Source: Candidatus Tectomicrobia bacterium
GTDB taxonomy: Bacteria > UBA8248
Reading direction: 5' to 3'
Assembly: GCA_016192135.1 (NCBI GenBank)
Contig: JACPUR010000030.1
Span: 1 to 64,000 of the forward strand
DNA: 64,000 bases
Shown here: positions 1-64,000 of the stretch, one piece after another
Position numbering within the stretch: the stretch's first letter is position 1
Layout: every line of letters begins with the position of its first letter
Position numbers and translations under genes: made by a program
Notes under the pieces: model-generated
Told to the model about the DNA's origin: nothing
Seen by the model: the letters and a program-made list of their open reading frames with translations, nothing else
Database searches by the model: none

Positions 1-530
1 ATGATCTCGTTGCGGCGGTCCTCCTGGATGGCCTTGCGCATCCGGGCGGCGATGTCGTCGAGGGCCTCGTCCCAGCTCACGCGCACCCACTTGCCCTCGC
101 CGCGCTTCCCGGCCCGCTTGAGGGGGTAGAGGATGCGGTCGGGGTCATAGATCTGGTTGAGCGTCACCCAGCCCTTGGCGCAGTTGCGGCCCCGCGAGGC
201 CGGATGGAGGGGATTCCCCTCGATCTTGCGGATCTTGAGGTCGTCCTTGTCCACGTAGGCGAGGAGGCCGCAGCCCGCCTCGCAGTTGAAGCACAGGGTC
301 GGCACCAGCATGTAGTTGCGCTGGATCTTGCGGGGCCACTGCGCGCTCTCGAACTCCGTCCAGTGGTCCCACTTGTCGGGGGAGGGATAGGAGGCCAGGG
401 CGCCGTTCAGGTTCGTGGAGTTCCGCTGGCCCGCGGGGGCGGGGGGCTCCGCCCGGGCCAGGAGATCGGGCCGCCCCAGGGAGGAGATGTCGCGCGCCCC
501 GCGCGCCGCCTGAAGGTGGTTCGCCGCCAT
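1..530 (-). CDS. Molybdopterin oxidoreductase catalytic subunit, N-terminal part (runs off window)
   Basis: Reading frame open from ATG at 530 to the left edge, about 176 residues. After a 70-residue leader it has a Cys-x2-Cys-x3-Cys set (LCFNCEAGCG) and a fourth Cys in GRNCAKGW, the [4Fe-4S] site of the DMSO reductase superfamily, then the usual DRILYPLKR and WDEALDDIA motifs. Family members bind a bis-molybdopterin Mo or W cofactor. No twin-arginine signal is visible in the leader, so the active site may face the cytoplasm. It follows the FeS/NrfD fusion gene by 13 bases, which should be its electron-transfer and membrane partner. The substrate cannot be told from this fragment. Confidence 0.88.
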   Translation of the reverse strand, partial: MAANHLQAARGARDISSLGRPDLLARAEPPAPAGQRNSTNLNGALASYPSPDKWDHWTEFESAQWPRKIQRNYMLVPTLCFNCEAGCGLLAYVDKDDLKIRKIEGNPLHPASRGRNCAKGWVTLNQIYDPDRILYPLKRAGKRGEGKWVRVSWDEALDDIAARMRKAIQEDRRNEI

Positions 531-543
531 CGTAGAGGCTCCG

Positions 544-2064
544 CTAAGAAAGGGGCACGGCCTGCCCGGCCCGCACCCACGCCCTGTCCCAGAAGTAGGA
601 GCCGGCCAGCGCGAGCAGGCCGGCCGCGACCGAGCCCCAGCCGCCCAGGCCCCGCCAGTAGAGGAGCAGCAGGGGCAGGGCGCAGCCGAGGAGAATGGCG
701 CCCCCCCAGAAATCCCTCCGGAACGGCCCGCGCACGAGGAGCTCGATGGCCCGCTCGTGGGCCGGGGCGCCGAAGCGGTGCGCCAGGACCGAGAAGGCCA
801 GAATGCAAGTATGCAGGAGGACGAGGACGGCCAGGACGCCGCCCAGGGCGATGACCGCCTCCTCCCGCTCCCGGATGGGCAGCAGGGCCGCGAGGAAGAG
901 GAGCGCGGCGGCGCCCTTCAGGCCGGACTGGGCGGCGATGCCGAGGGTGTTCTCGCTCCCCTTCCAGAGGTCCCGGGCCGACGCCTGCGCGAAGAAGAAG
1001 CCGGTGTAGATCGAGGCGAGGACGCCCGAGAGGACGGCGGGCCAGAGCAGGGCCTCCATCAGCCCCTCGGCGCCGGCGAGGCCGGCAAGCACCCACAGGC
1101 CGATGAGCAGGCCGTTCGCCGCGATGAACCAGGTGCCCCAGGCCATCCAGCTCCCCCAGTTCGGCCTCAGGAGGATGTAGTAGAACCGCTCGGGGCGCTT
1201 GAGGTCGGTGATGAGGAGAGCCCCCGTCCCCGCCAGGAGCAGGCCGCCCAGGACGGGCGCCCAGACCGAGAAGAGGGAGCTCTCGAAGCCCTGCCACCAG
1301 AAGAGGAGGCTCAGCACGAAGAGGCCCGTGCTCAGGCCCTTGGTCAGGAGATACAGCTCGATCTGCTCCCCCCACGGCGTCTTGTGGAAAGTGTCGTACA
1401 CCGTGCGGCTCGCGCCCCGCTTGTTCTCCCAGGGCGGCATCGCCGCCTTGCGCAGCTCGTCCATCTCGCCCTGCTTGTAGATGCCGGACTGTGCCGCGTG
1501 CGTCGGATCGAGGAGCCCCCGGCTCCCCTCGACGTAGTAGATGTTGGGGCGGGTGTTGTACTCCGGCTTGCGCACGGTGATGGGCTCGTGCGCCGTGAGC
1601 CGGGAGATCTTGGAGGAGGGGTCGTCCACGTCGCCGAATACCCGGCACTGGGTGGGGCACACCACGACGCAGGCGGGCTCGATGCCCGACTCGAGGCGGT
1701 TCGCGCAGAAGTTGCACTTCTCGGCCGTGTTGGTGTTGGGGTCGATGAATATCTGGTCGTAGGGGCAAGCCGCCATGCAGGACTTGCAGCCGATGCACCA
1801 GTCGGCGTCGAGGTCCACGATGCCGTCCCGGCGCCGGAAGAGCGCTCCCGTCGGGCAGATGTTCTTGCAGGGGGCGTCGCCGCACTGGTTGCACAGGACG
1901 GGGAGGAACTCCCGGCGCGTGTCCGGGAACAGGCCCTTCTCCACCTCCTTCACCCAGCAGCGCCACACGCCGATGGGGATGTCGTGCTCGGCCTTGCAGG
2001 CGATCGTGCATGCGTGGCAGCCGATGCAGGCGCGCAGATCGATGGCCATCGCGTATCTCGGCAT
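544..2064 (-). CDS. Fused 4x[4Fe-4S] ferredoxin and NrfD-type membrane subunit
   Basis: A 506-residue protein. Residues 1-160 carry four Cys clusters (CIGCHACTIAC, CNQCGDAPCKNICP, CIGCKSCMAACP, CNFCANR...CVVVCP), the pattern of DmsB/PhsB-type subunits with four [4Fe-4S] centres. From about residue 235 the rest is a polytopic NrfD/DmsC-like quinone-interacting domain with about eight membrane segments and the PERFYYILLRPNWGSW region typical of NrfD proteins. B and C subunits are usually separate; here they are one chain. The start at 2064 has AGGAG just upstream. Together with the next gene it makes a complete membrane Mo oxidoreductase of the A plus B-C type. The direction of electron flow is unknown. 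Confidence 0.9.
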   Translation of the reverse strand: MPRYAMAIDLRACIGCHACTIACKAEHDIPIGVWRCWVKEVEKGLFPDTRREFLPVLCNQCGDAPCKNICPTGALFRRRDGIVDLDADWCIGCKSCMAACPYDQIFIDPNTNTAEKCNFCANRLESGIEPACVVVCPTQCRVFGDVDDPSSKISRLTAHEPITVRKPEYNTRPNIYYVEGSRGLLDPTHAAQSGIYKQGEMDELRKAAMPPWENKRGASRTVYDTFHKTPWGEQIELYLLTKGLSTGLFVLSLLFWWQGFESSLFSVWAPVLGGLLLAGTGALLITDLKRPERFYYILLRPNWGSWMAWGTWFIAANGLLIGLWVLAGLAGAEGLMEALLWPAVLSGVLASIYTGFFFAQASARDLWKGSENTLGIAAQSGLKGAAALLFLAALLPIREREEAVIALGGVLAVLVLLHTCILAFSVLAHRFGAPAHERAIELLVRGPFRRDFWGGAILLGCALPLLLLYWRGLGGWGSVAAGLLALAGSYFWDRAWVRAGQAVPLS

Positions 2065-2283
2065 GGATCTCCTCGCCGGGCGCGGCGGCCGCCGCCGCGG
2101 TGGTAGACTGAGGTGATTCCGCTCCGGACGCCGCGCCCGCGCGGCGGCTTTCTCTCGAACGGTCCTTGGTTCAAAGCGGCGAGCGCACTTGAGCGTAGGG
2201 TGCGGGCGCTGTCAATGCCCGGATTGAAAGAGAGTTGTTCGATATTTGGCCCGGCATAACCGAGCGATTCAGTGGGCTATAAA

Positions 2284-2871
2284 ATGAAATTTACGGCGCT
2301 CTCGGCGGGAATTTGGGCGGCGCGCGGGCTGACGCTGGCGCGCCTTCTGGCGGCGCCCCTGTTCGCCCTGTGGCTGCTGCGGGGCGGAAGCCTGGGTCCC
2401 GGCTTTTTCGCGTTCTATCTCTTTTTCCCCCTTTCCGATCTGGCCGACGGCCCGCTCGCCCGGCGCTCGGGCGGCGCCCGGCCGCTGTGGGCCCGGCTCG
2501 ATCCCCTGGCGGACATCATGTTCAACGCGGCGGCCCTCTCCGCCGCCGCCTGGACGGGGCGGGTGGGGTTCTGGCTCCCCGCGGCGGTGCTCGTGCTGGG
2601 GGGGCGCTTCCTCTGGCGCGGGCCGGAGCGCGAAGCCGGCGCGGCTGGCCGGGCGGCCGGGGTGCTCTTTTACCTGATGACGGGGGCGGTGGCGGCGGAG
2701 GCGGCTTTCGCGGGAGGCGCGGAATGGGGGGGGGTCCTGGCCCGGGCCGGGGACGCCGTCTCCCTCTACGCCTTCATGGTGCTCCTGGCGAAGCTGGGCG
2801 CCGGGCGCCGAAGAGGTCGGCGTACACCCGGGGGAGGAAGACGAGGCCGAAGCACCCGTTCGCCAGCATGA
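2284..2871 (+). CDS. CDP-alcohol phosphatidyltransferase-like membrane protein
   Basis: About 195 residues with four or five hydrophobic segments. It contains a near-canonical CDP-alcohol phosphotransferase motif (DLADGPLAR, then LDPLAD), which in the family binds CDP-alcohol and Mg for phospholipid headgroup transfer. The Gly that normally precedes the last two Asp residues is Trp here. ATG at 2284 is chosen; an in-frame GTG at 2272 is possible and neither has a clear ribosome site. The last 98 bases overlap the 3' end of the convergent gene. The Arg/Gly-rich tail is unlike a membrane protein end and may come from a lost stop or frameshift. The substrate is unknown. Confidence 0.62.
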   Translation: MKFTALSAGIWAARGLTLARLLAAPLFALWLLRGGSLGPGFFAFYLFFPLSDLADGPLARRSGGARPLWARLDPLADIMFNAAALSAAAWTGRVGFWLPAAVLVLGGRFLWRGPEREAGAAGRAAGVLFYLMTGAVAAEAAFAGGAEWGGVLARAGDAVSLYAFMVLLAKLGAGRRRGRRTPGGGRRGRSTRSPA

Positions 2872-3745
2872 AGGTGAGGTGCGAGGCCAGGCTGTAGGCG
2901 AGGAGGTCGGCCTCCGGGGCCTGCCCGCGGAAGAAGAAGATCCAGGCCGCCTGGGAGGTCCCCAGGTGGGCCACCGTCACCGGGAGCGCCCCGATGAAGA
3001 ACACGACGGGCAGGAAGGCCAGGAGATGGAGGAAAGGGATCTCGATCCCGAAGAACCGGAGCGCCTGGCCGTGGACGAAGACCGAAAGCAGGGTCATCGA
3101 GCCCTTGAGCGCCAGCACCGCCGCCGCCTGCCGGAGACGAAGCTCCCGGAAGCTGGCGAGGAGCTCCCCCGAGCCGAGGCGCCTCCCCAGCGGCCCCAGG
3201 CCCCCCCTCGCCGCCCGCATCACCGCCCACCAGACCACGGCCAGCGCCGCCGGCGCCAGGAGAAGCGCGGCCGGCGCCCGCCCCGGGAACGAGAGCATCC
3301 CCAGCGTTGCGAAGAGGTAGAGGTTCGTCACTTCCAGCAGGATGAGGGCGCCCACCGTGCCCGCGAGCTTGACGAGCGGGGTCCCGAAGCGCCGGTGGAT
3401 GTAGAGCGCGAGCCCCGCCTGGGCGAGCTGGGTGTTGATGATGGAGACGATGTAGGTAGCGGCGCGCACCGGCAGCAGCTCCCGGTAGCGGATGGGCCCG
3501 TGGAACCAGCGGATCATCCGCGAGAGCACGAAGGTGTCCACCAGGAAATACGCCGTGGACATGCAGGCCATGATCAGGAGGAAGGGCGGGATGTCGGCCT
3601 TCGAGAGAGCCTCCACGAAGCGGTCGAAGGGGATGCGCCAGAAGATGACGCCGAAGATGAGGAGGGTGAGCGCGAGCGGGACCGCCTGCCGGAGGAGAGC
3701 CGGGCGGTCCGGGCGGGGCTTTGGGGCCGGCTCCGGCGGGGCCAC
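2774..3745 (-). CDS. Flippase-like/lysylphosphatidylglycerol synthase TM-region family membrane protein
   Basis: A 323-residue polytopic protein with about eight membrane segments (LALTLLIFGVIFW near the N-terminus, LILLEVTNLYLFATLGML, LLAFLPVVFFIGALPVTVAHLG). The layout and the PVTVAHLGTSQAAW region resemble the UPF0104/AglD-MprF membrane domain family, members of which flip or transfer lipid-linked groups. GTG at 3745 is chosen because it lies two bases after the stop of the upstream SDR gene. The frame stays open further upstream only as an antisense artefact. It is probably cotranscribed and translationally coupled with the SDR. Confidence 0.72.
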   Translation of the reverse strand: MAPPEPAPKPRPDRPALLRQAVPLALTLLIFGVIFWRIPFDRFVEALSKADIPPFLLIMACMSTAYFLVDTFVLSRMIRWFHGPIRYRELLPVRAATYIVSIINTQLAQAGLALYIHRRFGTPLVKLAGTVGALILLEVTNLYLFATLGMLSFPGRAPAALLLAPAALAVVWWAVMRAARGGLGPLGRRLGSGELLASFRELRLRQAAAVLALKGSMTLLSVFVHGQALRFFGIEIPFLHLLAFLPVVFFIGALPVTVAHLGTSQAAWIFFFRGQAPEADLLAYSLASHLTFMLANGCFGLVFLPRVYADLFGARRPASPGAP

Positions 3746-3747
3746 GC

Positions 3748-4659
3748 TCAGCCCGCGCCCGGGGAGAGGGCCTGGTCCAGCGTCTCGTTCACGGGGGTGA
3801 GGGGGAAGGGCACCACGGCCCGGGCCAGGGAGGCGTCGCCCAGGTGCTCCTTGAAGAGGATATCGAACACCGAGCGGTTCCAGCCCAGCGAGGGAGCGAG
3901 GAGGCCCATGAGCGCCGCCGTCAGCCAGCCGGCCGCCCGGGGGATGGGGAAGATGCGGGGGCGCTTCCCCACCCGCTGGCCCACCCGCCGCAGCAGGTCG
4001 GCGTAGGAGATCGTCTCGGGCCCCACGAGGTCCAGCACCTTGAGGGGCTCGTCCGGGGGAAGGGAGAGGGCCCACTCGATGGCCCCCAGCACGTCGGCCA
4101 GGGCGATGGGCTGGAGCCGCACGGAGCCGCCGCTCACGAGGGGAGTGAGGGGGGCTCCCGCGAGCTGGCGGAGCTTCCGCATGGAGGGGCAGCCCGGGCC
4201 CAGGATCATCGGCACGCGGAAGATCGCGCCCGAGAAGGGCTTCTGGCGGAGGATCTCCTCGGCGAAGCCCTTGGAGCGCAGATAGCCGTTCCGCGAGGCC
4301 GGGTCGGCGCCCGGGAAGCTGAGGTAGACGAAGTGCTTGGCCCCCGCCGCCCGGGCCGCCTCCGCCACCGCGCGGGTCGAGTCGGTGTTGGCCTCGATCA
4401 GGCTCTCGGGAGGCCGGGGAAGGAGGGCCCCGGCCAGGTGGACGACGGCGTCGGCCCCCTCGATGCAGGCGCGCACGGAGGCGGGGTCGCCGTAGCGGAC
4501 CTCGATCACCTCGGCGTCCAGGGGCCGCAGGCCGTGGGAGCGCTCCAGGCTCCGCACCAGGGCGCGGAGCCTGGTCGGGACGATGGTGGAGCTCCGGCCC
4601 AGGTGCCGGATGAGGCCCTGGCCGACGGCGCCGTTCGCTCCGGTGATGACGATGTCGAT
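3748..4659 (-). CDS. NAD(P)-binding atypical SDR (NDUFA9/epimerase-like), probable ATC start
   Basis: Extended/atypical short-chain dehydrogenase of 303 residues. The Rossmann motif TGANGAVGQGLI sits at the very N-terminus, followed by DAVVHLAGALLP, VYLSFPGADP and RVPMILGPG, as in NmrA/NDUFA9-like epimerase relatives. The frame upstream has no ATG, GTG or TTG before a TGA at about 4719. The only start that keeps the Rossmann loop is an ATC at 4659, with AGGAG seven bases upstream. A GTG at 4557 would delete the nucleotide-binding motif. Two bases separate it from the membrane protein that follows. Ligand unknown. Confidence 0.78.
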   Translation of the reverse strand: MDIVITGANGAVGQGLIRHLGRSSTIVPTRLRALVRSLERSHGLRPLDAEVIEVRYGDPASVRACIEGADAVVHLAGALLPRPPESLIEANTDSTRAVAEAARAAGAKHFVYLSFPGADPASRNGYLRSKGFAEEILRQKPFSGAIFRVPMILGPGCPSMRKLRQLAGAPLTPLVSGGSVRLQPIALADVLGAIEWALSLPPDEPLKVLDLVGPETISYADLLRRVGQRVGKRPRIFPIPRAAGWLTAALMGLLAPSLGWNRSVFDILFKEHLGDASLARAVVPFPLTPVNETLDQALSPGAG

Positions 4660-4710
4660 GGTACCGCTCCTGGCTGTGCGGCCGGGGCCGCGGATTCCGC
4701 CCGAATGGCC

Positions 4711-4786
4711 TTGCCGTCATTCTGCGCGCGACAAACAGATTCTTCGGCGCCCCGGCGGGAGCCGCCTGGGCTCCCTCGGAACGGCG
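4711..4786. repeat. Degenerate B-family palindromic repeat
   Basis: The stretch between the SDR and aldo-keto reductase genes reads GTCATTCTGCGCGC...AGATTCTTCGG...GGAGCCGCCTGGGC...TCCCTCGGAA. These are the ordered blocks of the B family seen intact at 35595-35674, with many substitutions. It looks like an old copy. Confidence 0.55.
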
Positions 4787-4810
4787 GACCGGCGAACCGC
4801 TGCACTTACC

Positions 4811-6067
4811 CTATACGGCCAGCTCCCTCCTCCCGGCAAGCATCCGGTGGGTGGGCCGAAGGAGGGTCTGGACGGGGAGGCCGTAGGTGCACGAGCCCGC
4901 GCAGGCCTGGTGCGCGCAGGTGAGGCAGGCCGAGGCCCCGGCGCCGAGCAGGGCGTACTCGCTGCGGGCGAGCCGGAGGTCGCCGTAGTCCACGGCGTAC
5001 ATCCGCGTGCGCAGAACGTCCGCGATGGGCACCCCGACGGGGCAGGCGCCCGCGCAGTCGTTGCAGGCGTGGCGGCAGTAGGACGCCCCGTTCAGCTTGG
5101 CGTAGCGGTAGAGGAGGGGGAGGTCCTGCCGGGCCGCCGTCTTCCAGCCGGAGGCGCCGAGGAACTCGTCGACGCGCTCCCGGTCCGTCATGGAGATGAT
5201 GAGGGCGTCCACGCCCGGGTTCGAGAGCACCCAGCGGAAGGCCGCCTGGGAGAAGGTAGCGCCGCCCCGCTCGTAGGGCCGCATGTCGTTCAGGCGGGCC
5301 CCCATCAGGGTCTTCATGGCCACCACGCCGACTCCCTTGGACTTGGCCTTCTGGACGATCCGGGGGAGATCCGGGTGGCGCGAGATGAAGTCGAAGCCCC
5401 GGGTGAATTTCTGATAAAAGGCGGGGTCCTGGCCGAAGTTGTAGGAGACGAGGATGATGTCGAAGCGGCCCGAGTCGATGACGTAGTCCATGCACTCGAT
5501 GAGGCGCCCGGCGTGGCCCGAGGCCCCGGTGAAGCGGATCTTCCCCTGCTTCTTGGCCAGGTCGGTGAACTCGTGCCACTCGGGCTTCTTGAGGCGATCC
5601 ACGTCGTTCACGGCGTGGTGGAAGTAGACGTCCACGTGGTCGGTGCGCAGGCGGCGCAGGCTCCCCTCCAGGGAGGACATGAAGGACCGCACCGTCTCGC
5701 CGCCGCTCACGTAGACCTTGGAGGTCAGGTAGACCTTGTCCCGCTTGCCGCGCAGGGCGTTGCCGATGGTGGTCTCGGAGGCCCCGCCGGTATAGCTCTC
5801 GGCGGTGTCGAAGTAGTTGATGCCGCGCTCAAGGGCGTGGAGCACCACCCGCTCCTCGCCCTGGCCGAGGCGGCTGCTCCCGAAGGAGATGTCCGATATC
5901 TCGAGGCCCGTCTTGCCCAGCGGCCGGTAGCTCCGCACCCGGGGCGCCGCCGGGGCGGCCTCTCCGATGGACGGAGCCAGGCCGAGCAGCCCCGCGCCCA
6001 AGCCCGCCATCGCGGAGCGCTTGAGGAATTCGCGGCGGCCCAGCTCTCCATCCATCCCTGGTGTCAT
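4811..6067 (-). CDS. Tat-exported aldo/keto reductase with C-terminal ferredoxin domain
   Basis: A 418-residue protein. A twin-arginine signal (GRREFLKRSAMAG) leads an aldo-keto reductase barrel of about 270 residues with the catalytic Asp-Tyr-Lys-His set visible (FDTAESY, TSKVYV, YFHHAV). The C-terminal 90 residues hold two Cys clusters (CRHACNDCAGACP and CLTCAHQACAGSC) that should ligate iron-sulfur centres. AKRs use NADPH. Fusion with FeS and export signals marks the poorly characterised FeS-AKR group, for which electrons may come from FeS rather than NADPH. ATG at 6067 is chosen for a GGGAGG seven bases upstream; an in-frame ATG at 6097 lacks one. Confidence 0.88.
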   Translation of the reverse strand: MTPGMDGELGRREFLKRSAMAGLGAGLLGLAPSIGEAAPAAPRVRSYRPLGKTGLEISDISFGSSRLGQGEERVVLHALERGINYFDTAESYTGGASETTIGNALRGKRDKVYLTSKVYVSGGETVRSFMSSLEGSLRRLRTDHVDVYFHHAVNDVDRLKKPEWHEFTDLAKKQGKIRFTGASGHAGRLIECMDYVIDSGRFDIILVSYNFGQDPAFYQKFTRGFDFISRHPDLPRIVQKAKSKGVGVVAMKTLMGARLNDMRPYERGGATFSQAAFRWVLSNPGVDALIISMTDRERVDEFLGASGWKTAARQDLPLLYRYAKLNGASYCRHACNDCAGACPVGVPIADVLRTRMYAVDYGDLRLARSEYALLGAGASACLTCAHQACAGSCTYGLPVQTLLRPTHRMLAGRRELAV

Positions 6068-6384
6068 AGGAAGGCCTCCCTTAGGCGGGATTCCCAATCA
6101 TCCCACCCTTTTTTCGGGCGGTGGTCAACCCGCCCGAATCGGGGCCGCCGGCGGGGATTCTTCTCCCCGAATGGCGACCGCGGCCGCGCCCGCCACAGAA
6201 AAGATAACCCATCCCGGGCGGATGCCACTTACGCCAATTTCGCGCACTTTCATGTACCGGCCGGTTTTTTCCACGGAAGGGCTGTTTTTCGCGCGCGTTT
6301 CGCGGATGCCGGGCGCCGGGGTTGCCCGCTCTCCCGGCTTCCTTATAATCGGCGGGACTTCCCGCCCCGAGCGCCGGAGGCTGC
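6068..6384. other. Divergent intergenic region, no gene seen
   Basis: About 317 bases between the divergent aldo-keto reductase and methyltransferase genes. It must hold both promoters. It is locally less GC-rich, but I could not pick a convincing -35/-10 pair. No repeat of the A, B or C type is present. Confidence 0.5.
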
Positions 6385-6963
6385 GTGCGGACACTGGACG
6401 TGGGATGCGGCCGGGCCAAGGCCCCGGGCGCGGTGGGGCTCGACCTCAACCCCGCGGCCGACGCCGACGTCCGGGGCGACGCCTCGCGGGACGGCCTCCC
6501 CTTCCGGGAGGGCGCCTTCGGCCGGGTGGTCATCCGCCACATCATCGAGCACGTGGAGAGCCCGCTCCGGCTCCTGGAGGAGATTCACCGGGTCTCGCGC
6601 GACGGGGCGGAGGTCGAGGGCGTCACCCCCCATTTCTCCAACCCCTGCTCGTTCGCCGACCCGACCCACCGCCACCATTTCTCGGTCCAGCTCTTCGGCT
6701 TCGTCTCCGAGGGGGGGCCCGACCCCTCGAAGGGCTGGCGGCTGTGGGCCAATCGGCTGCTCGAGTGCTACTACGAGATGCTCCCCTTCTACACGAAGGC
6801 CCGCTTCGAGGTGCTGGAGCGACGGCTCACCTTCTGCCGCCTGCACCGCTGGCTGGGCGTCGCCTGGCTCGCCAACCGCTTCCCCGAGATCTACGAGTTC
6901 CACCTCTCGGGGCTCTTCCGGGCGCGGGACATCGTCTTCCGGCTCCGGGTGCGGAAGGGGTAG
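6385..6963 (+). CDS. Class I SAM-dependent methyltransferase (type 11-like)
   Basis: A 192-residue protein. It starts directly with the SAM-binding motif LDVGCGRAK, followed by VGLDLNPAA and the methyltransferase-11 segment VVIRHIIEHVESPLRLLEEIHRVSRDG. The half after residue 90 (Phe/Tyr/His-rich, ending IVFRLRVRKG) resembles sugar- or lipid-linked methyltransferases but gives no specific substrate. GTG at 6385 has GGAGG four bases upstream. It stands alone between divergent and convergent neighbours. Confidence 0.78.
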   Translation: MRTLDVGCGRAKAPGAVGLDLNPAADADVRGDASRDGLPFREGAFGRVVIRHIIEHVESPLRLLEEIHRVSRDGAEVEGVTPHFSNPCSFADPTHRHHFSVQLFGFVSEGGPDPSKGWRLWANRLLECYYEMLPFYTKARFEVLERRLTFCRLHRWLGVAWLANRFPEIYEFHLSGLFRARDIVFRLRVRKG

Positions 6964-6989
6964 GGCGAACCTGTGACGGCAATGTTCTT

Positions 6990-7017
6990 GCGGGGGCGCA
7001 CGGCCGTGCGCCCCCGC
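6990..7017. repeat. A-family-like perfect palindrome
   Basis: A perfect 28-bp inverted repeat, GCGGGGGCGCACGG followed by its complement, just after the methyltransferase. The flanks match the A family (GGGGCG...CGCCCC) with a different core. It could act as a transcription end, but no T-run follows. Confidence 0.75.
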
Positions 7018-7138
7018 AGATGAAATATCATCGGACACCTAGGCCGGCCCAGCGGGGGGAAAGGGGTGACGCGCCGTTCATCGGTGGCCAGGCTTCTCCC
7101 CCGCGGCCGCCCGGGATGGGAATGGTCCGCATTTGCCC

Positions 7139-7166
7139 GTAGGGGCGGTTCGCGAACCGCCCCTGC
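7139..7166. repeat. A-family palindrome, GGTTCGCGAACC core
   Basis: Arms GTAGGGGCG and CGCCCCTGC around the core GTTCGCGAAC. The same 28-bp element recurs at 21578, 33195 and 41961 in this window. Confidence 0.9.
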
Positions 7167-7200
7167 ATGGGATGTCCCATCGAGCTGGCTGGCATCCCCC

Positions 7201-8433
7201 CTACCCCCCGATCACCCGGAAATGCCGGTCCTGCTTGAGGAGGGGCTCCCAGCCGTTCGGCTTCACCACCACCGAGTACTCGATCTGGTAGCCGCCGAAG
7301 CCGCAGGTGCCGACCGGGGCCTCGATGTTGATGACGGAATCGGCCGGCAGCGGGATCTCCGAGGTCTTGGGAAGGAAGGGCTGGTTGTGCCTGGTCTCGT
7401 CCCCCAGGATGAAGGGGAACTCCCGGGCCTCGAGCCCGATGGTGTGGCCCGCGAAGGGGGCGTCGAACTGCGGCCAGCGGCCTTTGATGCCCTTGAGGAG
7501 GGCCTTGTAGACCTGCCCGCCCGTCACCCCCTCCTTCACGGTGTTCACCGCCTCGTGGAAGCCCTCCTCGATGGCCTTCCACTCCTTCCGGGCCTGGGCG
7601 GGGGGCTCCCCGATGGAGCCGCAGGAGCCGGTGTCGGCGTTGTAGTTCTTGTGGAAGAGGCCCGCGTCGAACATGAAGAGGTCACCCTTCTGGAGCTTCC
7701 GGTCCGTCGGGGGGAAGATGAAGATGCTGCGCGGGCCGCTGTTGAAGTGGAACCAATGCCACATGCCGCCCGGCTTGGCCACCGCCTGGCGCCAGACCTC
7801 GGCCACTTCGTTCTCGGCCACGCCGGGGCGCAGGAAGCGGAACACCTCGCCGATGGCGTTCTCGTTCACCTGGGCCGCCTCGCGCAGCGCCTTGATCTCG
7901 TCCTCGGTCTTGACGAGCCGGATCATGAGGAAGAGCCCCGAGCCGGGAATGAACTCGCAGTCCGGGAGCTTCTCCTTGAGGGCCGCGAAGAGCTCGGGGG
8001 CGCAGCCCTCCTCGTCCAGGGCGATCTTGCCCTTGCTGATCCCCCGGGTCTTGAGGGCGGCCAGGAGGCCGTCGAGCAGGGTCTTGTGCTTGCCCCCGCT
8101 CTCGTGGAGCTCGAAGTAGCGCCTCATCTCGGGATCCTGGGGCTTCCAGCCCGCGGGCTCGACGTGGTAGGCCTGGCCGCCGTAGGAGTAGACGCGCTCG
8201 GCGTAGCCGCCGTAGGCGGCGTAGTAGGTGTTGTCGCCCCGGTTGAGGATGAGGTCGGTGCCCGCCGAGGGATCGTTCGTCACCACGGCGCAGCTCTTCC
8301 GCTGGCGGTAGACCCGCGTGGCCCAGCCGACGTGGCCGGTCAGGTAGGTGACGTTTTCATGGGTGGTGCCGATGGCGGCGGCCAGGCCGTGCTCTCGCAT
8401 CAGCTCCAGCGCGCGGGGCTTGTTCAGAAGCAT
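7201..8433 (-). CDS. M24 family metallopeptidase (Xaa-Pro dipeptidase-like)
   Basis: A 410-residue protein with a creatinase-like N-terminal domain of about 170 residues and a C-terminal pita-bread domain. All five expected metal ligands are visible: Asp in MFDAG, Asp in YNADTG, His in FAGHTIGLE, Glu in NIEAPVG and Glu in QIEYSVVV, so it should be an active di-metal hydrolase. Substrates in the family range from Xaa-Pro peptides to creatine. The N-terminal domain does not settle which applies. ATG at 8433 has GGGAG eight bases upstream; an in-frame ATG at 8457 is a less likely start. Confidence 0.9.
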   Translation of the reverse strand: MLLNKPRALELMREHGLAAAIGTTHENVTYLTGHVGWATRVYRQRKSCAVVTNDPSAGTDLILNRGDNTYYAAYGGYAERVYSYGGQAYHVEPAGWKPQDPEMRRYFELHESGGKHKTLLDGLLAALKTRGISKGKIALDEEGCAPELFAALKEKLPDCEFIPGSGLFLMIRLVKTEDEIKALREAAQVNENAIGEVFRFLRPGVAENEVAEVWRQAVAKPGGMWHWFHFNSGPRSIFIFPPTDRKLQKGDLFMFDAGLFHKNYNADTGSCGSIGEPPAQARKEWKAIEEGFHEAVNTVKEGVTGGQVYKALLKGIKGRWPQFDAPFAGHTIGLEAREFPFILGDETRHNQPFLPKTSEIPLPADSVINIEAPVGTCGFGGYQIEYSVVVKPNGWEPLLKQDRHFRVIGG

Positions 8434-8619
8434 GAGGGCGTCTCCCATGTGAGCCATTGAAAGAAGGAATAAGGGGAAGCGCGAAGCGTTCCCATATGTA
8501 GCACAGGGGCCCGTCTCCGGCCAGATGCGCGGCTTCCTTGACAGGCCAGGCGGATGCCGGGACGATGGATCTTGGGGAAGCGCGGAGGCACATCCCCCGT
8601 TTGTCATGGGAGGAGGTGG

Positions 8620-9207
8620 ATGGACTGGACCCGCTCCGAGGCCGAGGCGCTGCTGTTCGAATGGACCCAGGGCCCCGGCCTCAGGGCCCACGCCCTGGCG
8701 GTCGAGGCGGCGCTCCGGGCCTACGCGCTTAAGTTCCAGGAGGATGAGGGGCTCTGGGGTCTCACGGGCCTCCTTCACGACCTCGACTACGAGCGTCATC
8801 CCACCCGGGAGGAGCATCCCCGGGTGGGGGTGGCCCACCTGAGGGAGAAGGGGGCTCCTGAAGAAATGCTCCAGGCCATCCTGGGCCACGCGGAGTATTT
8901 GGACGTCCCCCGGGAGAGCCGCCTGGCCAAGGCCCTTTTCGCCGTGGACGAGCTGGTGGGCCTCATCACCGCGGTGGCCCTGGTGAACCCTTCGAGGGAC
9001 GTCCGGCAGGTCAAGCCGGGCAGCGTCCGCAAGAAATGGAAGGACAAAGCCTTCGCGCGGGGGGTGAACCGGGAGGACATCGAGAAGGGAGCCCGGGAGC
9101 TGGAGATGCCTCTGGAGGATCATATTGCCTTCACCCTGGAGGCCATGCAGGGGGCGGCCGGGCGGCTGGGACTGGACGGCCGTGGGTCGGATTTCAGGGA
9201 GGTCTGA
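8620..9207 (+). CDS. HD-domain phosphohydrolase
   Basis: A 195-residue protein. Residues 20-110 match the HD superfamily: the first His in LRAHALAV, the His-Asp pair in GLLHDLDYE and a later His in ILGHAEYL. HD proteins hydrolyse phosphate esters of nucleotides or small phosphometabolites using divalent metals. A stand-alone HD of this type usually has no assigned substrate. ATG at 8620 has a clean AGGAGG just before it. Longer in-frame starts at 8538-8554 lack this. It is divergent from the M24 gene. Confidence 0.82.
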   Translation: MDWTRSEAEALLFEWTQGPGLRAHALAVEAALRAYALKFQEDEGLWGLTGLLHDLDYERHPTREEHPRVGVAHLREKGAPEEMLQAILGHAEYLDVPRESRLAKALFAVDELVGLITAVALVNPSRDVRQVKPGSVRKKWKDKAFARGVNREDIEKGARELEMPLEDHIAFTLEAMQGAAGRLGLDGRGSDFREV

Positions 9208-9212
9208 GAGTG

Positions 9213-9243
9213 GTCTAAAAAGACTCCACTCGTCTAAAAAGAC
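9213..9243. promoter_or_regulatory. Two direct copies of GTCTAAAAAGAC upstream of korAB
   Basis: The 12-mer GTCTAAAAAGAC occurs at 9213-9224 and again at 9232-9243, starts 19 bases apart. Each copy has GTCT/AGAC arms. They end about 20 bases before the -35 box of the korA promoter, the place expected for an activator or dual-half-site regulator. The AT-rich composition stands out from the surroundings. Confidence 0.6.
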
Positions 9244-9263
9244 AAAATTATCTTCTTGATTTG

Positions 9264-9292
9264 TTGACGCCTTGCCCAGGATTTTCCATAAT
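9264..9292 (+). promoter_or_regulatory. Sigma-70-type promoter of korAB
   Basis: TTGACG (9264-9269), a 17-base spacer, then CATAAT (9287-9292): five of six consensus positions in each box. Transcription would begin near 9299 and leave an untranslated leader of about 170 bases before ATG 9470. Confidence 0.7.
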
Positions 9293-9469
9293 GGATGCTG
9301 GTCTTGGGCTTGGACGGAAATCGCCGACTCAAGAATCGAGCCGCAATCGAGATGCGCGCCGGGGAAAGAGGCTTCCGGCAGATGCTTTTTCTCCTCTTCG
9401 CCCGCCCGGGCTCGCCCGCGGCGGGACTGCGCGGGCGCAGGCTGGGCCGCCCAAAGGACAATCAAACCT

Positions 9470-11329
9470 ATGGTGGAATCCGCGGGACGCAACGGGAAGG
9501 ACAGCAAGCAAATCGTCGAGGTGGATACCGTCGCCATCCGCTTCGCCGGAGACTCGGGCGATGGGATGCAGCTGGCCGGCGACCGCTTCACGAACGCCAC
9601 CGCCCTGGCGGGCAACGACCTCAGCACCTTCCCGGATTACCCGGCCGAGATCCGGGCCCCTGCCGGCACGCTGGCGGGCGTGAGCGGTTTCCAGATCAAC
9701 TTCAGCAACAAGGAGGTCCACACGCCCGGCGACGAGGTGGACGTCCTCGTGGCGATGAACCCGGCCGCCCTCAAGGCCAACCTCGGCGACTTGAAGAAGG
9801 GCGGCGTCATCATCGCCAACGTCGACAACTTCGGCGACAAGAACCTCGAGAAGGCCGGCTACACGTCCAGCCCGCTCCAGGACGAGGCCATCCGCGGGGC
9901 CTACAAGATCCACGAGGTGGCCATCACCTCCATGACGCGCCGGGCGCTCGAGGACATGGAGCTGCAGTCCAACCTGGCGGACCGCTGCAAGAACTTCTTC
10001 GCCATCGGCTTGATGTCCTGGATGTACTCCCGCCCCGTCGAGCCCACCAAGAAGTGGATTCATGACAAGTTCGGCAAGCGGCCCGACGTGCTGAACGCGA
10101 ACCTGCGGGCCTTCGACGCGGGCTACTTCTTCGGCGAGACGGCCGAGATCTTCGAGCATCACTACGTCGTGCGAGAGGCCACCTACGCCCCCGGCACCTA
10201 CCGCAACATCTCGGGCAACGTGGCGCTGGCCTACGGCTTCATCGCCGCGGCCAAGAAGATGGGGCTCCCGCTGTTCTGGGGCGCCTACCCCATCACCCCC
10301 GCCAGCGACGTGCTCCACGAGCTCTCCCGGCACAAGAAGTTCGGCGTGCTCACCTTCCAGGCCGAGGACGAGATCGCGGCCATGTCCGCGACCGTGGGCG
10401 CCTCCTACACGGGCGCCCTGGCCGTCACCTGTTCGAGCGGCCCCGGCATCGCGCTCAAGGGCGAGGCCATCGGCCTCGGCGTGATGGCCGAGCTCCCGAT
10501 GGTCATCTGCAACGTCCAGCGCGGCGGCCCCAGCACGGGCCTCCCGACCAAGACCGAGCAGGCGGACCTCCTCCAGGCCGTGTGCGGCCGCAACGGCGAG
10601 TGCCCGGTTCCCGTCCTGGCGGCCTGCACCCCCTCGGACTGCTTCTGGACGGCCATCGAGGCGAGCCGGCTCGCAGTCAAATACATGACCCCGGTCCTCC
10701 TCCTGAGCGACGGCTACCTGGCCAACGGGACCGAGCCGTGGAAGCTGCCCCGGGCGGCGGACATCCCCGAGATGCCCGTCCGGTTCCTCACCAATCCCGA
10801 GGACTTCAAGCCCTACCTGCGCGACAAGGCCACCCTGGCGCGGCCCTGGGTCGTCCCGGGCACGCCGAAGATGCAGCACCGGGTCGGAGGCCTGGAGAAG
10901 GCCGACATCACCGGCAACGTCAGCTACGACCCCCAGAACCACGAGCACATGGTACGCACCCGGGCCGCCAAGGTGGCCGGGATCGTCAAGGACATCCCCC
11001 CTGTCCAGGTCATCGGCAAGGAGTCCGGCAAGGTGCTCGTGGTGGGCTGGGGCGGCACCTTCGGGGCCATCACGGCCGCCATCGAGGCGCTCCAGGCGCG
11101 GGGGGCCTCGGTTTCCCAGGTGCACCTGCGGCACCTGAACCCCTTCCCGCCCAACCTGGGCGAGGTCCTCAAGAAGTTCGACAAGGTCCTCGTCCCGGAG
11201 CTCAACCTGGGCCAGCTCTCGAAGCTGATCCGGGCGGAATTCCTGGTGGACGCCGTCGGCCTGAACAAGGTCCAAGGCCGCCCCTTCATGGTCAGCGAGA
11301 TCATCTCGAAGGTTGAGGAGCTCCTCTAG
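9470..11329 (+). CDS. korA: 2-oxoacid:ferredoxin oxidoreductase, fused gamma-alpha subunit
   Basis: A 619-residue protein. The N-terminal 190 residues are the gamma domain (AIRFAGDSGDGMQLAG, then TFPDYPAEIRAPAGT). The rest is the alpha chain (NVALAYGFIAAAKKMG, YPITPASDVLHEL, QAEDEIAAM, SSGPGIALKGEAIGL, QRGGPSTGLPT). With KorB it oxidises a 2-oxoacid and CoA to acyl-CoA, CO2 and reduced ferredoxin, or runs in reverse. Sequence alone does not separate 2-oxoglutarate from other 2-oxoacids, so the symbol is by family. ATG 9470 begins just ahead of conserved sequence. The stop is one base before the korB start, so the two are surely cotranscribed. Confidence 0.92.
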   Translation: MVESAGRNGKDSKQIVEVDTVAIRFAGDSGDGMQLAGDRFTNATALAGNDLSTFPDYPAEIRAPAGTLAGVSGFQINFSNKEVHTPGDEVDVLVAMNPAALKANLGDLKKGGVIIANVDNFGDKNLEKAGYTSSPLQDEAIRGAYKIHEVAITSMTRRALEDMELQSNLADRCKNFFAIGLMSWMYSRPVEPTKKWIHDKFGKRPDVLNANLRAFDAGYFFGETAEIFEHHYVVREATYAPGTYRNISGNVALAYGFIAAAKKMGLPLFWGAYPITPASDVLHELSRHKKFGVLTFQAEDEIAAMSATVGASYTGALAVTCSSGPGIALKGEAIGLGVMAELPMVICNVQRGGPSTGLPTKTEQADLLQAVCGRNGECPVPVLAACTPSDCFWTAIEASRLAVKYMTPVLLLSDGYLANGTEPWKLPRAADIPEMPVRFLTNPEDFKPYLRDKATLARPWVVPGTPKMQHRVGGLEKADITGNVSYDPQNHEHMVRTRAAKVAGIVKDIPPVQVIGKESGKVLVVGWGGTFGAITAAIEALQARGASVSQVHLRHLNPFPPNLGEVLKKFDKVLVPELNLGQLSKLIRAEFLVDAVGLNKVQGRPFMVSEIISKVEELL

Positions 11330-11330
11330 C

Positions 11331-12356
11331 GTGATTACCCAGGCAAAATCCAACGGCGTCGTGAGTCTCGGCCTCAGCCGGAAAGACTTCCAGTCCGATC
11401 AGATCGTGCGCTGGTGCCCGGGGTGCGGCGATTACGCCATCCTGGCGCAGATGCAGAAAGTTCTCCCCGAGCTGGAGATCCCGAGGGAGAACTTCGTCTT
11501 CGTCTCCGGCATCGGCTGCGCCTCCCGTTTCCCGTACTACATGGAAACCTACGGCTTCCACACCATCCACGGGCGGGCGCCCGCCATCGCGACGGGCGTG
11601 AAGGTCACCAACCCGGAGCTCTCGGTGTGGGTCATCTCGGGCGACGGCGACGCCCTGAGCATCGGCGGCAACCATCTCATCCACGCCATGCGCCGGAACG
11701 TGGGGCTGAAGATCATCCTCTTCAACAACCGCATCTACGGCCTCACGAAGGGCCAGTACTCGCCCACCTCCCTCGCCGGCGCCCGTACGAAGTCCACTCC
11801 CTTCGGCTCGGTGGACTACCCCCTGCATCCCCTGGCCCTGGCCCTGGGCGCCGAGTGCACCTTCATTGCGCGCACCACCGACCGCGACCAGAAACACATG
11901 GCGGCCATGCTCGCCGAGGCCGCCAAGCACGAGGGGACGGCCTTCCTCGAGATCCTGCAGAACTGCATCGTCTTCAACGACGGGGCCTGGCACCAGTACA
12001 CCGAGAAGGGCATGAAGGAGCAGAACGTGCTCTACCTCGAGGATGGCAAGCCCCTCGTCTTCGGCCCCGAGGGTGACCGCAAGGGCATCCGGATCCACGA
12101 CTTCAAGGCCGAGATCGTCCCCGCCGACTCGCCCGACATCGCCGTCCACCGCGAGAACGACACCCATGGCGGCTACGCGTTCCTGTTGAGCCGCTTGGAC
12201 GCCGAGGGCGGCCCCATGCCCCTGGGCGTCCTGCGCCGCATGAAGAGGCCATCCTTCGAGAAGCTGGTGGACGACCAGGTGGCCGCCGCCCGCGCCAAGG
12301 GCGAGGGCGACCTCGACGCGCTCCTGCGCAGCGGGGACGTCTGGGAGCACAGGTAG
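11331..12356 (+). CDS. korB: 2-oxoacid:ferredoxin oxidoreductase, beta (TPP-binding) subunit
   Basis: A 341-residue protein. It has the CPGCGDY Cys pair near residue 30 and a third Cys in SGIGCASRFPYY, which ligate the [4Fe-4S] centre. The TPP site is SGDGDALSIGGNHLIHA plus FNNRIYGLTKGQYSPTS. It is the catalytic partner of the preceding alpha-gamma subunit. GTG at 11331, one base after the korA stop, is the natural coupled start; an upstream start would overlap korA. A strong terminator follows, so korAB forms a two-gene unit. No separate ferredoxin subunit gene is adjacent. Confidence 0.93.
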   Translation: MITQAKSNGVVSLGLSRKDFQSDQIVRWCPGCGDYAILAQMQKVLPELEIPRENFVFVSGIGCASRFPYYMETYGFHTIHGRAPAIATGVKVTNPELSVWVISGDGDALSIGGNHLIHAMRRNVGLKIILFNNRIYGLTKGQYSPTSLAGARTKSTPFGSVDYPLHPLALALGAECTFIARTTDRDQKHMAAMLAEAAKHEGTAFLEILQNCIVFNDGAWHQYTEKGMKEQNVLYLEDGKPLVFGPEGDRKGIRIHDFKAEIVPADSPDIAVHRENDTHGGYAFLLSRLDAEGGPMPLGVLRRMKRPSFEKLVDDQVAAARAKGEGDLDALLRSGDVWEHR

Positions 12357-12379
12357 GACCAGGCCCGACCTGATCCGGT

Positions 12380-12412
12380 GCCGCCGGCGCTCGTCGCCGG
12401 CGGCATTTTTTT
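12380..12412 (+). terminator. Intrinsic terminator after korB
   Basis: Perfect nine-base stem GCCGCCGGC/GCCGGCGGC with a seven-base loop, followed by ATTTTTTT. Confidence 0.92.
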
Positions 12413-12432
12413 CCCCTCGCATGGAGGCCCCG

Positions 12433-13314
12433 ATGGCCCCGGGAGCCGGATCGGGCGCGCCCTTCACCCTGCTCGCCGTGCACGCCCACCCCGACGACGA
12501 GGCAAGCTCGACCGGGGGCCTCCTGCTTCGCGCCGCGGCGGAGGGGCACCGGACGGTGCTCGTCACCTGCACCAACGGGGAATGGGGCGAGGTGCTCGAC
12601 CGGCGCCTGAGCCGCCTCCGCCCCCGGGAGCGCCCCGAGGACCGCGCCCGCCTCGGTGAAATCCGCCTGGAGGAGCTCCGCGAGGCCGCCCGCATCCTGG
12701 GCATCGGCGGCCTCTACCCGCTCGGCTACCGGGACTCGGGCATGGCGGGCTGGGCAAGCAACGCCGACCCCGCCTCCTTCGCCCGCCAGCCCATCGAGGG
12801 GCCGGCCGGGCGCCTCGCCCGGCTCATCCGGGAGCACCGCCCCCACGTCCTCGTGACCTACGACGCGAAAGGAGGCTACGGCCACCCCGACCACGTCATG
12901 GCCCACCGCGCGGCGATGGCCGCCCTGGAGGAGGCCGAGCGGCCCGCGCCGGACCAAGCGCCCTGGCGGGTGCCCAAGGTCTACCACACCGCCTTCTCGA
13001 GGAAGCGGCTCCTGCGCGCCTGGCGTCTCCTGCGCCTCCTCGGCCAGAAGACCCCGATGAACCGCCCCGGCTTCCGGGAGGAGCTCTTCGGCTCGGCGGA
13101 GGAGGAGATCTCCGCCCGGGTGGATATCCGCCCCTATCTCCCGCTCAAGTGGCGGGCGCTCAAGGCCCACCGCAGCCAGATCGGCGGGAGCGCCTTCTGG
13201 CGCCTCATGCGCATCACGGCCCGCTGGACCTTCCCGGACGAGACCTTCGGCCTCATCCGCAGCGACGTGCCGGTGCGGAGGCCCGAGGCGAGCCTCTTCG
13301 AGGGGCTGGGCTGA
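12433..13314 (+). CDS. PIG-L/LmbE-type deacetylase (Mca/BshB-like)
   Basis: A 293-residue protein with the family's Zn motif AHPDDEAS near residue 20, then TCTNGEWGEV, LGYRDSGM and the late His pair region YGHPDHVMAHRA. The family removes acetyl groups from GlcNAc-type sugars (GlcNAc-PI, mycothiol and bacillithiol precursors) or cleaves thiol S-conjugates. The length and the C-terminal region after residue 180 are closer to Mca/MshB-type proteins than to short BshB. ATG 12433 has GGAGG five bases upstream; ATG 12421 is in frame. Substrate unproven. Confidence 0.85.
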   Translation: MAPGAGSGAPFTLLAVHAHPDDEASSTGGLLLRAAAEGHRTVLVTCTNGEWGEVLDRRLSRLRPRERPEDRARLGEIRLEELREAARILGIGGLYPLGYRDSGMAGWASNADPASFARQPIEGPAGRLARLIREHRPHVLVTYDAKGGYGHPDHVMAHRAAMAALEEAERPAPDQAPWRVPKVYHTAFSRKRLLRAWRLLRLLGQKTPMNRPGFREELFGSAEEEISARVDIRPYLPLKWRALKAHRSQIGGSAFWRLMRITARWTFPDETFGLIRSDVPVRRPEASLFEGLG

Positions 13315-13403
13315 GGGAAGCGGCAAGGGATTGGAGCGGGGTCCGGGACGGTATTTCTAAGGGTGCGTTTCCGTACGCCTCATCGGCTTGTTTGGCGTCT
13401 CGC

Positions 13404-13427
13404 CCCTCTCCCAGAGGGAGAGGGAGA
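13404..13427. repeat. C-family repeat, single unit
   Basis: CCCCTCTCCCAGAGGGAGAG: a short palindrome of the C family (CTCTCCC...GGGAGAG), between the deacetylase and VOC genes. Confidence 0.75.
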
Positions 13428-13466
13428 AAATCGGGTCCCATTCCATATGCAGGCAAGGGGTTGTCC

Positions 13467-13853
13467 CTACGAGATAGGCCGGCTCACCTCGATCAGGAAG
13501 CCGTCCGGGTCGCGCACCATGAAGAGCCGCACCCCCCAGGGGGCGTCGCGGGGCGGGAAGAGGATGTCCGCCCCGCGCTCCCGGAGCGCCGCGTGGGCGG
13601 CGTCCACGTCCGCCGGGCGGAGGGTGAGGACCACCCCCGAGCCGCGCGGCTCCCGCAGGGGCTCCAGGTTCCAGGCGCGCATCTCCTTGTCCGGGATGGG
13701 CGCGTGGACGACGAGGAAGGCCTCCCCGATCTTGTAGCGCACGTGGTCGCGCTGGACGCTCGCCTCATCCAGGCCCAGAATTTCCGAGTAGAAGCGGCGC
13801 GAGGCGGCGAGGTCGCGCCCGATCAGGAAGACGGTGGAGAGGGCCTCGAACAT
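13467..13853 (-). CDS. VOC/glyoxalase-fold protein
   Basis: A 128-residue single-domain protein. It shows the paired beta-alpha-beta-beta-beta layout of the vicinal oxygen chelate fold: FLIGRDLAASRRFYSEILGLDE in the first half and DVDAAHAALRERGADI...FMVRDPDGFLIEVSRP in the second. Such proteins are glyoxalases, fosfomycin/bleomycin resistance proteins or dioxygenases. A usable metal Glu is present in FLIEV, but the function is not predictable. ATG at 13853 is chosen because upstream residues are non-conserved. It is convergent with the deacetylase gene. Confidence 0.8.
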   Translation of the reverse strand: MFEALSTVFLIGRDLAASRRFYSEILGLDEASVQRDHVRYKIGEAFLVVHAPIPDKEMRAWNLEPLREPRGSGVVLTLRPADVDAAHAALRERGADILFPPRDAPWGVRLFMVRDPDGFLIEVSRPIS

Positions 13854-13929
13854 GGTGGGTCCCCTGCATCGCACGGGGCGGAGCCCCCACCCTAGCGGGG
13901 CCGCCGCGCCGCCGCAACCTGGAGCGTGA

Positions 13930-14616
13930 ATGGGCCAAGAGGCGGCGCGGCTCGATAAGGTGACGAAGACCTACCTGCGGGGGGGCGCCCCCATTCGCGC
14001 CCTCGTGGAGGTGGACCTCGCGGTGCGGGCGGGGGAATTCCTCGCCGTGACGGGCCCGAGCGGCTCGGGCAAGAGCACCCTCCTTCACCTCCTGGGGGCG
14101 ATGGACGAGCCGACGGCCGGGCGCGTCTTCATCGGGGGCCGCGCCCTGGACGGGCTCGGCGACGCCGAGCTGAGCCGCATCCGCCGCGAGGAGGTCGGCT
14201 TCGTGTACCAGTTCTTCCACCTCCTCCCCACGATGACGGCGCGCGAGAACGCGGCGCTGCCCCTCATCCTCCAGGGACTCTCCTGGGATGAGGCCTCCGC
14301 CCGCGCGGAGGAAATGCTCGCCCGGGTGGGGCTTGCGGAGCGGATGGAGCACCTGCCGCGCCAACTCTCGGGCGGTGAGATGCAGCGCGTGGCCCTGGCG
14401 CGGGCCCTCGTCCCCCGCCCCAGGCTCCTCTTGGCCGACGAGCCCACTGGCAACCTCGACTCCCGCATCGGGCGGGAGATGCTCGATCTTCTCGCCGGGC
14501 TCGCCCGGGAGGAGGGCGCGGCCCTCGTCATGGCCACCCACGCCCGGGAACCCCTCGCCCTGGCCGCCCGCCGCGTGAGCCTCCTCGACGGCCGCCTGGT
14601 GGAGGAGGCCCCATGA
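13930..14616 (+). CDS. ABC transporter ATP-binding protein (LolD/MacB-type)
   Basis: A 228-residue ATPase with Walker A GPSGSGKST (about residues 40-48), Q-loop region YQFFHLLPTMTARENAALPL, signature LSGGEMQR, Walker B LLLADEPTGNLDS and a switch His in MATHAR. It is the LolD/MacB/DevA-type partner of FtsX-fold permeases. It overlaps the permease gene by four bases (ATGA), so the two are translationally coupled. With the permease and the following AttH-like protein it forms a compact three-gene operon. Confidence 0.93.
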   Translation: MGQEAARLDKVTKTYLRGGAPIRALVEVDLAVRAGEFLAVTGPSGSGKSTLLHLLGAMDEPTAGRVFIGGRALDGLGDAELSRIRREEVGFVYQFFHLLPTMTARENAALPLILQGLSWDEASARAEEMLARVGLAERMEHLPRQLSGGEMQRVALARALVPRPRLLLADEPTGNLDSRIGREMLDLLAGLAREEGAALVMATHAREPLALAARRVSLLDGRLVEEAP

Positions 14617-17222
14617 GGACGCCGCCCTGGCTCGCGCTCCTGCGGCGGCTGGCCTGGCGGCGGCTGCGCCAGGAGCCCTTCCGCCTTTCGCTCACCGTGG
14701 CCGGGGTGGCGCTCGGCGTGGCCGTCTATCTGGCCATCCAGCTCGCGAACGCCACCGCCGTTCGCGCCTTCCGCAACAGCCTGGACGCCATCGCCGGGAA
14801 GACCCACCTCCACGTCTCGGGCGGCGACCTGGGAATCCCGGAGGACCTCTTCCCCAGGCTCCGCGAGGCCGAGGGCGTCGGGAAGGCCGCGCCCGTCATC
14901 CAGCAGACGGCCTGGGTCCGCAAGGCGGGCGGAAGCTCGGACCGCTGGCGGCGCGGCGCGCCCTCCCAGGGCCGGGCGGTGCTGGTGCTGGGGGTCGACC
15001 TCCTCGGGGACCCGGCCTTCCGGGGCTACAGGACCGAGGGGGAGCTCCCGCTGGCGGAGTTCCTCGAGCGGCTCGCCGACCCGAGGGGCGTCTTCATCGC
15101 CCGCGCCCTCTCCGATGACCTGGGGGCGGGGGAGGGGGATTGGATCGAGATCGAGGCCGAGCGCCGCCTGCGCTTCCGGGTGCGCGGGGTGCTCCGGCCC
15201 TCGGGCCTGGCCGAGGCGATGGAGGGGCGGCTCGCCCTCCTCGACATCGGGGCGGCGCAGGAGGCCTTCGGCCGCCTCGGAAAGCTCGACCGGGTCGACC
15301 TCATCCTCAAGGACCCGGCGCGGCTGGAGGAGGTGAAGCAGCGCATCGAGGCCCTGCTTCCCCCGGGCGCGGCCGCCGAGCGCCCCGTGCGGCGCGGGGA
15401 GGACGTGGAGAAGATGCTCGCCTCCTTCCGGCTGAACCTCACCGTGCTGAGCGTCATCTCGCTCCTGGTGGGTTCCTTCCTCATCTTCAACGCCATGTCG
15501 GCCTCCGTCGTGCGGCGGCGGGGGGAGATCGCCCGGCTGCGCGCCCTGGGGATGACGGCGCGTCAGGTGGGCTGGATGTTCGCGGCGGAGGCCGCCCTCA
15601 TCGGGCTGGCGGGCTCCCTCCTGGGGGTGCTGCTGGGCGTCCTCCTCGCGCGGGGGGCCCTGCGGGCGATGACGGTGACCATCCGGAACCTCTACGCCTT
15701 CCTCGAGGCGGGCCGGGTGGACCTCGATCCCCTGCTCCTCGCTCTCGCCGTGGGGGCGGGGACGGGGGTGGCGCTTCTCTCGGGGCTGGGGCCCGCCCTG
15801 GCGGCGGCCCGCGTCGCCCCCGCCGAGGGAGCGCGCGAGCTGGGGGCGGCGGGCGCGGGAGGGGCCCCGGACCCCCGCTGGCTCGGCGGGACGCTGGCGG
15901 GGGCGCTGCTCGCGGCGGGGATTGCCTTCGGGCTGGCGTGGCTCCCGGCGTGGGAGGGGGTGCCGGTGGCGGGCTACCTCGCGGCGGCCTCGGCCCTGGC
16001 GGCGGTGGCCCTGGCGAGCCCCGCGCTGGCAGCGGGAGGAGCCGCCCTCCTGCGGCGCCTGCCCGGCCAGGGGCGCACCCTCTGGCTCGCGGCCCACGGC
16101 CTGGGCCGGAACCCGGGCCGCAACGCCGCCACCATCGCCTCTCTCGCCACGGCCATGGCCATGCTGGCCAGCCTCGTCATCATGATCGAGAGCTTCCGGG
16201 GGACGGTGGCCGTCTGGACGGAGCAGACCCTGCGGGCCGACCTCTACGCCGCCCCCGCCTCGCGCTTCATCAAGGGCTCGGGGGCGAGCTTTCCGGAGGA
16301 GGCGCTCGGCCGGGTCCGCCGCATCGAGGGCGTGGCTGCGGTGGACGGATTCCGGAGCCTCCGCCTCCCTTGGCGCGGGGAGTGGATCAACCTCTCGGCC
16401 GGGGATCTCTCCGTCGTGGCGGAGCGCGGGCGGCTGCTCTTCCTCGAGGGCGAATCCGCCGAAATCCTGCGCCGTGCCCGGGAGCGGGGGGAGGCCGTCG
16501 TCACCGAGACCTTCGCCCTGCGCTTCGGGCTGAAGCGGGGGGACGTCATCCGGCTCCCCTCGCCGGGCGGGGAGGTGCCCCTCCGGGTCGCCGGGGTGTA
16601 TCACGACTACACCACCGAGGGCGGGCACGCCGTGATCGATCGGGCGCTGCTCCGCCGCCTCTGGGGGGACCGGCGGGTGAGCTCCATGGCGGTCTATCTC
16701 GACGAGGGTGCGGACCGGGGGCGGGTCTCCCGCGAGATGGAGAGAACTCTCGACCCGAACATGGTCATCATCTCGAACGCGGGGCTCAGGGCCCGGGTGA
16801 TGGAGGTCTTCGACCAGACCTTCGCCATCACCTACGCGCTCGAGGCGGTGGCCGTGCTGGTGGCCCTGCTGGGGGTGGCGACGGCGCTGAGCTCGAACGT
16901 GCTGGAGCGCCGCCGGGAGATCGGGGTCCTCCGCTCCCTGGGCCTCACCCGGCGGGGCGCCGCGGGGGCGGTGATGGGGGAGGCGGGGCTGCTGGGCCTC
17001 CTCTCGGCCCTCCTGGGCGGGGCGGCGGGGGCGGCGCTGGCCGCCATCCTCATCTACGTCATCAACAAGCAGAGCTTCGGGTGGACCATCCGCTACGGTT
17101 TTCCCTGGCTGGCGGTGGGGGGCTACCTTGGAGTGGCGGTCATGGCCGCCTTCGTGGCGGGGGCGGTGCCCGCCCGGGCGGCGGCCCGGGCCCCCATCGC
17201 CGCCGCGGTGCGGGAGGAGTGA
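14613..17222 (+). CDS. FtsX-like ABC permease, two-module fusion
   Basis: An 869-residue protein. An N-terminal TM is followed by a large extracytoplasmic domain (about 60-270) and three membrane segments with RRRGEIARLRALGMTARQV. A second TM-periplasmic module then ends in three more segments containing ERRREIGVLRSLGLTRRGA. The doubled layout matches AttG/DevC-like or YbbP-type permeases that work with a LolD-like ATPase to extract or remodel lipids and envelope substrates. In AttEFGH-type clusters there are often two separate permeases; here there is one fused chain. Overlaps both neighbours (ATGA before, TGATG after). Confidence 0.9.
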   Translation: MRTPPWLALLRRLAWRRLRQEPFRLSLTVAGVALGVAVYLAIQLANATAVRAFRNSLDAIAGKTHLHVSGGDLGIPEDLFPRLREAEGVGKAAPVIQQTAWVRKAGGSSDRWRRGAPSQGRAVLVLGVDLLGDPAFRGYRTEGELPLAEFLERLADPRGVFIARALSDDLGAGEGDWIEIEAERRLRFRVRGVLRPSGLAEAMEGRLALLDIGAAQEAFGRLGKLDRVDLILKDPARLEEVKQRIEALLPPGAAAERPVRRGEDVEKMLASFRLNLTVLSVISLLVGSFLIFNAMSASVVRRRGEIARLRALGMTARQVGWMFAAEAALIGLAGSLLGVLLGVLLARGALRAMTVTIRNLYAFLEAGRVDLDPLLLALAVGAGTGVALLSGLGPALAAARVAPAEGARELGAAGAGGAPDPRWLGGTLAGALLAAGIAFGLAWLPAWEGVPVAGYLAAASALAAVALASPALAAGGAALLRRLPGQGRTLWLAAHGLGRNPGRNAATIASLATAMAMLASLVIMIESFRGTVAVWTEQTLRADLYAAPASRFIKGSGASFPEEALGRVRRIEGVAAVDGFRSLRLPWRGEWINLSAGDLSVVAERGRLLFLEGESAEILRRARERGEAVVTETFALRFGLKRGDVIRLPSPGGEVPLRVAGVYHDYTTEGGHAVIDRALLRRLWGDRRVSSMAVYLDEGADRGRVSREMERTLDPNMVIISNAGLRARVMEVFDQTFAITYALEAVAVLVALLGVATALSSNVLERRREIGVLRSLGLTRRGAAGAVMGEAGLLGLLSALLGGAAGAALAAILIYVINKQSFGWTIRYGFPWLAVGGYLGVAVMAAFVAGAVPARAAARAPIAAAVREE

Positions 17223-18328
17223 TGCGCCGCGCGCTGGCCCTCGCCCTGCTCTTCCTGGCGCTCCCCGCGCAAGCGGCCGAGGCCCCCCTCTGGCGGCCCG
17301 CCCGGCCCGGCTACGTCTACGGGTTCCCCCGCGACCACGGCACGCATCCGGCCTTCAAGACCGAGTGGTGGTACTTCTCCGGGCACTTGAAGGCGGAGGG
17401 CGGGGAGCGCTTCGCCTTCATGATCACCTTCTTCCGCTCGGGGCTGCGGCCGCCCGTGGCGGGCGAGGCGCCCCGGCGGAGCCGCTGGGCCCTGACCGAT
17501 CTCTACCTCGCGCACTTCGCGCTGCTCGAGGCGGGGACGAAGCGCCACCGCCACACCGAGCGCTTCAGCCGGGGGGCGCTCGGGGAATCCGGCGCGGACC
17601 AGGGACGCCTGAACGTCTGGATCGGGGACTGGCGGGCGGAGGGGGAGAAGGACGGGTCCATCCGCCTCGCGGCCGAGGGGGTGGGGGCCCGGCTCGCGCT
17701 CTCGCTCGAGTCCCGGAAGCCTCCGGTCGTCCATGGGAAGGACGGCATCAGCCGGAAGGGGGAGGGCGAGGGGCGCGCCTCGCACTACTACTCCCTGACC
17801 CGCCTCGCGGCCCGGGGCGGATTGACGGTGGACGGGAAGGACTACCGGGTGGAGGGCTCGGCCTGGATGGATCACGAGTTCGGCTCGAACCAGCTCGCCC
17901 CCGGCCAGGCGGGCTGGGACTGGCTGAGCCTCCAGCTCTCGGACGGCCGCGAGCTCATGCTCTACCTCATGCGGCGCGAGGACGGCACGCCCGACCCCCA
18001 CAGCAGCGGGACGGTGGTGGACGCGGACGGCCGGGCGCGGCATCTTCCCCGGGAGGCCTTCCGCCTCGAGCCCGCAGGGACATGGAAGAGCCCCGTGAGC
18101 GGAGCCGTCTATCCGATGGGGTGGCGGGTTCGGGTGCCGGGGGAGGGCATTGAGCTCCGCGTCATCCCCCTGGCCGAGGACCAGGAACTCACCACGGAGG
18201 GGAGCACCCGGGTGATCTACTGGGAAGGGGGCGTCGAGGCCGGGGGCCGATCGGGCGGCGTTTTCGTCACGGGCGCGGGCTTCGCCGAGCTGGTCGGCTA
18301 CGCCGAGAAGGGCCGGCCCCGGTTTTAG
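17222..18328 (+). CDS. Secreted AttH/CrtC-family lipocalin-like hydrolase
   Basis: A 368-residue protein with a Sec signal peptide (RRALALALLFLALPAQA) followed by the AttH/carotenoid 1,2-hydratase fold: FPRDHGTHPAFKTEWWYFSGHL, ASHYYSLTRL, and GSAWMDHEFGSNQL. These proteins have two lipocalin-like barrels. CrtC members hydrate carotenoids, while AttH homologues next to LolD/FtsX genes have no settled role. The sequence supports AttH placement: same operon, no carotenoid genes nearby. It starts by sharing one base with the permease stop. Probably periplasmic and handles a lipid delivered by the transporter (inference). Confidence 0.85.
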   Translation: MRRALALALLFLALPAQAAEAPLWRPARPGYVYGFPRDHGTHPAFKTEWWYFSGHLKAEGGERFAFMITFFRSGLRPPVAGEAPRRSRWALTDLYLAHFALLEAGTKRHRHTERFSRGALGESGADQGRLNVWIGDWRAEGEKDGSIRLAAEGVGARLALSLESRKPPVVHGKDGISRKGEGEGRASHYYSLTRLAARGGLTVDGKDYRVEGSAWMDHEFGSNQLAPGQAGWDWLSLQLSDGRELMLYLMRREDGTPDPHSSGTVVDADGRARHLPREAFRLEPAGTWKSPVSGAVYPMGWRVRVPGEGIELRVIPLAEDQELTTEGSTRVIYWEGGVEAGGRSGGVFVTGAGFAELVGYAEKGRPRF

Positions 18329-18427
18329 CGGGGGTTAGGGCGGCCGGCGGCTTTCGCCCATGGGAAGACCCGAGAGCGAATTTCACCTTTGACCGGAACA
18401 ATTCCTCGCGATAGGGAGTTTATCCTG

Positions 18428-19333
18428 ATGAGTGGGAAGGGGAAGGTGGGCGTCATCGGCCTGGGCCTCATGGGCTCGGCCCTCAGCGGGAACCTGATCC
18501 AGAGCGGCTACGAGGTGAGCGGCTTCGACATCGAGCCGGCCCGGGTGAAGGAGCTGGAGGGCCGGGGCGGCCGGCCGGCATCCTCCCCCGCCGGCGCCGC
18601 CCGCGGAGCCCAGTTCGTGATCACCTCCCTTCTCTACAGCAGCACCGTGCGCGAGGTGTGCTTAGGCAAGGACGGCGTGGCGGAGGCGGCGGAGCCGGGC
18701 CTCATCGTCATCGACGCCTCGACCTCAAGCCCCGACGACTCGGCCGAGACGGCCCGCCTCCTCCGGGAGAGGGGCATCGGCTTCCTGGACGCGAGCCTGA
18801 GCGGGGCCAGCAACGACGCCTGGGCGCGCAGGCTGGTCGCCGTGGTTGGAGGGGAGAAGGCGGATTTCGAGCGGGCCAGGCCCGTCATCGATTGCTTCTC
18901 CCGCTCGGTCTACCACCTGGGCGCGAACGGGGCGGGGGCGCTCACCAAGCTCATCATCAACCACGTGCTGGGGCTGAACCGCCTGGTCCTGGCCGAGGGT
19001 CTGGTGTTCGGGATGAAAGCGGGGGTGGAGATGGAGACCCTGCTCGCCGTGCTCAAGGACAGCGCCGCCTACAGCAAGGCCATGGACCAGCGCGGCCGGA
19101 TCATGATCGAGGCGGACTACGGGAACCCCGTCTCGCGCGTCCGCCAGCACCACAAGGACGTGCGGCTCATCCTCGCCCAGGGCCAGAAGCTGGGCGCCCC
19201 GATGCCGCTCGAGCAGGCGCACCAGCAGGTGCTGCAGGCGGCGGAGGTGAACGGCCTGGCCGACGCCGACACCGGAGCCATCATCGAGGTGCTGCGCCGC
19301 CTGGCGGGAATCCCCTCTCGCTGGGGAGGCTGA
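18428..19333 (+). CDS. NAD(P)-dependent beta-hydroxyacid dehydrogenase (3-HIBDH/GlxR family)
   Basis: A 301-residue protein. It has the Rossmann motif GVIGLGLMGSAL at residue 8, the family segment FLDASLSGAS (family consensus DAPVSGG), and the catalytic Lys region GAGALTKLIINHV near residue 175. Family members oxidise 3-hydroxyisobutyrate, tartronate semialdehyde or similar acids. Changes in the substrate motif prevent a firm choice. ATG at 18428 has GGAG nine bases upstream; an in-frame TTG at 18389 has none. The rhodanese gene starts at the next base after its stop. Confidence 0.88.
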   Translation: MSGKGKVGVIGLGLMGSALSGNLIQSGYEVSGFDIEPARVKELEGRGGRPASSPAGAARGAQFVITSLLYSSTVREVCLGKDGVAEAAEPGLIVIDASTSSPDDSAETARLLRERGIGFLDASLSGASNDAWARRLVAVVGGEKADFERARPVIDCFSRSVYHLGANGAGALTKLIINHVLGLNRLVLAEGLVFGMKAGVEMETLLAVLKDSAAYSKAMDQRGRIMIEADYGNPVSRVRQHHKDVRLILAQGQKLGAPMPLEQAHQQVLQAAEVNGLADADTGAIIEVLRRLAGIPSRWGG

Positions 19334-20932
19334 ATGCCGACGCCCATCAAGCCCCCGGACCTCCGCTCGCTCATGGAGGGCGCCGCCCCGCACGCCGTCC
19401 TGGACGTGCGCGAGCCCATGGAGTTCCACGCGGAGCAGGTCTTCCGCGCGACGAACCTCCCCCGGGGGAGCCTCGAGTTCCGCATCGCCAAGCTCGTGCC
19501 GGTGAAGAAGACCCCCGTCGTCCTCGTGGACGAGGGAGGCGCGCGGGCGGGGCGGGCGGCCCGGACCCTCGAGGAGCTGGGCTACGCGGACGTCCGGCCG
19601 CTCGCGGGCGGCCTCGCCGCCTGGAAGGCCGCGGGCCTGCCCACGGTGAGCGGCACGAACGTGCCGAGCAAGGATTTCGGCGAGAAGATCCACGTGCAGG
19701 ATGCCGTGCCCGAGATCGAGGCGAAGGAGCTCTACGAGCTGATCGGGAGCGGCGCCTCCCCCTGCATCTTCGACGCCCGGACCGAGGCCGAGTATGAGCG
19801 CTTCTCCGTGCCCACCGCGCGGAGCCTCCCCGGCGGCGAGCTCATCCTCCACGCCTGGGATCTCATGCAGGACCAGGGCACCCCCCTCGTCATCAACTGC
19901 GCGGGGCGCACCCGGAGCATCATCGGAGCCCAGACGCTGCGGCGTCTCGGCATCCCCTCGGCGCGGGCGCTGCGGAACGGCGGGATGGGCATCATGCTCG
20001 CGGGCCTTCCCCTCGACCGGGGCAAGCCGGGCGAGATCCCCGCTCCCTCGGAGAGGAGCCGGGCCTACGCCGAGGAGCTCGCGGCGCGCATCGCGGCGGA
20101 GGAGGGCATCCTCTTCGTCTCCGTCGGGGAGCTGAGGGCGCTCCTGGCCAGGGCGGACGAGGAGACGGTCTACCTCCTCGACGTGCGGCTCGCGCCGGAG
20201 TTCCGGGCGGGGCACATCCCCGGCGCCCTCTCCATCCCGGGAGGGCAGGCCGTCCAGCGCACGGACGAGGTGGTGGCGGTGCGGGCCGCCCGGGTCGTGA
20301 CCTGCTGCGACGCCAGCGCGCGCGGGGTGATGACGGCCTACTGGCTCCGGCGGATGGGGCTCGGCGCGTCGGCCCTGCGCGGCGGCGTCGCGGCCTGGCG
20401 CGAGGCGGGGCTGCCCCTCCGGGAAGGGGAGGAGGGCGCCTCGGGCGAGAGCCCCGCCGAGGCGGCGGAGCCCCTGGGGCTGGCGGAGGCGCGGAAAGTC
20501 GCGCGCGGCCTGGCCCCCTCCGCGGCGCGGGTGGTGACGGCGATCTCGTACGTCATCGACGTGGACCCGAGCCCCGGCTTCCGGAAGGGCCACCTCGCGG
20601 GGGCATCCTGGGTGCCGAGGGGATGGCTCGAGGAACGGGCGAAGAAGCTCCTCAGGGAGAAGGAGACGCCCGTCCTCGTCACCTGCGCGGACGGCATGCG
20701 CTCGGCCCTGGCGGCCCGGGCGCTCGTCGAGATGGGCTACGCGCGCGCCGCCTATCTCGACGGGGGCAAGCGGGCCTGGGCGGCGGCCGGGCTTCCCCTT
20801 CAGGAGGGGGAGAAGGGACTCGACGAGACGCCCCAGGACGTGGCCCTGAAGCCCTACGACATCGGCCGCGAGGCGATGGAGAGCTACCTCTCCTGGGAGG
20901 AGGCCCTGGGCGGGAAGCACCGGCAAGGCTGA
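19334..20932 (+). CDS. Four-domain rhodanese (sulfurtransferase)
   Basis: A 532-residue protein with four tandem rhodanese domains (about 1-105, 118-240, 250-370, 385-490). Active-site loops: domain 2 NCAGRTRS, domain 3 TCCDASARGV and domain 4 TCADGMRS all keep the catalytic Cys. Domain 1 has VDEGGARAG with no Cys and should be inactive. Rhodaneses carry persulfide sulfur between donors and acceptors. Chained domains suggest internal relay or scaffolding. It begins immediately after the dehydrogenase stop with GGGGAGG four bases before ATG, so the two genes are one unit. Confidence 0.9.
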   Translation: MPTPIKPPDLRSLMEGAAPHAVLDVREPMEFHAEQVFRATNLPRGSLEFRIAKLVPVKKTPVVLVDEGGARAGRAARTLEELGYADVRPLAGGLAAWKAAGLPTVSGTNVPSKDFGEKIHVQDAVPEIEAKELYELIGSGASPCIFDARTEAEYERFSVPTARSLPGGELILHAWDLMQDQGTPLVINCAGRTRSIIGAQTLRRLGIPSARALRNGGMGIMLAGLPLDRGKPGEIPAPSERSRAYAEELAARIAAEEGILFVSVGELRALLARADEETVYLLDVRLAPEFRAGHIPGALSIPGGQAVQRTDEVVAVRAARVVTCCDASARGVMTAYWLRRMGLGASALRGGVAAWREAGLPLREGEEGASGESPAEAAEPLGLAEARKVARGLAPSAARVVTAISYVIDVDPSPGFRKGHLAGASWVPRGWLEERAKKLLREKETPVLVTCADGMRSALAARALVEMGYARAAYLDGGKRAWAAAGLPLQEGEKGLDETPQDVALKPYDIGREAMESYLSWEEALGGKHRQG

Positions 20933-20958
20933 ATGCGAAGGCCGTTGACGGCCTCGGC

Positions 20959-21381
20959 TCAGCCGGCCGGGACCCTGGGCGGTTCTTCCCTCTTGCCGGC
21001 TCGCTCCTCCCGCGCCGCCGCCTCGTTGTGCTCCCGCACCTGCCGCACCAGCACCCGGAAATCCCAGATCCAGATGACGGTCAGCACGGCGGTCACCAGG
21101 GCGGCCAGGAGGGCGAAGGGCCGGCTCCGGGCGAGCGCCTGGAGGTCCTCGGGCCGGAGCGGCCCAGCGACGAGCCGCACGCCGAAGGCGTGGAGGACAA
21201 TGATCGCCGCCGCCGCCGCGCCCAGGGGGATGAAGAAGTAGGCGAGGAGGAGCTTCACCCCCTCGCGCCCCCGGCCCAGGTAGATCTTGTGCGCGGCCAC
21301 GATGCCGAGGAAGAACCACAGCAGGAAGGCGACGAAGAGGGACTTGCGCTTCCTCGGACGGGGCGCGGTTTCCCCGGTCAT
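20959..21381 (-). CDS. TM2-domain membrane protein
   Basis: A 140-residue protein. After a basic N-terminus (PRPRKRKS) it has the TM2-type hairpin FVAFLLWFFLGIVAAHKIYLGR followed by a second hydrophobic stretch, then a third segment near residue 90 and an Arg/Glu-rich cytoplasmic tail. TM2 proteins are small membrane proteins without an established biochemical role. ATG 21381 is placed just before the conserved basic region. Convergent with the rhodanese gene. Confidence 0.78.
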   Translation of the reverse strand: MTGETAPRPRKRKSLFVAFLLWFFLGIVAAHKIYLGRGREGVKLLLAYFFIPLGAAAAAIIVLHAFGVRLVAGPLRPEDLQALARSRPFALLAALVTAVLTVIWIWDFRVLVRQVREHNEAAAREERAGKREEPPRVPAG

Positions 21382-21465
21382 GGCGGCGGCTCCTGGCGAG
21401 ATGGCGGGAGCATGATAACCCTCGCTGACTCTCAAGAGAAGACAGGCCAGATCTGTAATGATTTC

Positions 21466-21727
21466 ATTCCGGGTGCAGCGAGGCATCTGCTTCTGGATTC
21501 GAAATCACGGACGTTCGGCCGGTCCCGCGTAGGGGCGTATGGCAATATGCCCACGGATCGATGGGCCTCCGGTCATTGTAGGGGCGGTTCGCGAACCGCC
21601 CCTACACATGGGTCCTGCCATCGCTATTCCGTAAGCCGCAGGCACTGCGTCCCCAAAGCAGATTCCTCGGTCGCCCTCTCTTGGGTCCCCAGGCGGCGAG
21701 CCGCCTGGGCGGGCTCCCTCGGAATGA
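21466..21727. repeat. B-family repeat split by two nested A-family elements
   Basis: The left B arm (TTCATTCCGGGTGCAGCGAG, about 21466-21498) and the right arm (GCAGATTCCTCGG... to CCCTCGGAATGACAT, about 21655-21727) are about 160 bases apart. Between them lie an A element with core TATGGCAATA (21529-21554) and a perfect A element with core GTTCGCGAAC (21578-21605). No gene is present between 21382 and 21749. Confidence 0.75.
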
Positions 21728-21749
21728 CATCGGTTCACGATTCTCCCCC

Positions 21750-22919
21750 CTACCCCGCCTCGGCGTGGTGGGCGGTGAGGCGCTCGGGCAGGGCGGCGCC
21801 CCGCGCGAAGCGGTCCGGCGCGAGGGGGCCGATGTCCACGGAGCGGGCCTCGCCCTCCAGTATCCGCTCGGCCATGGCCTGGCCGATGGCGGGGCTGTGC
21901 TGGAAGCCGTGCCCGCTGAAGCCGGCGGCCGCGTGGAAGCCCTCAAGCCCGGCGAAGCCCCCCATGATGCCGTGGTTGTCCGGCGTCACCTCGTAGAGCC
22001 CGGCCCAGCCCCTCAGGATCCGCGCGCGCTCGAAGGCGGGGATTCGCCTCGCGGCGCGCCCGACGGCCCACTCGGCGGCCTCCCAGTCCACGCGCGTGTT
22101 GTAGCTGGGCTCCGCGTCCTGGGGGCCGTAGAGGATGAAGCCCTCCCCCTCGGGCTTGTAGGTCGTGTGCTGCCCAAGGTCGATGGTGAGCGGCATCCCG
22201 GGTGTGAGGCCGGGGACGGGCCCGCTCGCGAACACCTGGCGGCGGATGGGCCGGACCGGGAGCTCCACCCCGGCCATGCGGGCCACCTCGGCCGCCCAGG
22301 GCCCGGCGCAGCAGACGGCGCAATCGGTCTCGATGCTCCCCCGTGGCGTCTCCACCCCCCGGACCCTCGCGCCCTCGATGCGGATGCCCGTGGCCGGGGT
22401 CTCCTGGAGGATGCGGACGCCCAGCTCCCGGCAGCGCCGGGCGTAGCCCTGGACGGCCTCCTGGGGGCCCGCGTAGCCGTCCGCCCCGCAGAAGCTCCCC
22501 CCGCGCAGGTCGTCCGTCCGGATGAAGGGCCAGCGGCGGGCGATCTCCTCGGGCGGGAGGAGCTCGCTCGGCACCCCGAGGCGGGCGTGCAGGGCGCGGC
22601 TCTCCTGGAGGAGGGCCCAGTCCTCCTCCAGGCTGGCGAGCATGAGGTAGCCCACCCGGCGGAAGCCCGGGTCCACCCCGAACTCCCCGGCGAAGCCCTC
22701 CCAGCGGGGCAGGGCGGCCAGGGAGAAGCGCACGTTCACCTCGGTGGAGAAGTCCAGCCGGATGCCCCCCATGCAGGCACCGGTGGAGCCTTCCCCCAGG
22801 GCGCCCCGCTCGAGGAGGACGGCGCCCTTCATCCCGGCCCGGGCCAGGTGGTAGGCGACAGAGAGGCCCACCGCCCCCCCGCCGATGACGATGCAGGGGG
22901 AGGTGCTCGGGATGGTCAT
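21750..22919 (-). CDS. FAD-dependent oxidoreductase, DAO/sarcosine oxidase-like
   Basis: A 389-residue protein. The FAD-binding motif CIVIGGGAVGLSVAYHLARAG is at residue 9, and further signatures are STGACMGGIR, TDCAVCCAGPWAAEV and, near the C-terminus, GLYEVTPDNHGIMGG with GFSGHGFQHSPAIGQAMAE. This is the D-amino-acid oxidase fold of sarcosine/dimethylglycine oxidases and related dehydrogenases, which oxidise secondary or tertiary amino acids. The start at 22919 has AAGGAG seven bases upstream. It stands alone between repeats and an AT-rich gap. Substrate not predictable. Confidence 0.87.
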   Translation of the reverse strand: MTIPSTSPCIVIGGGAVGLSVAYHLARAGMKGAVLLERGALGEGSTGACMGGIRLDFSTEVNVRFSLAALPRWEGFAGEFGVDPGFRRVGYLMLASLEEDWALLQESRALHARLGVPSELLPPEEIARRWPFIRTDDLRGGSFCGADGYAGPQEAVQGYARRCRELGVRILQETPATGIRIEGARVRGVETPRGSIETDCAVCCAGPWAAEVARMAGVELPVRPIRRQVFASGPVPGLTPGMPLTIDLGQHTTYKPEGEGFILYGPQDAEPSYNTRVDWEAAEWAVGRAARRIPAFERARILRGWAGLYEVTPDNHGIMGGFAGLEGFHAAAGFSGHGFQHSPAIGQAMAERILEGEARSVDIGPLAPDRFARGAALPERLTAHHAEAG

Positions 22920-23261
22920 ACGGGGACTCCTTCGGGCCGGAAGTCCCCTGAGTGTAACCCTTTTCGGCGGGAGGCGGAATCTTTTGGGAATCAGTGAATT
23001 GGGTCACGCTGGGCCCAAATTGACCTCTTGATCCCGGCCGCCGTCCCAGGTATCTTATTGGATTATTTGTACCAATACACACGGTTTGTTTCAGGATGAG
23101 ATTGACTTGAATTAACTGCAGGTGTAGATTGCCTTAACAGTTTTGCTCCAATTGCCGCCGACGGCTCGTTAGTTCCAATAAGCGGGATTCCCACCTGATC
23201 CAAGCGGCACTCCGGCGTGGGGCCGGCCGCCGCGCTCCCTACGGACGATTGAGGACGCCGG
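22920..23261 (+). promoter_or_regulatory. AT-rich divergent region with probable sigma-70 promoter
   Basis: 342 bases without a gene, much less GC-rich than the surroundings. TTGACT (23102-23107), a 17-base spacer and TAGATT (23125-23130) make a plausible promoter for the REC-TPR gene. At about 22991-23024 there is an imperfect inverted repeat (AATTGGG...CCCAAATT). Confidence 0.5.
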
Positions 23262-24455
23262 ATGCCGCCGCAGCCGCCGGACAGCCATTCGCGCTTTCTC
23301 CTGATCGAGGGCGAGGCGCGCATCCGCCGCCTCCTCTCCTCGATGCTCCAGGGGGCGGGGGCGAAGATCGTCCACAACATGCCCAACGGGAAGGCGGGGA
23401 AGGAGGTGCTCCTCAAGGAGCCCGTGGACGTGGTGGTGTGCGACTGGGGCGCCTCCGACACGGACGGCGTCGAGTTCCTCCGCGACGTCCGCACCTTCCC
23501 CCTCACCAAGTATCTCCCCTTCCTGATGATGAGCCGGGTCGGGCAGCTCAACGAGGCGGAGATCGCCGCCACCCGCGACTACGACGTGGACGGCCACCTC
23601 TTCAAGCCGATCACCCAGGAGGACCTGCAGCAGAAGGTCCGCGGCGCCGTCGCCCGCTACAACTCGATGGCCAAGGCCTACACCCACCTGGCCCGCGCCG
23701 CCGCCTTCATCGACATCGAGGACTTCGGCGAGGCCCGCAAGGAGATCCAGGCCGCCCAGCGGGAGGGCGCCGAGTCCCCCCGCGTGTGGAGCGAGGCGGG
23801 CAGCCTCCTCGGCGCGATGGACGCCCAGGCCGAGGCCAAGCAGTGCTTCCGCCGCAGCATCGAGCTCGACCGCACCTACGCCCGCGCCTACGACAGCCTC
23901 GGCGCCCTCCTCGAGGAGGAGGGGGACACGGCCGGGGCGGTGAAGTTCTACACCGCCTCCTCCCAGATCAGCCCGCGCAACCGGGACCGCCAGTTCTCCC
24001 TGGCCAAGACCCTGCTCGCCCAGGGGGACGAAGAGGGCGCGCGGCTGGCCATCCACCGGGGCATCGAGGCGGGGGGAGAGGCCTCCTCCCCGGCCGCCCG
24101 CAGCGCCGCCGCGGCGGAGTTCCTCATGGCGGCCGGGCGCGCCGACCTGGCGGAGAAGGAATACGCCTTCGCCCTCGAGGCCGATCCCGCCAACGCGCAT
24201 TATTTCAACCGGCTGGGCATCGCCTTCCGGCGCCAGAAGAAGTACGCCGAGGCCGTGGCGAACTACCGCAAGGCCATCCAGGTGGTGGCGAACGACCCGG
24301 TCCTCTACTACAACCTGGCCATCGCCCAGGCCGAAGCGGGCGAGCTCACCCAGGCCATCGGCACCCTCCGCCGCGCCCTGGTGCTTGACCCCCACTTCGA
24401 GGCCGCCGAGAGCCTGCTCCGCCGGATCATGGGCCGGATGGAGGCCTCCAACTAG
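23262..24455 (+). CDS. Response-regulator receiver domain fused to TPR repeats
   Basis: A 397-residue protein. Residues 10-125 form a receiver domain: phospho-acceptor Asp in VVVCDWGAS and the conserved Lys in HLFKPIT. The acidic pair is EGE rather than DD. From about residue 135 it is a TPR solenoid (six or so helical pairs, such as AYDSLGALLEEEGDTAGAVKFY and YFNRLGIAFRRQKKYAEAVANY). There is no DNA-binding or enzymatic output domain, so it should act by protein contacts. It sits just upstream of a multiheme cytochrome and near a histidine kinase on the opposite strand, a possible signalling set. Confidence 0.88.
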   Translation: MPPQPPDSHSRFLLIEGEARIRRLLSSMLQGAGAKIVHNMPNGKAGKEVLLKEPVDVVVCDWGASDTDGVEFLRDVRTFPLTKYLPFLMMSRVGQLNEAEIAATRDYDVDGHLFKPITQEDLQQKVRGAVARYNSMAKAYTHLARAAAFIDIEDFGEARKEIQAAQREGAESPRVWSEAGSLLGAMDAQAEAKQCFRRSIELDRTYARAYDSLGALLEEEGDTAGAVKFYTASSQISPRNRDRQFSLAKTLLAQGDEEGARLAIHRGIEAGGEASSPAARSAAAAEFLMAAGRADLAEKEYAFALEADPANAHYFNRLGIAFRRQKKYAEAVANYRKAIQVVANDPVLYYNLAIAQAEAGELTQAIGTLRRALVLDPHFEAAESLLRRIMGRMEASN

Positions 24456-24569
24456 GCCTTCCGCCCCCCGCCTTTCCGGTCCCGGCATCGCTGGAAAAGC
24501 GGGCCCGCATTCCCCTATAATTCCACCTGGTCGGCCTGCCTCGCGCTCTTCCATCCCAGGGAGCATCGC

Positions 24570-26084
24570 ATGGAAGAAGGCAGGAGACTGCCCCGGTACG
24601 CCTACAACTGGATCAGCGCGGCCGGGGCCCTCGTCGCGGCGCTGGCCCTCTTCGCCATCGTCTTTCTCTTCATCATCTCGATGTACCTCGGGACCGAGAA
24701 CCCCTACCTCGGCATCCTGATCTACCTCATCCTGCCCATGATTTTGGTGGCTGGGGCGCTCCTCATCCCCATCGGCATGTACGTCCACTGGCGCGTCTGG
24801 CAGCGGACGGGCGAAGTGCCCTTCATGAGGTGGCCGCACCTGGACCTCAACATCGAGCGCCACCGCAACGCGACCCTCGCCTTCATCCTGGGCTTCATGG
24901 CCTTCACCCTGCTGGGGAGCGTGGGGACCTACCAGGCCTACCACTTCACCGAGTCCGTCACCTTCTGCGGGCAGACCTGCCATGCCGTGATGAAGCCCGA
25001 GTTCACGACCTACCAGCACTCGCCGCACGCCCGGGTGACCTGCGCCGAGTGCCACGTCGGGGCGGGCGCGGGCTGGTACGCCAAGTCCAAGATGCAGGGG
25101 CTCTACCAGGTCTACGCGGTGACGTTCAACGCCTTCCCGCGCCCCATCCCCACGCCCATCACCAGCCTGCGCCCGGCGCGCGAAACCTGCGAGCAGTGCC
25201 ACTGGCCCCAGAAGTTCTATGGCGCCATGCAGCGCCGGTTCGACCACTACCGCTACGACAAGGAGAACACCCGCTGGACCCTCAACATGCTGCTGAAGGT
25301 CGGGAGCGGGAACCCCGCCACCGCCCAGGAGTCGGGCATTCACTGGCACATCAACCCGGCGGTGACGGTGGAGTACATCGCCCGGGACGAGAAGCGCCAG
25401 GACGTCCCCTGGGTGCGCGTGACGGACAAGCGCAGCGGGCGGGCCGAGGTCTTCCAGGATTCGGCCAAGCCGCTGACGAAGGAGCAGATCGCCAAGGCCG
25501 AGGTCCGGAAGATGGACTGCATGGATTGCCACAACCGGCCCAGCCACAACCTCTTCCCCCCGGACTACGTGATGGACCTGGAGATGTTCGCGGGCCGGGT
25601 CGACCCCTCCATCCCCCAGATCAAGCTGGCCACCGTCACGGCGATGGCGAAGGATTACCCGACCGAGAAGGCGGCCATGGAAGGCATCGAGCGGGAGATC
25701 GCGGACTTCTACAAGAAGAACCACGCCGGCTTCTACGGGCAGAAGAAAGACTTCGTGGACAAGGCCATCAAGGCCGCGCAGGCGGCCTTCCGCAGCAACA
25801 TCTTCCCCGAGATGAGGGCCAAGTGGTCCTCCTATCCGAACGACATCGGCCACTTCATCTTCCCCGGCTGCTGGCGGTGCCACGGCGGGAAGCACAAGAG
25901 CGAGGGCGGCAAGATCATCACCCACAACTGCGACGTCTGCCACATCATCCTCTCCCAGGGCCCGGGGCCCCAGAAGGAGTTCGTCTCCTCCGAGCAGGGC
26001 CTTCCGTTCCAGCACCCCGTCAACGTCGGCGGGGCCGAGAGGTTCATCGGCTGCTTCAACTGCCACAAGGGGGTGAAGCCGTAG
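24570..26084 (+). CDS. Membrane-anchored multiheme c-type cytochrome (NapC/NirT-like N-terminus)
   Basis: A 504-residue protein with three N-terminal membrane segments. Then follow seven heme sites: a CX3CH (FCGQTCHAVMKPEF) just after the third segment and six CXXCH (CAECH, CEQCH, CMDCH, CWRCH, CDVCH, CFNCH). The first part matches NapC/NirT quinol-oxidising cytochromes (FTESVTFCGQTCH, TYQHSPHARVTCAECH), which pass electrons from the quinol pool to periplasmic partners. It is longer than usual tetraheme NapC, with extra C-terminal hemes, so it may itself carry electrons further. No terminal reductase gene is adjacent. Confidence 0.92.
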   Translation: MEEGRRLPRYAYNWISAAGALVAALALFAIVFLFIISMYLGTENPYLGILIYLILPMILVAGALLIPIGMYVHWRVWQRTGEVPFMRWPHLDLNIERHRNATLAFILGFMAFTLLGSVGTYQAYHFTESVTFCGQTCHAVMKPEFTTYQHSPHARVTCAECHVGAGAGWYAKSKMQGLYQVYAVTFNAFPRPIPTPITSLRPARETCEQCHWPQKFYGAMQRRFDHYRYDKENTRWTLNMLLKVGSGNPATAQESGIHWHINPAVTVEYIARDEKRQDVPWVRVTDKRSGRAEVFQDSAKPLTKEQIAKAEVRKMDCMDCHNRPSHNLFPPDYVMDLEMFAGRVDPSIPQIKLATVTAMAKDYPTEKAAMEGIEREIADFYKKNHAGFYGQKKDFVDKAIKAAQAAFRSNIFPEMRAKWSSYPNDIGHFIFPGCWRCHGGKHKSEGGKIITHNCDVCHIILSQGPGPQKEFVSSEQGLPFQHPVNVGGAERFIGCFNCHKGVKP

Positions 26085-26106
26085 GGCGGTTTTCACAGGT
26101 CGGGCC

Positions 26107-26142
26107 GGCCCCTCTCCCGCGATGGGGAGGGGCCGTTTTTTT
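26107..26142 (+). terminator. Probable terminator after the cytochrome gene
   Basis: GGCCCCTCTCCC and GGGGAGGGGCC form a stem with a short loop, then a run of T. It lies between convergent genes. Confidence 0.75.
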
Positions 26143-26157
26143 GGGGGGGGGACGATG

Positions 26158-27648
26158 TCAGGGCGGCGGCTGAGCGGCCTCCAGCGGGAGACGGATGACG
26201 AAGGCGGCTCCTTCCCGCGGAGCGCTCTCGGCCCAGATCTTGCCGCCGTGCGCCTCGACGATCCCGTGGGAGACGGAAAGCCCCAAGCCCATGCCCTTGC
26301 CCTCGGGCTTGGTGGTGAAAAAGGGATCGAAGATCAGGTGCAGGATGTCCGCCGGGATGCCCGCGCCGGTGTCGGCGACGCGGAGCTCCCACCACTTCCC
26401 GCCGTCCTCGCTCACCTTCCTGGAGGAAACCGTCAGCGTCCCCCCCTCCGGCATGGCGTCCATGGCGTTGCGGAGCAGGTTGAGGAACACGTGCTGGATC
26501 TGATTTTCGTCTCCCACGGCCCTGGCGGGAGGCTCCAGGAGGTCCCGCGCGATTTCGACGCCCGCGAGGCGGAGTTCCGGCTCCAGGCGCTTGACGCACT
26601 GCGAGAGGACCTCCTCCGGGGAGAACGGCTCCATCGCCAGCTTCTCGTCGCTCGAGAAGCGCCTCAGGTTGTCGCAGATCCGGGTGATCCGCTTCACGTT
26701 GCGGAGGATCACCCCCGCCGACTCCCGGACCGGCGTATCCTCTCCGTGCTCCCACTGGAGCCGCTGGGCGTGGAGGCCGATGATGTTGGCGGGGTTCAAA
26801 ATCTCGTGGGAGGCCCCCGCCGTCAGCGTCCCGATGGAGGAGAGCTTCTCGGCCCGGACGAGCATCTTTTGGGTGCGCTGGATCTCGTCCAGGGATGCCG
26901 CCAGCCGGGAGCGCTCCTTCAGTATCTCATCGTGCTGCGAATTCAGGATTCCCTCCGCCCGCCGCACGACCAGGAGCAAGCACCCGTACAACGCCCCGAA
27001 GGAGAGGAAGAGGCCGAAGAAGAAATAGCCGGCGTTGGAGTTCACCTCGGCCATCAGGCCCGTCACGTCCGCGTACGTCTCGAACACGGCTTCGGCCGAC
27101 TTTTTCTCCCAGCGGACGGGGATGTAGCTTTCGGCGATGAACCGGCGGACGGCCGTCCCTGAGATGCCGTTGAATCTCTCCTTCCAGCCGAGGATGGTGA
27201 GCGGTTTCTCCGCGCCCGAGGAGAGGAAACGGAGCACGTTCGCTTCCTCCCCCTGCCCGATCTCGCGCGCCTCCGTCGAGAAGACGACCCGCCCCTTCAG
27301 ATCGTAGATTTTCACCTTGAGGATGGGGAGGTGCCGGGCGAGCTCCTGGAGGCTCCGGTGGATCTCTCCGGTCTCCGGGCGGTTCCTCAGGGCGACGGCG
27401 TCGAGGCGGCCCGCCGAGGCGAGGTGGGCGCCGTAGGGCGGCCAGATGGCGTGAAACACCGTGCGCGTCAGAAGCTCGTTCTGGCGCTCCGCCAGCAAGA
27501 TGATGCCGCCCACGGCGAAGTGGCGGTAGAGGATCACCAGCGCGGCGATGACCAGCGCGAGGGCGACCGCGCTCAGGAGGGAAAAGTGCCGCAGCAGCCG
27601 GAAGGTCCTCTTTCCCGCCGGCCGGGCGGTCTCCATGGGGACCGTCAT
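26158..27648 (-). CDS. Membrane sensor histidine kinase
   Basis: A 496-residue protein with TM segments near residues 25-50 and 210-230 around an extracytoplasmic sensor of about 160 residues. A linker helix and a kinase core follow: H-box GASHEILNPANIIG, N-box NLLRNAMDAMPEGG, G1 VADTGAGIPADI, F-box FDPFFTTKPEGKGMGLGLS. All catalytic motifs are intact. The H-box with Asn-Pro and the NtrB/ZraS-like core suggest partnership with a regulator not adjacent here. The nearest receiver protein is the REC-TPR across the cytochrome gene. The signal sensed is unknown. Confidence 0.9.
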   Translation of the reverse strand: MTVPMETARPAGKRTFRLLRHFSLLSAVALALVIAALVILYRHFAVGGIILLAERQNELLTRTVFHAIWPPYGAHLASAGRLDAVALRNRPETGEIHRSLQELARHLPILKVKIYDLKGRVVFSTEAREIGQGEEANVLRFLSSGAEKPLTILGWKERFNGISGTAVRRFIAESYIPVRWEKKSAEAVFETYADVTGLMAEVNSNAGYFFFGLFLSFGALYGCLLLVVRRAEGILNSQHDEILKERSRLAASLDEIQRTQKMLVRAEKLSSIGTLTAGASHEILNPANIIGLHAQRLQWEHGEDTPVRESAGVILRNVKRITRICDNLRRFSSDEKLAMEPFSPEEVLSQCVKRLEPELRLAGVEIARDLLEPPARAVGDENQIQHVFLNLLRNAMDAMPEGGTLTVSSRKVSEDGGKWWELRVADTGAGIPADILHLIFDPFFTTKPEGKGMGLGLSVSHGIVEAHGGKIWAESAPREGAAFVIRLPLEAAQPPP

Positions 27649-27704
27649 CTTGGCGCTCTCATTCTCCGGACGGCCCTCACTTTCCCGGGCGGGGGCGCCG
27701 CGGG

Positions 27705-27815
27705 GGCGGGTTTGAAGCCCGCCCCCGCTAGATATGCAAGACGGCGGCGGCCCCCGTAGGGGCAGGCCCCTGTGCCTGCCCCATCCCGAGGGCGGCCACG
27801 GGGGGCCGCCCCTAC
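27705..27815. repeat. Cluster of A-family palindromes
   Basis: GCGGGGGCGGGTTTGAAGCC with its complement (27705-27730). Next comes a compound element 27756-27815, GTAGGGGCAGGCCCCTGTGC joined to GGCGGCCACGGGGGGCCGCC and closing with CCCTAC. The compound form recurs at 33304 and 44414. Confidence 0.85.
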
Positions 27816-27828
27816 AGGCGTGAACTGC

Positions 27829-28881
27829 CTACTTCTCCTTGAACCGGAAGGGCCCGCCGTACTTCTTGAGGATGCGCTCGTAGTCGCCCTCGTAGAGGCG
27901 GTCGTACTCGGGGAGCCAGGCGTCGAGGTCGCCCTCGCGCCAGTACTCGTAGTCGTAGGAAAACTTGCTGGGCTCGGCGAGCCGCTTGTAGAGGGCCGGG
28001 TAGCGCTCGAAGATCTGGCCGGGGCGGCAGCCGATGGGGCGCCAGTTCGGGTCGTCGGGCTTGGAGAGGTTCTCCTCGTCGTAGTTGCGCGTGCGCAGGT
28101 AGCGCAGCCGCTCCATGTCGAGGTCCGTGATCAGCACGCCCCGGCTCTCGCGCAGCCCCTCCATGCGCTCGGGGCCGGCGGCGAAGGCCCCGCCCACGAT
28201 GGACTGCTCGTAGTCGAAGCCCTCCACCTTGTAGAGGTTCTGCGTCACCAGCACGTAGAAGAGGTTCTCGGCCGCCCGCGAGCGCGCCACGCAGCGCCAG
28301 GTGTCCCGCAGCGCGTAGCCCGTCTGGCTGTGCATGCCGTGGATGGGCGAGACGATGATCTCGGCCCCCTCGAGCATGAGCAGGCGCGGGAGCTCCGGCA
28401 CCCAGAGCTCGCTGCAGATCTGGAGGCCGACCCGCCCCAGGTCGGTCTCCACGCAGCAGGGGCCCTGGCCCGGGAGGAGGTGGGCCTTGCCGCCGTAGAG
28501 GTAGGCGTTGAGCGGCGGGGTGTCGGGCTGCTGCCGGCAATAGCAGGCGAGCTCCTTGCCCTCGGGGCCGAAGAGGCGGAGCGTCAAGAGGTGGGCCCCC
28601 GGCATCTTGCTCTCGACCACGTTGCCCGCGATGATGTACATGGCGTGCTGCTTGGCCTTCTTCTTGAGCTCCTCCACCGGGTCGAAGGGGAACTTCTTGT
28701 TGTCGAGCGGCCCCGTCATCGGCCCGGGGTAGCCCTCCGGGTAGAGCAGGAGCTGGGCGCCCTTCGCCGCCGCCTCGTCGGCGTAGGCCACGGCCTCCTC
28801 GGCGTTGCGCCACTCCTCCTCGCCGTAGCGGGACTCGGGCAGGACGATCCCCACCCGGACGTGCGCGGCACGGTACGTCAT
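27829..28881 (-). CDS. Nitrilase-superfamily amidase (carbon-nitrogen hydrolase)
   Basis: A 350-residue protein. The catalytic triad is visible: Glu in LYPEGYPG, Lys in GGKAHLLPGQG and Cys in GLQICSELWVPEL. The family hydrolyses amides, nitriles or carbamoyl groups. The extended C-terminal part (after residue 270, Tyr/Arg-rich, ending GGPFRFKEK) is longer than in simple omega-amidases. ATG 28881 has GGGGGAG nine bases before it; ATG 28923 is in frame but less likely. Substrate not predictable. The gene upstream on the same strand has no clean stop before it. Confidence 0.85.
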   Translation of the reverse strand: MTYRAAHVRVGIVLPESRYGEEEWRNAEEAVAYADEAAAKGAQLLLYPEGYPGPMTGPLDNKKFPFDPVEELKKKAKQHAMYIIAGNVVESKMPGAHLLTLRLFGPEGKELACYCRQQPDTPPLNAYLYGGKAHLLPGQGPCCVETDLGRVGLQICSELWVPELPRLLMLEGAEIIVSPIHGMHSQTGYALRDTWRCVARSRAAENLFYVLVTQNLYKVEGFDYEQSIVGGAFAAGPERMEGLRESRGVLITDLDMERLRYLRTRNYDEENLSKPDDPNWRPIGCRPGQIFERYPALYKRLAEPSKFSYDYEYWREGDLDAWLPEYDRLYEGDYERILKKYGGPFRFKEK

Positions 28882-28966
28882 GATCGGCGACTCCCCCTGA
28901 TACGGGAAAATGGGACCCTGCATTCTGAAATAATAGGCAGTTCCCCGCCTCGCCGTCAAATTCCAT

Positions 28967-29692
28967 CCCATCCATGGCAGGGGAAAGTCGCCTCGCCCGG
29001 GAGGGCGGGGCGGGCGCTCGGCGGGCGGGCTGGGGCGGGACGGGGGGAGTTTCCTCGGGATCCGGATCTTCCTCCTCCGGGTCATCCTCTTCGAGGTCCG
29101 GGCCGTCCTCTTCCGGATCATCCTCCTCCGCCTCCAGCCCCAGCATCTCGCGCAGCCTCGCGCCGAGGTCGGGGAGGGGCGGGCGGGCCGCTCGCCCGTG
29201 GAGGTCTTCGTGCCGGGAGTGGCCGTCGGCATTCGAATTCCGCCACGTCTCCCACCGGTGGCGGTCGGCATCCGCCTCGGCCCGGCCCAGGCTGCAGACG
29301 AGGAGGGCGAGGCGGTCCGGCGGGAGTTTTTCCATGGCCTCGGGCGCCAGGGCGGCCGCCGCCTCCACCGCCCGGACGAGGAGCATCCGGCGGGCCGCGC
29401 CCGCCACGTTCCGGCCCGAGGCGGGCGCCGTGCCCCCGGCCAGGGCGCGGGCCAGGCTCTCCGTCATCTGGGCGCGCTCGGCGGCCTCGACGAGCCGGTG
29501 GTAATACCGGGACACCGACTCTTTTGACACGTTTTTTCCCTCAATATCCGTTATTATCCGTGACGCCTCTGTCAGCGTGCCCCCGTTGAGCAGGCACTCC
29601 TTCACCGCCCCCTCGGCCTTGCTCCCGGCGATCTTCCCCGCCCGCCGCTTGCGGGAGCCCCGGTCGGGGCCGCGCTTCCGTCCTTCTCCCAT
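28967..29692 (-). CDS. Mu Gp27-like (DUF3486-type) protein, 3' end unclear
   Basis: About 242 recognisable residues. They comprise a basic N-terminus, a helix-turn-helix-like block (LTEASRIITDIEGKNVSKES, then VSRYYHRL), an Ala-rich helical middle and a Glu/Asp-Pro-rich tail. The N-terminal block resembles phage Mu Gp27-like small-terminase-type proteins, but no other phage gene is near. The frame has no stop before 27812, inside the nitrilase gene, which is implausible. A TGA in the third frame at 28956 would end it after a single-base shift. ATG 29692 has AGGAG eight bases upstream. Family call by eye only. Confidence 0.55.
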
Positions 29693-29708
29693 CTCCGCTT
29701 CTCCTCTC

Positions 29709-29764
29709 CGGCCGCGACGCGCGGCCAACGCCAAGCCCGGCCGCGACATGCGGCCATCGCCAAG
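29709..29764. repeat. Two 27-bp direct repeats upstream of the Gp27-like gene
   Basis: Unit 1 at 29709-29735 and unit 2 at 29738-29764 share CGGCCGCGAC..GCGGCCA.CGCCAAG with three differences; period 29. Each has a GGCCGC/GCGGCC inverted core. They lie just upstream of the ATG, a possible operator. Confidence 0.7.
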
Positions 29765-29872
29765 ATAGGCCGGGGGGAGGGAAAGCCCGTTACCGCAATT
29801 TCGCGCAAATCGCAGCAATTTCATGGATGGGGGGAAAATGGCAGTGAAACGGAGGTTTCTTTTTGGCCCTCC

Positions 29873-29966
29873 CTCGCGCACCTGAACCCGACGTAGGCGT
29901 GGCCGGCGCGGAGGCGCCGGGGGCTCATGGCCTCGCGGTGGGTGGCGGCGCGGGGGCCGCGCGCGC
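29873..29966 (-). pseudogene. Remnant of a SUMF1/FGE-like gene (3' end only)
   Basis: Read on the minus strand this encodes RGPRAATHREAMSPRRLRAG, then HAYVGFRCAREG, nearly the same as the C-terminus of the SUMF1-like gene at 32294-33097. About 68 of 71 bases match in the best block. There is no upstream part of the gene and the frame runs past the normal stop. It is a truncated duplicate or a relic of an old rearrangement. Confidence 0.8.
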
Positions 29967-30100
29967 ATAGGCCGATTCGGCCGGACGGGTCCGGTTTCGG
30001 GTGGTGTAGAATGCCCCCCTGTTCACCTGTTCAACCCGGGGCGCCCGGCTTTTCTCCCTGTGCCCGGCGGCGCCCCGCGCGCGAAAGAGGAGGCTCGGCC

Positions 30101-31075
30101 ATGGTTCCCAGCAAGAAGGTCTGTCTCGCGATCCTGGAGAGGATGCTCGCGATCCGCCACTTCGAGGGCCGGGTGGCGGAGCTCTACGGCGCCGGCCGCC
30201 TGCCCGGCTTCGTCCACCTCTCCTTGGGCGGGGAGGCGGCCGCGGCCGCCGTCTGCGCCTGCCTGCGCGTGGACGACCACATTATTTCCACCCACCGCGG
30301 CCACGGCCACTCGATCGCCAAGGGGGCGGACCTCAAGGGCATGATGGCCGAGCTCTTCGGCAAGAGCACCGGGCTGTGCAAGGGGAAGGGCGGCTCCATG
30401 CACATCGCGGACGCGCGCGTCGGAATGCTGGGGGCGAACGGGATCGTCGGGGCCGGCTTCCCCATCGCCGTCGGGGCGGGCTTCAGCGCCCAGTACCGGG
30501 GGACGGACCAGGTGACGGTGTGCTTCTTCGGGGACGGCGCCTCGAATCACTCCACCTTCCACGAGGGGCTCAACCTGGCCTCGATCTGGAGCCTTCCCGT
30601 CATCTTCCTGTGCGAGAACAACGGCTGGGCCATCTCAATCCGCCAGAGCGAGCACCAGCGGGTGGAGAACGTGGCGGACCGCGCCTCCGCCTACGGCGTC
30701 CCCGGAGCCAGCGTGGACGGCGGCGACGCGATTGCGGTCTACGAGGCCATGAGCGAGGCGGTGCGCCGGGCCCGGCGGGGCAAGGGGCCCAGCCTCGTCG
30801 AGTGCCGCATCGAGCGCTGGCGGGGGCACTTCGAGGGCGACCCCCAGGCCTACCGCTCCAAGAAGGAGAATGAGGTCTGGCGCGACAAGTCCCGCGACCC
30901 GCTGGAGCGCTTCAAGAAGACGCTCCTCGGCCGCAAGCTCTTGACCGCCGCGCAGTTCGATCAGATGGAGGAAGAAGTGCGCGCCCGCATCGAGGAAGCG
31001 GTCCGCTTCGCGGAGGAGAGCCCTCTCCCCGCCGCCGAGGCGGCCCTGGAAGACCTCTACGCCCCGCGTCCGTGA
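30101..31075 (+). CDS. TPP-dependent 2-oxoacid/acetoin dehydrogenase E1, alpha subunit
   Basis: A 324-residue protein. The TPP/Mg motif is FFGDGASNHSTFHEGLNLAS...ENNGWAIS, preceded by HRGHGHSIAKGAD and KGKGGSMHIA, typical of PdhA/AcoA E1 alpha chains. With the beta subunit it decarboxylates a 2-oxoacid or cleaves acetoin, and passes the acyl group to a lipoyl E2. No E2 or E3 gene lies within the window, so the substrate is open. ATG 30101 has GAGGAGG seven bases upstream. The beta gene follows after 21 bases. Confidence 0.9.
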   Translation: MVPSKKVCLAILERMLAIRHFEGRVAELYGAGRLPGFVHLSLGGEAAAAAVCACLRVDDHIISTHRGHGHSIAKGADLKGMMAELFGKSTGLCKGKGGSMHIADARVGMLGANGIVGAGFPIAVGAGFSAQYRGTDQVTVCFFGDGASNHSTFHEGLNLASIWSLPVIFLCENNGWAISIRQSEHQRVENVADRASAYGVPGASVDGGDAIAVYEAMSEAVRRARRGKGPSLVECRIERWRGHFEGDPQAYRSKKENEVWRDKSRDPLERFKKTLLGRKLLTAAQFDQMEEEVRARIEEAVRFAEESPLPAAEAALEDLYAPRP

Positions 31076-31096
31076 CCCCATCCGGGAGAGCGCATC

Positions 31097-32089
31097 ATGC
31101 GTGAGATCACCTTCAGCCAAGCCCTGAACGAAGCCCTGATGGAGGAGATGGGGCGCGACAAGACCATCTTCGTCGCGGGCGAGGACGTGGCCCGCTTCGG
31201 GGGCATCTTCGGCGTCACGGCGGGGCTCCTCAAGAAGTTCGGCCCCAAGCGGGTGAAGGACACCCCCATCAGCGAGTCCGCCATCGCGGGCCTCGCGCTG
31301 GGCTCCGCCCTCACGGGGCTGCGGCCGGTCGTCGAGATCCAGTTCATGGACTTCCTCTGCTCGTGCATGGACGAGGTGGTGAACCAGATCGCCAAGACGC
31401 GCTACATGTACGGGGGCGCGGCGAGGGTGCCCCTCGTCATCCGCACCCAGGGCGGCGGGGGCTTCGGCGCGGCCGCCCAGCACTCGCAGACCCTCGAGGC
31501 GTGGTTCGCCCACGTGCCCGGCCTCAAGGTGGTGATGCCCGGCACGCCCCGGGACGCCAAGGGGCTGCTCAAGAGCGCCATCCGTGAGGACAACCCCGTG
31601 CTCTTCGTGGAACACAAGGCCCTCTACCAGGCCAAGGGCCCCGTGCCCGAGGGCGACTACACCATCCCCCTCGGCGAGGCCGAGGTGAAGCGCAAGGGGC
31701 GGGACCTGACCATCGTGGCCTATTCGCTCATGCTCGGGCGGGCGCTGGCGGCGGCGGAGAAGCTGGCCGGAGAGGGGATCGAGGCCGAGGTGGTGGACCC
31801 TCGGACCCTGAGCCCCCTCGACGCGGAGGCGATCGTGGAGTCCGTCCGCCGGACGCGGCGGCTGCTCGTCGTGCACGAGGCGCCCCTCACGGCGGGCCTG
31901 GGGGCCGAGATCGCGGCCCTGGCGGCCGAGCGCGCCTTCGGCGCCCTCGCGGCCCCGCCCAGGCGGCTCGCCTGCCCGGACGTCCCCCTCCCCTTCGCGC
32001 CGGTGATGGAGAAGTTCTGCATCCCAAGCGAGGAAAGCATCGCCGAGGCGGCGCGGGGGCTGTGCGGGGAGCGAGCCGCGCGGGCCTAG
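31097..32089 (+). CDS. TPP-dependent 2-oxoacid/acetoin dehydrogenase E1, beta subunit
   Basis: A 330-residue transketolase-type beta chain: [53 protein letters not shown], and the TPP-contacting [23 protein letters not shown]-terminal transketolase domain follows from about 200 ([20 protein letters not shown]). Same pair architecture as PdhB/AcoB. It is cotranscribed with the alpha gene. A C-family repeat pair, not an E2 gene, follows. Confidence 0.92.
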
Positions 32090-32133
32090 CCGGGATATCT
32101 CGCAACGTTGTTCATCTCGGGAAGGGCTGGGAT

Positions 32134-32232
32134 TTGTCCCCTCTCCCTCCGGGAGAGGGTAGGGTGAGGGAGGAATCTCAGCGCGCGGCTTTTCCCTCAC
32201 CCCCTTCCCCTCTCCCGGAGGGAGAGGGGCGG
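32134..32232. repeat. C-family repeat, facing pair
   Basis: CCCCTCTCCCTCCGGGAGAG at the left and CCCTCTCCCGGAGGGAGAGG at the right, with GGGTGAGGGAGGAATCTC and TTCCCTCACCCCC as complementary inner arms. Together they can fold into one long hairpin of about 99 bases. Confidence 0.85.
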
Positions 32233-32293
32233 AAGCCCCTCGGATTCCGTTTTCAGGCGCTCGCTCAGTGAACAACCTGTTCAGGCTTCACAC

Positions 32294-33097
32294 CTAGCCC
32301 TCCCTGGCGCAGCGGAAGCCCACGTAGGCGTGGCCCGCGCGGACGCGCCGGGGGCTCATGGCCTCGCGGTGGGTGGCGGTGCGGGGGCCGCGCTGACCCA
32401 GGGTCAGGCCCCCGCGCAGGACCATCTCCTCCTCCAGCGTAAAAGCCTCGCGCCCGTCCCCGGGCCGGTAGGGGTAGGGCCGGCGGGCCGAGCGGGTCCA
32501 CTCCGAGAGAAACGCCCCCATGTCCAGGACGCCGTAGAAGCTCGCGCCCCCGGGCAGGCTCCCGGCGGGGGCGGCGTCCCCATGATGGCGGGCCGTGTGG
32601 GAGGTGCGGGGCGAGGGAGGTTCATTGCCCCAGGGGTAGAGCCTCCCGTCCGTCCCCCGGGCGGCCTTCTCCCACTCGGCCTCGCTCGGGAGGCGCTTGC
32701 CGGCCCAGGCGCAGTAGGCGGCGGCTCCCCTCAGGCTGGCCTCGGAGGCGGGGTGGCGCTCGAAGCCCGGGTCGGCCGCCCACCGGCCCTCCTTCCGGTG
32801 GATGCGCGCGTCCTCGTCCTCCTCGTCGAAGTAGCGCTCCCCCCGGGGGCCCCTCGATCCATTCGCGTTCAGGAAGCGGGCGAAGTCCGCCTGGGTGACG
32901 AGGGTCCGGTCGATCCAGAAGGCGGGGAGGGTGAGGGTGTGGGGCGGGGCCTCGTCCGGGGGGCCTCCCTCGCGCCCCATGGCGAAGGGCCCCGCGGGGA
33001 CGAGGATCATCCCGGCGGGAGGGTCCACAGGCGCGGCGGGGGCCGGGGGGGCGAAGAGCAGGGCGATCGCCATCCAGAGGACGAGCCGCGCGCGCAT
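32294..33097 (-). CDS. Secreted SUMF1/FGE-like domain protein (likely not a true FGE)
   Basis: A 267-residue protein with a signal peptide (RARLVLWMAIALLFAPPAPA) and a full FGE-sulfatase fold: GMILVPAGPFAMGREGG, DEAPPHTLTLPAFWIDRTLV, AYCAWAGKRLPSEAEWEKAA, RGTDGRLYPWG and GFRCARE. True formylglycine-generating enzymes have a Cys pair in the late RGGSW region. Here that stretch is VLRGGLTLGQRGPRTATHRE with no Cys, so it is probably a C-type-lectin-like structural or binding relative. A broken copy of its 3' end lies 2.3 kb away at 29873-29966. Confidence 0.82.
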   Translation of the reverse strand: MRARLVLWMAIALLFAPPAPAAPVDPPAGMILVPAGPFAMGREGGPPDEAPPHTLTLPAFWIDRTLVTQADFARFLNANGSRGPRGERYFDEEDEDARIHRKEGRWAADPGFERHPASEASLRGAAAYCAWAGKRLPSEAEWEKAARGTDGRLYPWGNEPPSPRTSHTARHHGDAAPAGSLPGGASFYGVLDMGAFLSEWTRSARRPYPYRPGDGREAFTLEEEMVLRGGLTLGQRGPRTATHREAMSPRRVRAGHAYVGFRCAREG

Positions 33098-33194
33098 GAG
33101 GGGTCCCGAAGGAGAGATCAGGCGGGCATTCTAGCGGATGGCGCGCGCGCCCTCCATCGGCCTTTTGCCCCTCGCCGCGTCTGTCGCGCCGCCT

Positions 33195-33222
33195 GTAGGG
33201 GCGGTTCGCGAACCGCCCCCGC
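33195..33222. repeat. A-family palindrome, GTTCGCGAAC core
   Basis: Arms GTAGGGGCG and CGCCCCCGC around GTTCGCGAAC, upstream of the SUMF1-like gene. Confidence 0.88.
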
Positions 33223-33303
33223 GAAGATCCAGCCACTGCGGATTTCGGGCATGGCCGGGGCGAATGGCGTTCGCCACTCACCACACCCATCATGCAGTTT
33301 CAT

Positions 33304-33364
33304 GTAGGGGCGGCCCCCCGTGGCCGCCCTGGAAGACGGGGCAGGCACGGGGGCCTGCCCCTAC
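33304..33364. repeat. Compound A-family palindrome
   Basis: GTAGGGGCGGCCCCCCGTGG plus its partner CCGCCC, then GGGGCAGGCACGGGGGCCTG and closing CCCCTAC. Same compound as 27756 and 44414. Confidence 0.87.
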
Positions 33365-33467
33365 GGGAGCACGCGGCCGTGGGGGAAGGCCCTCCCCCCG
33401 TTCCTCTTCACCCTGGCTTTGGCGTCGAGGCGGGCAGGAGGCGGATGAATGGATAGATGAAAGGGCC

Positions 33468-35546
33468 TTACCCGTGCCTCGCGTCCATCGGAAGGTTCAA
33501 GAGATAGAGATTCGCCAGGGTGAAGAGGAGGATGAGGGCGAGATAGGGCCAGGGGCCCCTGAAGGAAAACGACGCCGCGCCCCACTGGGCTGTGGAGAGC
33601 CGGCAGGCCGTGTAGAGGCTGTAGAGGAGCGCGGCCAGCAGGATGAGGGTCTGCAGGGCCTGGAGGACGGGCAGCTCCAGCCAGGGGCCGGGGCTGAAGT
33701 CCGGCGCGCCGATGAACCAGGGGGTGAAGAGGTTCACCGTCTTCTGGAGGACGGGGACGGCGAGCGGCCCCTCCAGGAAGAGGTGCGGCAGGTTGTGCGC
33801 GAGGTGCATGGCCAGGCCCAGGGGCAGGAAGGCGTAGCCGTAGCGCACGAAGAGCTGGCGGGGCGAGGCCTTCCCGGGCCGGCCCGCCAGCCGCCAGGTG
33901 AGCCAGCCCGCCCCGTAGACGGCGAGGGGGACGAGGACCACCGAGGCCGAGAACACGAGGGTGTAGGTGAGCTTCTCGGCCCGGGCGTGGTCCGCCAGGG
34001 CGCCCCAGGGCAGGTAGGCGGTCAGGGCGTCCATCCAGCCGTGCCAGGGGGCGACCATGTGCCCGGCGGCCATCCCGGCCACGGCCACCATGGCCACGGC
34101 GAGGAACGCCTCGTCGAGCCTCCGGGTGGCGGCGGCCCACAGGTCCTTGCCGAAGGCGCGGAAGCGGAGCGCGAGGTTATCGCGGTCGCAGGTCTTCAGG
34201 CACTCCCCGCAGTAGATGCAGTAGGCGTTCGAGTCCATCCGCTGGGGGAACTCGAACATGGGGCAGCCCCGGCCGAGGTCGCTCCCGGTGTAGCAGCACT
34301 TGTCCGGGTCCTCGCGACAGACCCGGGCGCTCTTGGCGCGCAGCTCGACGGGGGCCGCCATCGAGTAGAGGGCGATGACCCCGCCGATGGGGCAGACGTA
34401 GCGGCAGAAGGTGCGCCGGGCGAAGAGCGCCCCCATGAGCAGGGCGGCGGCGAAGAAGGCGAGGAGGACCCAGGCGGTGACGTAGGGGCTCTTCACGATG
34501 CCCCAGTAGCCGTCCGCCCAGGTGAGGAGGAGGAAGAGGGCCGTCGCGGGCCACAGCGTGCGGAGCCTGCGGGGGAGCTGGCGCGAGGCTCCGCTCCAGC
34601 GGTTCGCCCACTCGTTCACGGCGCCGATGGGGCACATGACGCACCACAGGCGCCCCGCCAGGATGAAGGTGAAGATCACGCCCGCCCACCACAGCGTCCA
34701 CATCAGGAGGGTCGCCAGGTTGCGCGAGGACTCGGGCGTGTCCACGAGCCCCAGCCAGATGATGAGCCCGAAGCCCAGGAGGAAGGGCGCCTGGAGGACG
34801 GGCTGCCACCAGGGGCTGCGGAGCGCCCGCGCGAGCCAGGGGAGCGAGAGGAGGTCGAAGGGCCCCGTCTCGAGCGGGGGGCGGAGGTGGCGCACCCTGA
34901 GCGCGTAGCCCGCGAGGACGAAGCTCAGGAGGGCCGCGCCGAGGGAGACCCACAGCCGGAGGTTCAGGCCGGCCGGCTTGCTCACCTTGAAGGGAAGCTG
35001 GGTGAGGAGCACCTCCGGCCGGCCCTCCCCGCCCGGCAGGAGGAGCGCCACCTGGAGGAGGTGGGGCCCGGAGAGTACGGGCCGCAGGCTCACCAGGTAG
35101 TGTCCCGGCTCCGTGCCCTCCGGCGCGGCGGAGAAGCCGCTCAGGTCGGGCCGGCCGTCCGGCCCCCACGTGAGGAAGCTCCCCGGCGGGGGGGATGCGT
35201 GATCGGTCTTGCCGCCGTGCTCGCCGTGGCCCGGGGCGGGCCTGTCCCCGTTCGGGGAGGGAAGCTCGCGGAAGCCCTGGGGGATGCGCGGGGCGGCCAG
35301 GACGCGCGCCCCGGCGAGGGGGGCGCTCTTCTCCAGGTCGATCACCCGCAGGACGACGTAGATGGGCTCGTCCGAGCGGACGATCTCGTCCTTGTTCTCG
35401 ATGAGGAACTGGTACCGCCCCACCACGGCGCCGAAGTCGGCGTCCGTGGGGATGTGGGAGACGGTCCCGTGCGCCAGCGCCAGGGCGGGGGCGAGGAGGA
35501 GGGCGGCGAGGAGCGCGCCCGCCCGGATGATCGCCGGCATCTTCAT
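33468..35546 (-). CDS. Polyferredoxin membrane protein (NapH/NosR/CcoG-like) with periplasmic N-terminal domain
   Basis: A 692-residue protein. A signal-like segment is followed by a His-containing extracytoplasmic domain (about 25-190). Then comes a polytopic core with two CX2CP/CX3CP motifs at membrane borders (CVMCPIGAVNEW, CRYVCPIGGVIAL), and a CIYCGECLKTCDRDNL ferredoxin site followed by further membrane segments. These are hallmarks of NapH/NosR-type proteins that move electrons across the membrane to periplasmic reductases. The N-terminal domain is not one I recognise. ATG 35546 or 35540 may be used. The CYCXC TGA gene lies just upstream on the same strand. Confidence 0.85.
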   Translation of the reverse strand: MKMPAIIRAGALLAALLLAPALALAHGTVSHIPTDADFGAVVGRYQFLIENKDEIVRSDEPIYVVLRVIDLEKSAPLAGARVLAAPRIPQGFRELPSPNGDRPAPGHGEHGGKTDHASPPPGSFLTWGPDGRPDLSGFSAAPEGTEPGHYLVSLRPVLSGPHLLQVALLLPGGEGRPEVLLTQLPFKVSKPAGLNLRLWVSLGAALLSFVLAGYALRVRHLRPPLETGPFDLLSLPWLARALRSPWWQPVLQAPFLLGFGLIIWLGLVDTPESSRNLATLLMWTLWWAGVIFTFILAGRLWCVMCPIGAVNEWANRWSGASRQLPRRLRTLWPATALFLLLTWADGYWGIVKSPYVTAWVLLAFFAAALLMGALFARRTFCRYVCPIGGVIALYSMAAPVELRAKSARVCREDPDKCCYTGSDLGRGCPMFEFPQRMDSNAYCIYCGECLKTCDRDNLALRFRAFGKDLWAAATRRLDEAFLAVAMVAVAGMAAGHMVAPWHGWMDALTAYLPWGALADHARAEKLTYTLVFSASVVLVPLAVYGAGWLTWRLAGRPGKASPRQLFVRYGYAFLPLGLAMHLAHNLPHLFLEGPLAVPVLQKTVNLFTPWFIGAPDFSPGPWLELPVLQALQTLILLAALLYSLYTACRLSTAQWGAASFSFRGPWPYLALILLFTLANLYLLNLPMDARHG

Positions 35547-35594
35547 CCGCTCCCCCCGGCAATACAGAAATCCGATGGAGGTCCCCGTATCCCT

Positions 35595-35674
35595 GTCATT
35601 CCGAGCGCCGGAGGCGCGAGGAATCTGCTTTTCAAAAGCAGATTCCTCGGTCGCTGCGCTCCCTCGGAATGACA
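35595..35674. repeat. B-family repeat, near-perfect full copy
   Basis: GTCATTCCGAGCGCCGGAGG...AGGAATCTGCTTTT, a short loop, then AAAAGCAGATTCCTCGG...CTCCCTCGGAATGACAT. A long inverted repeat of about 80 bases between the CYCXC gene and the polyferredoxin gene. Confidence 0.92.
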
Positions 35675-35699
35675 TGGTTCGTCTGTTGTGCAATCGTCC

Positions 35700-36140
35700 C
35701 TAGTTCGCGTACCGCCGGTCGAGCTCCGCCTGGATCTGGGCGATTGACTTGCCCTGCTTGGTCATCTGCGACGCCACCAGCGCCGTCTCGGTGCAGACCC
35801 CTCACCCGGCGGCGTGGCTGTCCACGAAGCAGGAGAGGTTGCTCTTGTGGCCGGAGTTCTCGATGCACCTGCACCAGCAGTAGAGCTGGTCGAGGATTTG
35901 GGGGATCTCCTTCGCCACCTGGTAGGCCTGGGCCACCACCCCGGTGAAGAGGGCCGGGGAGAGGGTGGGCCGGCGTTCCCCGCCCGGCACCCGGGCCTTG
36001 AGGGCCGCGGGGTCAATCTTCGAGGGCGGCGCCATCCAGTAGAAGACCCCCCCGGCCAGCCCGAGGGCGGCCAAGAGGCCGGCGGCGATGCGCGCCCCGG
36101 ACGCCTTTTTCGCCTGCGGCTTGTGTTTCTTCTTGGTCAT
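35700..36140 (-). CDS. CYCXC/PCYCGC-motif protein with in-frame TGA, probable selenoprotein
   Basis: 146 residues if TGA at 35802-35804 is read as selenocysteine. Basic N-terminus, one TM (17-36), an extracytoplasmic domain with C88-W-C-R-C92, GHKSNLSCFVDSHAAG, then the TGA at position 113, then GVCTETALVASQ to a TAG at 35700. Members of the PCYCGC-motif family, as I recall them, have HAAGCGVC there, so the TGA replaces the first Cys of a CxxC. Stopping at TGA would cut a conserved helix. ATG 36140 has GGAGG seven bases upstream. Function unknown; metal or redox chemistry is likely. It may be cotranscribed with the polyferredoxin gene. Confidence 0.8.
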
Positions 36141-36191
36141 CCATGTTCCTCCCGGCTCACGTTGGGTTTCCTGGCATTGGCCCGCCCAATT

Positions 36192-36220
36192 AAGATATGA
36201 TAATCCGAATTACTCGGCAA
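36192..36220 (-). promoter_or_regulatory. Possible promoter of the CYCXC gene
   Basis: On the minus strand TTGCCG, a 17-base spacer and TATCTT, in a short AT-rich island 50-80 bases upstream of the ATG. Four of six matches in each box. Confidence 0.45.
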
Positions 36221-36369
36221 TCCTTTTTGACCGGCCGGCCCCCAATATTGAAAAGATAGGCGAATGTTTGACGAAAAAAAGGGGGGCGCCCGGGTTTCCC
36301 CGGTGGACACCCCCCAGTCGGAAGCTGGATGTGGAATCCAAGCACGTCATTCATTCCGTGTTTCCATTC

Positions 36370-36463
36370 GTAGGGGCGAGGCATGCCTCGCCACTACAGA
36401 ATCGGCCCTGGCGCCGCGGCCCCTCACCCCCAGCCCCTCTCCCGGAGTGAGAGGGCGGAACCC
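36370..36463. repeat. A-family palindrome followed by C-family half
   Basis: GTAGGGGCGAGGCATGCCTC with CGCCACTAC (36370-36397, core AGGCATGCCT), then CCCCTCTCCCGGAGTGAGAG (about 36436-36455). The whole 36141-36521 gap has no gene. Confidence 0.8.
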
Positions 36464-36521
36464 TGCCGGGAGTACGCCGGGGAACAGGCACATGAGCGGG
36501 CAACTTGTTTCGATTTCACGG

Positions 36522-37061
36522 CTACACCAGGGGAAGGGCGAATTCCTCCTCCTCCCGGCCCGCCTGAACCACGCGGCCTTCCTTGATGCGGATGGCGAAG
36601 ACGGGGCAGGGCGCGTGGCGGAGCACCTCCTCGGTCACGCTGCCCACGAACACGCGGTTGAGGCCGGTGCGGCCGTGGGTGGCCATGACGATGAGGTCGA
36701 AGCCGCCGCTCCCGGCCATCTGGATGATGTCCTTGGCCGGCTCGCCCCACAGGAGCAGGGCCTTGCACTTCCGGCCCCCGCCCGCCTGCCGGAGCATGTC
36801 CTCGAGCTGGTAGGTGAGGCGGGCCCGGGTGTCCTCGCGGAACTTGCTGAGCTGGCCGGTCCGCGCGCCGTCGTGGGCGAGGGGCGGGAAGGGGGACTCG
36901 TAGGCGGAGTGGGGGACGTAGTCGGACTCCCGCGCCACATGGAGCGCCACCACCTCGGCCTCCCACTTTTGGGCGATGTCCACGCCCGCCTGGAGCACGC
37001 CCGGGCTGATGGGCGAGAAATCGATTGGCACGAGGATCCTGCGGGGCTGGAAGATTCTCAT
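36522..37061 (-). CDS. Universal stress protein (UspA family)
   Basis: A 179-residue single USP domain. It begins RRILVPIDFSPISPG, has VVALHVARE, DLIVMATHGRTGLNRVFVGSVTEEVLRHAPCPVFAIR with the ATP-binding G-x2-G-x9-G-S/T pattern (GRTGLNRVFVGSVTE). Such proteins bind ATP and promote survival under stress. A 20-residue acidic tail follows the domain. It lies 41 bases after the EF-Tu-like gene on the same strand and probably belongs to that three-gene unit. Confidence 0.9.
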   Translation of the reverse strand: MRIFQPRRILVPIDFSPISPGVLQAGVDIAQKWEAEVVALHVARESDYVPHSAYESPFPPLAHDGARTGQLSKFREDTRARLTYQLEDMLRQAGGGRKCKALLLWGEPAKDIIQMAGSGGFDLIVMATHGRTGLNRVFVGSVTEEVLRHAPCPVFAIRIKEGRVVQAGREEEEFALPLV

Positions 37062-37102
37062 ATCGCGTTGTCCTTTCTCTCTTGCGTGGAGGCGGCTATC
37101 CG

Positions 37103-37381
37103 CTACCAAAGGAACTCCTCGTCCCCGTCTTCTTCCTCGAGGAGGACGGCGTCTCCCGGGCGCACCCGGCCGTACACCTTCACCCCGGCGCTCTGGCCGG
37201 GGAGCGCCTTCAGCACCCGGCGGTGGTCGATCTCGAGGGTTTCGACGGGCTGGGCCAGGTCGGTCGTGTGGCCGGCGATGTGCACCCGGTCGCCCACCCG
37301 CAGCGGCTCCTCCAGCTCGAGGGCGGCGACCCCAAGCCTCTTGTAGTAGTGGGTGATCCTTCCGATGCGGTGCTCGGTCAT
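37103..37381 (-). CDS. Small EF-Tu domain 2-like protein
   Basis: A 92-residue stand-alone beta-barrel: RIGRITHYYKRLGVAALELE, LRVGDRVHIAGHTTDLAQPV and VKVYGRVRPGDAVLL. This matches the translation-factor domain 2 fold without a GTPase domain. Such mini proteins are common in archaea and some bacteria as translation elongation factor-like proteins of unknown role. Its ATG overlaps the stop of the nucleotidyltransferase gene (ATGA), so expression is coupled. Confidence 0.82.
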   Translation of the reverse strand: MTEHRIGRITHYYKRLGVAALELEEPLRVGDRVHIAGHTTDLAQPVETLEIDHRRVLKALPGQSAGVKVYGRVRPGDAVLLEEEDGDEEFLW

Positions 37382-38439
37382 TGGCTTCCTCCTTCAGTAT
37401 TCCCGCGGGTCACGCACTGCGGGAAACGGCACGTCCGGACGGCGATACTCTCCTTCCCGCTGGAGCGCGCCTGGAACCGGCAGTCCCACGCCAGGGCATG
37501 CAGCGTTTCCCAGACGCCTTCCGGCGTCCCCCAGTCGCTCCAGTGGGCTTCTTCGAGCGTGGCCACGAGCAGGGCGTCCGGCTCCCGGGCGAGCACCTGG
37601 CTGGAGAGGTTGAAGGGCTCGATCCCCCCGAAGGCCCGGTCGCACTCCCGCTTCCACGCGCCCTGCCGGCGAAGCCCCAGATAGAGCGACACGCCCTCGG
37701 CGGCGCGGGGGTGGCGCCTCGCGATCAGGCGGTGCATGGAGCCCGCGTTCCCGGCCATGATGAAGGTGTTCCAGAGCGCGCCCCCGGCGAGGAGGTCCCG
37801 CGCGGCCTCCGGGTCCGGCTTCTCCGCGAAGCGGGCGACGCGGCGCAGGGGGGCGGGGCTCCGCCGCACCAGAGCCCCGGGGAGGATCCATCCCATGCCG
37901 CCGCGCGGCCCCGTGGGGCGGGCGGCGAGGAGGATGGCGGCCTCCTCCCCCGCGTCCTCGAGGGCCGAGAGCGCCCGCGCGACGGAGCGCCTCAGTCCCC
38001 ATTCGGGAAAAATGAAGTGGTCTGTGGGAAAGCTCAGGAAGGTAGCGGCCGGGTCGCGCTCCAGCAGGAGGGCGAGGGCGAAGAGAAGGGCGGGCCCCGT
38101 GTCCAGGCCCCGGGGCTGGATGAGGAAGTTCTCGGCCGGGACGTCCGGGAGCTGGGCGAGGGCCCAGCGCTCCTGCCCCTCGGTGATGACGACGAGGGTG
38201 CGGTCCGGCGAGGCGTGGGCGAGCGCCCGGCCGTAGGTGTGCTGGAGCATGGAGCGGGTTCCGATGATGGTGGCGAACTGCTTGGGGCGGCGGTCCGCGT
38301 GGAGCCGGCCGACGAGGCAGGAGAGCCTCTGCCCCTGGCCCCCCGCGAGGAGGATGGCCCAGGCCCGGCCCTCGGGAGCGGGACAAGCGCACGGATCGGT
38401 TTTCGGCTCCTGGAGGAGTGCTTCCACGGCCGGGGGCAT
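37378..38439 (-). CDS. Mannose-1-phosphate guanylyltransferase-like nucleotidyltransferase
   Basis: A 353-residue protein. It carries the nucleotidyl-transferase signature AILLAGGQGQRL, PKQFATIIGTRSMLQHTYGRA, LSFPTDHFIF, RFAEKPDPEAARDLLAGGALWN (FVEKP-type motif, here FAEKP) and HWSDWGTPEGVW near the end. These features are shared with ManC-type GDP-mannose pyrophosphorylases. It lacks the C-terminal isomerase cupin of bifunctional enzymes. The activated sugar is probably GDP-mannose-like, used for glycans (inference). ATG 38439 is chosen; the longer upstream frame is unlike protein. Confidence 0.82.
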   Translation of the reverse strand: MPPAVEALLQEPKTDPCACPAPEGRAWAILLAGGQGQRLSCLVGRLHADRRPKQFATIIGTRSMLQHTYGRALAHASPDRTLVVITEGQERWALAQLPDVPAENFLIQPRGLDTGPALLFALALLLERDPAATFLSFPTDHFIFPEWGLRRSVARALSALEDAGEEAAILLAARPTGPRGGMGWILPGALVRRSPAPLRRVARFAEKPDPEAARDLLAGGALWNTFIMAGNAGSMHRLIARRHPRAAEGVSLYLGLRRQGAWKRECDRAFGGIEPFNLSSQVLAREPDALLVATLEEAHWSDWGTPEGVWETLHALAWDCRFQARSSGKESIAVRTCRFPQCVTRGNTEGGSQ

Positions 38440-38873
38440 GGCGGGCGTTCCCCTGCGGCGGCGTGCCGGAGCGGGGCCTTCGGAAGCGAAGGCGCGGGGG
38501 CCGGCCCTCGCCCAGGGGAAAAGCAAACCCGGTGCCGCGGGCGGCCTGGGGCGGGAGGATTCCGGAAGCCCGATTCGACGCGCGGGGCGGCGCGAATCGG
38601 GAGAGGCCCCCGTCCGCCCCGGCGCCCGCCCGTCGGCCAGGGGCAAAATGCCCTCAAGCCGGCCGCATCGTGCGGCATCCTGCGCCAGGGCCGGAAAACC
38701 GGACCCTTGCCGGCGCGGCGGGAGGGAAAAAGGACGCATGGGATTTCCGCTCCCGTCCGGAATCGGCGGGCCGGGCCGCCCGGGAGGCACGCGGCTTGCT
38801 CATTTTCGTGGAGGGGGGCCCCTCGCCTGGAGCGGCCGGGCCCCCGCCCAGGGCCGTCACCGGGAGGCTGGCC
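38440..38873. other. Gene-free gap
   Basis: 434 bases between divergent genes. The open frames here are GC-driven shadows without recognisable domains. No A, B or C repeat was seen. Confidence 0.45.
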
Positions 38874-39083
38874 ATGAACCGGGGGAAGGACTCGTTCGAG
38901 ATGGTGTGGCGCTGCCCCAAGTGCGGGCGCGTCTTCCGCGAGCACGTCTTCGAGGCCGCGACCGGGGAGGGCGGCCCCATCTGCAACCATTGCGCGGTGG
39001 AGCTGGTGTGGGTCGCGGCGGAGAAAGACCGGTCGGCCGCCGCGAAGAACGAACGGCTCTCGATGGACCTGCCGATCGGATGA
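38874..39083 (+). CDS. Small zinc-ribbon protein
   Basis: A 69-residue protein with CPKC at residues 14-17 and CNHC about 24 residues later, the two knuckles of a zinc ribbon. The rest is short and polar. ATG 38874 has GGGAGG six bases upstream; the longer open frame before it lacks a ribosome site. Its role is unknown: a nucleic-acid or protein contact is possible. A terminator follows. Confidence 0.72.
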   Translation: MNRGKDSFEMVWRCPKCGRVFREHVFEAATGEGGPICNHCAVELVWVAAEKDRSAAAKNERLSMDLPIG

Positions 39084-39126
39084 GGGGGGCGCGGCCTCGA
39101 AGCGAGCGCCGTTGACCGCGCGTGAA

Positions 39127-39169
39127 GCCGCCCGACGCCTCCGCCCTCCGGGGCGGGGGCGGTTTTTTT
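39127..39169 (+). terminator. Terminator after the zinc-ribbon gene
   Basis: GC-rich imperfect stem (CCTCCGCC...GGCGGGGGCGG) followed by seven T. Confidence 0.75.
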
Positions 39170-39287
39170 CGCCCCGGGCTCGCAGGTAGCGCGAATTTCA
39201 CTCACGGGCATACCGCAATCCGAAGCTCGGAGAAATTGGCGGGAACATCGGAGTTGGAGGCACCACCATGGCCGGTGCATTCCCGAA

Positions 39288-40076
39288 TTACGCAGCGGGC
39301 TCGAATCGGATAAAACAAACGCAGACGGCGATGCCGGTTATCTCGTAACAGAAGGGATGAATGATGGTGGAGGCATAGATCCGCCGCCCATCCTTGTGGA
39401 GGCGGTCGCTGCTGAAGCGCGCAATATTCCCCCGAACAATGGCGCCATGGACGCCAGGGTAATACCCTCTCTTGAACTTTGGCTGTTGCTCCGGAGGAAC
39501 CAGGAGGGAGACGATTGACTGGCCGAGGGCTTCCCGTTCCGTATAGCCAAAGAAATTCTGGGCTCCCCGGCTCCAGAAGACGATGGTTCGGGCGGCATCC
39601 GTGATGCAGGTGACGGAGCTTTCGTTCAACATCTCGTGCATGAACCGTATGCACCGGCGTATTTCTATGGTGGTTTTATTTCCGCAGACCAGCTCATCCA
39701 TGATCCGCACGAGGATTTGGCCCAAGAATATATCCGGGCCCTCGAACCGATATGCACCCTCCTTCTCCGCGGCGTACAGAAGGCCCGCGGTCCAATCGCG
39801 CAGAGGGAGCGGGATAGAGAGAAAGGATTCGCCCCACGTCTTATCCATCCCAATGAGTGGCCGGGGCATATCGAGCAGTTCCCGAACCCTGCCGGAAGAA
39901 ATGGATGGAGGGAAAGCGGGCAAGCCCGAGGAATCTCGAGCCGGGATGAACTCCACGGAGGTGCGGGGATCTCTTAAAAGAACCCAGGTTCCATAACGGG
40001 CGCGCAGGAGCTGAATTCCTGGATCGATGACTTCCTGAAAGAGCCCGACGAAAGTCTCGTTACGGATTCTTAACAT
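39288..40076 (-). CDS. GAF- and PAS-like sensor protein, atypical composition
   Basis: 262 residues. The first 140 or so look GAF-like (VLLRDPRTSVEFIP...SIPLPLRDWTAGLLYAAE). The last 110 are a PAS domain: MLNESSVTCITDAARTIVFWSRGAQNFFGYTEREALGQSI ending in a strand-rich segment. There is no kinase or output domain. The gene and its flanks (39200-40250) are clearly lower in GC than everything around, which suggests recent acquisition. ATG 40076 is chosen; a TTG at 40106 is possible. The signal and partner are unknown. Confidence 0.68.
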   Translation of the reverse strand: MLRIRNETFVGLFQEVIDPGIQLLRARYGTWVLLRDPRTSVEFIPARDSSGLPAFPPSISSGRVRELLDMPRPLIGMDKTWGESFLSIPLPLRDWTAGLLYAAEKEGAYRFEGPDIFLGQILVRIMDELVCGNKTTIEIRRCIRFMHEMLNESSVTCITDAARTIVFWSRGAQNFFGYTEREALGQSIVSLLVPPEQQPKFKRGYYPGVHGAIVRGNIARFSSDRLHKDGRRIYASTIIHPFCYEITGIAVCVCFIRFEPAA

Positions 40077-40317
40077 CCACCGGATTTCCGCAGCGGCATT
40101 CCGCAACAGAAGCTAGCAAATTGGCGTGCCTTGACAAGATTGAGTACGTTACACGCGCAAACGACTCAATCTTATTTTTCACGCGCTTCTCGCCCCTTCG
40201 GCCCGCCAGGAGCTGCCGACCGCTCTTCGCGGTTGCCGATTTCGCGGTATAATGCATTCCCTCGAAGGAAATCCCCGCATGCGGTCGCCGGCCGCGACAG
40301 CCCTGGGAGGGACCGCC

Positions 40318-41364
40318 ATGATCCGCACCCCGGTTTGCGATCTGCTGGGCATCACCCACCCCGTCTTCCTCGGCGGGATGGCCTCGGCGAGCTCCGCCAA
40401 GCTCACGGCGGCGGTCTCGGAGGCGGGAGGGCTCGGCACGGTCGGCGCCACGCCGATGGGCGCCCAGGAGCTGAGGGAGACCTGCGCCGCCATCCGCGCC
40501 GCGACCGGGAAGCCCTACGCCCTCAACTACCTCGTCTTCCGCCTCCAGGAGGAGGGCTTCGCCGCCGGCCTGGCCGAGCGCCCCGACGTCATGGCCTTCG
40601 CCTGGTGCCGCCGCGAGACGCCCCTCAAGCCCTACTTCGACCGGGCCCGGGACGCGGGCTCGAAGGTGATGTTCATGGCGGGGCGGGTGGACGAGGCCCG
40701 GCGCGCGGCCGAGGCGGGGGCGGACGTGATCGTGGCGCAGGGCTCCGAGGGGGGCGGCCACGTGGGCTGGATGGGCTCGCTGCCCCTCGTCCCCATGATG
40801 GTGGACGCCGTCTCGCCCGTGCCCGTGCTCGCGGCCGGGGGGATCGCGGACGGCCGGGGGCTCGCGGCCGCGCTCTGCCTGGGCGCCCAGGGCGCGCTCA
40901 TCGGCACCCGCTTCCTCGCGACGGAGGAGTCGCCGCTGCCGCAGTCCTTCAAGGAGGTCATCGTGCGCAGCGACGGGCACGACACCGTGCTGACCGAGAT
41001 CCCCGACATCGCCTCGGGCCAGGTGTGGCCGGGGGCCATGGCCCGGGCCTGGCGCAACCGCTTCATCGAGCGCTGGGCGGGGCGGGAGTGGGACTTGAGG
41101 CAGTGCCGGGCCGAGGCCTTCGCCGCGGTCCAGGAGGCCCGCAAGCACGGCGACCCGCAGGAGGCCTCCATCCTGATCGGGCAGGACGCGGGCCTCATCC
41201 GCGCCGTCCTGCCGGCGGGGGAGGTGGTGCGGCGCATCGTCGAGGAGGCGGAGGCGATCCTCTCGGAGCGCCTGCCCGGCCTCGTGCAGGTCTCCGGCGC
41301 CGGCGAGCGCCCGGCGCCCTCCGCCGGCCCCGCCCCCGGAGAGCGGCCCGTGCAGCCGGTGTGA
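40318..41364 (+). CDS. Nitronate monooxygenase/2-nitropropane dioxygenase-like FMN protein
   Basis: A 348-residue TIM barrel. MIRTPVCDLLGITHPVFLGGM opens it, followed by GGLGTVGATPM, VMFMAGRVDEARRAAEAGADVIVAQGSEGGGHVG and PVLAAGGIADGRGLAAALCLGAQGALIGTRFLATEES. These are FMN-phosphate-binding motifs of the NPD family, which includes nitronate monooxygenases and enoyl reductases such as FabK. Class cannot be settled by eye. ATG 40318 has GGGAGG seven bases upstream; ATG 40279 is weaker. Confidence 0.88.
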   Translation: MIRTPVCDLLGITHPVFLGGMASASSAKLTAAVSEAGGLGTVGATPMGAQELRETCAAIRAATGKPYALNYLVFRLQEEGFAAGLAERPDVMAFAWCRRETPLKPYFDRARDAGSKVMFMAGRVDEARRAAEAGADVIVAQGSEGGGHVGWMGSLPLVPMMVDAVSPVPVLAAGGIADGRGLAAALCLGAQGALIGTRFLATEESPLPQSFKEVIVRSDGHDTVLTEIPDIASGQVWPGAMARAWRNRFIERWAGREWDLRQCRAEAFAAVQEARKHGDPQEASILIGQDAGLIRAVLPAGEVVRRIVEEAEAILSERLPGLVQVSGAGERPAPSAGPAPGERPVQPV

Positions 41365-41397
41365 AAAAAGAAGCCCCGGCCTCGCGGCCGGGGCTTC
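41364..41397 (-). terminator. Terminator for the minus-strand lipoprotein gene
   Basis: GAAGCCCCGGCC/GGCCGGGGCTTC with a four-base loop. Read on the minus strand it ends in six T. It sits between convergent genes and touches the stop of the nitronate monooxygenase gene. Confidence 0.9.
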
Positions 41398-41438
41398 CAG
41401 GTGTCTTGACGGAAACCGGGACGCGCCCCCTCCGGGCG

Positions 41439-41630
41439 CTACTTCCTCCCCTCGTAGCGGTGGCGGTTGCCGGTTTCGTTGCCGGGATAGTCCCAGGTGG
41501 ACCATTCCTTGAACGATTTCTCCTCGTCAAAGAGCGTACCCACCTCAGAGTGGATGGCCGAGCACCCGCTGAGAGCGCCCAGGGCGACGACGGCGATGAG
41601 GGCCTTCGTCCATGCCATGGCGGCTTTCAT
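41439..41630 (-). CDS. Small lipoprotein of unknown function
   Basis: A 63-residue protein with a lipoprotein signal (AWTKALIAVVALGALSGCSA): the lipobox LSGC gives a mature protein of about 42 residues rich in charged and aromatic residues (EEKSFKEWSTWDYPGNETGN). ATG 41630 has GAGGAG five bases upstream, and a strong terminator follows, so it is very likely a real gene despite its size. Probably outer- or inner-membrane anchored. Confidence 0.82.
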   Translation of the reverse strand: MKAAMAWTKALIAVVALGALSGCSAIHSEVGTLFDEEKSFKEWSTWDYPGNETGNRHRYEGRK

Positions 41631-41731
41631 TATTTCTCCTCGTTGTGAGAGAAAGTAACGTAAAGGAAAGGTAAGGCAGAATCGGGCCGCGGGCAATTGA
41701 TTTTTCGGGGAAAAGGGGGAAAAGCCGGCGC

Positions 41732-41905
41732 CTAGTCCCGCGTCTCCTCGCCCCGGTCGATGCGGCCGAGGTTCTCCAGGAAAAGCTCCCGCTCCGCGTC
41801 GTCCGCGAAGCGGATGGAGGGGACGGCCCGCTCGCGCCAGTGCCTGCGGCCCGCCTCGTTCATCCCCTCGTAGAGGGTGAGGGCGTCGTCCAGCTCTTTC
41901 CGCAT
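41732..41905 (-). CDS. Small acidic hypothetical protein
   Basis: 57 residues, all-helical in appearance, with many Glu, Arg and Asp (ELDDALTLYEGMNEAGRRHW, ERELFLENLGRIDRGEETRD). AAGGAG lies six bases before ATG 41905. No known domain. Too short for function prediction. The lipoprotein gene follows 101 bases downstream on the same strand. Confidence 0.66.
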   Translation of the reverse strand: MRKELDDALTLYEGMNEAGRRHWRERAVPSIRFADDAERELFLENLGRIDRGEETRD

Positions 41906-41960
41906 GGAATTCTCCTTGGATTCGCGGCGGCGGGGCCGTGCATCGGATTCGCGAATCCAT

Positions 41961-42082
41961 GTAGGGGCGGTTCGCGAACCGCCCCTATAGAGGCGAACTG
42001 GGATGCGTGTCCGCAGGGGCGTCTTGGGTCTGTGCAGGGGCAACCTGTGCCCGCCCCACGGGGGGCCGCCCCCGCGGCAGGC
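41961..42082. repeat. A-family palindrome plus decayed compound copy
   Basis: Full element 41961-41988 (GTAGGGGCG, core GTTCGCGAAC, CGCCCCTAT). Then a decayed compound copy follows at 42014-42082 with GCAGGGGC blocks and CCACGGGGGGCCGCCCCCGC. Confidence 0.8.
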
Positions 42083-42088
42083 CGTCCC

Positions 42089-42856
42089 CTACGGTCTCCG
42101 CAGCGTCAGCATCACCCAGCGGTGGGCGAAGCGGATCTCCCCGCCCTCCACCCGCAGATCGATCCCGGCCGCGGCGCCCCGCCGGGCCAGGGCCTCCATC
42201 ACCGTCCGCACCGCCGCGGTGCGGGCGGGGGCGTTGGCGATCCGGGCCCACTCCCCGAACTCCCGCCCGGCCTCCCACCTCGATTCCGAGACGATCCCGA
42301 AGCCCGCCTCCCGGACGAGCGCGAGCAGTTCGCTCCGGGGGAGCGCCCGCACGTGGGAGGGATCGCGCAGCACTTCCAGCGCGTTGTGGAGGGCGGCCTC
42401 CCCCGGGTCCTCGGACGCCACGAAGTCCGCCACCACGGCGGCCCCCCCCGGCTTGAGGACGCGGAGCATCTCGCGCAGGGGCGGAGCCGGGTCGGGAAAG
42501 TGGTGGAGCGAGAGGCGCGTCACGGCGCCGTCGAACTCGCCCTCGGCGAAGGGCAGGGCCTCGGCCCGGCCCTGGCGGAAGGTGACGTTCCGGAGCCCCG
42601 CTCTTTCGCAGCGCGCCCGCGCCTCGCCGAGCATCTCGGGGGTGAGGTCGAACGCCACCACCTCGCGCGCCCCGCGCCCCAGGGCCTCGCTGATGAGGCC
42701 CGGCCCGCAGGCCAGGTCCAGCACGCGCCCCCGCCCCGCCTCCCCCAGGGCCCAGGCCAGGCGCTCGGCCTCGCCCTCCGCCGCCACGACGGAGGACCGG
42801 CCGAAGGTCACGGCCTGGCGGGCGAACTCCTCGCGGACGGTGGCGTGGTGGTCCAT
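42089..42856 (-). CDS. Class I SAM-dependent methyltransferase (UbiE/type 11-like)
   Basis: A 255-residue protein. SAM motif VLDLACGPGLISEALGRGA, the Asp of VVAFDLTPEML, then AEALPFAEGEFDGAVTRLSLHHFPDPAPPLREMLRVLKPGG. This is the UbiE-like set (the opening FARQAVTFGRSS is also common in that group). It could methylate a quinone or small metabolite; the rest of any pathway is absent. ATG 42856 has GGAG five bases upstream. Confidence 0.85.
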   Translation of the reverse strand: MDHHATVREEFARQAVTFGRSSVVAAEGEAERLAWALGEAGRGRVLDLACGPGLISEALGRGAREVVAFDLTPEMLGEARARCERAGLRNVTFRQGRAEALPFAEGEFDGAVTRLSLHHFPDPAPPLREMLRVLKPGGAAVVADFVASEDPGEAALHNALEVLRDPSHVRALPRSELLALVREAGFGIVSESRWEAGREFGEWARIANAPARTAAVRTVMEALARRGAAAGIDLRVEGGEIRFAHRWVMLTLRRP

Positions 42857-42975
42857 GGCGGCTCCCGGAACGCCTTGGGGTCCGAAAAGCGGCGGATGCC
42901 GCATTGTAGCCCGGGATGGGCGCCCTGTCCCGGGGGGCGGTTGGCTTGGGAGTGGGTCAGTTTCGCGATTCTGTT

Positions 42976-43057
42976 GTCATTCCGAGCGCAGCGAGGAATC
43001 TGCTTTTGCAAGAACCGGAAGCAGATTCCTCGGTCGCTGCGCTCCCTCGGAATGACA
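42976..43057. repeat. B-family repeat
   Basis: GTCATTCCGAGCGCAGCGAG, GAATCTGCTTTTGC, loop, GCAGATTCCTCGGTCGC, CTCCCTCGGAATGACAT. Located between divergent methyltransferase and amidohydrolase genes. Confidence 0.92.
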
Positions 43058-43215
43058 TCTGTGGCACTGACTGACCCCCTACCGTCGGCTTTACAGCCCG
43101 GGGGCGGCCCCTTACCATGGCCCCACTTGCACAGCCGCACTCTTGCACATGGGAACGGCGGGATTCGGCGGGGCGCCCCGCGCGCGGTTTCTGACCTCAT
43201 TCAGGGAGGCACGTC

Positions 43216-44391
43216 ATGGCGAGAAAGGCGAATCCGAAGGCCGCGGCTCGGACGGGAGGCGGCGGGAAGCCCCCCACCTGGGACACCATCATGCCGCTGC
43301 CCTCGAACCCCAAGACGGGCGAGACGGCCAACGACTACTACATCCTCGACTGCGAAGTGCACGTCATGCCCGAGAACTACCGCCGCTTCATCAAGTACTT
43401 CCCGGGCACCAAGACCTTCGAGTACGCCCACAAGATGTGCAACTGGTGGCAGTGGGTGGACCACCGCTCCGGCAAGCAGGCGGCCATCCACCCGGGCATG
43501 GACTGGCACATCGACAAGATCATGGGCGACATGGACCGCTCGGGGGTGGACCAGATCACCCTGATGCGCGAGTCCTTCATCGACACCTCGGGCGACAGCG
43601 CCCCCTTCTCGACCAACCAGCACGTGATCGACGCCATCGAGAAGTACCCCGACCGCGTCATCGGCATCTCGAACGTGGGGCCGTTCTCGAAGAGGAAGAT
43701 CAAGGACGTGCTCTGGGAGCTCGAGTACCTCCACGACAACTACAACTTCAAGTTCACCAAGTTCTACCAGCCCGAGGACTGCCCCATGAACGATCGCCGG
43801 CTCTGGCCCGTCTACGAGATGTGCCAGGCCAAGGGCATCGTCTGCTACTTCCACACCGGCATCACCATCCGCATGGGGCCCACCCGCTATACCCAGCCCA
43901 TCCTGCTGGACGACGTGGCCATGGACTTCCCGGACCTCAAGATAGTCGCCTACCACGGCGGCTATCCCTACTGGGAAGACCTGGTGATGCTTATGTGGAA
44001 GCACCCCCACATCTACGTGAGCTACTCCATCCTCCTGCCCTGGCTCATGCGGGCGCCCCACCGCTTCGCCCACATGGTGGGCACCACCCTTCAGATCGCG
44101 GGCTACAACCGCTTCGTCTGGGGGAGCGACTGGCCCGCGTCCGACCCCTACCAGGCGGTCGAGGCCGTCTTGAAGCTCGAGATCGACGAGGAGCTCCAGG
44201 AGAAGTGGGGCTACCCGCCCATCACCAAGGAGCTCAAGGCCGAGTTCCTGGGGCTCACCCTGGCGCGCCTCGCGGGCATCGACCCCAAGAAGAACCAGCT
44301 CGACTTCCCGGGCCGGAACCAGCCCCCCAAGGGCAAGACCGCCGAGGGCGACGTCACCCGCAGGATCATGGCCAAGCAGAAGAAGGGGTGA
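43216..44391 (+). CDS. Amidohydrolase family 2 (ACMSD-like) metal-dependent hydrolase
   Basis: A 391-residue protein. The first metal motif is variant: DCEVHVMPE where DxHxH is usual, giving Glu-Val-His. Later motifs include CYFHTGITI, VAYHGGYPYWEDL and the Asp of FVWGSDWPASDP. This is the ACMSD/amidohydrolase_2 fold, in which decarboxylases and hydrolases use one metal. The N-terminal 40 residues are an extra basic, Gly-rich arm. GGGAGG lies six bases before the ATG. Substrate unknown. Confidence 0.88.
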   Translation: MARKANPKAAARTGGGGKPPTWDTIMPLPSNPKTGETANDYYILDCEVHVMPENYRRFIKYFPGTKTFEYAHKMCNWWQWVDHRSGKQAAIHPGMDWHIDKIMGDMDRSGVDQITLMRESFIDTSGDSAPFSTNQHVIDAIEKYPDRVIGISNVGPFSKRKIKDVLWELEYLHDNYNFKFTKFYQPEDCPMNDRRLWPVYEMCQAKGIVCYFHTGITIRMGPTRYTQPILLDDVAMDFPDLKIVAYHGGYPYWEDLVMLMWKHPHIYVSYSILLPWLMRAPHRFAHMVGTTLQIAGYNRFVWGSDWPASDPYQAVEAVLKLEIDEELQEKWGYPPITKELKAEFLGLTLARLAGIDPKKNQLDFPGRNQPPKGKTAEGDVTRRIMAKQKKG

Positions 44392-44413
44392 GGGAGAGAC
44401 GCGGTTCCCATCT

Positions 44414-44473
44414 GTAGGGGCGGCCCCCCGTGGCCGCCCCGTGCAGGGGGCAGGCACAGGGGCCTGCCCCTAC
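44414..44473. repeat. Compound A-family palindrome
   Basis: GTAGGGGCGGCCCCCCGTGG, CCGCCCC, then GGGGGCAGGCACAGGGGCC, TGCCCCTAC; just after the amidohydrolase gene. Confidence 0.88.
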
Positions 44474-44487
44474 AGACCAAGGCTCCC

Positions 44488-44524
44488 CCGCCCGCTCCGG
44501 TCCCCTGGGGCGGGCGGTTTTGTT
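44488..44524 (+). terminator. Terminator after the amidohydrolase gene
   Basis: CCGCCCGCTCC and a GGGGCGGGCGG partner form a stem ahead of TTTTGTT. It follows the compound A element. Confidence 0.7.
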
Positions 44525-44540
44525 CGAGGGAGGAATACCA

Positions 44541-44575
44541 TTGACATTGAGAGCGCTTAAATGTACGTTTAAGCG
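44541..44575 (+). promoter_or_regulatory. Promoter -35 with overlapping operator palindrome of the toxin-antitoxin genes
   Basis: Perfect TTGACA at 44541-44546. At 44554-44575 lies an inverted repeat with CGCTTAAATGT and ACGTTTAAGCG halves (10 of 11 matched), placed where the -10 box should be (TACGTT, 17 bases from the -35). This is the usual autoregulation layout of toxin-antitoxin operons. Confidence 0.6.
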
Positions 44576-44638
44576 TGTGCAATGTGGTCTTGTGTTACCC
44601 CGCCCGGACGGTGACCGACTTGGCTCTCGAAGAGTTCG

Positions 44639-44908
44639 GTGCATGGACATTATAGGGTAGAGCTTGCTGAAAGCGCAAAACGTGATCTCAAGAAGGTATC
44701 GCCCCAAACGAAAGAGGACATCCTGACCGCCATTGAAGAGCTGGCGGAGGAGCCCAGGCCCGTTGGGTGCAAGAAGGTGAGAGGTGCTGACGCCTACAGG
44801 ATTCGAGTCGGCGCCTACCGTGTGATTTACCAGATTTTTGATGTGCGGCTTTTGATCCTTGTTGTACGCGTGGGGCATCGCAGGGAAGTGTATCGGGGGT
44901 TCGGATGA
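44639..44908 (+). CDS. RelE/ParE-type toxin
   Basis: An 89-residue protein, YRVELAESAKRDLKKVSPQT...ELAEEPRPVGCKKVRGADAYRIRVGAYRVIYQIFD...LILVVRVGHRREVYRGF. This is the RelE/ParE fold with the RxxxxxYRVIY core and the C-terminal RVGHRREVYR segment. RelE toxins cleave mRNA on the ribosome; ParE types attack gyrase. The His-Arg-Arg-x2-Tyr tail favours the RelE group. GTG 44639 is chosen as the first start before conserved sequence. Overlaps the antitoxin start by four bases. Confidence 0.9.
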   Translation: MHGHYRVELAESAKRDLKKVSPQTKEDILTAIEELAEEPRPVGCKKVRGADAYRIRVGAYRVIYQIFDVRLLILVVRVGHRREVYRGFG

Positions 44909-45204
44909 AGAAGACGACTTTTACGACGGTCGCGGCGCGGAATGCGTTTTCCGAGGTGATCAACTTGGCCGCTTACGGGAAAGAGAGGATCGCGCTCACC
45001 CGGCGCGGCAAGACCATCGCCTACGTCGTGCCGCCGGACGACATAGAGGCATTGGAGGCCATCGAGGACCGCATCGACGCCGAGGCGGCGCGCAAGATCG
45101 TGGCGAGGGTGGCCCAGGGCAAAGAGAAGACCTATCCCTTGGAGGAGGTGGCCCGGGAGCTCGGGGTGAGGCTCCCCGCCCGCAAGAGGCGAAAGACGGC
45201 GTAA
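44905..45204 (+). CDS. Phd/YefM-type antitoxin
   Basis: A 99-residue protein. The N-terminal half is Phd/YefM-like (TTVAARNAFSEVINLAAYGKERIALTRRGKTIAYVVPPDDIEALE) and binds operator DNA. The C-terminal half would wrap the toxin. It is longer than many YefM proteins, with a basic end (RKRRKT). The ATGA overlap places it after the toxin, the reverse of the usual antitoxin-first order of relBE and yefM-yoeB. A strong terminator follows. Confidence 0.88.
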   Translation: MKKTTFTTVAARNAFSEVINLAAYGKERIALTRRGKTIAYVVPPDDIEALEAIEDRIDAEAARKIVARVAQGKEKTYPLEEVARELGVRLPARKRRKTA

Positions 45205-45218
45205 CGCGCGAAGCTCTG

Positions 45219-45254
45219 CCGCCCGCCCGGCCCCCGCCGGGCGGGCGGTTTTTT
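45219..45254 (+). terminator. Terminator of the toxin-antitoxin operon
   Basis: CCGCCCGCCCGG/CCGGGCGGGCGG stem with a short loop followed by TTTTTT. Confidence 0.92.
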
Positions 45255-45445
45255 CGCGCGGCCGGGGGCCACCCGTCCCGCCGGTAGGGCGATCCCCCGT
45301 CTCCCCCTCCAGGTATCTTCCGGCCGGTTTTCCATACAATCCGATACGCACCGCCAATCCCCGATACATTAGATTTACATCCGGCCGCCGCCCTTTCCCC
45401 CGCGCTCCCCCGCCGCCTGCCCGCCCCCCGCGGAAGGAGAAAACC

Positions 45446-45541
45446 ATGCCCGTGGCGGACCACATCCTGTGCCTCCAGGGGGCCGTCTTCGGCTTCGCCC
45501 TCGGCTTCCTCCTCCTCTTCGCGGTGTACCACCATGGCTAG
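45446..45541 (+). CDS. 31-residue single-TM protein overlapping DUF2231 gene
   Basis: MPVADHILCLQGAVFGFALG then FLLLFAVYHHG: one hydrophobic helix and nothing else. AAGGAG lies six bases upstream of the ATG. It ends eight bases inside the next gene, so it may be translationally coupled to it. No homology can be judged at this size. Similar mini-ORFs can be leader peptides or small membrane subunits. Confidence 0.55.
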   Translation: MPVADHILCLQGAVFGFALGFLLLFAVYHHG

Positions 45542-45983
45542 CCCCGGGGACCGCTCGTGCGGGGCCCGCTTCCGGGGCCGCCCGGTCCACCCCATCCTGA
45601 CGGATTTCCCCATCGTCATGTGGACGGTGTCGGTGCTCTGGGACGTGGTCAGCCTGTTGTGGGGAGGCACCGCTTGGGCGCTGTTCGCCTTCTGGAGCAT
45701 CGCCGCCGGGCTGGTGATGAGCCTGCCCACCATCGCGGCGGGCCTGATGGAGTACTTCGTCATGCCCAGGCGCGGCCCGGCCTCGCGCACCGCCGTCCTG
45801 CACATGATCTGCATGGCCGGGGCCACCCTCGCCTTCGGGGCCAGCCTCTTCCTCCGTCCCGCGGCCGGCGTCTCGTCCCTTCCGTCCCTGCTGGCCTCCC
45901 TCATCGGGCTCGTCCTCCTCGGCGCGGGCGGCTGGCTCGGGGGCGAGCTCGTCTTCAAGTTCGGGATCGGGCGGAAGGAGTAG
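45534..45983 (+). CDS. DUF2231-type integral membrane protein
   Basis: 149 residues with four membrane helices. The opening FRGRPVHPILTDFPIVMWTVSVLWD (His-Pro-x-x-x-Asp/Asn-x-P before the first helix) matches the DUF2231 family seen next to respiratory and redox proteins; the role is unknown. Its TAG stop is the first TAG of an A-family element (45980-46007), which begins exactly at the end of the gene. Confidence 0.8.
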   Translation: MASPGDRSCGARFRGRPVHPILTDFPIVMWTVSVLWDVVSLLWGGTAWALFAFWSIAAGLVMSLPTIAAGLMEYFVMPRRGPASRTAVLHMICMAGATLAFGASLFLRPAAGVSSLPSLLASLIGLVLLGAGGWLGGELVFKFGIGRKE

Positions 45984-46111
45984 GGGCGACCGGCCGGTCG
46001 CCCCTACGAATTCGCCGCTCGTCCGTTCATCTGGATGAGGCGAGGCATGCCTCGCCCCTACAAACGCTTGGGCCTCGAATTCTGTAGGGGCGTATTGCAA
46101 TGCGCCCCTGC
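45980..46111. repeat. Three A-family elements with different cores
   Basis: 45980-46007: GTAGGGGCG, core ACCGGCCGGT, CGCCCCTAC, sharing the stop of the DUF2231 gene. 46036-46061: core AGGCATGCCT, with CGCCCCTAC. 46084-46111: GTAGGGGCG, core TATTGCAATG, CGCCCCTGC. Confidence 0.9.
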
Positions 46112-46135
46112 GCTTTCAGAGGCGGGATTCCCCGC

Positions 46136-46468
46136 TCACTCCCCCTTCTCCCACTCCCGCACCCGCTCGATCCAGCCGAGGATTCTCTCCTCCGCCCGCC
46201 GCCCGCGCGGCGTCTCGAGGAACAGGAGGAAGGCGCCCAGCAGGAGGGGCGCGAGCGGGACGAGCAGCCACCGGAGCCAGAGGAGGGCGGCCATGGCCTC
46301 GGGGGAGACGGGGAGGCGGAGGAGCGTCTGGCCCGCGAAGGCGAGGGTGAGGTCGAAGGGCCCGGGGCCGGGCGGGGCGGGCGGGCGGCCGAGGCTCCAG
46401 AGGAGGAGGAGGCCGCCCAGGGCGGCGAAGGCGGCCCCCGCCCAGGGGCGCCAGGTGGATTTGGGCAT
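46136..46468 (-). CDS. Small membrane protein of unknown function
   Basis: 110 residues with an N-terminal helix (GAAFAALGGLLLLWSLG), an extracytoplasmic loop, a second helix (LLWLRWLLVPLAPLLLGAFLLFLE) and a basic/acidic tail (RRAEERILGWIERVREWEKG). No family recognised. ATG 46468 has AGGAG nine bases upstream. The 3' end borders the A cluster. Confidence 0.66.
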   Translation of the reverse strand: MPKSTWRPWAGAAFAALGGLLLLWSLGRPPAPPGPGPFDLTLAFAGQTLLRLPVSPEAMAALLWLRWLLVPLAPLLLGAFLLFLETPRGRRAEERILGWIERVREWEKGE

Positions 46469-46496
46469 GGGGGAAGGCTCCTGCGGCCCGTCGGTT

Positions 46497-46575
46497 GTCA
46501 TTCCGAGGGCGCATGCCCGAGGAATCTGCTGTTCAAAAGCAGATTCCTCTCTCGCTTTGCTCGCTCGGAATGACA
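46497..46575. repeat. B-family repeat
   Basis: GTCATTCCGAGGGCGCATGC, AGGAATCTGCTGTTC, AAAAGCAGATTCC, CTCGCTCGGAATGACA. Confidence 0.9.
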
Positions 46576-46605
46576 GCGGATTCGCTGCCGGTGATCAGCC
46601 CCGGC

Positions 46606-47412
46606 CTACCCCGCGATGTCCTCGCCGCCGTCCACGCGGATGACGTTGCCCGTCATCCACCGCGTGCCCGGGCGGGAGAAGCAGGCGATGGCGTCCGCCA
46701 CCACCCCGGGCGTGGTGAGGCGCTTGTGGGGGTTCATGCGCTGCGCCAGCTCGAGCATCTCCTCGTTGCCCGGGATCTTGCGCAGCGCCGGGGTGTCGGT
46801 GACCCCGGCCTGGACGCTGTTCGCCGAGATGCCCTTGGAGGCGAGCTCGAAGGCGAGCTGGCGGATGTGGCTCTCGAGGGCCGCCTTGGCGGCCGAGACG
46901 GCCCCGTAGGTGGGCCACACGCGGTGGCCGCCCGAGCTCGTCATGGCGAAGATGCGCCCGCCCTCGCCCATCAGGCCCTCGCGCACCAGGTCCTGCGTCC
47001 AGTAGACGAGGCTGTTGGCCATGACGTCGAGGGTCATCTCGAGCTGCTTGGGGGTGAGGGCGCCGGCCGGGTCGTCCGAGATGTAGGGCTTGAGGGTGCC
47101 GAAGGCCAGGCTGTGCAAGAGCACCCGCACCGCGCCCTGCGCCCCGGCGCCGAGGTGGGCCTTCATCTGGGCGAGCACCTCGGCGCGCTCGCCGTGCCCG
47201 GCGGCGTTCGTGTTGAAGAAGACCGCCTGGGCGCCCGCCCTCTTGATCTCCTCCTGGACGCGCTCGGCGTTGGGGATGGTGGCCTTGCGGTCGAGATGGA
47301 CGCCGAAGACGTTCATCCCCTCCCGGGCGAGCCGGGCGGCCACGGCGCCGCCGAAGCCGCTGCTCGACCCGAGGATCAAGGCCCACTTGCCCTTGAGGTC
47401 CGTTTCCGTCAC
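46606..47412 (-). CDS. Enoyl-ACP-reductase-like SDR (YX6K type)
   Basis: A 268-residue SDR. Nucleotide site ILGSSSGFGGAVAARLAREG, NTNAAGHGER, and the active-site TYGAVSAAKAALE, in which Tyr and Lys are six residues apart as in FabI/FabL enoyl reductases rather than the three of classical SDRs. C-terminal MTGNVIRVDGGEDIAG. FabL-like reduction of trans-2-enoyl-ACP is the best guess; it could act on another enoyl thioester. GTG 47412 has AAGGAG eight bases before it. It is followed by unrelated genes, with no other fatty-acid genes near. Confidence 0.82.
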   Translation of the reverse strand: MTETDLKGKWALILGSSSGFGGAVAARLAREGMNVFGVHLDRKATIPNAERVQEEIKRAGAQAVFFNTNAAGHGERAEVLAQMKAHLGAGAQGAVRVLLHSLAFGTLKPYISDDPAGALTPKQLEMTLDVMANSLVYWTQDLVREGLMGEGGRIFAMTSSGGHRVWPTYGAVSAAKAALESHIRQLAFELASKGISANSVQAGVTDTPALRKIPGNEEMLELAQRMNPHKRLTTPGVVADAIACFSRPGTRWMTGNVIRVDGGEDIAG

Positions 47413-47489
47413 GCGCGAATCTCCTTCGAGAGGATCGTGGGCGAGGATTCGATGACGCTCTCCTTTCCCGTTCCGGCTGCCCGTCCCTG

Positions 47490-47613
47490 GGTGTCATTCT
47501 GAGGCCCGAGCTTGCCGAGGGCCGAAGAATCTCGGGGTTCGCTTCAAAAAGAACCGAAGCCGATATCCTTCGCGGAGCCTGTCCTGAGCGCAAGCGCAGG
47601 GCTCAGGATGACA
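47490..47613. repeat. B-family related repeat, diverged
   Basis: GTGTCATTCTGAGGCCCGAG...GAAGAATCTCGGGG...AAAAAGAACCGA...GCGCAGGGCTCAGGATGACAC. It keeps the outer arms (TCATTCTGAG and CTCAGGATGA) but has a different interior (the GCAAGCGCAGGGCTCA block found again near 48985). Confidence 0.75.
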
Positions 47614-47707
47614 CCCTTTGCGGGGCATGCCTTGCGCGATGCGAGGGGCTCTCCCGGGCCGGCGAACGGCCGCACCTTACCAGAGGGCGGGTGAAAATTC
47701 TCCCCCC

Positions 47708-48430
47708 TCATCCGTACTCCGGCGCCTGGGGCGCGACGTTGATCTCGGTGGTGAGGCCCCGGGGGCCCTGCTCGGCGAGGAAGAGAACGGCCCGGGCGAT
47801 GTCCTCGGGGAGCATCCAGGAGTCGGGCTTGCCGGCGCGCCCGCGCTTGCGGATGGCGGGCTTGTCGATGATCCCGACCGGGTTCACGAGGGCCACCTTC
47901 ACGCCCTTCCGCCGGACCTCCTCGGCGAGGGAGAGGGTGAGCCCCCGCAGGCCGTGCTTGGCGGTGCAGTAGGCCGCGGCGTTGCCCTCGGGGTGGATGG
48001 CGCCGCCCGAGCCGATGTTGACGATGACGCCCGAGCGCCGGGGCAGCATGTCGGCCAGCGCCTCGCGGCAGCAGTAATAGGCCGCGTGGAGGTTCTGCGC
48101 CAGGACGAGGTGCCAGCCCTCCGGCTCGAGCTCGGAGAGGGGCCCCATCACGAGGCTCCCCACGTTGTTCACCAGGATGTCCACGGGGCCGAACGCCTCC
48201 CGGGCCTGCCCGAAGAGGTGGCGGGCGCCGGCCGGGTCCGTCACGTCCGCCCGCACGGGCAGCGCCTCGCCGCCCCCGGCGCGGATCTCCTCGGCCAGCT
48301 GCTGGATGGGCTCGAGCGTCCTCCCGCCGAAGGCGACCTTGCAGCCCCGGGCCGCCAAGGCGAGGGCGCAGGCCCGGCCCACCCCCGCGCCGCCGCCCTG
48401 GATGAGGGCCACCTTGCCGGTCAGGTCCAT
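47708..48430 (-). CDS. Classical short-chain dehydrogenase/reductase
   Basis: A 240-residue protein. Motifs are LIQGGGAGVGRACALALAARG (a TGxxxGxG variant with GGG), DILVNNVGS, the catalytic Ser in NIGSGGAI and YCTAKHG (YxxxK), and the C-terminal INVAPQAPEYG. This is a 3-oxoacyl-ACP reductase-like SDR; the substrate is unknown. GGAGG lies seven bases before ATG 48430. It is separated from the enoyl-reductase-like gene by 295 bases that contain a B-type repeat. Confidence 0.86.
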   Translation of the reverse strand: MDLTGKVALIQGGGAGVGRACALALAARGCKVAFGGRTLEPIQQLAEEIRAGGGEALPVRADVTDPAGARHLFGQAREAFGPVDILVNNVGSLVMGPLSELEPEGWHLVLAQNLHAAYYCCREALADMLPRRSGVIVNIGSGGAIHPEGNAAAYCTAKHGLRGLTLSLAEEVRRKGVKVALVNPVGIIDKPAIRKRGRAGKPDSWMLPEDIARAVLFLAEQGPRGLTTEINVAPQAPEYG

Positions 48431-48647
48431 GGCATCGCCTCCTCGCGGACCTATCCGCGGGCGCGGAGGACCCTCGCGCCGCCGGGGAAAGGGAGCCGCT
48501 GGGGCTTCATCCTACCACAGCGGGGGGAGGGGACGGGGAGGGGGGAAGGCTGGGAGCCGCTGAGCCGCTTCCTTCCATTTTGCGATTATGCACGGCACCT
48601 TCATGGAGCGCGCATTTCCCGGTAGTGGGTCAGTCTGTGCCACGGAT

Positions 48648-48764
48648 GTCATTCCGAGGGAGCCCGCCCAGGCGGCAAGCCGCCTGGGGACCCAAAAGAG
48701 GGCGACCGAGGAATCTGCTTCTGGTTCTTACAAAAGCAGATTCCTCGCTGCGCTCGGAATGACA
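48648..48764. repeat. B-family repeat, long-arm form with internal hairpin
   Basis: GTCATTCCGAGGGAGCCCGC, CAGGCGGCAAGCCGCCTG, GGGACCCAAAAGAGGGCGAC, GAGGAATCTGCTTC, loop, AAAAGCAGATTCCTCG, CTCGGAATGACA. The left arm is the complement of the right arm at 21655-21727. Confidence 0.9.
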
Positions 48765-48792
48765 GCGGAATCGCGAAACTGACCCACTGTCC

Positions 48793-48869
48793 ATTTCCCC
48801 CTCCCCTTGGGAGGGGGCGGGGGAGGGAGGCCGCTGAGAATCTTCCCCCACCCTAACCCTCCCCCGGAG
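48793..48869. repeat. C-family repeat
   Basis: CCCCCTCCCCTTGGGAGGGG and CCACCCTAACCCTCCCCCGG with GGAGGGGAGGG: facing C-family units. Confidence 0.75.
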
Positions 48870-48969
48870 GGGAGGGAAGAGCGTAAAACCGCGCAGCTAC
48901 TTGCCACAGGGGGACGGGAGGAGGGGAGAGCCAATCCTGCCTTACCTGCAGGGTCCGGGGCCTGTGGCC

Positions 48970-49061
48970 GTCATTCCGAGTCCTGAGCGCAAGCGCAGGG
49001 CTCAGAATGACGGCTTTCCGCTTGGCCTGCCCTGAATACCAGCGCTGCGCTCGGAATGACA
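48970..49061. repeat. B-family related fragments overlapping the secreted-protein gene
   Basis: GTCATTCCGAGTCCTGAGCG and GCAGGGCTCAGAATGAC form one inverted repeat (48970-49011). A separate right end CTGCGCTCGGAATGACAG lies at 49044-49061. Confidence 0.75.
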
Positions 49062-49765
49062 GCGGCATCCGCAGTGGATGGCCCCGGCCCCCTCACCATG
49101 TCCCCCTCCGGCTCGAGGAGCACGCGCCGCCCGGGCTCGAGGCGGAGGCGGATCTCCCCCCCGTCGCCCGAGAGGGCGGCCCACTCCTTGAGCCCGGCGG
49201 GCGGCTCGAGGAAGCGGACGTAGATCTTCCAGTTCCCGGCGTAGGGGCCGGTGACGAGGCCGTCGGTGCAGCAGAGGTTCCACATGTGCCAGGCGGTGAA
49301 GGAGGCGCCGCGGGGGTCCGCCTCGTACTGGTCGCGCTGCCCCAGGGGGTCGTCCTGCACCAGCATGCGGGCCGTCAGGGCGTTGCCCTCCGCCTCGGTG
49401 CGGGTGACGGCCATGCCGCCGCCGGAGTTGTTCGGCCGGTCGTGCACCATGAAGAGGGCGAGGCCCTCCTTCACCCGCGCGAGGAAGAGATGGCTGGCCC
49501 CGGCGCGCAGGACGGGCCGCCGGCCGTTGTAGGACCAGTTCGCGACTTCGTTGTAGGCGTAGAACTCCCCGGCCGTCTGGCCGGGCGCGTGGACGATCTG
49601 GAGGCGGCCCAGCACGTTGCGGGCGAAGTCGCCGGCGCCGGGCTTCGATTCCTGGGAGACGCGGACGCCGGCGGCCCGGGCCTCCGGGCCTAGGAGGAAG
49701 AGCGCGGCCAGGAGGAGGGCGGGCAGGGCCCAGCCGGTGCGCCGCGCCGCGCTCGTGCGGGACAT
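48971..49765 (-). CDS. Secreted protein of unknown function, C-terminus supplied by a B-type repeat
   Basis: 264 residues. Sec signal (GWALPALLLAALFLLGPEARA), then a beta-rich domain with GEFYAYNEVANWSYNG, LFLARVKEGLALFMVHDRPN, FTAWHMWNLCCTDGLVTG and VLLEPEGDMVRG. From about residue 232 the reading frame runs through a B-family fragment (AAVIPSAALVFRAGQAES), so the native end was probably near MVRGPG. No family recognised. GGAGG is seven bases before ATG 49765. Confidence 0.7.
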   Translation of the reverse strand: MSRTSAARRTGWALPALLLAALFLLGPEARAAGVRVSQESKPGAGDFARNVLGRLQIVHAPGQTAGEFYAYNEVANWSYNGRRPVLRAGASHLFLARVKEGLALFMVHDRPNNSGGGMAVTRTEAEGNALTARMLVQDDPLGQRDQYEADPRGASFTAWHMWNLCCTDGLVTGPYAGNWKIYVRFLEPPAGLKEWAALSGDGGEIRLRLEPGRRVLLEPEGDMVRGPGPSTADAAVIPSAALVFRAGQAESRHSEPCACAQDSE

Positions 49766-49998
49766 CCGGAAGCCTCCGGCGCCGTGCGGGGGAAGGAAAC
49801 GGGCGGAAACGCGGGCGATTCTAGCACGGCGGGGGCGGCTCGATTGCGGCCCTCCCCTGTGTTACATTGGATTTACGTTGCCGGAGGGGGTGGGGCCCTC
49901 CGGAAGCCTTCCATTCAGGCAGAGTTCGCCGCGCCGGGCGAGGATTGGGCACTGGGGCGGCGCCCGCACTTTCGGTTGTCCAGCGAGGAGGGAGTTGC

Positions 49999-50256
49999 AT
50001 GCGCAAGTGTCTGGGAATCGCGGGATTGCTCGTCCTGGCCCTGATCGCGGCCGGGTGCGTCTCGACCACCTGGAACAAGCCGGGGGCGATGCATGCCCAA
50101 AGCGTGAAAGACGTGAACGAGTGCGCCGGCAAGGCGGGCCTGCCGGTCATCGAGGGCAACAACCCCGTCGCCGGCCACGTCATGCCCTACTCCTACGAAC
50201 AGGAGAAGGTCTACACCAAGTGCATGACGGACAAGGGCTACAAGGCGAAGATGTAG
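49999..50256 (+). CDS. Small lipoprotein with two conserved Cys
   Basis: 85 residues: signal and lipobox KCLGIAGLLVLALIAAGC, mature part VSTTWNKPGAMHAQSVKDVN then ECAGKAGL...YEQEKVYTKCMTDKGYKAKM. The two mature Cys residues could form a disulfide. The CMTDKGY ending resembles small envelope lipoproteins of unknown role. ATG 49999 has GGAGGGAG just before it. A bidirectional-looking terminator follows. Confidence 0.8.
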   Translation: MRKCLGIAGLLVLALIAAGCVSTTWNKPGAMHAQSVKDVNECAGKAGLPVIEGNNPVAGHVMPYSYEQEKVYTKCMTDKGYKAKM

Positions 50257-50286
50257 CCCGCCGGGCGCTCCGGCCGGAAAAAAACC

Positions 50287-50316
50287 GGGCCCGGAGAGGG
50301 CATCCTCTCCGGGCCC
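50287..50316. terminator. Terminator between convergent lipoprotein genes
   Basis: GGGCCCGGAGAGG/CCTCTCCGGGCCC stem, preceded by a run of A on the plus strand (T-run for the minus gene) and followed by TTCGCTTC. Confidence 0.88.
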
Positions 50317-50354
50317 TTCGCTTCTCGCGGTACATTCAGCGGTCCCGGCCGACG

Positions 50355-50885
50355 TCATCCTTTGCCCTGCCGGAGATCCAGGTTCTCCATGTTCATCTCG
50401 GCCAGCATGTTGTCCCGCGCGAAGCCGGCCGGGGGGACGCTCCCCTCCGGCACGGGCCCGTGGGCGATGGTGAAGGAGATGACGCGGGTGAGGCTCTGGT
50501 TCCCGGCCCGGTCCCCCACGCTGATCTCGGCGGCCGCATGGATGGGCAGCTCAACCGTGTCGGTCGCGCCCCTGGGCCTCACCCAGAGCCGGATGTAGCC
50601 GTTGGCCGCGCCCTGGGGCTGCGAGAGCATGACGAAAGTGCCCGGATAGGTGCCCCCGAAGCGTCTGAAGGTGACCCACACCTTGTCGAGGTCCCCGTCC
50701 GGATCGCTCGCCCGGATGTAGATGCGCCAGAGGTTGCTGAAGCCGGCGGTCTCCTCGGCCCAGACGGCCTCCAGGGTGGGACGGTGCCCTTCCCCGATGG
50801 GGCCTTCCGGGGACCGGTAGAATCCCGTGCATCCCCCGAGGGCGGCCAGGCAGACCAGTGTGATCGCGCGCTGGAACCACGACAC
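50355..50885 (-). CDS. Lipoprotein, paralogue of the next gene
   Basis: 176 residues. GTG start with GGAGGA seven bases upstream; signal WFQRAITLVCLAALGGC with lipobox LGGC. The mature part shares long stretches with the gene at 51028 (WRIYIRASDPDGDLDKVWVT, FGGTYPGTFV, DRAGNQS, PPAGF.RD.LAEM). A beta-rich fold is likely: the DPDGDLDK and DRAGNQS segments resemble Ig-like/PKD-type domains of envelope proteins. Function unknown. A tandem duplication. Confidence 0.78.
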   Translation of the reverse strand: MSWFQRAITLVCLAALGGCTGFYRSPEGPIGEGHRPTLEAVWAEETAGFSNLWRIYIRASDPDGDLDKVWVTFRRFGGTYPGTFVMLSQPQGAANGYIRLWVRPRGATDTVELPIHAAAEISVGDRAGNQSLTRVISFTIAHGPVPEGSVPPAGFARDNMLAEMNMENLDLRQGKG

Positions 50886-51027
50886 CGAAGTCTCCTCCCC
50901 GCTGGCGGCAGGGGATCGTGCCGCGCCCTCTCCATCCGCACAACACGTCCACCTGCACAACGTGCCGCGGGGGAAAAGTATTTCCCACCCCCCGGCGCGG
51001 AACGCTCTCTGGGCCTTTCGCCTTCAG

Positions 51028-51582
51028 TCAGTTCCCCGAGCCCCGGTCGCCGTCGCCCGCGCCGAGCTCGATCTCCATGTTCATCTCCATCTCGGCCAGC
51101 TTGGTGTCGCGGCTGAAACCCGCCGGAGGCGCCGCCCCGTCCGGCCCCGAATGATGCATGAGGACGAAGGGGATGGCGATGGCGTGGCTCTGGTTCCCCG
51201 CCCGGTCCTCCACGCGCACCATCGCCGAGGCGTAGATGGGCAGCTCGCCCAGCTTGAGCCCGCCCTTGGGCCAGGCCCAGAACTGGACGTATCCGTTCGC
51301 CTCGCGGAGGGGCTGCGTCAGGGGGACGAAGGTCCCGGGATAGGTGCCCCCGAAGCGGGCGAAGGTGACCCAGACCTTGTCGAGGTCCCCGTCCGGGTCG
51401 CTCGCCCGGATGTAGACGCGCCAGATGTTGCCGTACCCCACGGCTTCCGCCGCCCAGACGGCCTCGAGCCGGGGCTGGTGCGCCTCCCCCACCGGGCCCG
51501 AGGAGGGGGAGTAGTAGATGCCCGCGCATCCCGCGAGCGCGGCGAAACCCGCCATCCCAAGGTAACGGAGAATCTTGAGCAC
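51028..51582 (-). CDS. Lipoprotein, tandem paralogue
   Basis: 184 residues, lipobox LAGC in RYLGMAGFAALAGCAG. Shares WRVYIRASDPDGDLDKVWVT, FGGTYPGTFV and VEDRAGNQS with the neighbour 143 bases downstream on the same strand. The shared core is about 50-60 percent identical by eye, and signal peptides and tails differ, so the duplication is old. GTG 51582 has GGGGAGG eight bases upstream. No family recognised. Confidence 0.78.
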   Translation of the reverse strand: MLKILRYLGMAGFAALAGCAGIYYSPSSGPVGEAHQPRLEAVWAAEAVGYGNIWRVYIRASDPDGDLDKVWVTFARFGGTYPGTFVPLTQPLREANGYVQFWAWPKGGLKLGELPIYASAMVRVEDRAGNQSHAIAIPFVLMHHSGPDGAAPPAGFSRDTKLAEMEMNMEIELGAGDGDRGSGN

Positions 51583-51865
51583 CGCGCTGCCCTCCCCATC
51601 GCCGGCGGCCTGCGCGCGGCCCGAGCCGCGCCTCTACATGATCAGACACGCGGAGGAGGAGAATTGTTTCCGCTCTCCGCGGGCTTTCGAAGAATTTTGT
51701 GTTTTCGTCCCGGGGAGATCGAGCGGCCCTGCGGCCCAAATTCGCAGGCGGAGCCAGCCTTTGCCCGGCCCGGCCGCCCCTGAAATAAGAAGCATCCATG
51801 CGCGCGGCTGTCAGGGACGTATGGCAAGCCACGCGTAACTTGGACGGCAAGCGGAAGCGGGGCGG

Positions 51866-52027
51866 CCCCCCCCCTCCCTCCGGGAGGGGGACGGGGGGAG
51901 GGAAAACCCGCCAGCGGGCCTTTCCCCCCCCCCCCCCCCCCCCCCCCCGGGGGGGGGGACGGGGGGGGGGAAAACCCGCCAGCGGGCCTTCCCCCACCCC
52001 AGCCCTCCCCCGGCGGGGGAGGGAGAA
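51866..52027. repeat. Tandem C-family repeats with long C- and G-runs
   Basis: GCCCCCCCCCTCCCTCCGGG, AGGGGGACGGGGGGAGGG, AAAACCCGCCAGCGGGCC, then a run of over 20 C running into a run of G, then a second AAAACCCGCCAGCGGGCC block, and CCCAGCCCTCCCCCGGCG. Two to three C-family units in tandem. It precedes moaB. Confidence 0.82.
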
Positions 52028-52129
52028 ATAACCAACGCCATTCATGTCCGGGTTTGAAGTTTGCCCCTCCCCCGGCCCTGGGATACAAAAGAAATGCGCT
52101 TGTCGCCCGGAAAACCCGAGGAGATCGCC

Positions 52130-52693
52130 ATGAACCCCACGCCCGGAGGCCCCTCGCGCGAGGAGGTCTCGGCCGCCGCCCAGAAGAAGACTTACGAGGA
52201 GCACCGGGCCGAGGGGCCGGACGCCGTCACCTGCGCCGTCATCACCGTGAGCGACACCCGCACCGAGGCCAACGACACGAGCGGCAGGCTCATCCAGGAC
52301 ATGCTCCAGGACCGCGGCCACCGCGTGGCCTTCTACCGCATCGTGAAGGACGAGCCCGACCAGATCCGCGCCGCCATCGAGGCCGCCTGCGCCGGGGCGG
52401 GGGTGCAGGTCGTCATCACCAGCGGCGGCACCGGCATCACCCGGCGCGACACCACCTACGACGTCGTCGCCTCGATGATCGAGAAGGAGATGCCGGGCTT
52501 CGGCGAGCTCTTCCGCTTCGTGAGCTACCAGGACATCGGTACCGCGGCCATGCTCACCCGCGCCACCGCCGGCACCTACCGCGAATCGATCGTCATGACC
52601 CTCCCCGGCTCCGGGAACGCCTGCCGCACCGGGATGGAGAAGATCATCCTCCCCGAGATCAGCCACATGGTAAGAGAGGTGCTGAAGAAGTAG
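52130..52693 (+). CDS. moaB: Molybdenum cofactor biosynthesis protein B (MoaB/Mog fold)
   Basis: A 187-residue protein. AVITVSDTRTEANDTSGRLI, KDEPDQIRAAIEAA, VVITSGGTGITRRDTTYDVV and the C-terminal MTLPGSGNACRTGMEKIILPEI match MoaB/MogA. The family adenylates molybdopterin or shares the fold of MogA. The cofactor made is what the Mo oxidoreductase at the window start would need, though 50 kb separate them. ATG 52130 has GAGGAG six bases upstream; earlier in-frame starts do not. LysE gene follows after 11 bases. Confidence 0.92.
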   Translation: MNPTPGGPSREEVSAAAQKKTYEEHRAEGPDAVTCAVITVSDTRTEANDTSGRLIQDMLQDRGHRVAFYRIVKDEPDQIRAAIEAACAGAGVQVVITSGGTGITRRDTTYDVVASMIEKEMPGFGELFRFVSYQDIGTAAMLTRATAGTYRESIVMTLPGSGNACRTGMEKIILPEISHMVREVLKK

Positions 52694-52704
52694 GAGAAGC
52701 GGAC

Positions 52705-53337
52705 ATGCCGATCGACCCGGGTGCGCTCGCCGTGTTCATCGTGACGGGCTTCGTGCTCAGCATCACACCCGGCCCGAATATGCTCTACGTGCTGGCGAAT
52801 GCGGTGGGCCAGGGGCCGAGGGCCGGCCTCGTCTCCTCGCTCGGCGTCGGGGTGGGAGCCTTGCTCCACGCCGTCGCCGCGGCCTTCGGGCTCTCGGCCA
52901 TCCTCGCCGCGTCCCCCGCGGCCTTCGACGCCGTCCGCTACGCGGGCGCCGCCTACCTCGTGTGGCTGGGCGTGCAGGCCATCCGCAAGCCGGTCGCGCA
53001 GAAGAGGCTGGACGGGGACGCAACGTCCTCGCCGGAGGCGCTGTTCCTCCAGGGGGTCATCACCAACGTGCTGAACCCCAAGGTGGCGCTCTTCTTCCTG
53101 GCGTTTCTGCCCCAGTTCGTCCGCCCGGAGATCGGTTCGGCCGCGCTTCAGATCCTCCTGCTCGGGCTGCTTTTTAACGTCACCGACACGGCGGTGAACG
53201 TGGTGGTGGCGGTTTTTAGCGGCGGGCTCAGCCAGCGGCTTCTCCGCAGCGTCGGGTTCTCCAAGGCCTTGGCGTGGTTCTCGGGCCTGGTGTTCATCGG
53301 CCTCGCCGCGCGGCTGGTGGTCTCCAAGAGGGGCTGA
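52705..53337 (+). CDS. LysE/RhtB-family amino-acid exporter
   Basis: A 210-residue protein with six membrane helices. The N-terminal FIVTGFVLSITPGPNMLYVLANAVGQGPRAGLVSSLGVGVG is the LysE/RhtB signature and NVLNPKVALFFLAFLPQFVRP is the second. It exports amino acids or related compounds by proton antiport in the family; the substrate is unknown here. Its ribosome site TAGGAG overlaps the moaB stop, so it is coupled to moaB. Confidence 0.92.
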   Translation: MPIDPGALAVFIVTGFVLSITPGPNMLYVLANAVGQGPRAGLVSSLGVGVGALLHAVAAAFGLSAILAASPAAFDAVRYAGAAYLVWLGVQAIRKPVAQKRLDGDATSSPEALFLQGVITNVLNPKVALFFLAFLPQFVRPEIGSAALQILLLGLLFNVTDTAVNVVVAVFSGGLSQRLLRSVGFSKALAWFSGLVFIGLAARLVVSKRG

Positions 53338-53350
53338 AGGGGGCCGCCCC

Positions 53351-54229
53351 TCACCTCGCCATCGCCAGTAGCGCCAGCCCCGCCGCGACGAGGGCCGCCC
53401 CGCCCATCTTACGGGCCGCGCCCCCTTCCTTGAGGACGAAGACCCCCAGCGCGGCCCCCAGCACCACGCTCACCTCGCGCGCCGGCACCACGTAGCTCAC
53501 CTTGCTCATCCGCATGGCGAAGAGGACGAGGAGGTAGGAGCCCATGGTGCACAGCCCCCCGACCGCGATCCGGAGCCAGGCGCCGGGCTCCCCCGCCAGC
53601 GCCCGCAGGCTCCGCCCGCGCCCGCCGCTCAGCGCCCAGGGCGCGAGGAAGAGGACCGAGATGAGGACCATGAGGTAGATGTAGGCCTCGGGGGAGACTC
53701 GCGTTACCCCCGCCTTGTCCACCACCGAGTAGACGGAGGTCGCGAGCCCCGTCGCCAAGGCCCAGCGGATGGCGCCGCCGCGGCCCGCCTGGGCGGGCGC
53801 CCGCGGCCCGGCCCACAGCGGGAAAGCGTGGACGGCGGCGGCCCCCGACACGATCAGGAGGATGCCGGCGCCCCCCGCGGGGGAGACGCGCTCCCCCAGG
53901 AAGATCCCGGCGAAGACGGCGGTCAGGAGCGGGGCCGAGCCACGGGCCAGGGGATAGACGGTCGAGAGGTCTCCGGTCTGGTAGGCGCGCGCCAGGGCGA
54001 GGAAGTAGAAGGCGTGGATGACGCCCGTCGCCAGGATGAAAGGCGCCCCCGCCTGGAGGGAGTCCATCCCCGGGAAGCGGGCGACGAACAGGGGGAGGTA
54101 GAGGACGAGGGCCGCGGCGAGCGCGCTCCAGAGGGCGGCCAGCGGGTCGCCGCTGCCCTTCACCCAGAAGTTCCACCCGGCGTGGATGAAGCCCGAGACC
54201 ACGACGAGGAGGAGGGCGAGGGGCTCCAA
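53351..54229 (-). CDS. EamA/DMT-superfamily transporter
   Basis: 292 residues, ten hydrophobic segments in two EamA halves: LLLVVVSGFIHAGWNFWVKG, ALARAYQTGDLSTVYPLARG in the first; RWALATGLATSVYSVVDKAG, RMSKVSYVVPAREVSVVLGA in the second. Members export metabolites or drugs; the substrate is unpredictable. Convergent with the LysE gene with only 13 bases between stops. Confidence 0.9.
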   Translation of the reverse strand: MEPLALLLVVVSGFIHAGWNFWVKGSGDPLAALWSALAAALVLYLPLFVARFPGMDSLQAGAPFILATGVIHAFYFLALARAYQTGDLSTVYPLARGSAPLLTAVFAGIFLGERVSPAGGAGILLIVSGAAAVHAFPLWAGPRAPAQAGRGGAIRWALATGLATSVYSVVDKAGVTRVSPEAYIYLMVLISVLFLAPWALSGGRGRSLRALAGEPGAWLRIAVGGLCTMGSYLLVLFAMRMSKVSYVVPAREVSVVLGAALGVFVLKEGGAARKMGGAALVAAGLALLAMAR

Positions 54230-54360
54230 GGCGGCCTCCGAAGCCGGGCGTTGAGATGGCGTCAGGTTGACACACCTCGGGCGTTAAGACTAGGTTGGCC
54301 GGGCCATTTGGAACGATCGCATGCCGGCTTCCGCCGGACCGGAGAAGGAGGCGGCCCTCC

Positions 54361-54849
54361 TTGGCGAATACCCATGCCATCTACCCGGGCACCTTCGATC
54401 CGCCCACGAACGGCCACCTGGACATCGTCCGGCGCGGCCTCAGGCTCTTCTCCCGGGTGACGGTGGCGATCTCGGTCCACCCCTCGAAGGCGCCCCTGTT
54501 CAGCTTCGAGGAGCGCCGCGCGTTCTTCCTGGAGGAGTTCCGGGACACGGCGGACGTCGAGGTGATGAGCTTCGAGCGCGAGCTCCTGGTGGCCTTCGCC
54601 CGGCGCATCGGCGCCCGGGCCATCATCCGGGGGCTGCGCGCGGTGAGCGATTTCGACTACGAGTTCCAGATGACCTTGATGAACCGCCGCCTGGACGACC
54701 AGCTCGAAACCATCTTCCTCATGCCCAGCGAGCAGTACAGCTTCATCAGCTCGAGCCTCGTGAAGGAGGTGGCCTCCCTCGGCGGGGACATCAGCCGCCT
54801 GGCCCCCCCCTCCGTCTGCGAGGCCCTGGCCCGGCGCCTCAAGGCATAA
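54361..54849 (+). CDS. coaD: Phosphopantetheine adenylyltransferase
   Basis: 162 residues, the family's standard length. IYPGTFDPPTNGHLDIVRRG holds the HxGH-type ATP site (NGHLD), followed by IIRGLRAVSDFDYEFQMTLMNRRL and SEQYSFISSSLVKEVASLGGDIS with the ISSS-K motif. It transfers AMP from ATP to 4'-phosphopantetheine, the penultimate step of coenzyme A synthesis. TTG 54361 is chosen: AGGAGG lies nine bases before it and no ATG or GTG falls ahead of IYPGTF. Confidence 0.95.
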   Translation: MANTHAIYPGTFDPPTNGHLDIVRRGLRLFSRVTVAISVHPSKAPLFSFEERRAFFLEEFRDTADVEVMSFERELLVAFARRIGARAIIRGLRAVSDFDYEFQMTLMNRRLDDQLETIFLMPSEQYSFISSSLVKEVASLGGDISRLAPPSVCEALARRLKA

Positions 54850-54866
54850 GGCGCCTCTAGGCGCGG

Positions 54867-54917
54867 GAAACGGCCTCTTTCGAGAAATGGCCTCTTTCGG
54901 GAAATGGCCTCTTTAAT
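54867..54917. repeat. Three 17-bp tandem repeats
   Basis: GAAACGGCCTCTTTCGA, GAAATGGCCTCTTTCGG and GAAATGGCCTCTTTAAT, exactly in tandem, just after coaD and about 60 bases before the MHYT kinase gene. A TATACT follows at 54935. Confidence 0.85.
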
Positions 54918-54979
54918 ATCCCCGGTTCGTCCGCTATACTCCTTTTTTCCCGCAGGCTTCGGACTTCCGCCGCCGCAAT

Positions 54980-56953
54980 ATGACTGCGAATATGATTGGG
55001 CCGCATTTGCTTCATTTCCTCGACGGAACGCGGGACCCCTCCCAGGCCCTGGTGGGGGCCTACGACCCCGGCCTGGTCTTCCTCTCCTACGCCGTCGCCT
55101 CCCTGGCCTCCTTCGCCGCCCTCACCCTGGCCGACCGCCTCCTCGACGCCTGGATGCCCGGCCCCCGCAAGGCCTGGCTCGCCTCCGGCGCCCTGGTGCT
55201 GGGGATCGGCGTCTGGGCCATGCACTTCGTGGGCATGCTGGCCTTCCAGCTCCCGGTCCCGGTGAACTACAGCCTCAGGGTCACCCTGCTCTCGATGGTC
55301 CCGGCGATCGCCGCGAGCTTCGTCGTCCTGACCGTCCTGTCCCGATCGGCCGTCACCAAGGGCCAGCTCATCGCCGGCGGCGTCCTCATGGGCGCCGGCA
55401 TCGGCGCCATGCACTACACCGGCATGGCCGCCATGCGCATGCGCGCCGACATGTTCTACGATCCGGCCCTGTTCGCCCTCTCGCTCTTCGTCGCGATGGC
55501 GCTCGCCACCGCCGCCCTGTGCATCAAGTTCCTCCCCGCCCGGCGCGGGGGGGCCGCCGCCCGCTGGGCCGGCGCCCTCGTCATGGGCCTCGCCATCGTC
55601 TGCATGCACTACACGGCCATGGCGGCCGTCTATTTCTTCCCGGTCCCCGAGGGGGCGGCCCCCCTCATGGGCGAGGGCTCGGGCTTCTGGCTCGACCCGG
55701 ACCTGCTGGGAGGGCTGACCGGCGCCGTCACCATCGCCGTCATCCTCCTGGCCCTCGCCGCGCTGGCGCTCGCCCAGAGCGGGCAGCGCTACCACATGCT
55801 CATGGAGAGCGTTCGGGATCACGCGATCTGCACGCTGGACCCGGACGGCTGCGTCAGCGCCTGGAACGCCGGGGCGGAGCGCGTCCACGGGTATTCGGGA
55901 GGCGAGATCATCGGCCGGCATATCTCCGCCTTCTACCCGGAGGAGGCCGTCCTCGCGGGCGAACCCCGGCGGGCGCTGGAGGCCGCGGCGCGGGAGGGGC
56001 GGTTCGAGGAGGAGGGCGGCTGGCGCGTCCGGAAGGACGGCTCGCGCTTCTGGGCCGGCGTGGTCATCAACGCGCTGCCGGACAAGGAGGGGAACCTCCG
56101 CGGCTTCAGCATGCTGGTCCGCGACGTGACGGCGGTGAAGCGGGCGCACGAAGCCCTGGAGAGGAGCAACGAGGCGCTCCGGAAGGAGATCGCCGAGAGG
56201 GAGGCGGCCCAGGAGCAGCTGCGCCTCTCGCAGCAGAGCCTGCGGCGCCTTTCGGGCGATCTCATGCGCGCGCAGGACGAGGAGCGGCGCCACTTCGGCC
56301 GGGAGCTTCACGACAGCGTGGGGCAGTACCTGACGACGCTGAAGATGGGGCTGGACGCGCTGGGATCCGAGGCGGGCGGGCGCCCGGCGGGCCGGCGGCT
56401 GCGGGAATGCATCGAGCTCGCGGAAAAGTCCATCGCCGAGGTGCGGACCATGTCCTACCTCCTCTACCCGCCCATGCTGGAGGAGATGGGCCTACACACC
56501 GCCGTCTCCTGGTACCTCGACGGATTCGGCAAGCGCAGCGGCATCCGGGTGCGGGCGGAGGTCGGCCGGGAGATCGGGCGGCTTCCGCGCGACCTGGAGC
56601 TGGCGCTCTTCCGCGTCCTCCAGGAGAGCCTGACGAACGTCCTCCGCCACTCGGGGAGCCGGACGGCGCAGGTGCGGCTGCTGCTGCAAAAGGGCGAGGC
56701 GCGCCTCGAGATCAAGGACCACGGCAGGGGCATGCCCCCCGGCATGCTGGACTCCATATTCGACGGGCAGGGGACGCTGGGGGTGGGGCTCCGCGGCATG
56801 AGCCAGCGCCTGGAGCAGCTCGGCGGCCGGCTGGAGATCGAATCGTCCGGCTGGGGGACGGCCGTGACGGCGCGGCTGCCTCTCCCGGCGGAGGCGCCGG
56901 CCGGGCCGCCGGCGCCCGGCGGGGCGGAGCCCGAGCCGCATCCGGCGCGTTGA
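54980..56953 (+). CDS. MHYT-PAS hybrid sensor histidine kinase (NarX-like HisKA_3 type)
   Basis: 657 residues. Residues 1-260: an MHYT domain with seven helices and the motifs MHFVGM, MHYTGM and MHYTAM. Residues 270-390: a PAS domain (HAICTLDPDGCVSAWNAGAERVHGYSGGEI). Then a coiled linker, H-box RRHFGRELHDSVGQYLTTLK and a NarX-like ATPase (ALFRVLQESLTNVLRHSGS, DHGRGMPPGML, GLRGMSQRLEQLGGRLEIES). MHYT domains have been proposed to bind copper and sense O2, CO or NO. No cognate regulator is adjacent. Proline-rich tail. Confidence 0.92.
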   Translation: MTANMIGPHLLHFLDGTRDPSQALVGAYDPGLVFLSYAVASLASFAALTLADRLLDAWMPGPRKAWLASGALVLGIGVWAMHFVGMLAFQLPVPVNYSLRVTLLSMVPAIAASFVVLTVLSRSAVTKGQLIAGGVLMGAGIGAMHYTGMAAMRMRADMFYDPALFALSLFVAMALATAALCIKFLPARRGGAAARWAGALVMGLAIVCMHYTAMAAVYFFPVPEGAAPLMGEGSGFWLDPDLLGGLTGAVTIAVILLALAALALAQSGQRYHMLMESVRDHAICTLDPDGCVSAWNAGAERVHGYSGGEIIGRHISAFYPEEAVLAGEPRRALEAAAREGRFEEEGGWRVRKDGSRFWAGVVINALPDKEGNLRGFSMLVRDVTAVKRAHEALERSNEALRKEIAEREAAQEQLRLSQQSLRRLSGDLMRAQDEERRHFGRELHDSVGQYLTTLKMGLDALGSEAGGRPAGRRLRECIELAEKSIAEVRTMSYLLYPPMLEEMGLHTAVSWYLDGFGKRSGIRVRAEVGREIGRLPRDLELALFRVLQESLTNVLRHSGSRTAQVRLLLQKGEARLEIKDHGRGMPPGMLDSIFDGQGTLGVGLRGMSQRLEQLGGRLEIESSGWGTAVTARLPLPAEAPAGPPAPGGAEPEPHPAR

Positions 56954-57042
56954 GCCCGGGCCTCCCCCGCGGCTATAATCGCCGCCCGGCCTTCCAGGCC
57001 CCGGCGGCCCGTTCGCCTTTCTCTTCGTTCCCGGAGCACCCG

Positions 57043-58239
57043 ATGCGACTCGCCACCCGCATGAGCAAGCTGCCCCCCAGCCCCACCCTCGCCATGAACG
57101 CCAAGGCCGCCGAGCTGCGCGCCCAGGGCAAGGACGTCATCTCCTTCGCCGCCGGCGAGCCCGACTTCGACACGCCCGGCCACATCAAGGAGGCGGCGGT
57201 CCAGGCGCTCAAGGACGGCAAGACCAAGTACACCGAGGTGCGGGGCATCCTCCCCCTGCGCGAGGCCGTCTGCGACTGGGTGGCCGAGCACAAGGGCCTG
57301 CGCTACGAGCCCAAGAAGCAGGTGGTGGTGAGCGTCGGGGGAAAACAGGCGGTCTTCAACCTCCTCCACGTGCTCCTGGAGGAGGGCGACGAGATCGTCA
57401 TCCCGGCCCCCATCTGGGTGGCCTACGAGCCGGTGGCCGTCCTCGCGGGGGCCAAGGTGGTGCTGGTCCAGACCTCGGAGGCGAGCGGCTTCAAGTTCAC
57501 CCCGGAGCAGCTCCGGGAGGCCATCACCCCCCGCACCAAGCTCGTGGTGCTGAACAGCCCCTGCAACCCGACCGGCTGCGTCTACAGCCGGCGCGAGCTC
57601 GAGCGGATCGCCGAGATCGTCCTCCCCTCGAACGCCATGGTGCTCTCGGACGAGATCTACGGGAAGATCCTCTACGACGGGGAGGAGCACGTCTCCATCG
57701 CCTCCCTCTCGGCCGAGATGAAGGAGCGCACCATCCTCCTCGACGGCTTCTCCAAGACCTACGCCATGACGGGCTGGCGCCTGGGCTACACCCTGGGGCC
57801 CGCGCCCATCGTCGAGGCCATGGACACCCTCCAGAGCCAGAGCACGAGCAACGCCGTCACCTTCGCCCAGTGGGCCGGGATCGCCGCCCTGCGCGGGCCG
57901 CATGATTTCTTGAAGGGCTGGGTGGCCGAGTACGACCGGCGCCGCCGCGCCGTGGTGGAGGGCCTGAACGGGGTCGAGGGCCTCTCGGCCCTCATGCCCA
58001 AGGGCGCCTTCTACGTCTTCCCCCGGGTGAGCGGCCTCTTCGGGCGCAAGGGCCCCGACGGGAGGATCAAGGACTCGAACGACGTGGGCCTCTACCTCCT
58101 CGAGCACGCCCAGTGCGCCTGCGTGCCCGGGGTCGGCTTCGGGGACGGCGCCTTCATCCGGCTCTCCTACGCCACCTCGTTCGAGAACGTCCGGAAGGGC
58201 ATCGAGCGCATCCGCGCCGCCGTGGGCCAGCTCGGCTGA
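57043..58239 (+). CDS. Class I/II aminotransferase (aspartate/aromatic-type, Ia family)
   Basis: 398 residues, PLP-dependent. VISFAAGEPDFDTPGHIKEA, the PLP Lys in DGFSKTYAMTGWRLG, NSPCNPTGCVYSRRELE, DEIYGKILYDGEEH and the final RLSYATSFENVRKGIERI are subgroup I-beta aspartate aminotransferase features. It should move amino groups between amino acids and 2-oxoacids (Asp/Glu most likely). ATG 57043 has GGAG six bases upstream. It shares its TGA with the next ATG, so three genes run in a coupled row. Confidence 0.93.
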   Translation: MRLATRMSKLPPSPTLAMNAKAAELRAQGKDVISFAAGEPDFDTPGHIKEAAVQALKDGKTKYTEVRGILPLREAVCDWVAEHKGLRYEPKKQVVVSVGGKQAVFNLLHVLLEEGDEIVIPAPIWVAYEPVAVLAGAKVVLVQTSEASGFKFTPEQLREAITPRTKLVVLNSPCNPTGCVYSRRELERIAEIVLPSNAMVLSDEIYGKILYDGEEHVSIASLSAEMKERTILLDGFSKTYAMTGWRLGYTLGPAPIVEAMDTLQSQSTSNAVTFAQWAGIAALRGPHDFLKGWVAEYDRRRRAVVEGLNGVEGLSALMPKGAFYVFPRVSGLFGRKGPDGRIKDSNDVGLYLLEHAQCACVPGVGFGDGAFIRLSYATSFENVRKGIERIRAAVGQLG

Positions 58240-58481
58240 TGCTCGCCTACCGCCTGGGCCGCGCGCTTCAATTCCTGGCGATGGTGGACTGCGGCGTCGC
58301 CCTGCTCATCGGGCTCTCCGCGCCCCAGGCCTACGGGATCCAGCTCCTCGTGCTGGGGTCGGCGGCGCTCCTCTTCGGGGCGGGCCGGCTGCTCCAGCGG
58401 CGGGGCGAGGCTTCTCTGCCAGAGGCCTCCCCGCGGGAGGCCGGCCTGCAAGAAGCCCCGCGCGGGCCGGCGGGGCCGTGA
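58239..58481 (+). CDS. Small two-helix membrane protein
   Basis: 80 residues starting in the aminotransferase stop (TGATG). Two hydrophobic helices (LQFLAMVDCGVALLIGLSA; GIQLLVLGSAALLFGAGRLL) and an Ala/Glu-Pro tail. No family recognised. Its position in an overlapping row with the aminotransferase and the next gene (4-base overlap) argues that it is translated. Confidence 0.6.
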   Translation: MLAYRLGRALQFLAMVDCGVALLIGLSAPQAYGIQLLVLGSAALLFGAGRLLQRRGEASLPEASPREAGLQEAPRGPAGP

Positions 58482-59959
58482 GCCCCCCCGCCCCGCGGTC
58501 CGCCCTCGCCGCGTGGTGGGACAACCGCTCCGGGGCCTACCTCCGGGAGAACCTGGGCCCGGTCGAGAGCGAGGTCCGCGCCCAGCTCGCCCCCCTCCTG
58601 TTCCCCCCGGCCGCCGAGCCCACCCTGCCCGAGGTGTGCCTGCCCCTGGCCTTCGCCCACCTGAGGCTCCTCGCGGGCGAGGAGCTGAACGTGGTCCTCC
58701 GGCGCCTGGAGGGGCTGGCGCGGCTGTTCGGGGCGCCCGGCGCGCGCGTGCCCGTCGGGGCCGTCTATCTCCTGCTGACCGCCCTGACCTCCACGCCCGG
58801 GCGGCTCTCCTCCCTGGCGCGGGCGCAGACCGCCTTCTTCAGCCTCCTGCTCCGGCGGCTGGCCGGCCTCCTGGATCAGGGGGCGGGCGAGGACGCCATC
58901 CGCCGCGAGCTCACCGAGGCCTGGGGCATCCAGGCCGACCAGGCGGCGGGGCTGGCGCTGAACGGCGCGCGCGCCTTGTGGCGGCGCCTCCAGGACCCCG
59001 GCCTGGGGCTCCGGCCGCTGTCTTTCGACTTGAACGAGTGGCTCGCGGCGCGCGATCTGGCCGGGGCGGCGGCCGGGGCGCGGCGGCTCTTCCCCGGCGC
59101 CGGGGAGCATCCCCACCTCGCTCCCCTCGTCGAGCGCCTGGCGGCGGCCGAGGCCATCCGGGGGGCGCTGGAGCGGGGGGGCGAGCCCGCCCGCATCGCC
59201 GAGTGGGCCGGGACCCACGCCCTCCTCCTCGACAGCCTGCGCGGCGCGGCCGAGAACCTCGTCCCCTGGGAGGCCGAGGGCCTCCGGCCCGCCGTGCCGC
59301 TGCTGAGCGCGCTGCTGGGCTGGTCCCGGCGCCTGGGCCTCCTCGACCAGGGCGAGGCCCCCACCGCCCAGCCGGGCCGGGAGCGCCTGCCGGACTGGCT
59401 GCGCGAGTTCCTCGCCTCGGGCGCCCCCCCGGCGGCCATCCCAAGCGGCCCGCCGCTTGGGGAATCTGGGAGAGGGGGCGTGCTCGCCGCCGGGCGCTTC
59501 CTCGTGGGGAGCGGCACCTACCTCGCCGCGGGGGTGGACGCCAAGGCGCCCTCCGGGGCCGCCTCGGCCTCGCTCTCGCTCGAGCCGCCGGCGGCGGGGG
59601 GAGAGGAGGCGGCGATCGCCCTCCGCTTCGGGACCGGCGAGGCGCGGCGCTTCCCCTTCCGCCTCTCGGACGGCAAGGACCTCCTCGCGGCCCTCCACCT
59701 CGGGGATCAGCCCGACGTGCGCTTCGACCTCATCGTGCGCGGGGAGGACGGCCTCTGGCGCTTCGGGGCCTCCTTCTACCTCGCCCCCCCGCCCGCCGAG
59801 CGCGAGGCCTGGACGCGCGGCCTGCTCGAATACCTCCATCTCCGCCACGGGGGGGAGGAGGACCGCATCAAGGTGGCGATCTTGCGGGGGATGCCCGGGG
59901 GGAGGGAGGGGGGCGATGTGCCGTCCGCCGGAGGGAGCGGCGGGCCGGTGTCACCCTGA
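58478..59959 (+). CDS. Large hypothetical protein; end set by a B-type repeat
   Basis: 493 residues, GTG start overlapping the previous stop. Ala/Leu/Arg-rich helical first part (to about 300), a low-complexity linker, then a beta-rich last domain (LSLEPPAAGGEEAAIALRFG, DVRFDLIVRGEDGLWRFG, EDRIKVAIL). The final 20 residues (GGDVPSAGGSGGPVSP) run into a B-related repeat, whose TGA ends the gene. No signal peptide or known domain recognised. The last domain might be a FliK-like or substrate-contact barrel, but this is a guess. Confidence 0.62.
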   Translation: MSPPAPRSALAAWWDNRSGAYLRENLGPVESEVRAQLAPLLFPPAAEPTLPEVCLPLAFAHLRLLAGEELNVVLRRLEGLARLFGAPGARVPVGAVYLLLTALTSTPGRLSSLARAQTAFFSLLLRRLAGLLDQGAGEDAIRRELTEAWGIQADQAAGLALNGARALWRRLQDPGLGLRPLSFDLNEWLAARDLAGAAAGARRLFPGAGEHPHLAPLVERLAAAEAIRGALERGGEPARIAEWAGTHALLLDSLRGAAENLVPWEAEGLRPAVPLLSALLGWSRRLGLLDQGEAPTAQPGRERLPDWLREFLASGAPPAAIPSGPPLGESGRGGVLAAGRFLVGSGTYLAAGVDAKAPSGAASASLSLEPPAAGGEEAAIALRFGTGEARRFPFRLSDGKDLLAALHLGDQPDVRFDLIVRGEDGLWRFGASFYLAPPPAEREAWTRGLLEYLHLRHGGEEDRIKVAILRGMPGGREGGDVPSAGGSGGPVSP

Positions 59960-60045
59960 GCCCTTCGCTCCGCTCAGGACAGGCTCCGCGAAGGGTCTAC
60001 GTCAGCGGCCACGCGCGAAGATTCCTCGCTGTGCTCGGAATGACA
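59948..60045. repeat. B-family related repeat
   Basis: GTGTCACCCTGAGCCCTTCG, GACAGGCTCCGCGAAGGG, then GAAGATTCCTCGCTGTGCTC and GGAATGACA. It overlaps the end of the large hypothetical gene. Confidence 0.75.
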
Positions 60046-60064
60046 ACTGGAGTGATTCGGGGAG

Positions 60065-60121
60065 TCAGACCTCCTCCTCCCGGGCGTAGGCGACCGCCAA
60101 GGCGAGGCCGAATACCAAGTG
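60065..60121 (-). pseudogene. 57-bp duplicate of the 3' end of the 61810-62238 gene
   Basis: Matches 61810-61866 at 54 of 57 bases (three transitions), including the stop codon TCA (minus-strand TGA). It encodes the last residues of the membrane protein (LVFGLALAVAYAREEEV-like) and no more. With the original copy it flanks the two TGA-containing genes as a direct repeat. It lies just beyond the B-related repeat. Confidence 0.85.
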
Positions 60122-60192
60122 ACGGCGAGCCTCCCGTGCGCGAGGGATGCGTAGGGATAGTCCTTGCCCTTTCACCTGCCGGAGAAGCGGCG

Positions 60193-60435
60193 TCAGGCCA
60201 GGAGGCGCGCCACCTCCGCCCGGTTGGCCTGAAAACCCCTGATCACCTGGCCGTCAATGACCAGCGTGGCCGTCACCCGGCTTTGGTATTTCTCCGTGAG
60301 TTCCTTGAATGCCGCGGGGTCCGCCTGAATATTCTTGCTTTCGAAGGGTACGCTTTTGCGCCGGAGGAACTCCTCGGCCGCCGTGCAGTCCCCTCAACCC
60401 GGCTGGTGGAAAAGGATCACGTTCTTCGCGCCCAT
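60193..60435 (-). CDS. Glutaredoxin-like protein with in-frame TGA (UxxC), probable selenoprotein
   Basis: 80 residues if the TGA at 60394-60396 is Sec. MGAKNVILFHQPG is followed by the TGA (position 14), then GDCTAAEEFLRRKSVPFESK...LVIDGQVIRGF...VARLLA to a second TGA stop at 60193. This is the glutaredoxin/NrdH order (strand, CxxC, helix), with TGA replacing the first Cys of GCGDC. The usual cis-Pro before the third strand is Ala (VTATLVI). It sits 53 bases after the Sec-containing reductase and on the same strand, so it may be its electron donor or a repair partner (inference). Confidence 0.82.
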
Positions 60436-60488
60436 GTCGATTCTCCGGTTAGGTGGCAAGAGTTGCGGACGAACGGGCGGCAAACGCC

Positions 60489-61718
60489 TCAGATTCCTTT
60501 GTCTTTCAGCCGGTGCCTTTGGGCGTAGGGGACGACCATCCGTTCCCCCACCATCTGGGTCGCCTTGTCGGGGATTCGCGCCAGCACCGCGGGAAGGGCC
60601 AGGAACAGCCATCCCGCCTGGGTCTGGCCCCAGAACCATTCGCTCACTTCCTGGGGGGTGGGGCTCCCCGGCTGGCTGACGACGGCTTCCGTATAGAAGG
60701 CTCGCAGGTCCTCGCAGGCGAGCTTGAGCAGGGTGGCGGGGGACATGCCGGGCCGGGGGTTCTCCTCGGGCTGCCCGGCGAGGTATGAGACGATGTGCCG
60801 GGCCGCCTGTTCCGGTTTCAGGCCACTCACCCCCACCGTGGAGCGGCCGCGCTTCTCTCTTCCCAGGTCGTACCACTTCCCCAGCATGCGCATTTCGCCG
60901 AGCAGGGCGGTCAGGTGGCCGGTGGGGTCGTCCAGGGGCTGGGGCCTGGGGCGCAGGTCCACGGGGCAGGCCCACCCGCTCGCATCACTGCCGGAGCCCG
61001 GGGCGTCTTCGTCGTAACTCTCCAGGACGGGCCCGGAACCGGCCTCCAGGAGGATAAGCGCCCGCCGGAGCACCCTTCGTTGAAAACCCGGATCGTTCGG
61101 CACCCCAAAGGGGCGCCCGAAGTCAAAGGAAACCCATAGCGCCCGGGGAGGGCAGATCTTCTCCGTGTGTGGCCGAACCAGGCTGATCTGCGTGGTGGGG
61201 ATACCGCTGCCCTCGAGGTAATGTGCCAGCCCGCCCACGGCGCGCGTGCAGTTGGGTCAGACGGGACAGAGGATGACGCCATTCACGCCGTCCTTCTTCA
61301 GGAGGTCCGCCAGCTCGCGCGCGGAGGCCTCCATCCGCTCGGGCGGGGTCGCCCCCATGAACGAATAATGGAAGTCGGCCGCGGAGCCCACCTCGCCGCG
61401 GCCCTCGAGCTCCATCAGGCGGTCGATGGGAAACACCACGTTCACGTCCTGCTGGTACCCGGACCGATCGAAGTTGCTCGATATATGGCTCATTTGAAGT
61501 TGCCCGGAAGGCGAAGTCCGGGGGATGATGCGGTAGTCGCCCGAACCGGGAGCGAAGGTGGGCTCGCCGGGAAGGTGCAGGCCCGCCGTGGAAACGATGG
61601 CGATTCGCCTTTGGGAAAGGGGAGGGCCCGTCATCCAGGGCCTGCCCGCGAAAACGGGCATGTCCAGGCTCTGCAGATGGGCGATTTCCGCCTCGCTCAG
61701 GTCACCGAACCGGGCCAT
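60489..61718 (-). CDS. GrdB/PrdB-family reductase subunit with in-frame TGA, probable selenoprotein
   Basis: 409 residues if the TGA at 61257-61259 is Sec at position 154, with Cys at 157 (VILCPV, TGA, PNCTRAVGG). Upstream is the glycine/sarcosine/betaine/D-proline reductase selenoprotein B pattern (TFAPGSGDYRIIPRTSPSG, then SHISSNFDRSGYQQDVNVVFP). Downstream HYLEGSGIPTTQISLVRPHT and the LGKWYDLG region continue without a break. Grd/Prd enzymes reductively cleave C-N bonds using a Sec nucleophile and a pyruvoyl or Cys partner. No GrdA/C/D/E or PrdA is near, so the reaction is open. AAGGAG is five bases before ATG 61718. Confidence 0.87.
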
Positions 61719-61809
61719 CGTCTCTCCTTGTCAAAAGCCGCCGCTAGGGAGGTGAAGATTAAGGGAACGAGAGAAGGGGCGCAAAGGGCTCCTGCTCTCT
61801 CGCGGCATT

Positions 61810-62238
61810 TCAGACCTCCTCCTCCCGGGCGTAGGCGACCGCCAGGGCGAGGCCGAACACCAGGTGCGCGATGAGGGAGGTCAGCAGCCCCCGGATCGCG
61901 GCCGGCCGGTTCCAGAAGAAGCCCAGAGGCCCCACCAGGCCGCCCACGACCTGGGCCGCCACCGTGGTGACGACCCCCACGCAAACTCCCTTCATCCATG
62001 GGTTTTCGCCCGGCACCCACTCCCGCCACCGGGCATACATCAGGCCGAGGATCGCCCCGTTGGCGTAGTGCGCCGCCAGCCCCATCCAATACGTGGTCTT
62101 CCCGAGCGAGAACGCCATCAATCTGGCCGGATCGGAGGGGGGCAGGTGAATGGCGACGAGCCAGTAGGCACATACAGACATGATGTAGGTGGCGATCAGG
62201 CCCGAAACGGTGGCGCGCCAATAGTTAGGCCGTTCCAT
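61810..62238 (-). CDS. Four-helix membrane protein, YagU/DUF1440-like
   Basis: 142 residues. RATVSGLIATYIMSVCAYWLV, GLAAHYANGAILGLMYARWREW, VCVGVVTTVAAQVVGGLVGPLGFFW and TSLIAHLVFGLALAVAYA are four helices, with repeated Gly-x3-Gly. It resembles YagU-type small membrane proteins of unknown role. Start at 62238 (GGGAGGAG upstream). A 3' fragment is duplicated at 60065. Expressed from the same strand as the TGA-containing genes with a 91-base gap. Confidence 0.7.
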   Translation of the reverse strand: MERPNYWRATVSGLIATYIMSVCAYWLVAIHLPPSDPARLMAFSLGKTTYWMGLAAHYANGAILGLMYARWREWVPGENPWMKGVCVGVVTTVAAQVVGGLVGPLGFFWNRPAAIRGLLTSLIAHLVFGLALAVAYAREEEV

Positions 62239-62318
62239 GGACGACTCCTCCCTTTTTCCGCGAATTTCCACAAAACGGACGGATGATCCAACGTCCAAGA
62301 ACAGCGCGGAGCCGACTT

Positions 62319-62918
62319 TTATTTCGCCTGAATCGCCTGAAGCGCGCACGAATTTTTCGGCGAATTCTTCGGAAGTGGTTGGTTCAATGGGGCGAGGCAT
62401 TGCTGAAGCATCCGCCTCGCCCGCCACAGGCGGCTCATCACCGTCCCCAGAGGGCATCCCTCGATTTTTGCGATCTCCTTGTAGGAGAAGCCCTCCACCT
62501 CGGAGAGGATCAGGATCTGGCGGAATTTTCCCGGGAGCCGATTCAGGGCCTGATCGAGCTGCTCGAAGGTCAGCTTGCGGATGACCTCGGCCTCGGGGCC
62601 TTTCCCCGCCGAATGGAAGCTCTCCAGCCCGAATTCTTGCAAGGCTCCCTCGGCATCCACCAGGTCCTCGTGAGGCGGAAGCTTGGACCGGTGGCGGTAC
62701 TGGTTGATGTAGGTGTTGCGCAGAATCCGGAAGAGCCAGGCCCGGCAGTTGCTCCCCGGCTCGAACTGATGGAAGAAGCGCAGCGCCTTGAGGTAGACCT
62801 CCTGGACCAAGTCATCGGCTTCAACGGGATCGCGGGCAAGCCGCAGGGCGCCCCGGTAGACGGAATCCAGATGCCGGAGGGCTTCTTCCTCGAAACAGCG
62901 CCGGTCCGAGATCAGCAT
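62319..62918 (-). CDS. ECF-type RNA polymerase sigma factor
   Basis: 199 residues. Region 2 at about 15-85 (LDSVYRGALRLARDPVEADDLVQEVYLKALRFFHQFEPG, WLFRILRNTYINQYRH) and region 4 at 120-180 (LDQALNRLPGKFRQILILSEVEGFSYKEIAKIEGCPLGTVMSRLWRARRML). The group is SigE/RpoE-like ECF. The C-terminus has extra Cys/Pro/Asn residues. No anti-sigma factor with a zinc motif is adjacent. It is the only regulator in the 60-64 kb block, so it is the prime candidate to control it. ATG 62918 has GAGG six bases before. Confidence 0.92.
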   Translation of the reverse strand: MLISDRRCFEEEALRHLDSVYRGALRLARDPVEADDLVQEVYLKALRFFHQFEPGSNCRAWLFRILRNTYINQYRHRSKLPPHEDLVDAEGALQEFGLESFHSAGKGPEAEVIRKLTFEQLDQALNRLPGKFRQILILSEVEGFSYKEIAKIEGCPLGTVMSRLWRARRMLQQCLAPLNQPLPKNSPKNSCALQAIQAK

Positions 62919-63111
62919 GGCTCCCCTCGATGCGGATAGGTGCTGCATGCCCATGTTTTGTGCCCATGCTTCCGGGTCATTCATCCGGGAAGCACGGCCG
63001 CCCCTTCGTCCGGCTTAGGGGCGGCCGCGGCTTGACCGGCCGCTTTTCCGTTGACGCTATAGAAGGCGCCGCCGCCTCCGGTTCCTCCCCACGAGAGGCT
63101 CAGCCGGCATG

Positions 63112-63600
63112 TCACCTGAAGCAGCAGGCGATCTTCCGCGAGACGGACTCCCCCGGCGCCCGCGTGAGGGCCGCGTAGGAAAGCCCCATGACGCCGCCGA
63201 AGATCAGGTGCCAGACGAGGCTCGGGATGGTGGCCGCGACCGCCGCGGCCGTCCACTGGAGGCCCATCCCCATCATGAGGGGCATCATGGTCAGGGGGCC
63301 CAGGAACCACCAGGCGAACCCGTAGACGAGCCCCCACAGGGTCGAGGGGATGAAGCCGCCGGCGAGCCGGGAGAAGAGAACCCCGAAGCTCACCCCGATC
63401 GCCCAGCTGATCATCAGGTGGATGATCAACCCGAGGAAGGAGGAGCTCCCGCCCATCATCGATGCGATCATCGCGAGGGCGCCTTGGCTCGCCATCCAGA
63501 GCCCGAACGCGATGCCCCCGAACAGCCCCGCGATCCCTCCGGCGAGGCCTTGCTCGACGAATCCTTTATCCAGCTTTTTCCACGACGCGGTCGTGATCAT
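63112..63600 (-). CDS. Gly-rich multi-helix membrane protein
   Basis: 162 residues: five helices, Gly- and Met-rich (GLAGGIAGLFGGIAFGLWMA, AMIASMMGGSSSFLGLIIHL, PLTMMPLMMGMGLQW, SLVWHLIFGGVMGLSYAALT). Same general size and layout as the 61810 gene but little identity by eye; perhaps a distant relative. The Met runs could bind soft metals such as copper (inference). Cys pair near the C-terminus (KIACCFR). Probably in one transcription unit with its neighbours. Confidence 0.7.
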   Translation of the reverse strand: MITTASWKKLDKGFVEQGLAGGIAGLFGGIAFGLWMASQGALAMIASMMGGSSSFLGLIIHLMISWAIGVSFGVLFSRLAGGFIPSTLWGLVYGFAWWFLGPLTMMPLMMGMGLQWTAAAVAATIPSLVWHLIFGGVMGLSYAALTRAPGESVSRKIACCFR

Positions 63601-63643
63601 GTTTTCCTCACAAAAAGGTGGAACCTTGACCCCGAAGCGCCCG

Positions 63644-63865
63644 TCACTTGGGCGCGCAGGGGTTCTTGGGCTGCGGGGCGCACGGGTTCACGGGCTTGGG
63701 CGCGCAGGGGTTCTTGGGCTGGGCGGCGCACGGGTTTCCCTGCTGGACGGCGCACGGGTTCGCCGGCTTCCCCCCGCTGGGCGCGGGCGCCGAGCTTGCC
63801 GCGAACGCAACGCTGATTCCCCCGAGCGCGAGCAAGGCCAGGGGCAGAACGATCTTCTGGAACAT
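63644..63865 (-). CDS. Secreted small protein with NPCA(P) repeats
   Basis: 73 residues: signal (FQKIVLPLALLALGGISVAFA), then six tandem units of the form NPCA-x2-x-(Gly/Pro/Lys), for example ANPCAVQQGNPCAAQPKNPC, with a Cys in each at 6-8 residue spacing. The mature part is only 50 residues. Repeated Asn-Pro-Cys-Ala in exported peptides is unusual; metal or heme binding, or cross-linked structural use, is possible. It lies 43 bases upstream of the Gly-rich membrane protein gene on the same strand. Confidence 0.78.
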   Translation of the reverse strand: MFQKIVLPLALLALGGISVAFAASSAPAPSGGKPANPCAVQQGNPCAAQPKNPCAPKPVNPCAPQPKNPCAPK

Positions 63866-64000
63866 ATCTTTCTCCTCGATCCGAAGTGATTTCTCCGGCC
63901 CGGAATCCGCGGGCCGCGGTCCTGGCCGCTTTCACCCACCTTTGACCCGGCGCTGGGGGAAACGATTCAGGAAAAGAAAAAGAGGGGGAATTCCGAGGGA

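What the first reader, a model, noticed from the sequence alone, without database searches (positions are those of the whole stretch)
60489..61718. GrdB/PrdB-like gene read through a TGA: probable selenoprotein
The frame stops at 61257 and resumes in the same frame with conserved sequence. CPV-TGA-PNC sits where the family has Sec (UxxC). The ribosome site, length and both halves fit one 409-residue protein. The other Grd or Prd subunits are missing nearby, so its reaction may be new.
Basis: partly seen in the sequence, partly recalled or inferred. Interest (0 to 1): 0.85.

Follow-up and report, generated by a model that had tools for sequence, protein, structure and literature searches.

The report
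Stand-alone GrdB/PrdB-like selenoprotein, long form
This bacterial gene really does read one UGA "stop" as selenocysteine and makes a 409-residue enzyme of the glycine/proline-reductase selenoprotein kind, but of a long, stand-alone form that is widespread, always selenium-containing so far, and of unknown reaction.

Summary
The gene lies on the minus strand (61718→60489) and is a 409-aa frame interrupted once by TGA (61259–61257) in CPV-U-PNC. All 70 relatives found in named genome contigs, from several phyla, carry TGA at that codon and continue past it. So do the Nitrospinota-type relatives, both shorter paralogues in this genome and an annotated clostridial PrdB. Distant short-form Alphaproteobacterial homologues have Cys there. 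The genome has selA, selB and a tRNA-Sec (UCA). selD is missing from this assembly but present, itself with TGA, in 14 of 18 relatives. A bacterial SECIS-type hairpin follows the UGA and pairs far better than synonymous recoding allows (88% vs 55%, 0 of 500). It is not GrdB or PrdB proper: it scores below NCBI's cut-offs, carries a roughly 145-aa helical C-terminal domain without Pfam or PDB match, and the genome lacks the PrdA/GrdE partner. The long forms make one monophyletic, so far all-Sec group. A second predicted selenoprotein, a UGDC glutaredoxin, starts 53 bases downstream. Best reading: a thiol-dependent selenoenzyme, likely a small-molecule reductase; substrate unknown. PF07355 "PrdB" selenoproteins are already known from marine metagenomes, so this is a new variant of a known kind.

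The parts
60489..61718 (-). Gene of the long GRDB-family selenoprotein, 409 aa plus TGA stop
   Evidence: Translation with TGA=U; homologues across the whole length in 70 loci; alignment A1 of 54 rows
61257..61259 (-). In-frame TGA read as selenocysteine, residue 154, motif CPV-U-PNC
   Evidence: TGA at this codon in all relatives examined; aligned with Sec of clostridial PrdB and Cys of Alphaproteobacterial homologues
61224..61256 (-). SECIS-type hairpin: upper stem 61245-61239 / 61235-61229, apical loop GUG 61238-61236, lower stem 61250-61248 / 61226-61224
   Evidence: Fold; pairing above synonymous null, 0 of 500, with compensatory changes; folding energy below synonymous recodings
61014..61619 (-). 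GRDB/PrdB core, about residues 34-235, with Sec154 and Cys157
   Evidence: PF07355 over 34-151, TIGR04483 over 33-225; AlphaFold model mean pLDDT 90
60492..60935 (-). C-terminal all-helical domain, residues 262-409, no Pfam family and no PDB match
60193..60435 (-). Downstream gene, likely same operon (53-base gap): 80-aa glutaredoxin-like protein with TGA at 60396-60394 (QPG-U-GDC), a second predicted selenoprotein
   Evidence: frame, Pfam PF00462 E 3e-11, TGA at the same position in the distant relatives read

Best explanation
The gene encodes a selenoprotein: UGA codon 154 is decoded as selenocysteine by SelB and tRNA-Sec, directed by the hairpin just downstream. The protein is a stand-alone long member of the GRDB/PrdB superfamily, with a PrdB-like catalytic core plus an uncharacterised helical C-terminal domain. 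Most likely Sec154, at the start of a helix, and Cys157 form the redox centre. The selenolate attacks a small substrate or a disulfide-like bond, Cys157 resolves the selenenyl-sulfide, and a glutaredoxin or thioredoxin (here probably the neighbouring Sec-glutaredoxin) returns the electrons. Without a PrdA/GrdE pyruvoyl subunit it cannot activate an amine as a Schiff base in the PrdA way, so the substrate probably has its own leaving group or is a dithiol/disulfide. Supported by sequence evidence: decoding, hairpin, family core, absence of the partner. Inferred: redox cycle, electron donor, substrate class.
For: Frame and TGA. TGA conserved in every relative examined. selA, selB, tRNA-Sec in the genome. 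45 of 50 carrier genomes have selA over the curated cut-off, against 1 of 14 control genomes. SECIS hairpin: 88% paired vs 55% in synonymous recodings, 0 of 500, compensatory changes; mean folding z about -1.2 against synonymous recodings over 94 sequences. Alignment with the TGA of an annotated Peptoclostridium PrdB and Cys of Haematobacter and Roseomonas homologues. Core family hits. No PF09338 in the genome while the same search finds it in a clostridial control and in three relatives. Sec-glutaredoxin 53 bases downstream. In Alphaproteobacteria the gene sits beside a SelD fusion and near SelB.
Against: selD was not found in this assembly (the best match reads as a ThiL); an assembly gap is the likely cause but is not shown. 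No protein evidence. The glutaredoxin neighbour is not seen beside any other long-form gene held, so its role as donor rests on this one genome. Neighbours differ between lineages, so no substrate is indicated. PrdC or other electron carriers were not searched for.
Confidence: 0.8

Rival explanations
1. It is a general thiol or peroxide oxidoreductase that protects or repairs proteins and metabolites, and not a catabolic reductase; the Sec-glutaredoxin is its redox partner.
For: UxxC motif and adjacent Sec-glutaredoxin. In Alphaproteobacteria it lies beside Sec machinery. AhpD/CMD-type genes lie near some copies.
Against: The characterised superfamily members (GrdB, PrdB) are substrate reductases. 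Several lineages place the gene next to catabolic genes: TauD dioxygenase in Burkholderiales, class-III aminotransferase and FAA hydrolase in relatives, HAD hydrolase in Desulfobacterales.
Confidence: 0.35
2. It is a true D-proline, glycine, sarcosine or betaine reductase subunit working with partners encoded elsewhere.
For: PF07355 and TIGR04483 similarity. Sec column identical with PrdB.
Against: Scores 97 bits against a PrdB cut-off of 300 and 40-55 against GrdB-type cut-offs of 65-800. No PF09338 partner in the genome, positive control found. No GrdA match (controls silent). No PF09338-type gene in the flanks of the other long-form loci. Extra C-terminal domain absent from PrdB.
Confidence: 0.06
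3. The TGA is a real stop, a sequencing error or the mark of a pseudogene, giving at most a 153-residue protein.
For: Only the general fact that TGA is a stop in the standard bacterial code.
Against: TGA at the same codon in every relative examined, in independent assemblies; purifying selection downstream; Sec machinery; conserved hairpin.
Confidence: 0.02

Closest known systems
PrdB, Sec subunit of D-proline reductase (TIGR04483)
   Same: Core of about 200 residues, UxxC at the identical alignment column; 32% identical to the annotated Peptoclostridium acidaminophilum PrdB
   Different: 97 bits against a cut-off of 300; no PrdA partner; extra helical C-terminal domain; residues around the Sec differ (PVUPNC vs AGUGTC)
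GrdB / GrdF / GrdH, protein B of glycine, sarcosine and betaine reductase (PF07355, TIGR01917, NF040794, NF040795)
   Same: Matches the last third of PF07355 up to the Sec (profile positions 223-345)
   Different: Lacks the first ~220 positions of the GrdB profile, has its own C-terminal domain, far below curated cut-offs; no GrdA or GrdE found in the genome
Marine 'proline reductase PrdB' selenoprotein family of the Sargasso Sea and GOS surveys (PMC1088965, PMC2398784)
   Same: PF07355-like, UxxC, Sec form abundant (235 Sec, 110 Cys in GOS)
   Different: The surveys name the family by similarity only; whether they contained this long form could not be checked here
'glycine/sarcosine/betaine reductase selenoprotein B family protein' as annotated in Alphaproteobacteria (WP_035710215.1, WP_207415257.1)
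   Same: Same core and column; the name NCBI uses for such distant members
   Different: About 300 residues, Cys in place of Sec, no long C-terminal helical domain

Membership tests
Bacterial selenoprotein | In-frame TGA with conserved sequence on both sides, TGA/Cys at the same column in homologues | tested here: met
Bacterial selenoprotein | SECIS hairpin just downstream with G among the first loop bases | tested here: met
Bacterial selenoprotein | selA, selB, selC in the same genome | tested here: met
Bacterial selenoprotein | selD in the same genome | tested here: inconclusive
   Not in the draft assembly, present with its own TGA in 14 of 18 genomes of the phylum including both congeners
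Bacterial selenoprotein | Sec in the purified protein | not testable with these tools
   needs 75Se labelling or mass spectrometry
Pfam PF07355 GRDB superfamily | Score above the gathering threshold | tested here: met
   35.7 bits against 22; 54 of 54 long-form relatives match
D-proline reductase PrdB (TIGR04483) | Score above the equivalog cut-off of 300 bits | tested here: not met
   96.9 bits
D-proline reductase PrdB (TIGR04483) | PrdA-type (PF09338) pyruvoyl subunit present | tested here: not met
   no match in G000; the clostridial control record and three relatives give matches
Glycine/sarcosine/betaine reductase protein B (TIGR01917, NF040794, NF040795, TIGR01918) | Score above curated cut-offs | tested here: not met
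   40-55 bits against 65-800
Glycine reductase complex | GrdA (PF04723) in the genome | tested here: inconclusive
   no match, but no control genome rang either

The most novel reading that the evidence does not exclude
The long forms are a separate, obligately Sec-dependent enzyme family with an unrecorded helical domain that carries out a new selenium-dependent reduction without a pyruvoyl partner subunit, in bacteria of several phyla including lineages outside the classical Stickland fermenters.
Probability: 0.4. Interest if true: 0.65.

Novelty: new variant of a known kind. Interest (0 to 1): 0.42.

Why it matters
Gene finders cut such genes at the TGA, so a widespread enzyme is easily missed or split. 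The family's characterised members are Stickland enzymes of anaerobes, while the long form occurs in Burkholderiales, Alphaproteobacteria, SAR202-type Chloroflexota and others without the partner subunits nearby. It therefore poses a testable question: what does a PrdB-type selenocysteine do on its own? That no Cys variant was seen among the long forms suggests a reaction for which sulfur is not good enough.

Tried and rejected
Stop codon, pseudogene or sequencing error: rejected by conservation of the TGA in every relative examined. True PrdB or GrdB: cut-offs not met and PF09338 partner absent. The selD candidate on C13: its frame reads as a ThiL-type protein in a ThiE-ThiL setting, not SelD (inference from sequence). 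Rfam scan of the window at gathering scores: no match, which says little about a bacterial SECIS of this kind. Searching PDB by sequence and by fold for the whole protein and for the C-terminal domain: no match at E<=0.001. Pfam on the C-terminal domain: only scattered single-member chance hits. A conserved operon partner across lineages: none; the commonest neighbour cluster occurs in 8 of 69 loci. Sec-glutaredoxin as a conserved neighbour: found only in this genome. One apparent case without UxxC (second copy in L079) turned out to have TGA with one extra residue, U-P-A-L-C.

Full report
Observation. The gene is on the minus strand, 61718 to 60489. With TGA read as a residue it gives 409 amino acids with one internal TGA, residue 154, in CPV-U-PNC. 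AAGGAG precedes the ATG.

Conservation of the TGA. All 18 held genomes of the same phylum have matches, nearly all through exactly one TGA. Four of them (this one, G015, G016, G017) carry the long form. A scan of named genome contigs gave 70 loci of the long form. In each of them the motif carries TGA; a few contigs are truncated or frameshifted outside the motif. The peptide patterns used for that scan did not include the motif, so Cys variants would not have been excluded; none appeared. GenBank titles and the tree place these loci in Pseudomonadota, Thermodesulfobacteriota, Deltaproteobacteria filed under Myxococcota, and Chloroflexota. Two relatives of the window's phylum appear in GenBank as 'ODZ_NOB7a' and 'Nitrospinota bacterium', so the window probably comes from a Nitrospinota-type lineage (inference).

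Selection. Between the window and its nearest relatives the part behind the TGA is as conserved as the part before it (core 80% behind and 61% before, 55% in the C-terminal domain), with dN far below dS on both sides.

Machinery. selA, selB next to it and tRNA-Sec with UCA anticodon are present. selD is not in this draft: the best match reads as a ThiL-type protein. Fourteen of 18 genomes of the phylum, both congeners included, have a selD with its own TGA, so an assembly gap is likely but not shown. Of 50 other genomes carrying the long form, 45 have selA over the curated cut-off; of 14 control genomes 1 does.

SECIS. Bases 14-20 and 24-30 counted from the UGA form a stem with apical loop GUG; the two paralogues of this genome form the same hairpin. 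Over the long clade 88% of upper-stem cells pair, against 55% (s.d. 1.7) in 500 synonymous recodings, none of which reached the observed value; sliding the partner strand destroys the pairing, and compensatory changes occur. Folding energy is lower than that of synonymous recodings by about 1.2 s.d. on average in 94 sequences. The first loop base is G in all 90 distinct sequences, but this position is also the first base of a conserved Val codon.

What it belongs to. Pfam PF07355 and the PrdB, GrdB, GrdF and GrdH models match, all but the Pfam one below their curated cut-offs. An annotated PrdB of Peptoclostridium acidaminophilum has its TGA in the same alignment column, and the Haematobacter and Roseomonas homologues have Cys there. 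In a tree of the shared core the long forms are one side of a single branch (support 100/99), with all short paralogues on the other. The long form adds about 145 residues of helices, modelled with pLDDT 95, with no Pfam family and no PDB match by sequence or fold. The full model (pLDDT 90) puts residue 154 between a strand (147-151) and a helix (155-170).

Partners. PF09338, the PrdA/GrdE family, is absent from this genome while the same search finds it in the clostridial control record and in G015-G017, on other contigs than their long-form genes. In G015 a GrdE-like gene is followed by its own GrdB-like gene with U-G-T-G, so the two systems are separate. No PF09338-type protein lies in the flanks of the other long-form loci (with the clostridial PrdA frame as positive control). 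GrdA gave no match, without a positive control.

Neighbours. In the window an 80-aa glutaredoxin-like gene with QPG-U-GDC starts 53 bases downstream; its distant relatives in the phylum have TGA at the same position. Elsewhere the neighbours vary by lineage: a SelD fusion and SelB in Alphaproteobacteria with an amidohydrolase-like gene upstream (name of the last by sequence only), TauD dioxygenase and TctC receptors in Burkholderiales, HAD hydrolase in some Desulfobacterales and Betaproteobacteria, class-III aminotransferase, FAA hydrolase and CMD-type genes in G015 and G017. These point to small-molecule catabolism or redox work but to no single substrate.

Literature. PF07355-type 'PrdB' selenoproteins are among the commonest in marine metagenomes (PMC1088965, PMC2398784) and D-proline reductase is listed in a 2026 inventory (PMC13188914). 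In a fluoroacetate-degrading Cloacibacillus, GrdB-type proteins are proposed to cleave a C-F bond (PMC10838667), which suggests that the superfamily's chemistry may be wider than amino acids. I found no description of the long form; most subscription papers are not held, so this absence is weak evidence.

Judgement. That it is a selenoprotein is as sure as sequence can make it (about 0.97). That it is a stand-alone thiol-dependent reductase is the likeliest function (about 0.5 for a small-molecule reductase, 0.35 for a general thiol oxidoreductase). The stated confidence of 0.8 is for the whole explanation with its inferred steps marked as such. The kind is known; the architecture, the all-Sec distribution and the lack of partners make it a new variant.

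Noticed in passing
window 60193-60435 (-): Glutaredoxin-like gene interrupted by TGA (QPG-U-GDC), a second predicted selenoprotein directly downstream; a second Sec-type glutaredoxin relative lies on C19:35177-35392.
   Followed up: partly
G000:C21:4260-4904 and C23:98871-99506: Two shorter PrdB-like paralogues, also with in-frame TGA (FPV-U-PLC, APA-U-GLC) and the same SECIS hairpin; a DoxX-like frame precedes the one on C23 and a C-GCAxxG-C-C-like frame lies near the one on C21 (names by sequence only).
   Followed up: partly
G000 (whole assembly): selD is not found although selA, selB and tRNA-Sec are; 14 of 18 phylum genomes have selD, itself with TGA.
   Followed up: partly
L148:4495-7097 (G015:C10): A GrdE-like (PF09338) gene followed by a GrdB-like gene with TGA and U-G-T-G instead of UxxC, separate from the long form.
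   Followed up: partly
L079 and L122: Tandem copies of the long form; the second copy in L079 has U-P-A-L-C, one residue more between Sec and Cys.
   Followed up: no
L144, L145: Cys-containing short homologues on plasmids of Haematobacter and Roseomonas, the first next to a class-III aminotransferase, the second next to SelO; a class-III aminotransferase also precedes the long form in G015 and G017.
   Followed up: partly
window 61813-62457 (-) and 62322-62984 (-): DUF6789 protein and an ECF-type sigma factor upstream of the selenoprotein gene.
   Followed up: no
window 58478-59956 (+): 493-aa open frame without any Pfam match.
   Followed up: no
loci L080, L095, L096, L098, L099, L111, L112 and L097: Environmental MAGs titled Bordetella parapertussis or Chitinophaga pinensis carry Burkholderiales-like copies; the titles look like misnaming.
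   Followed up: no
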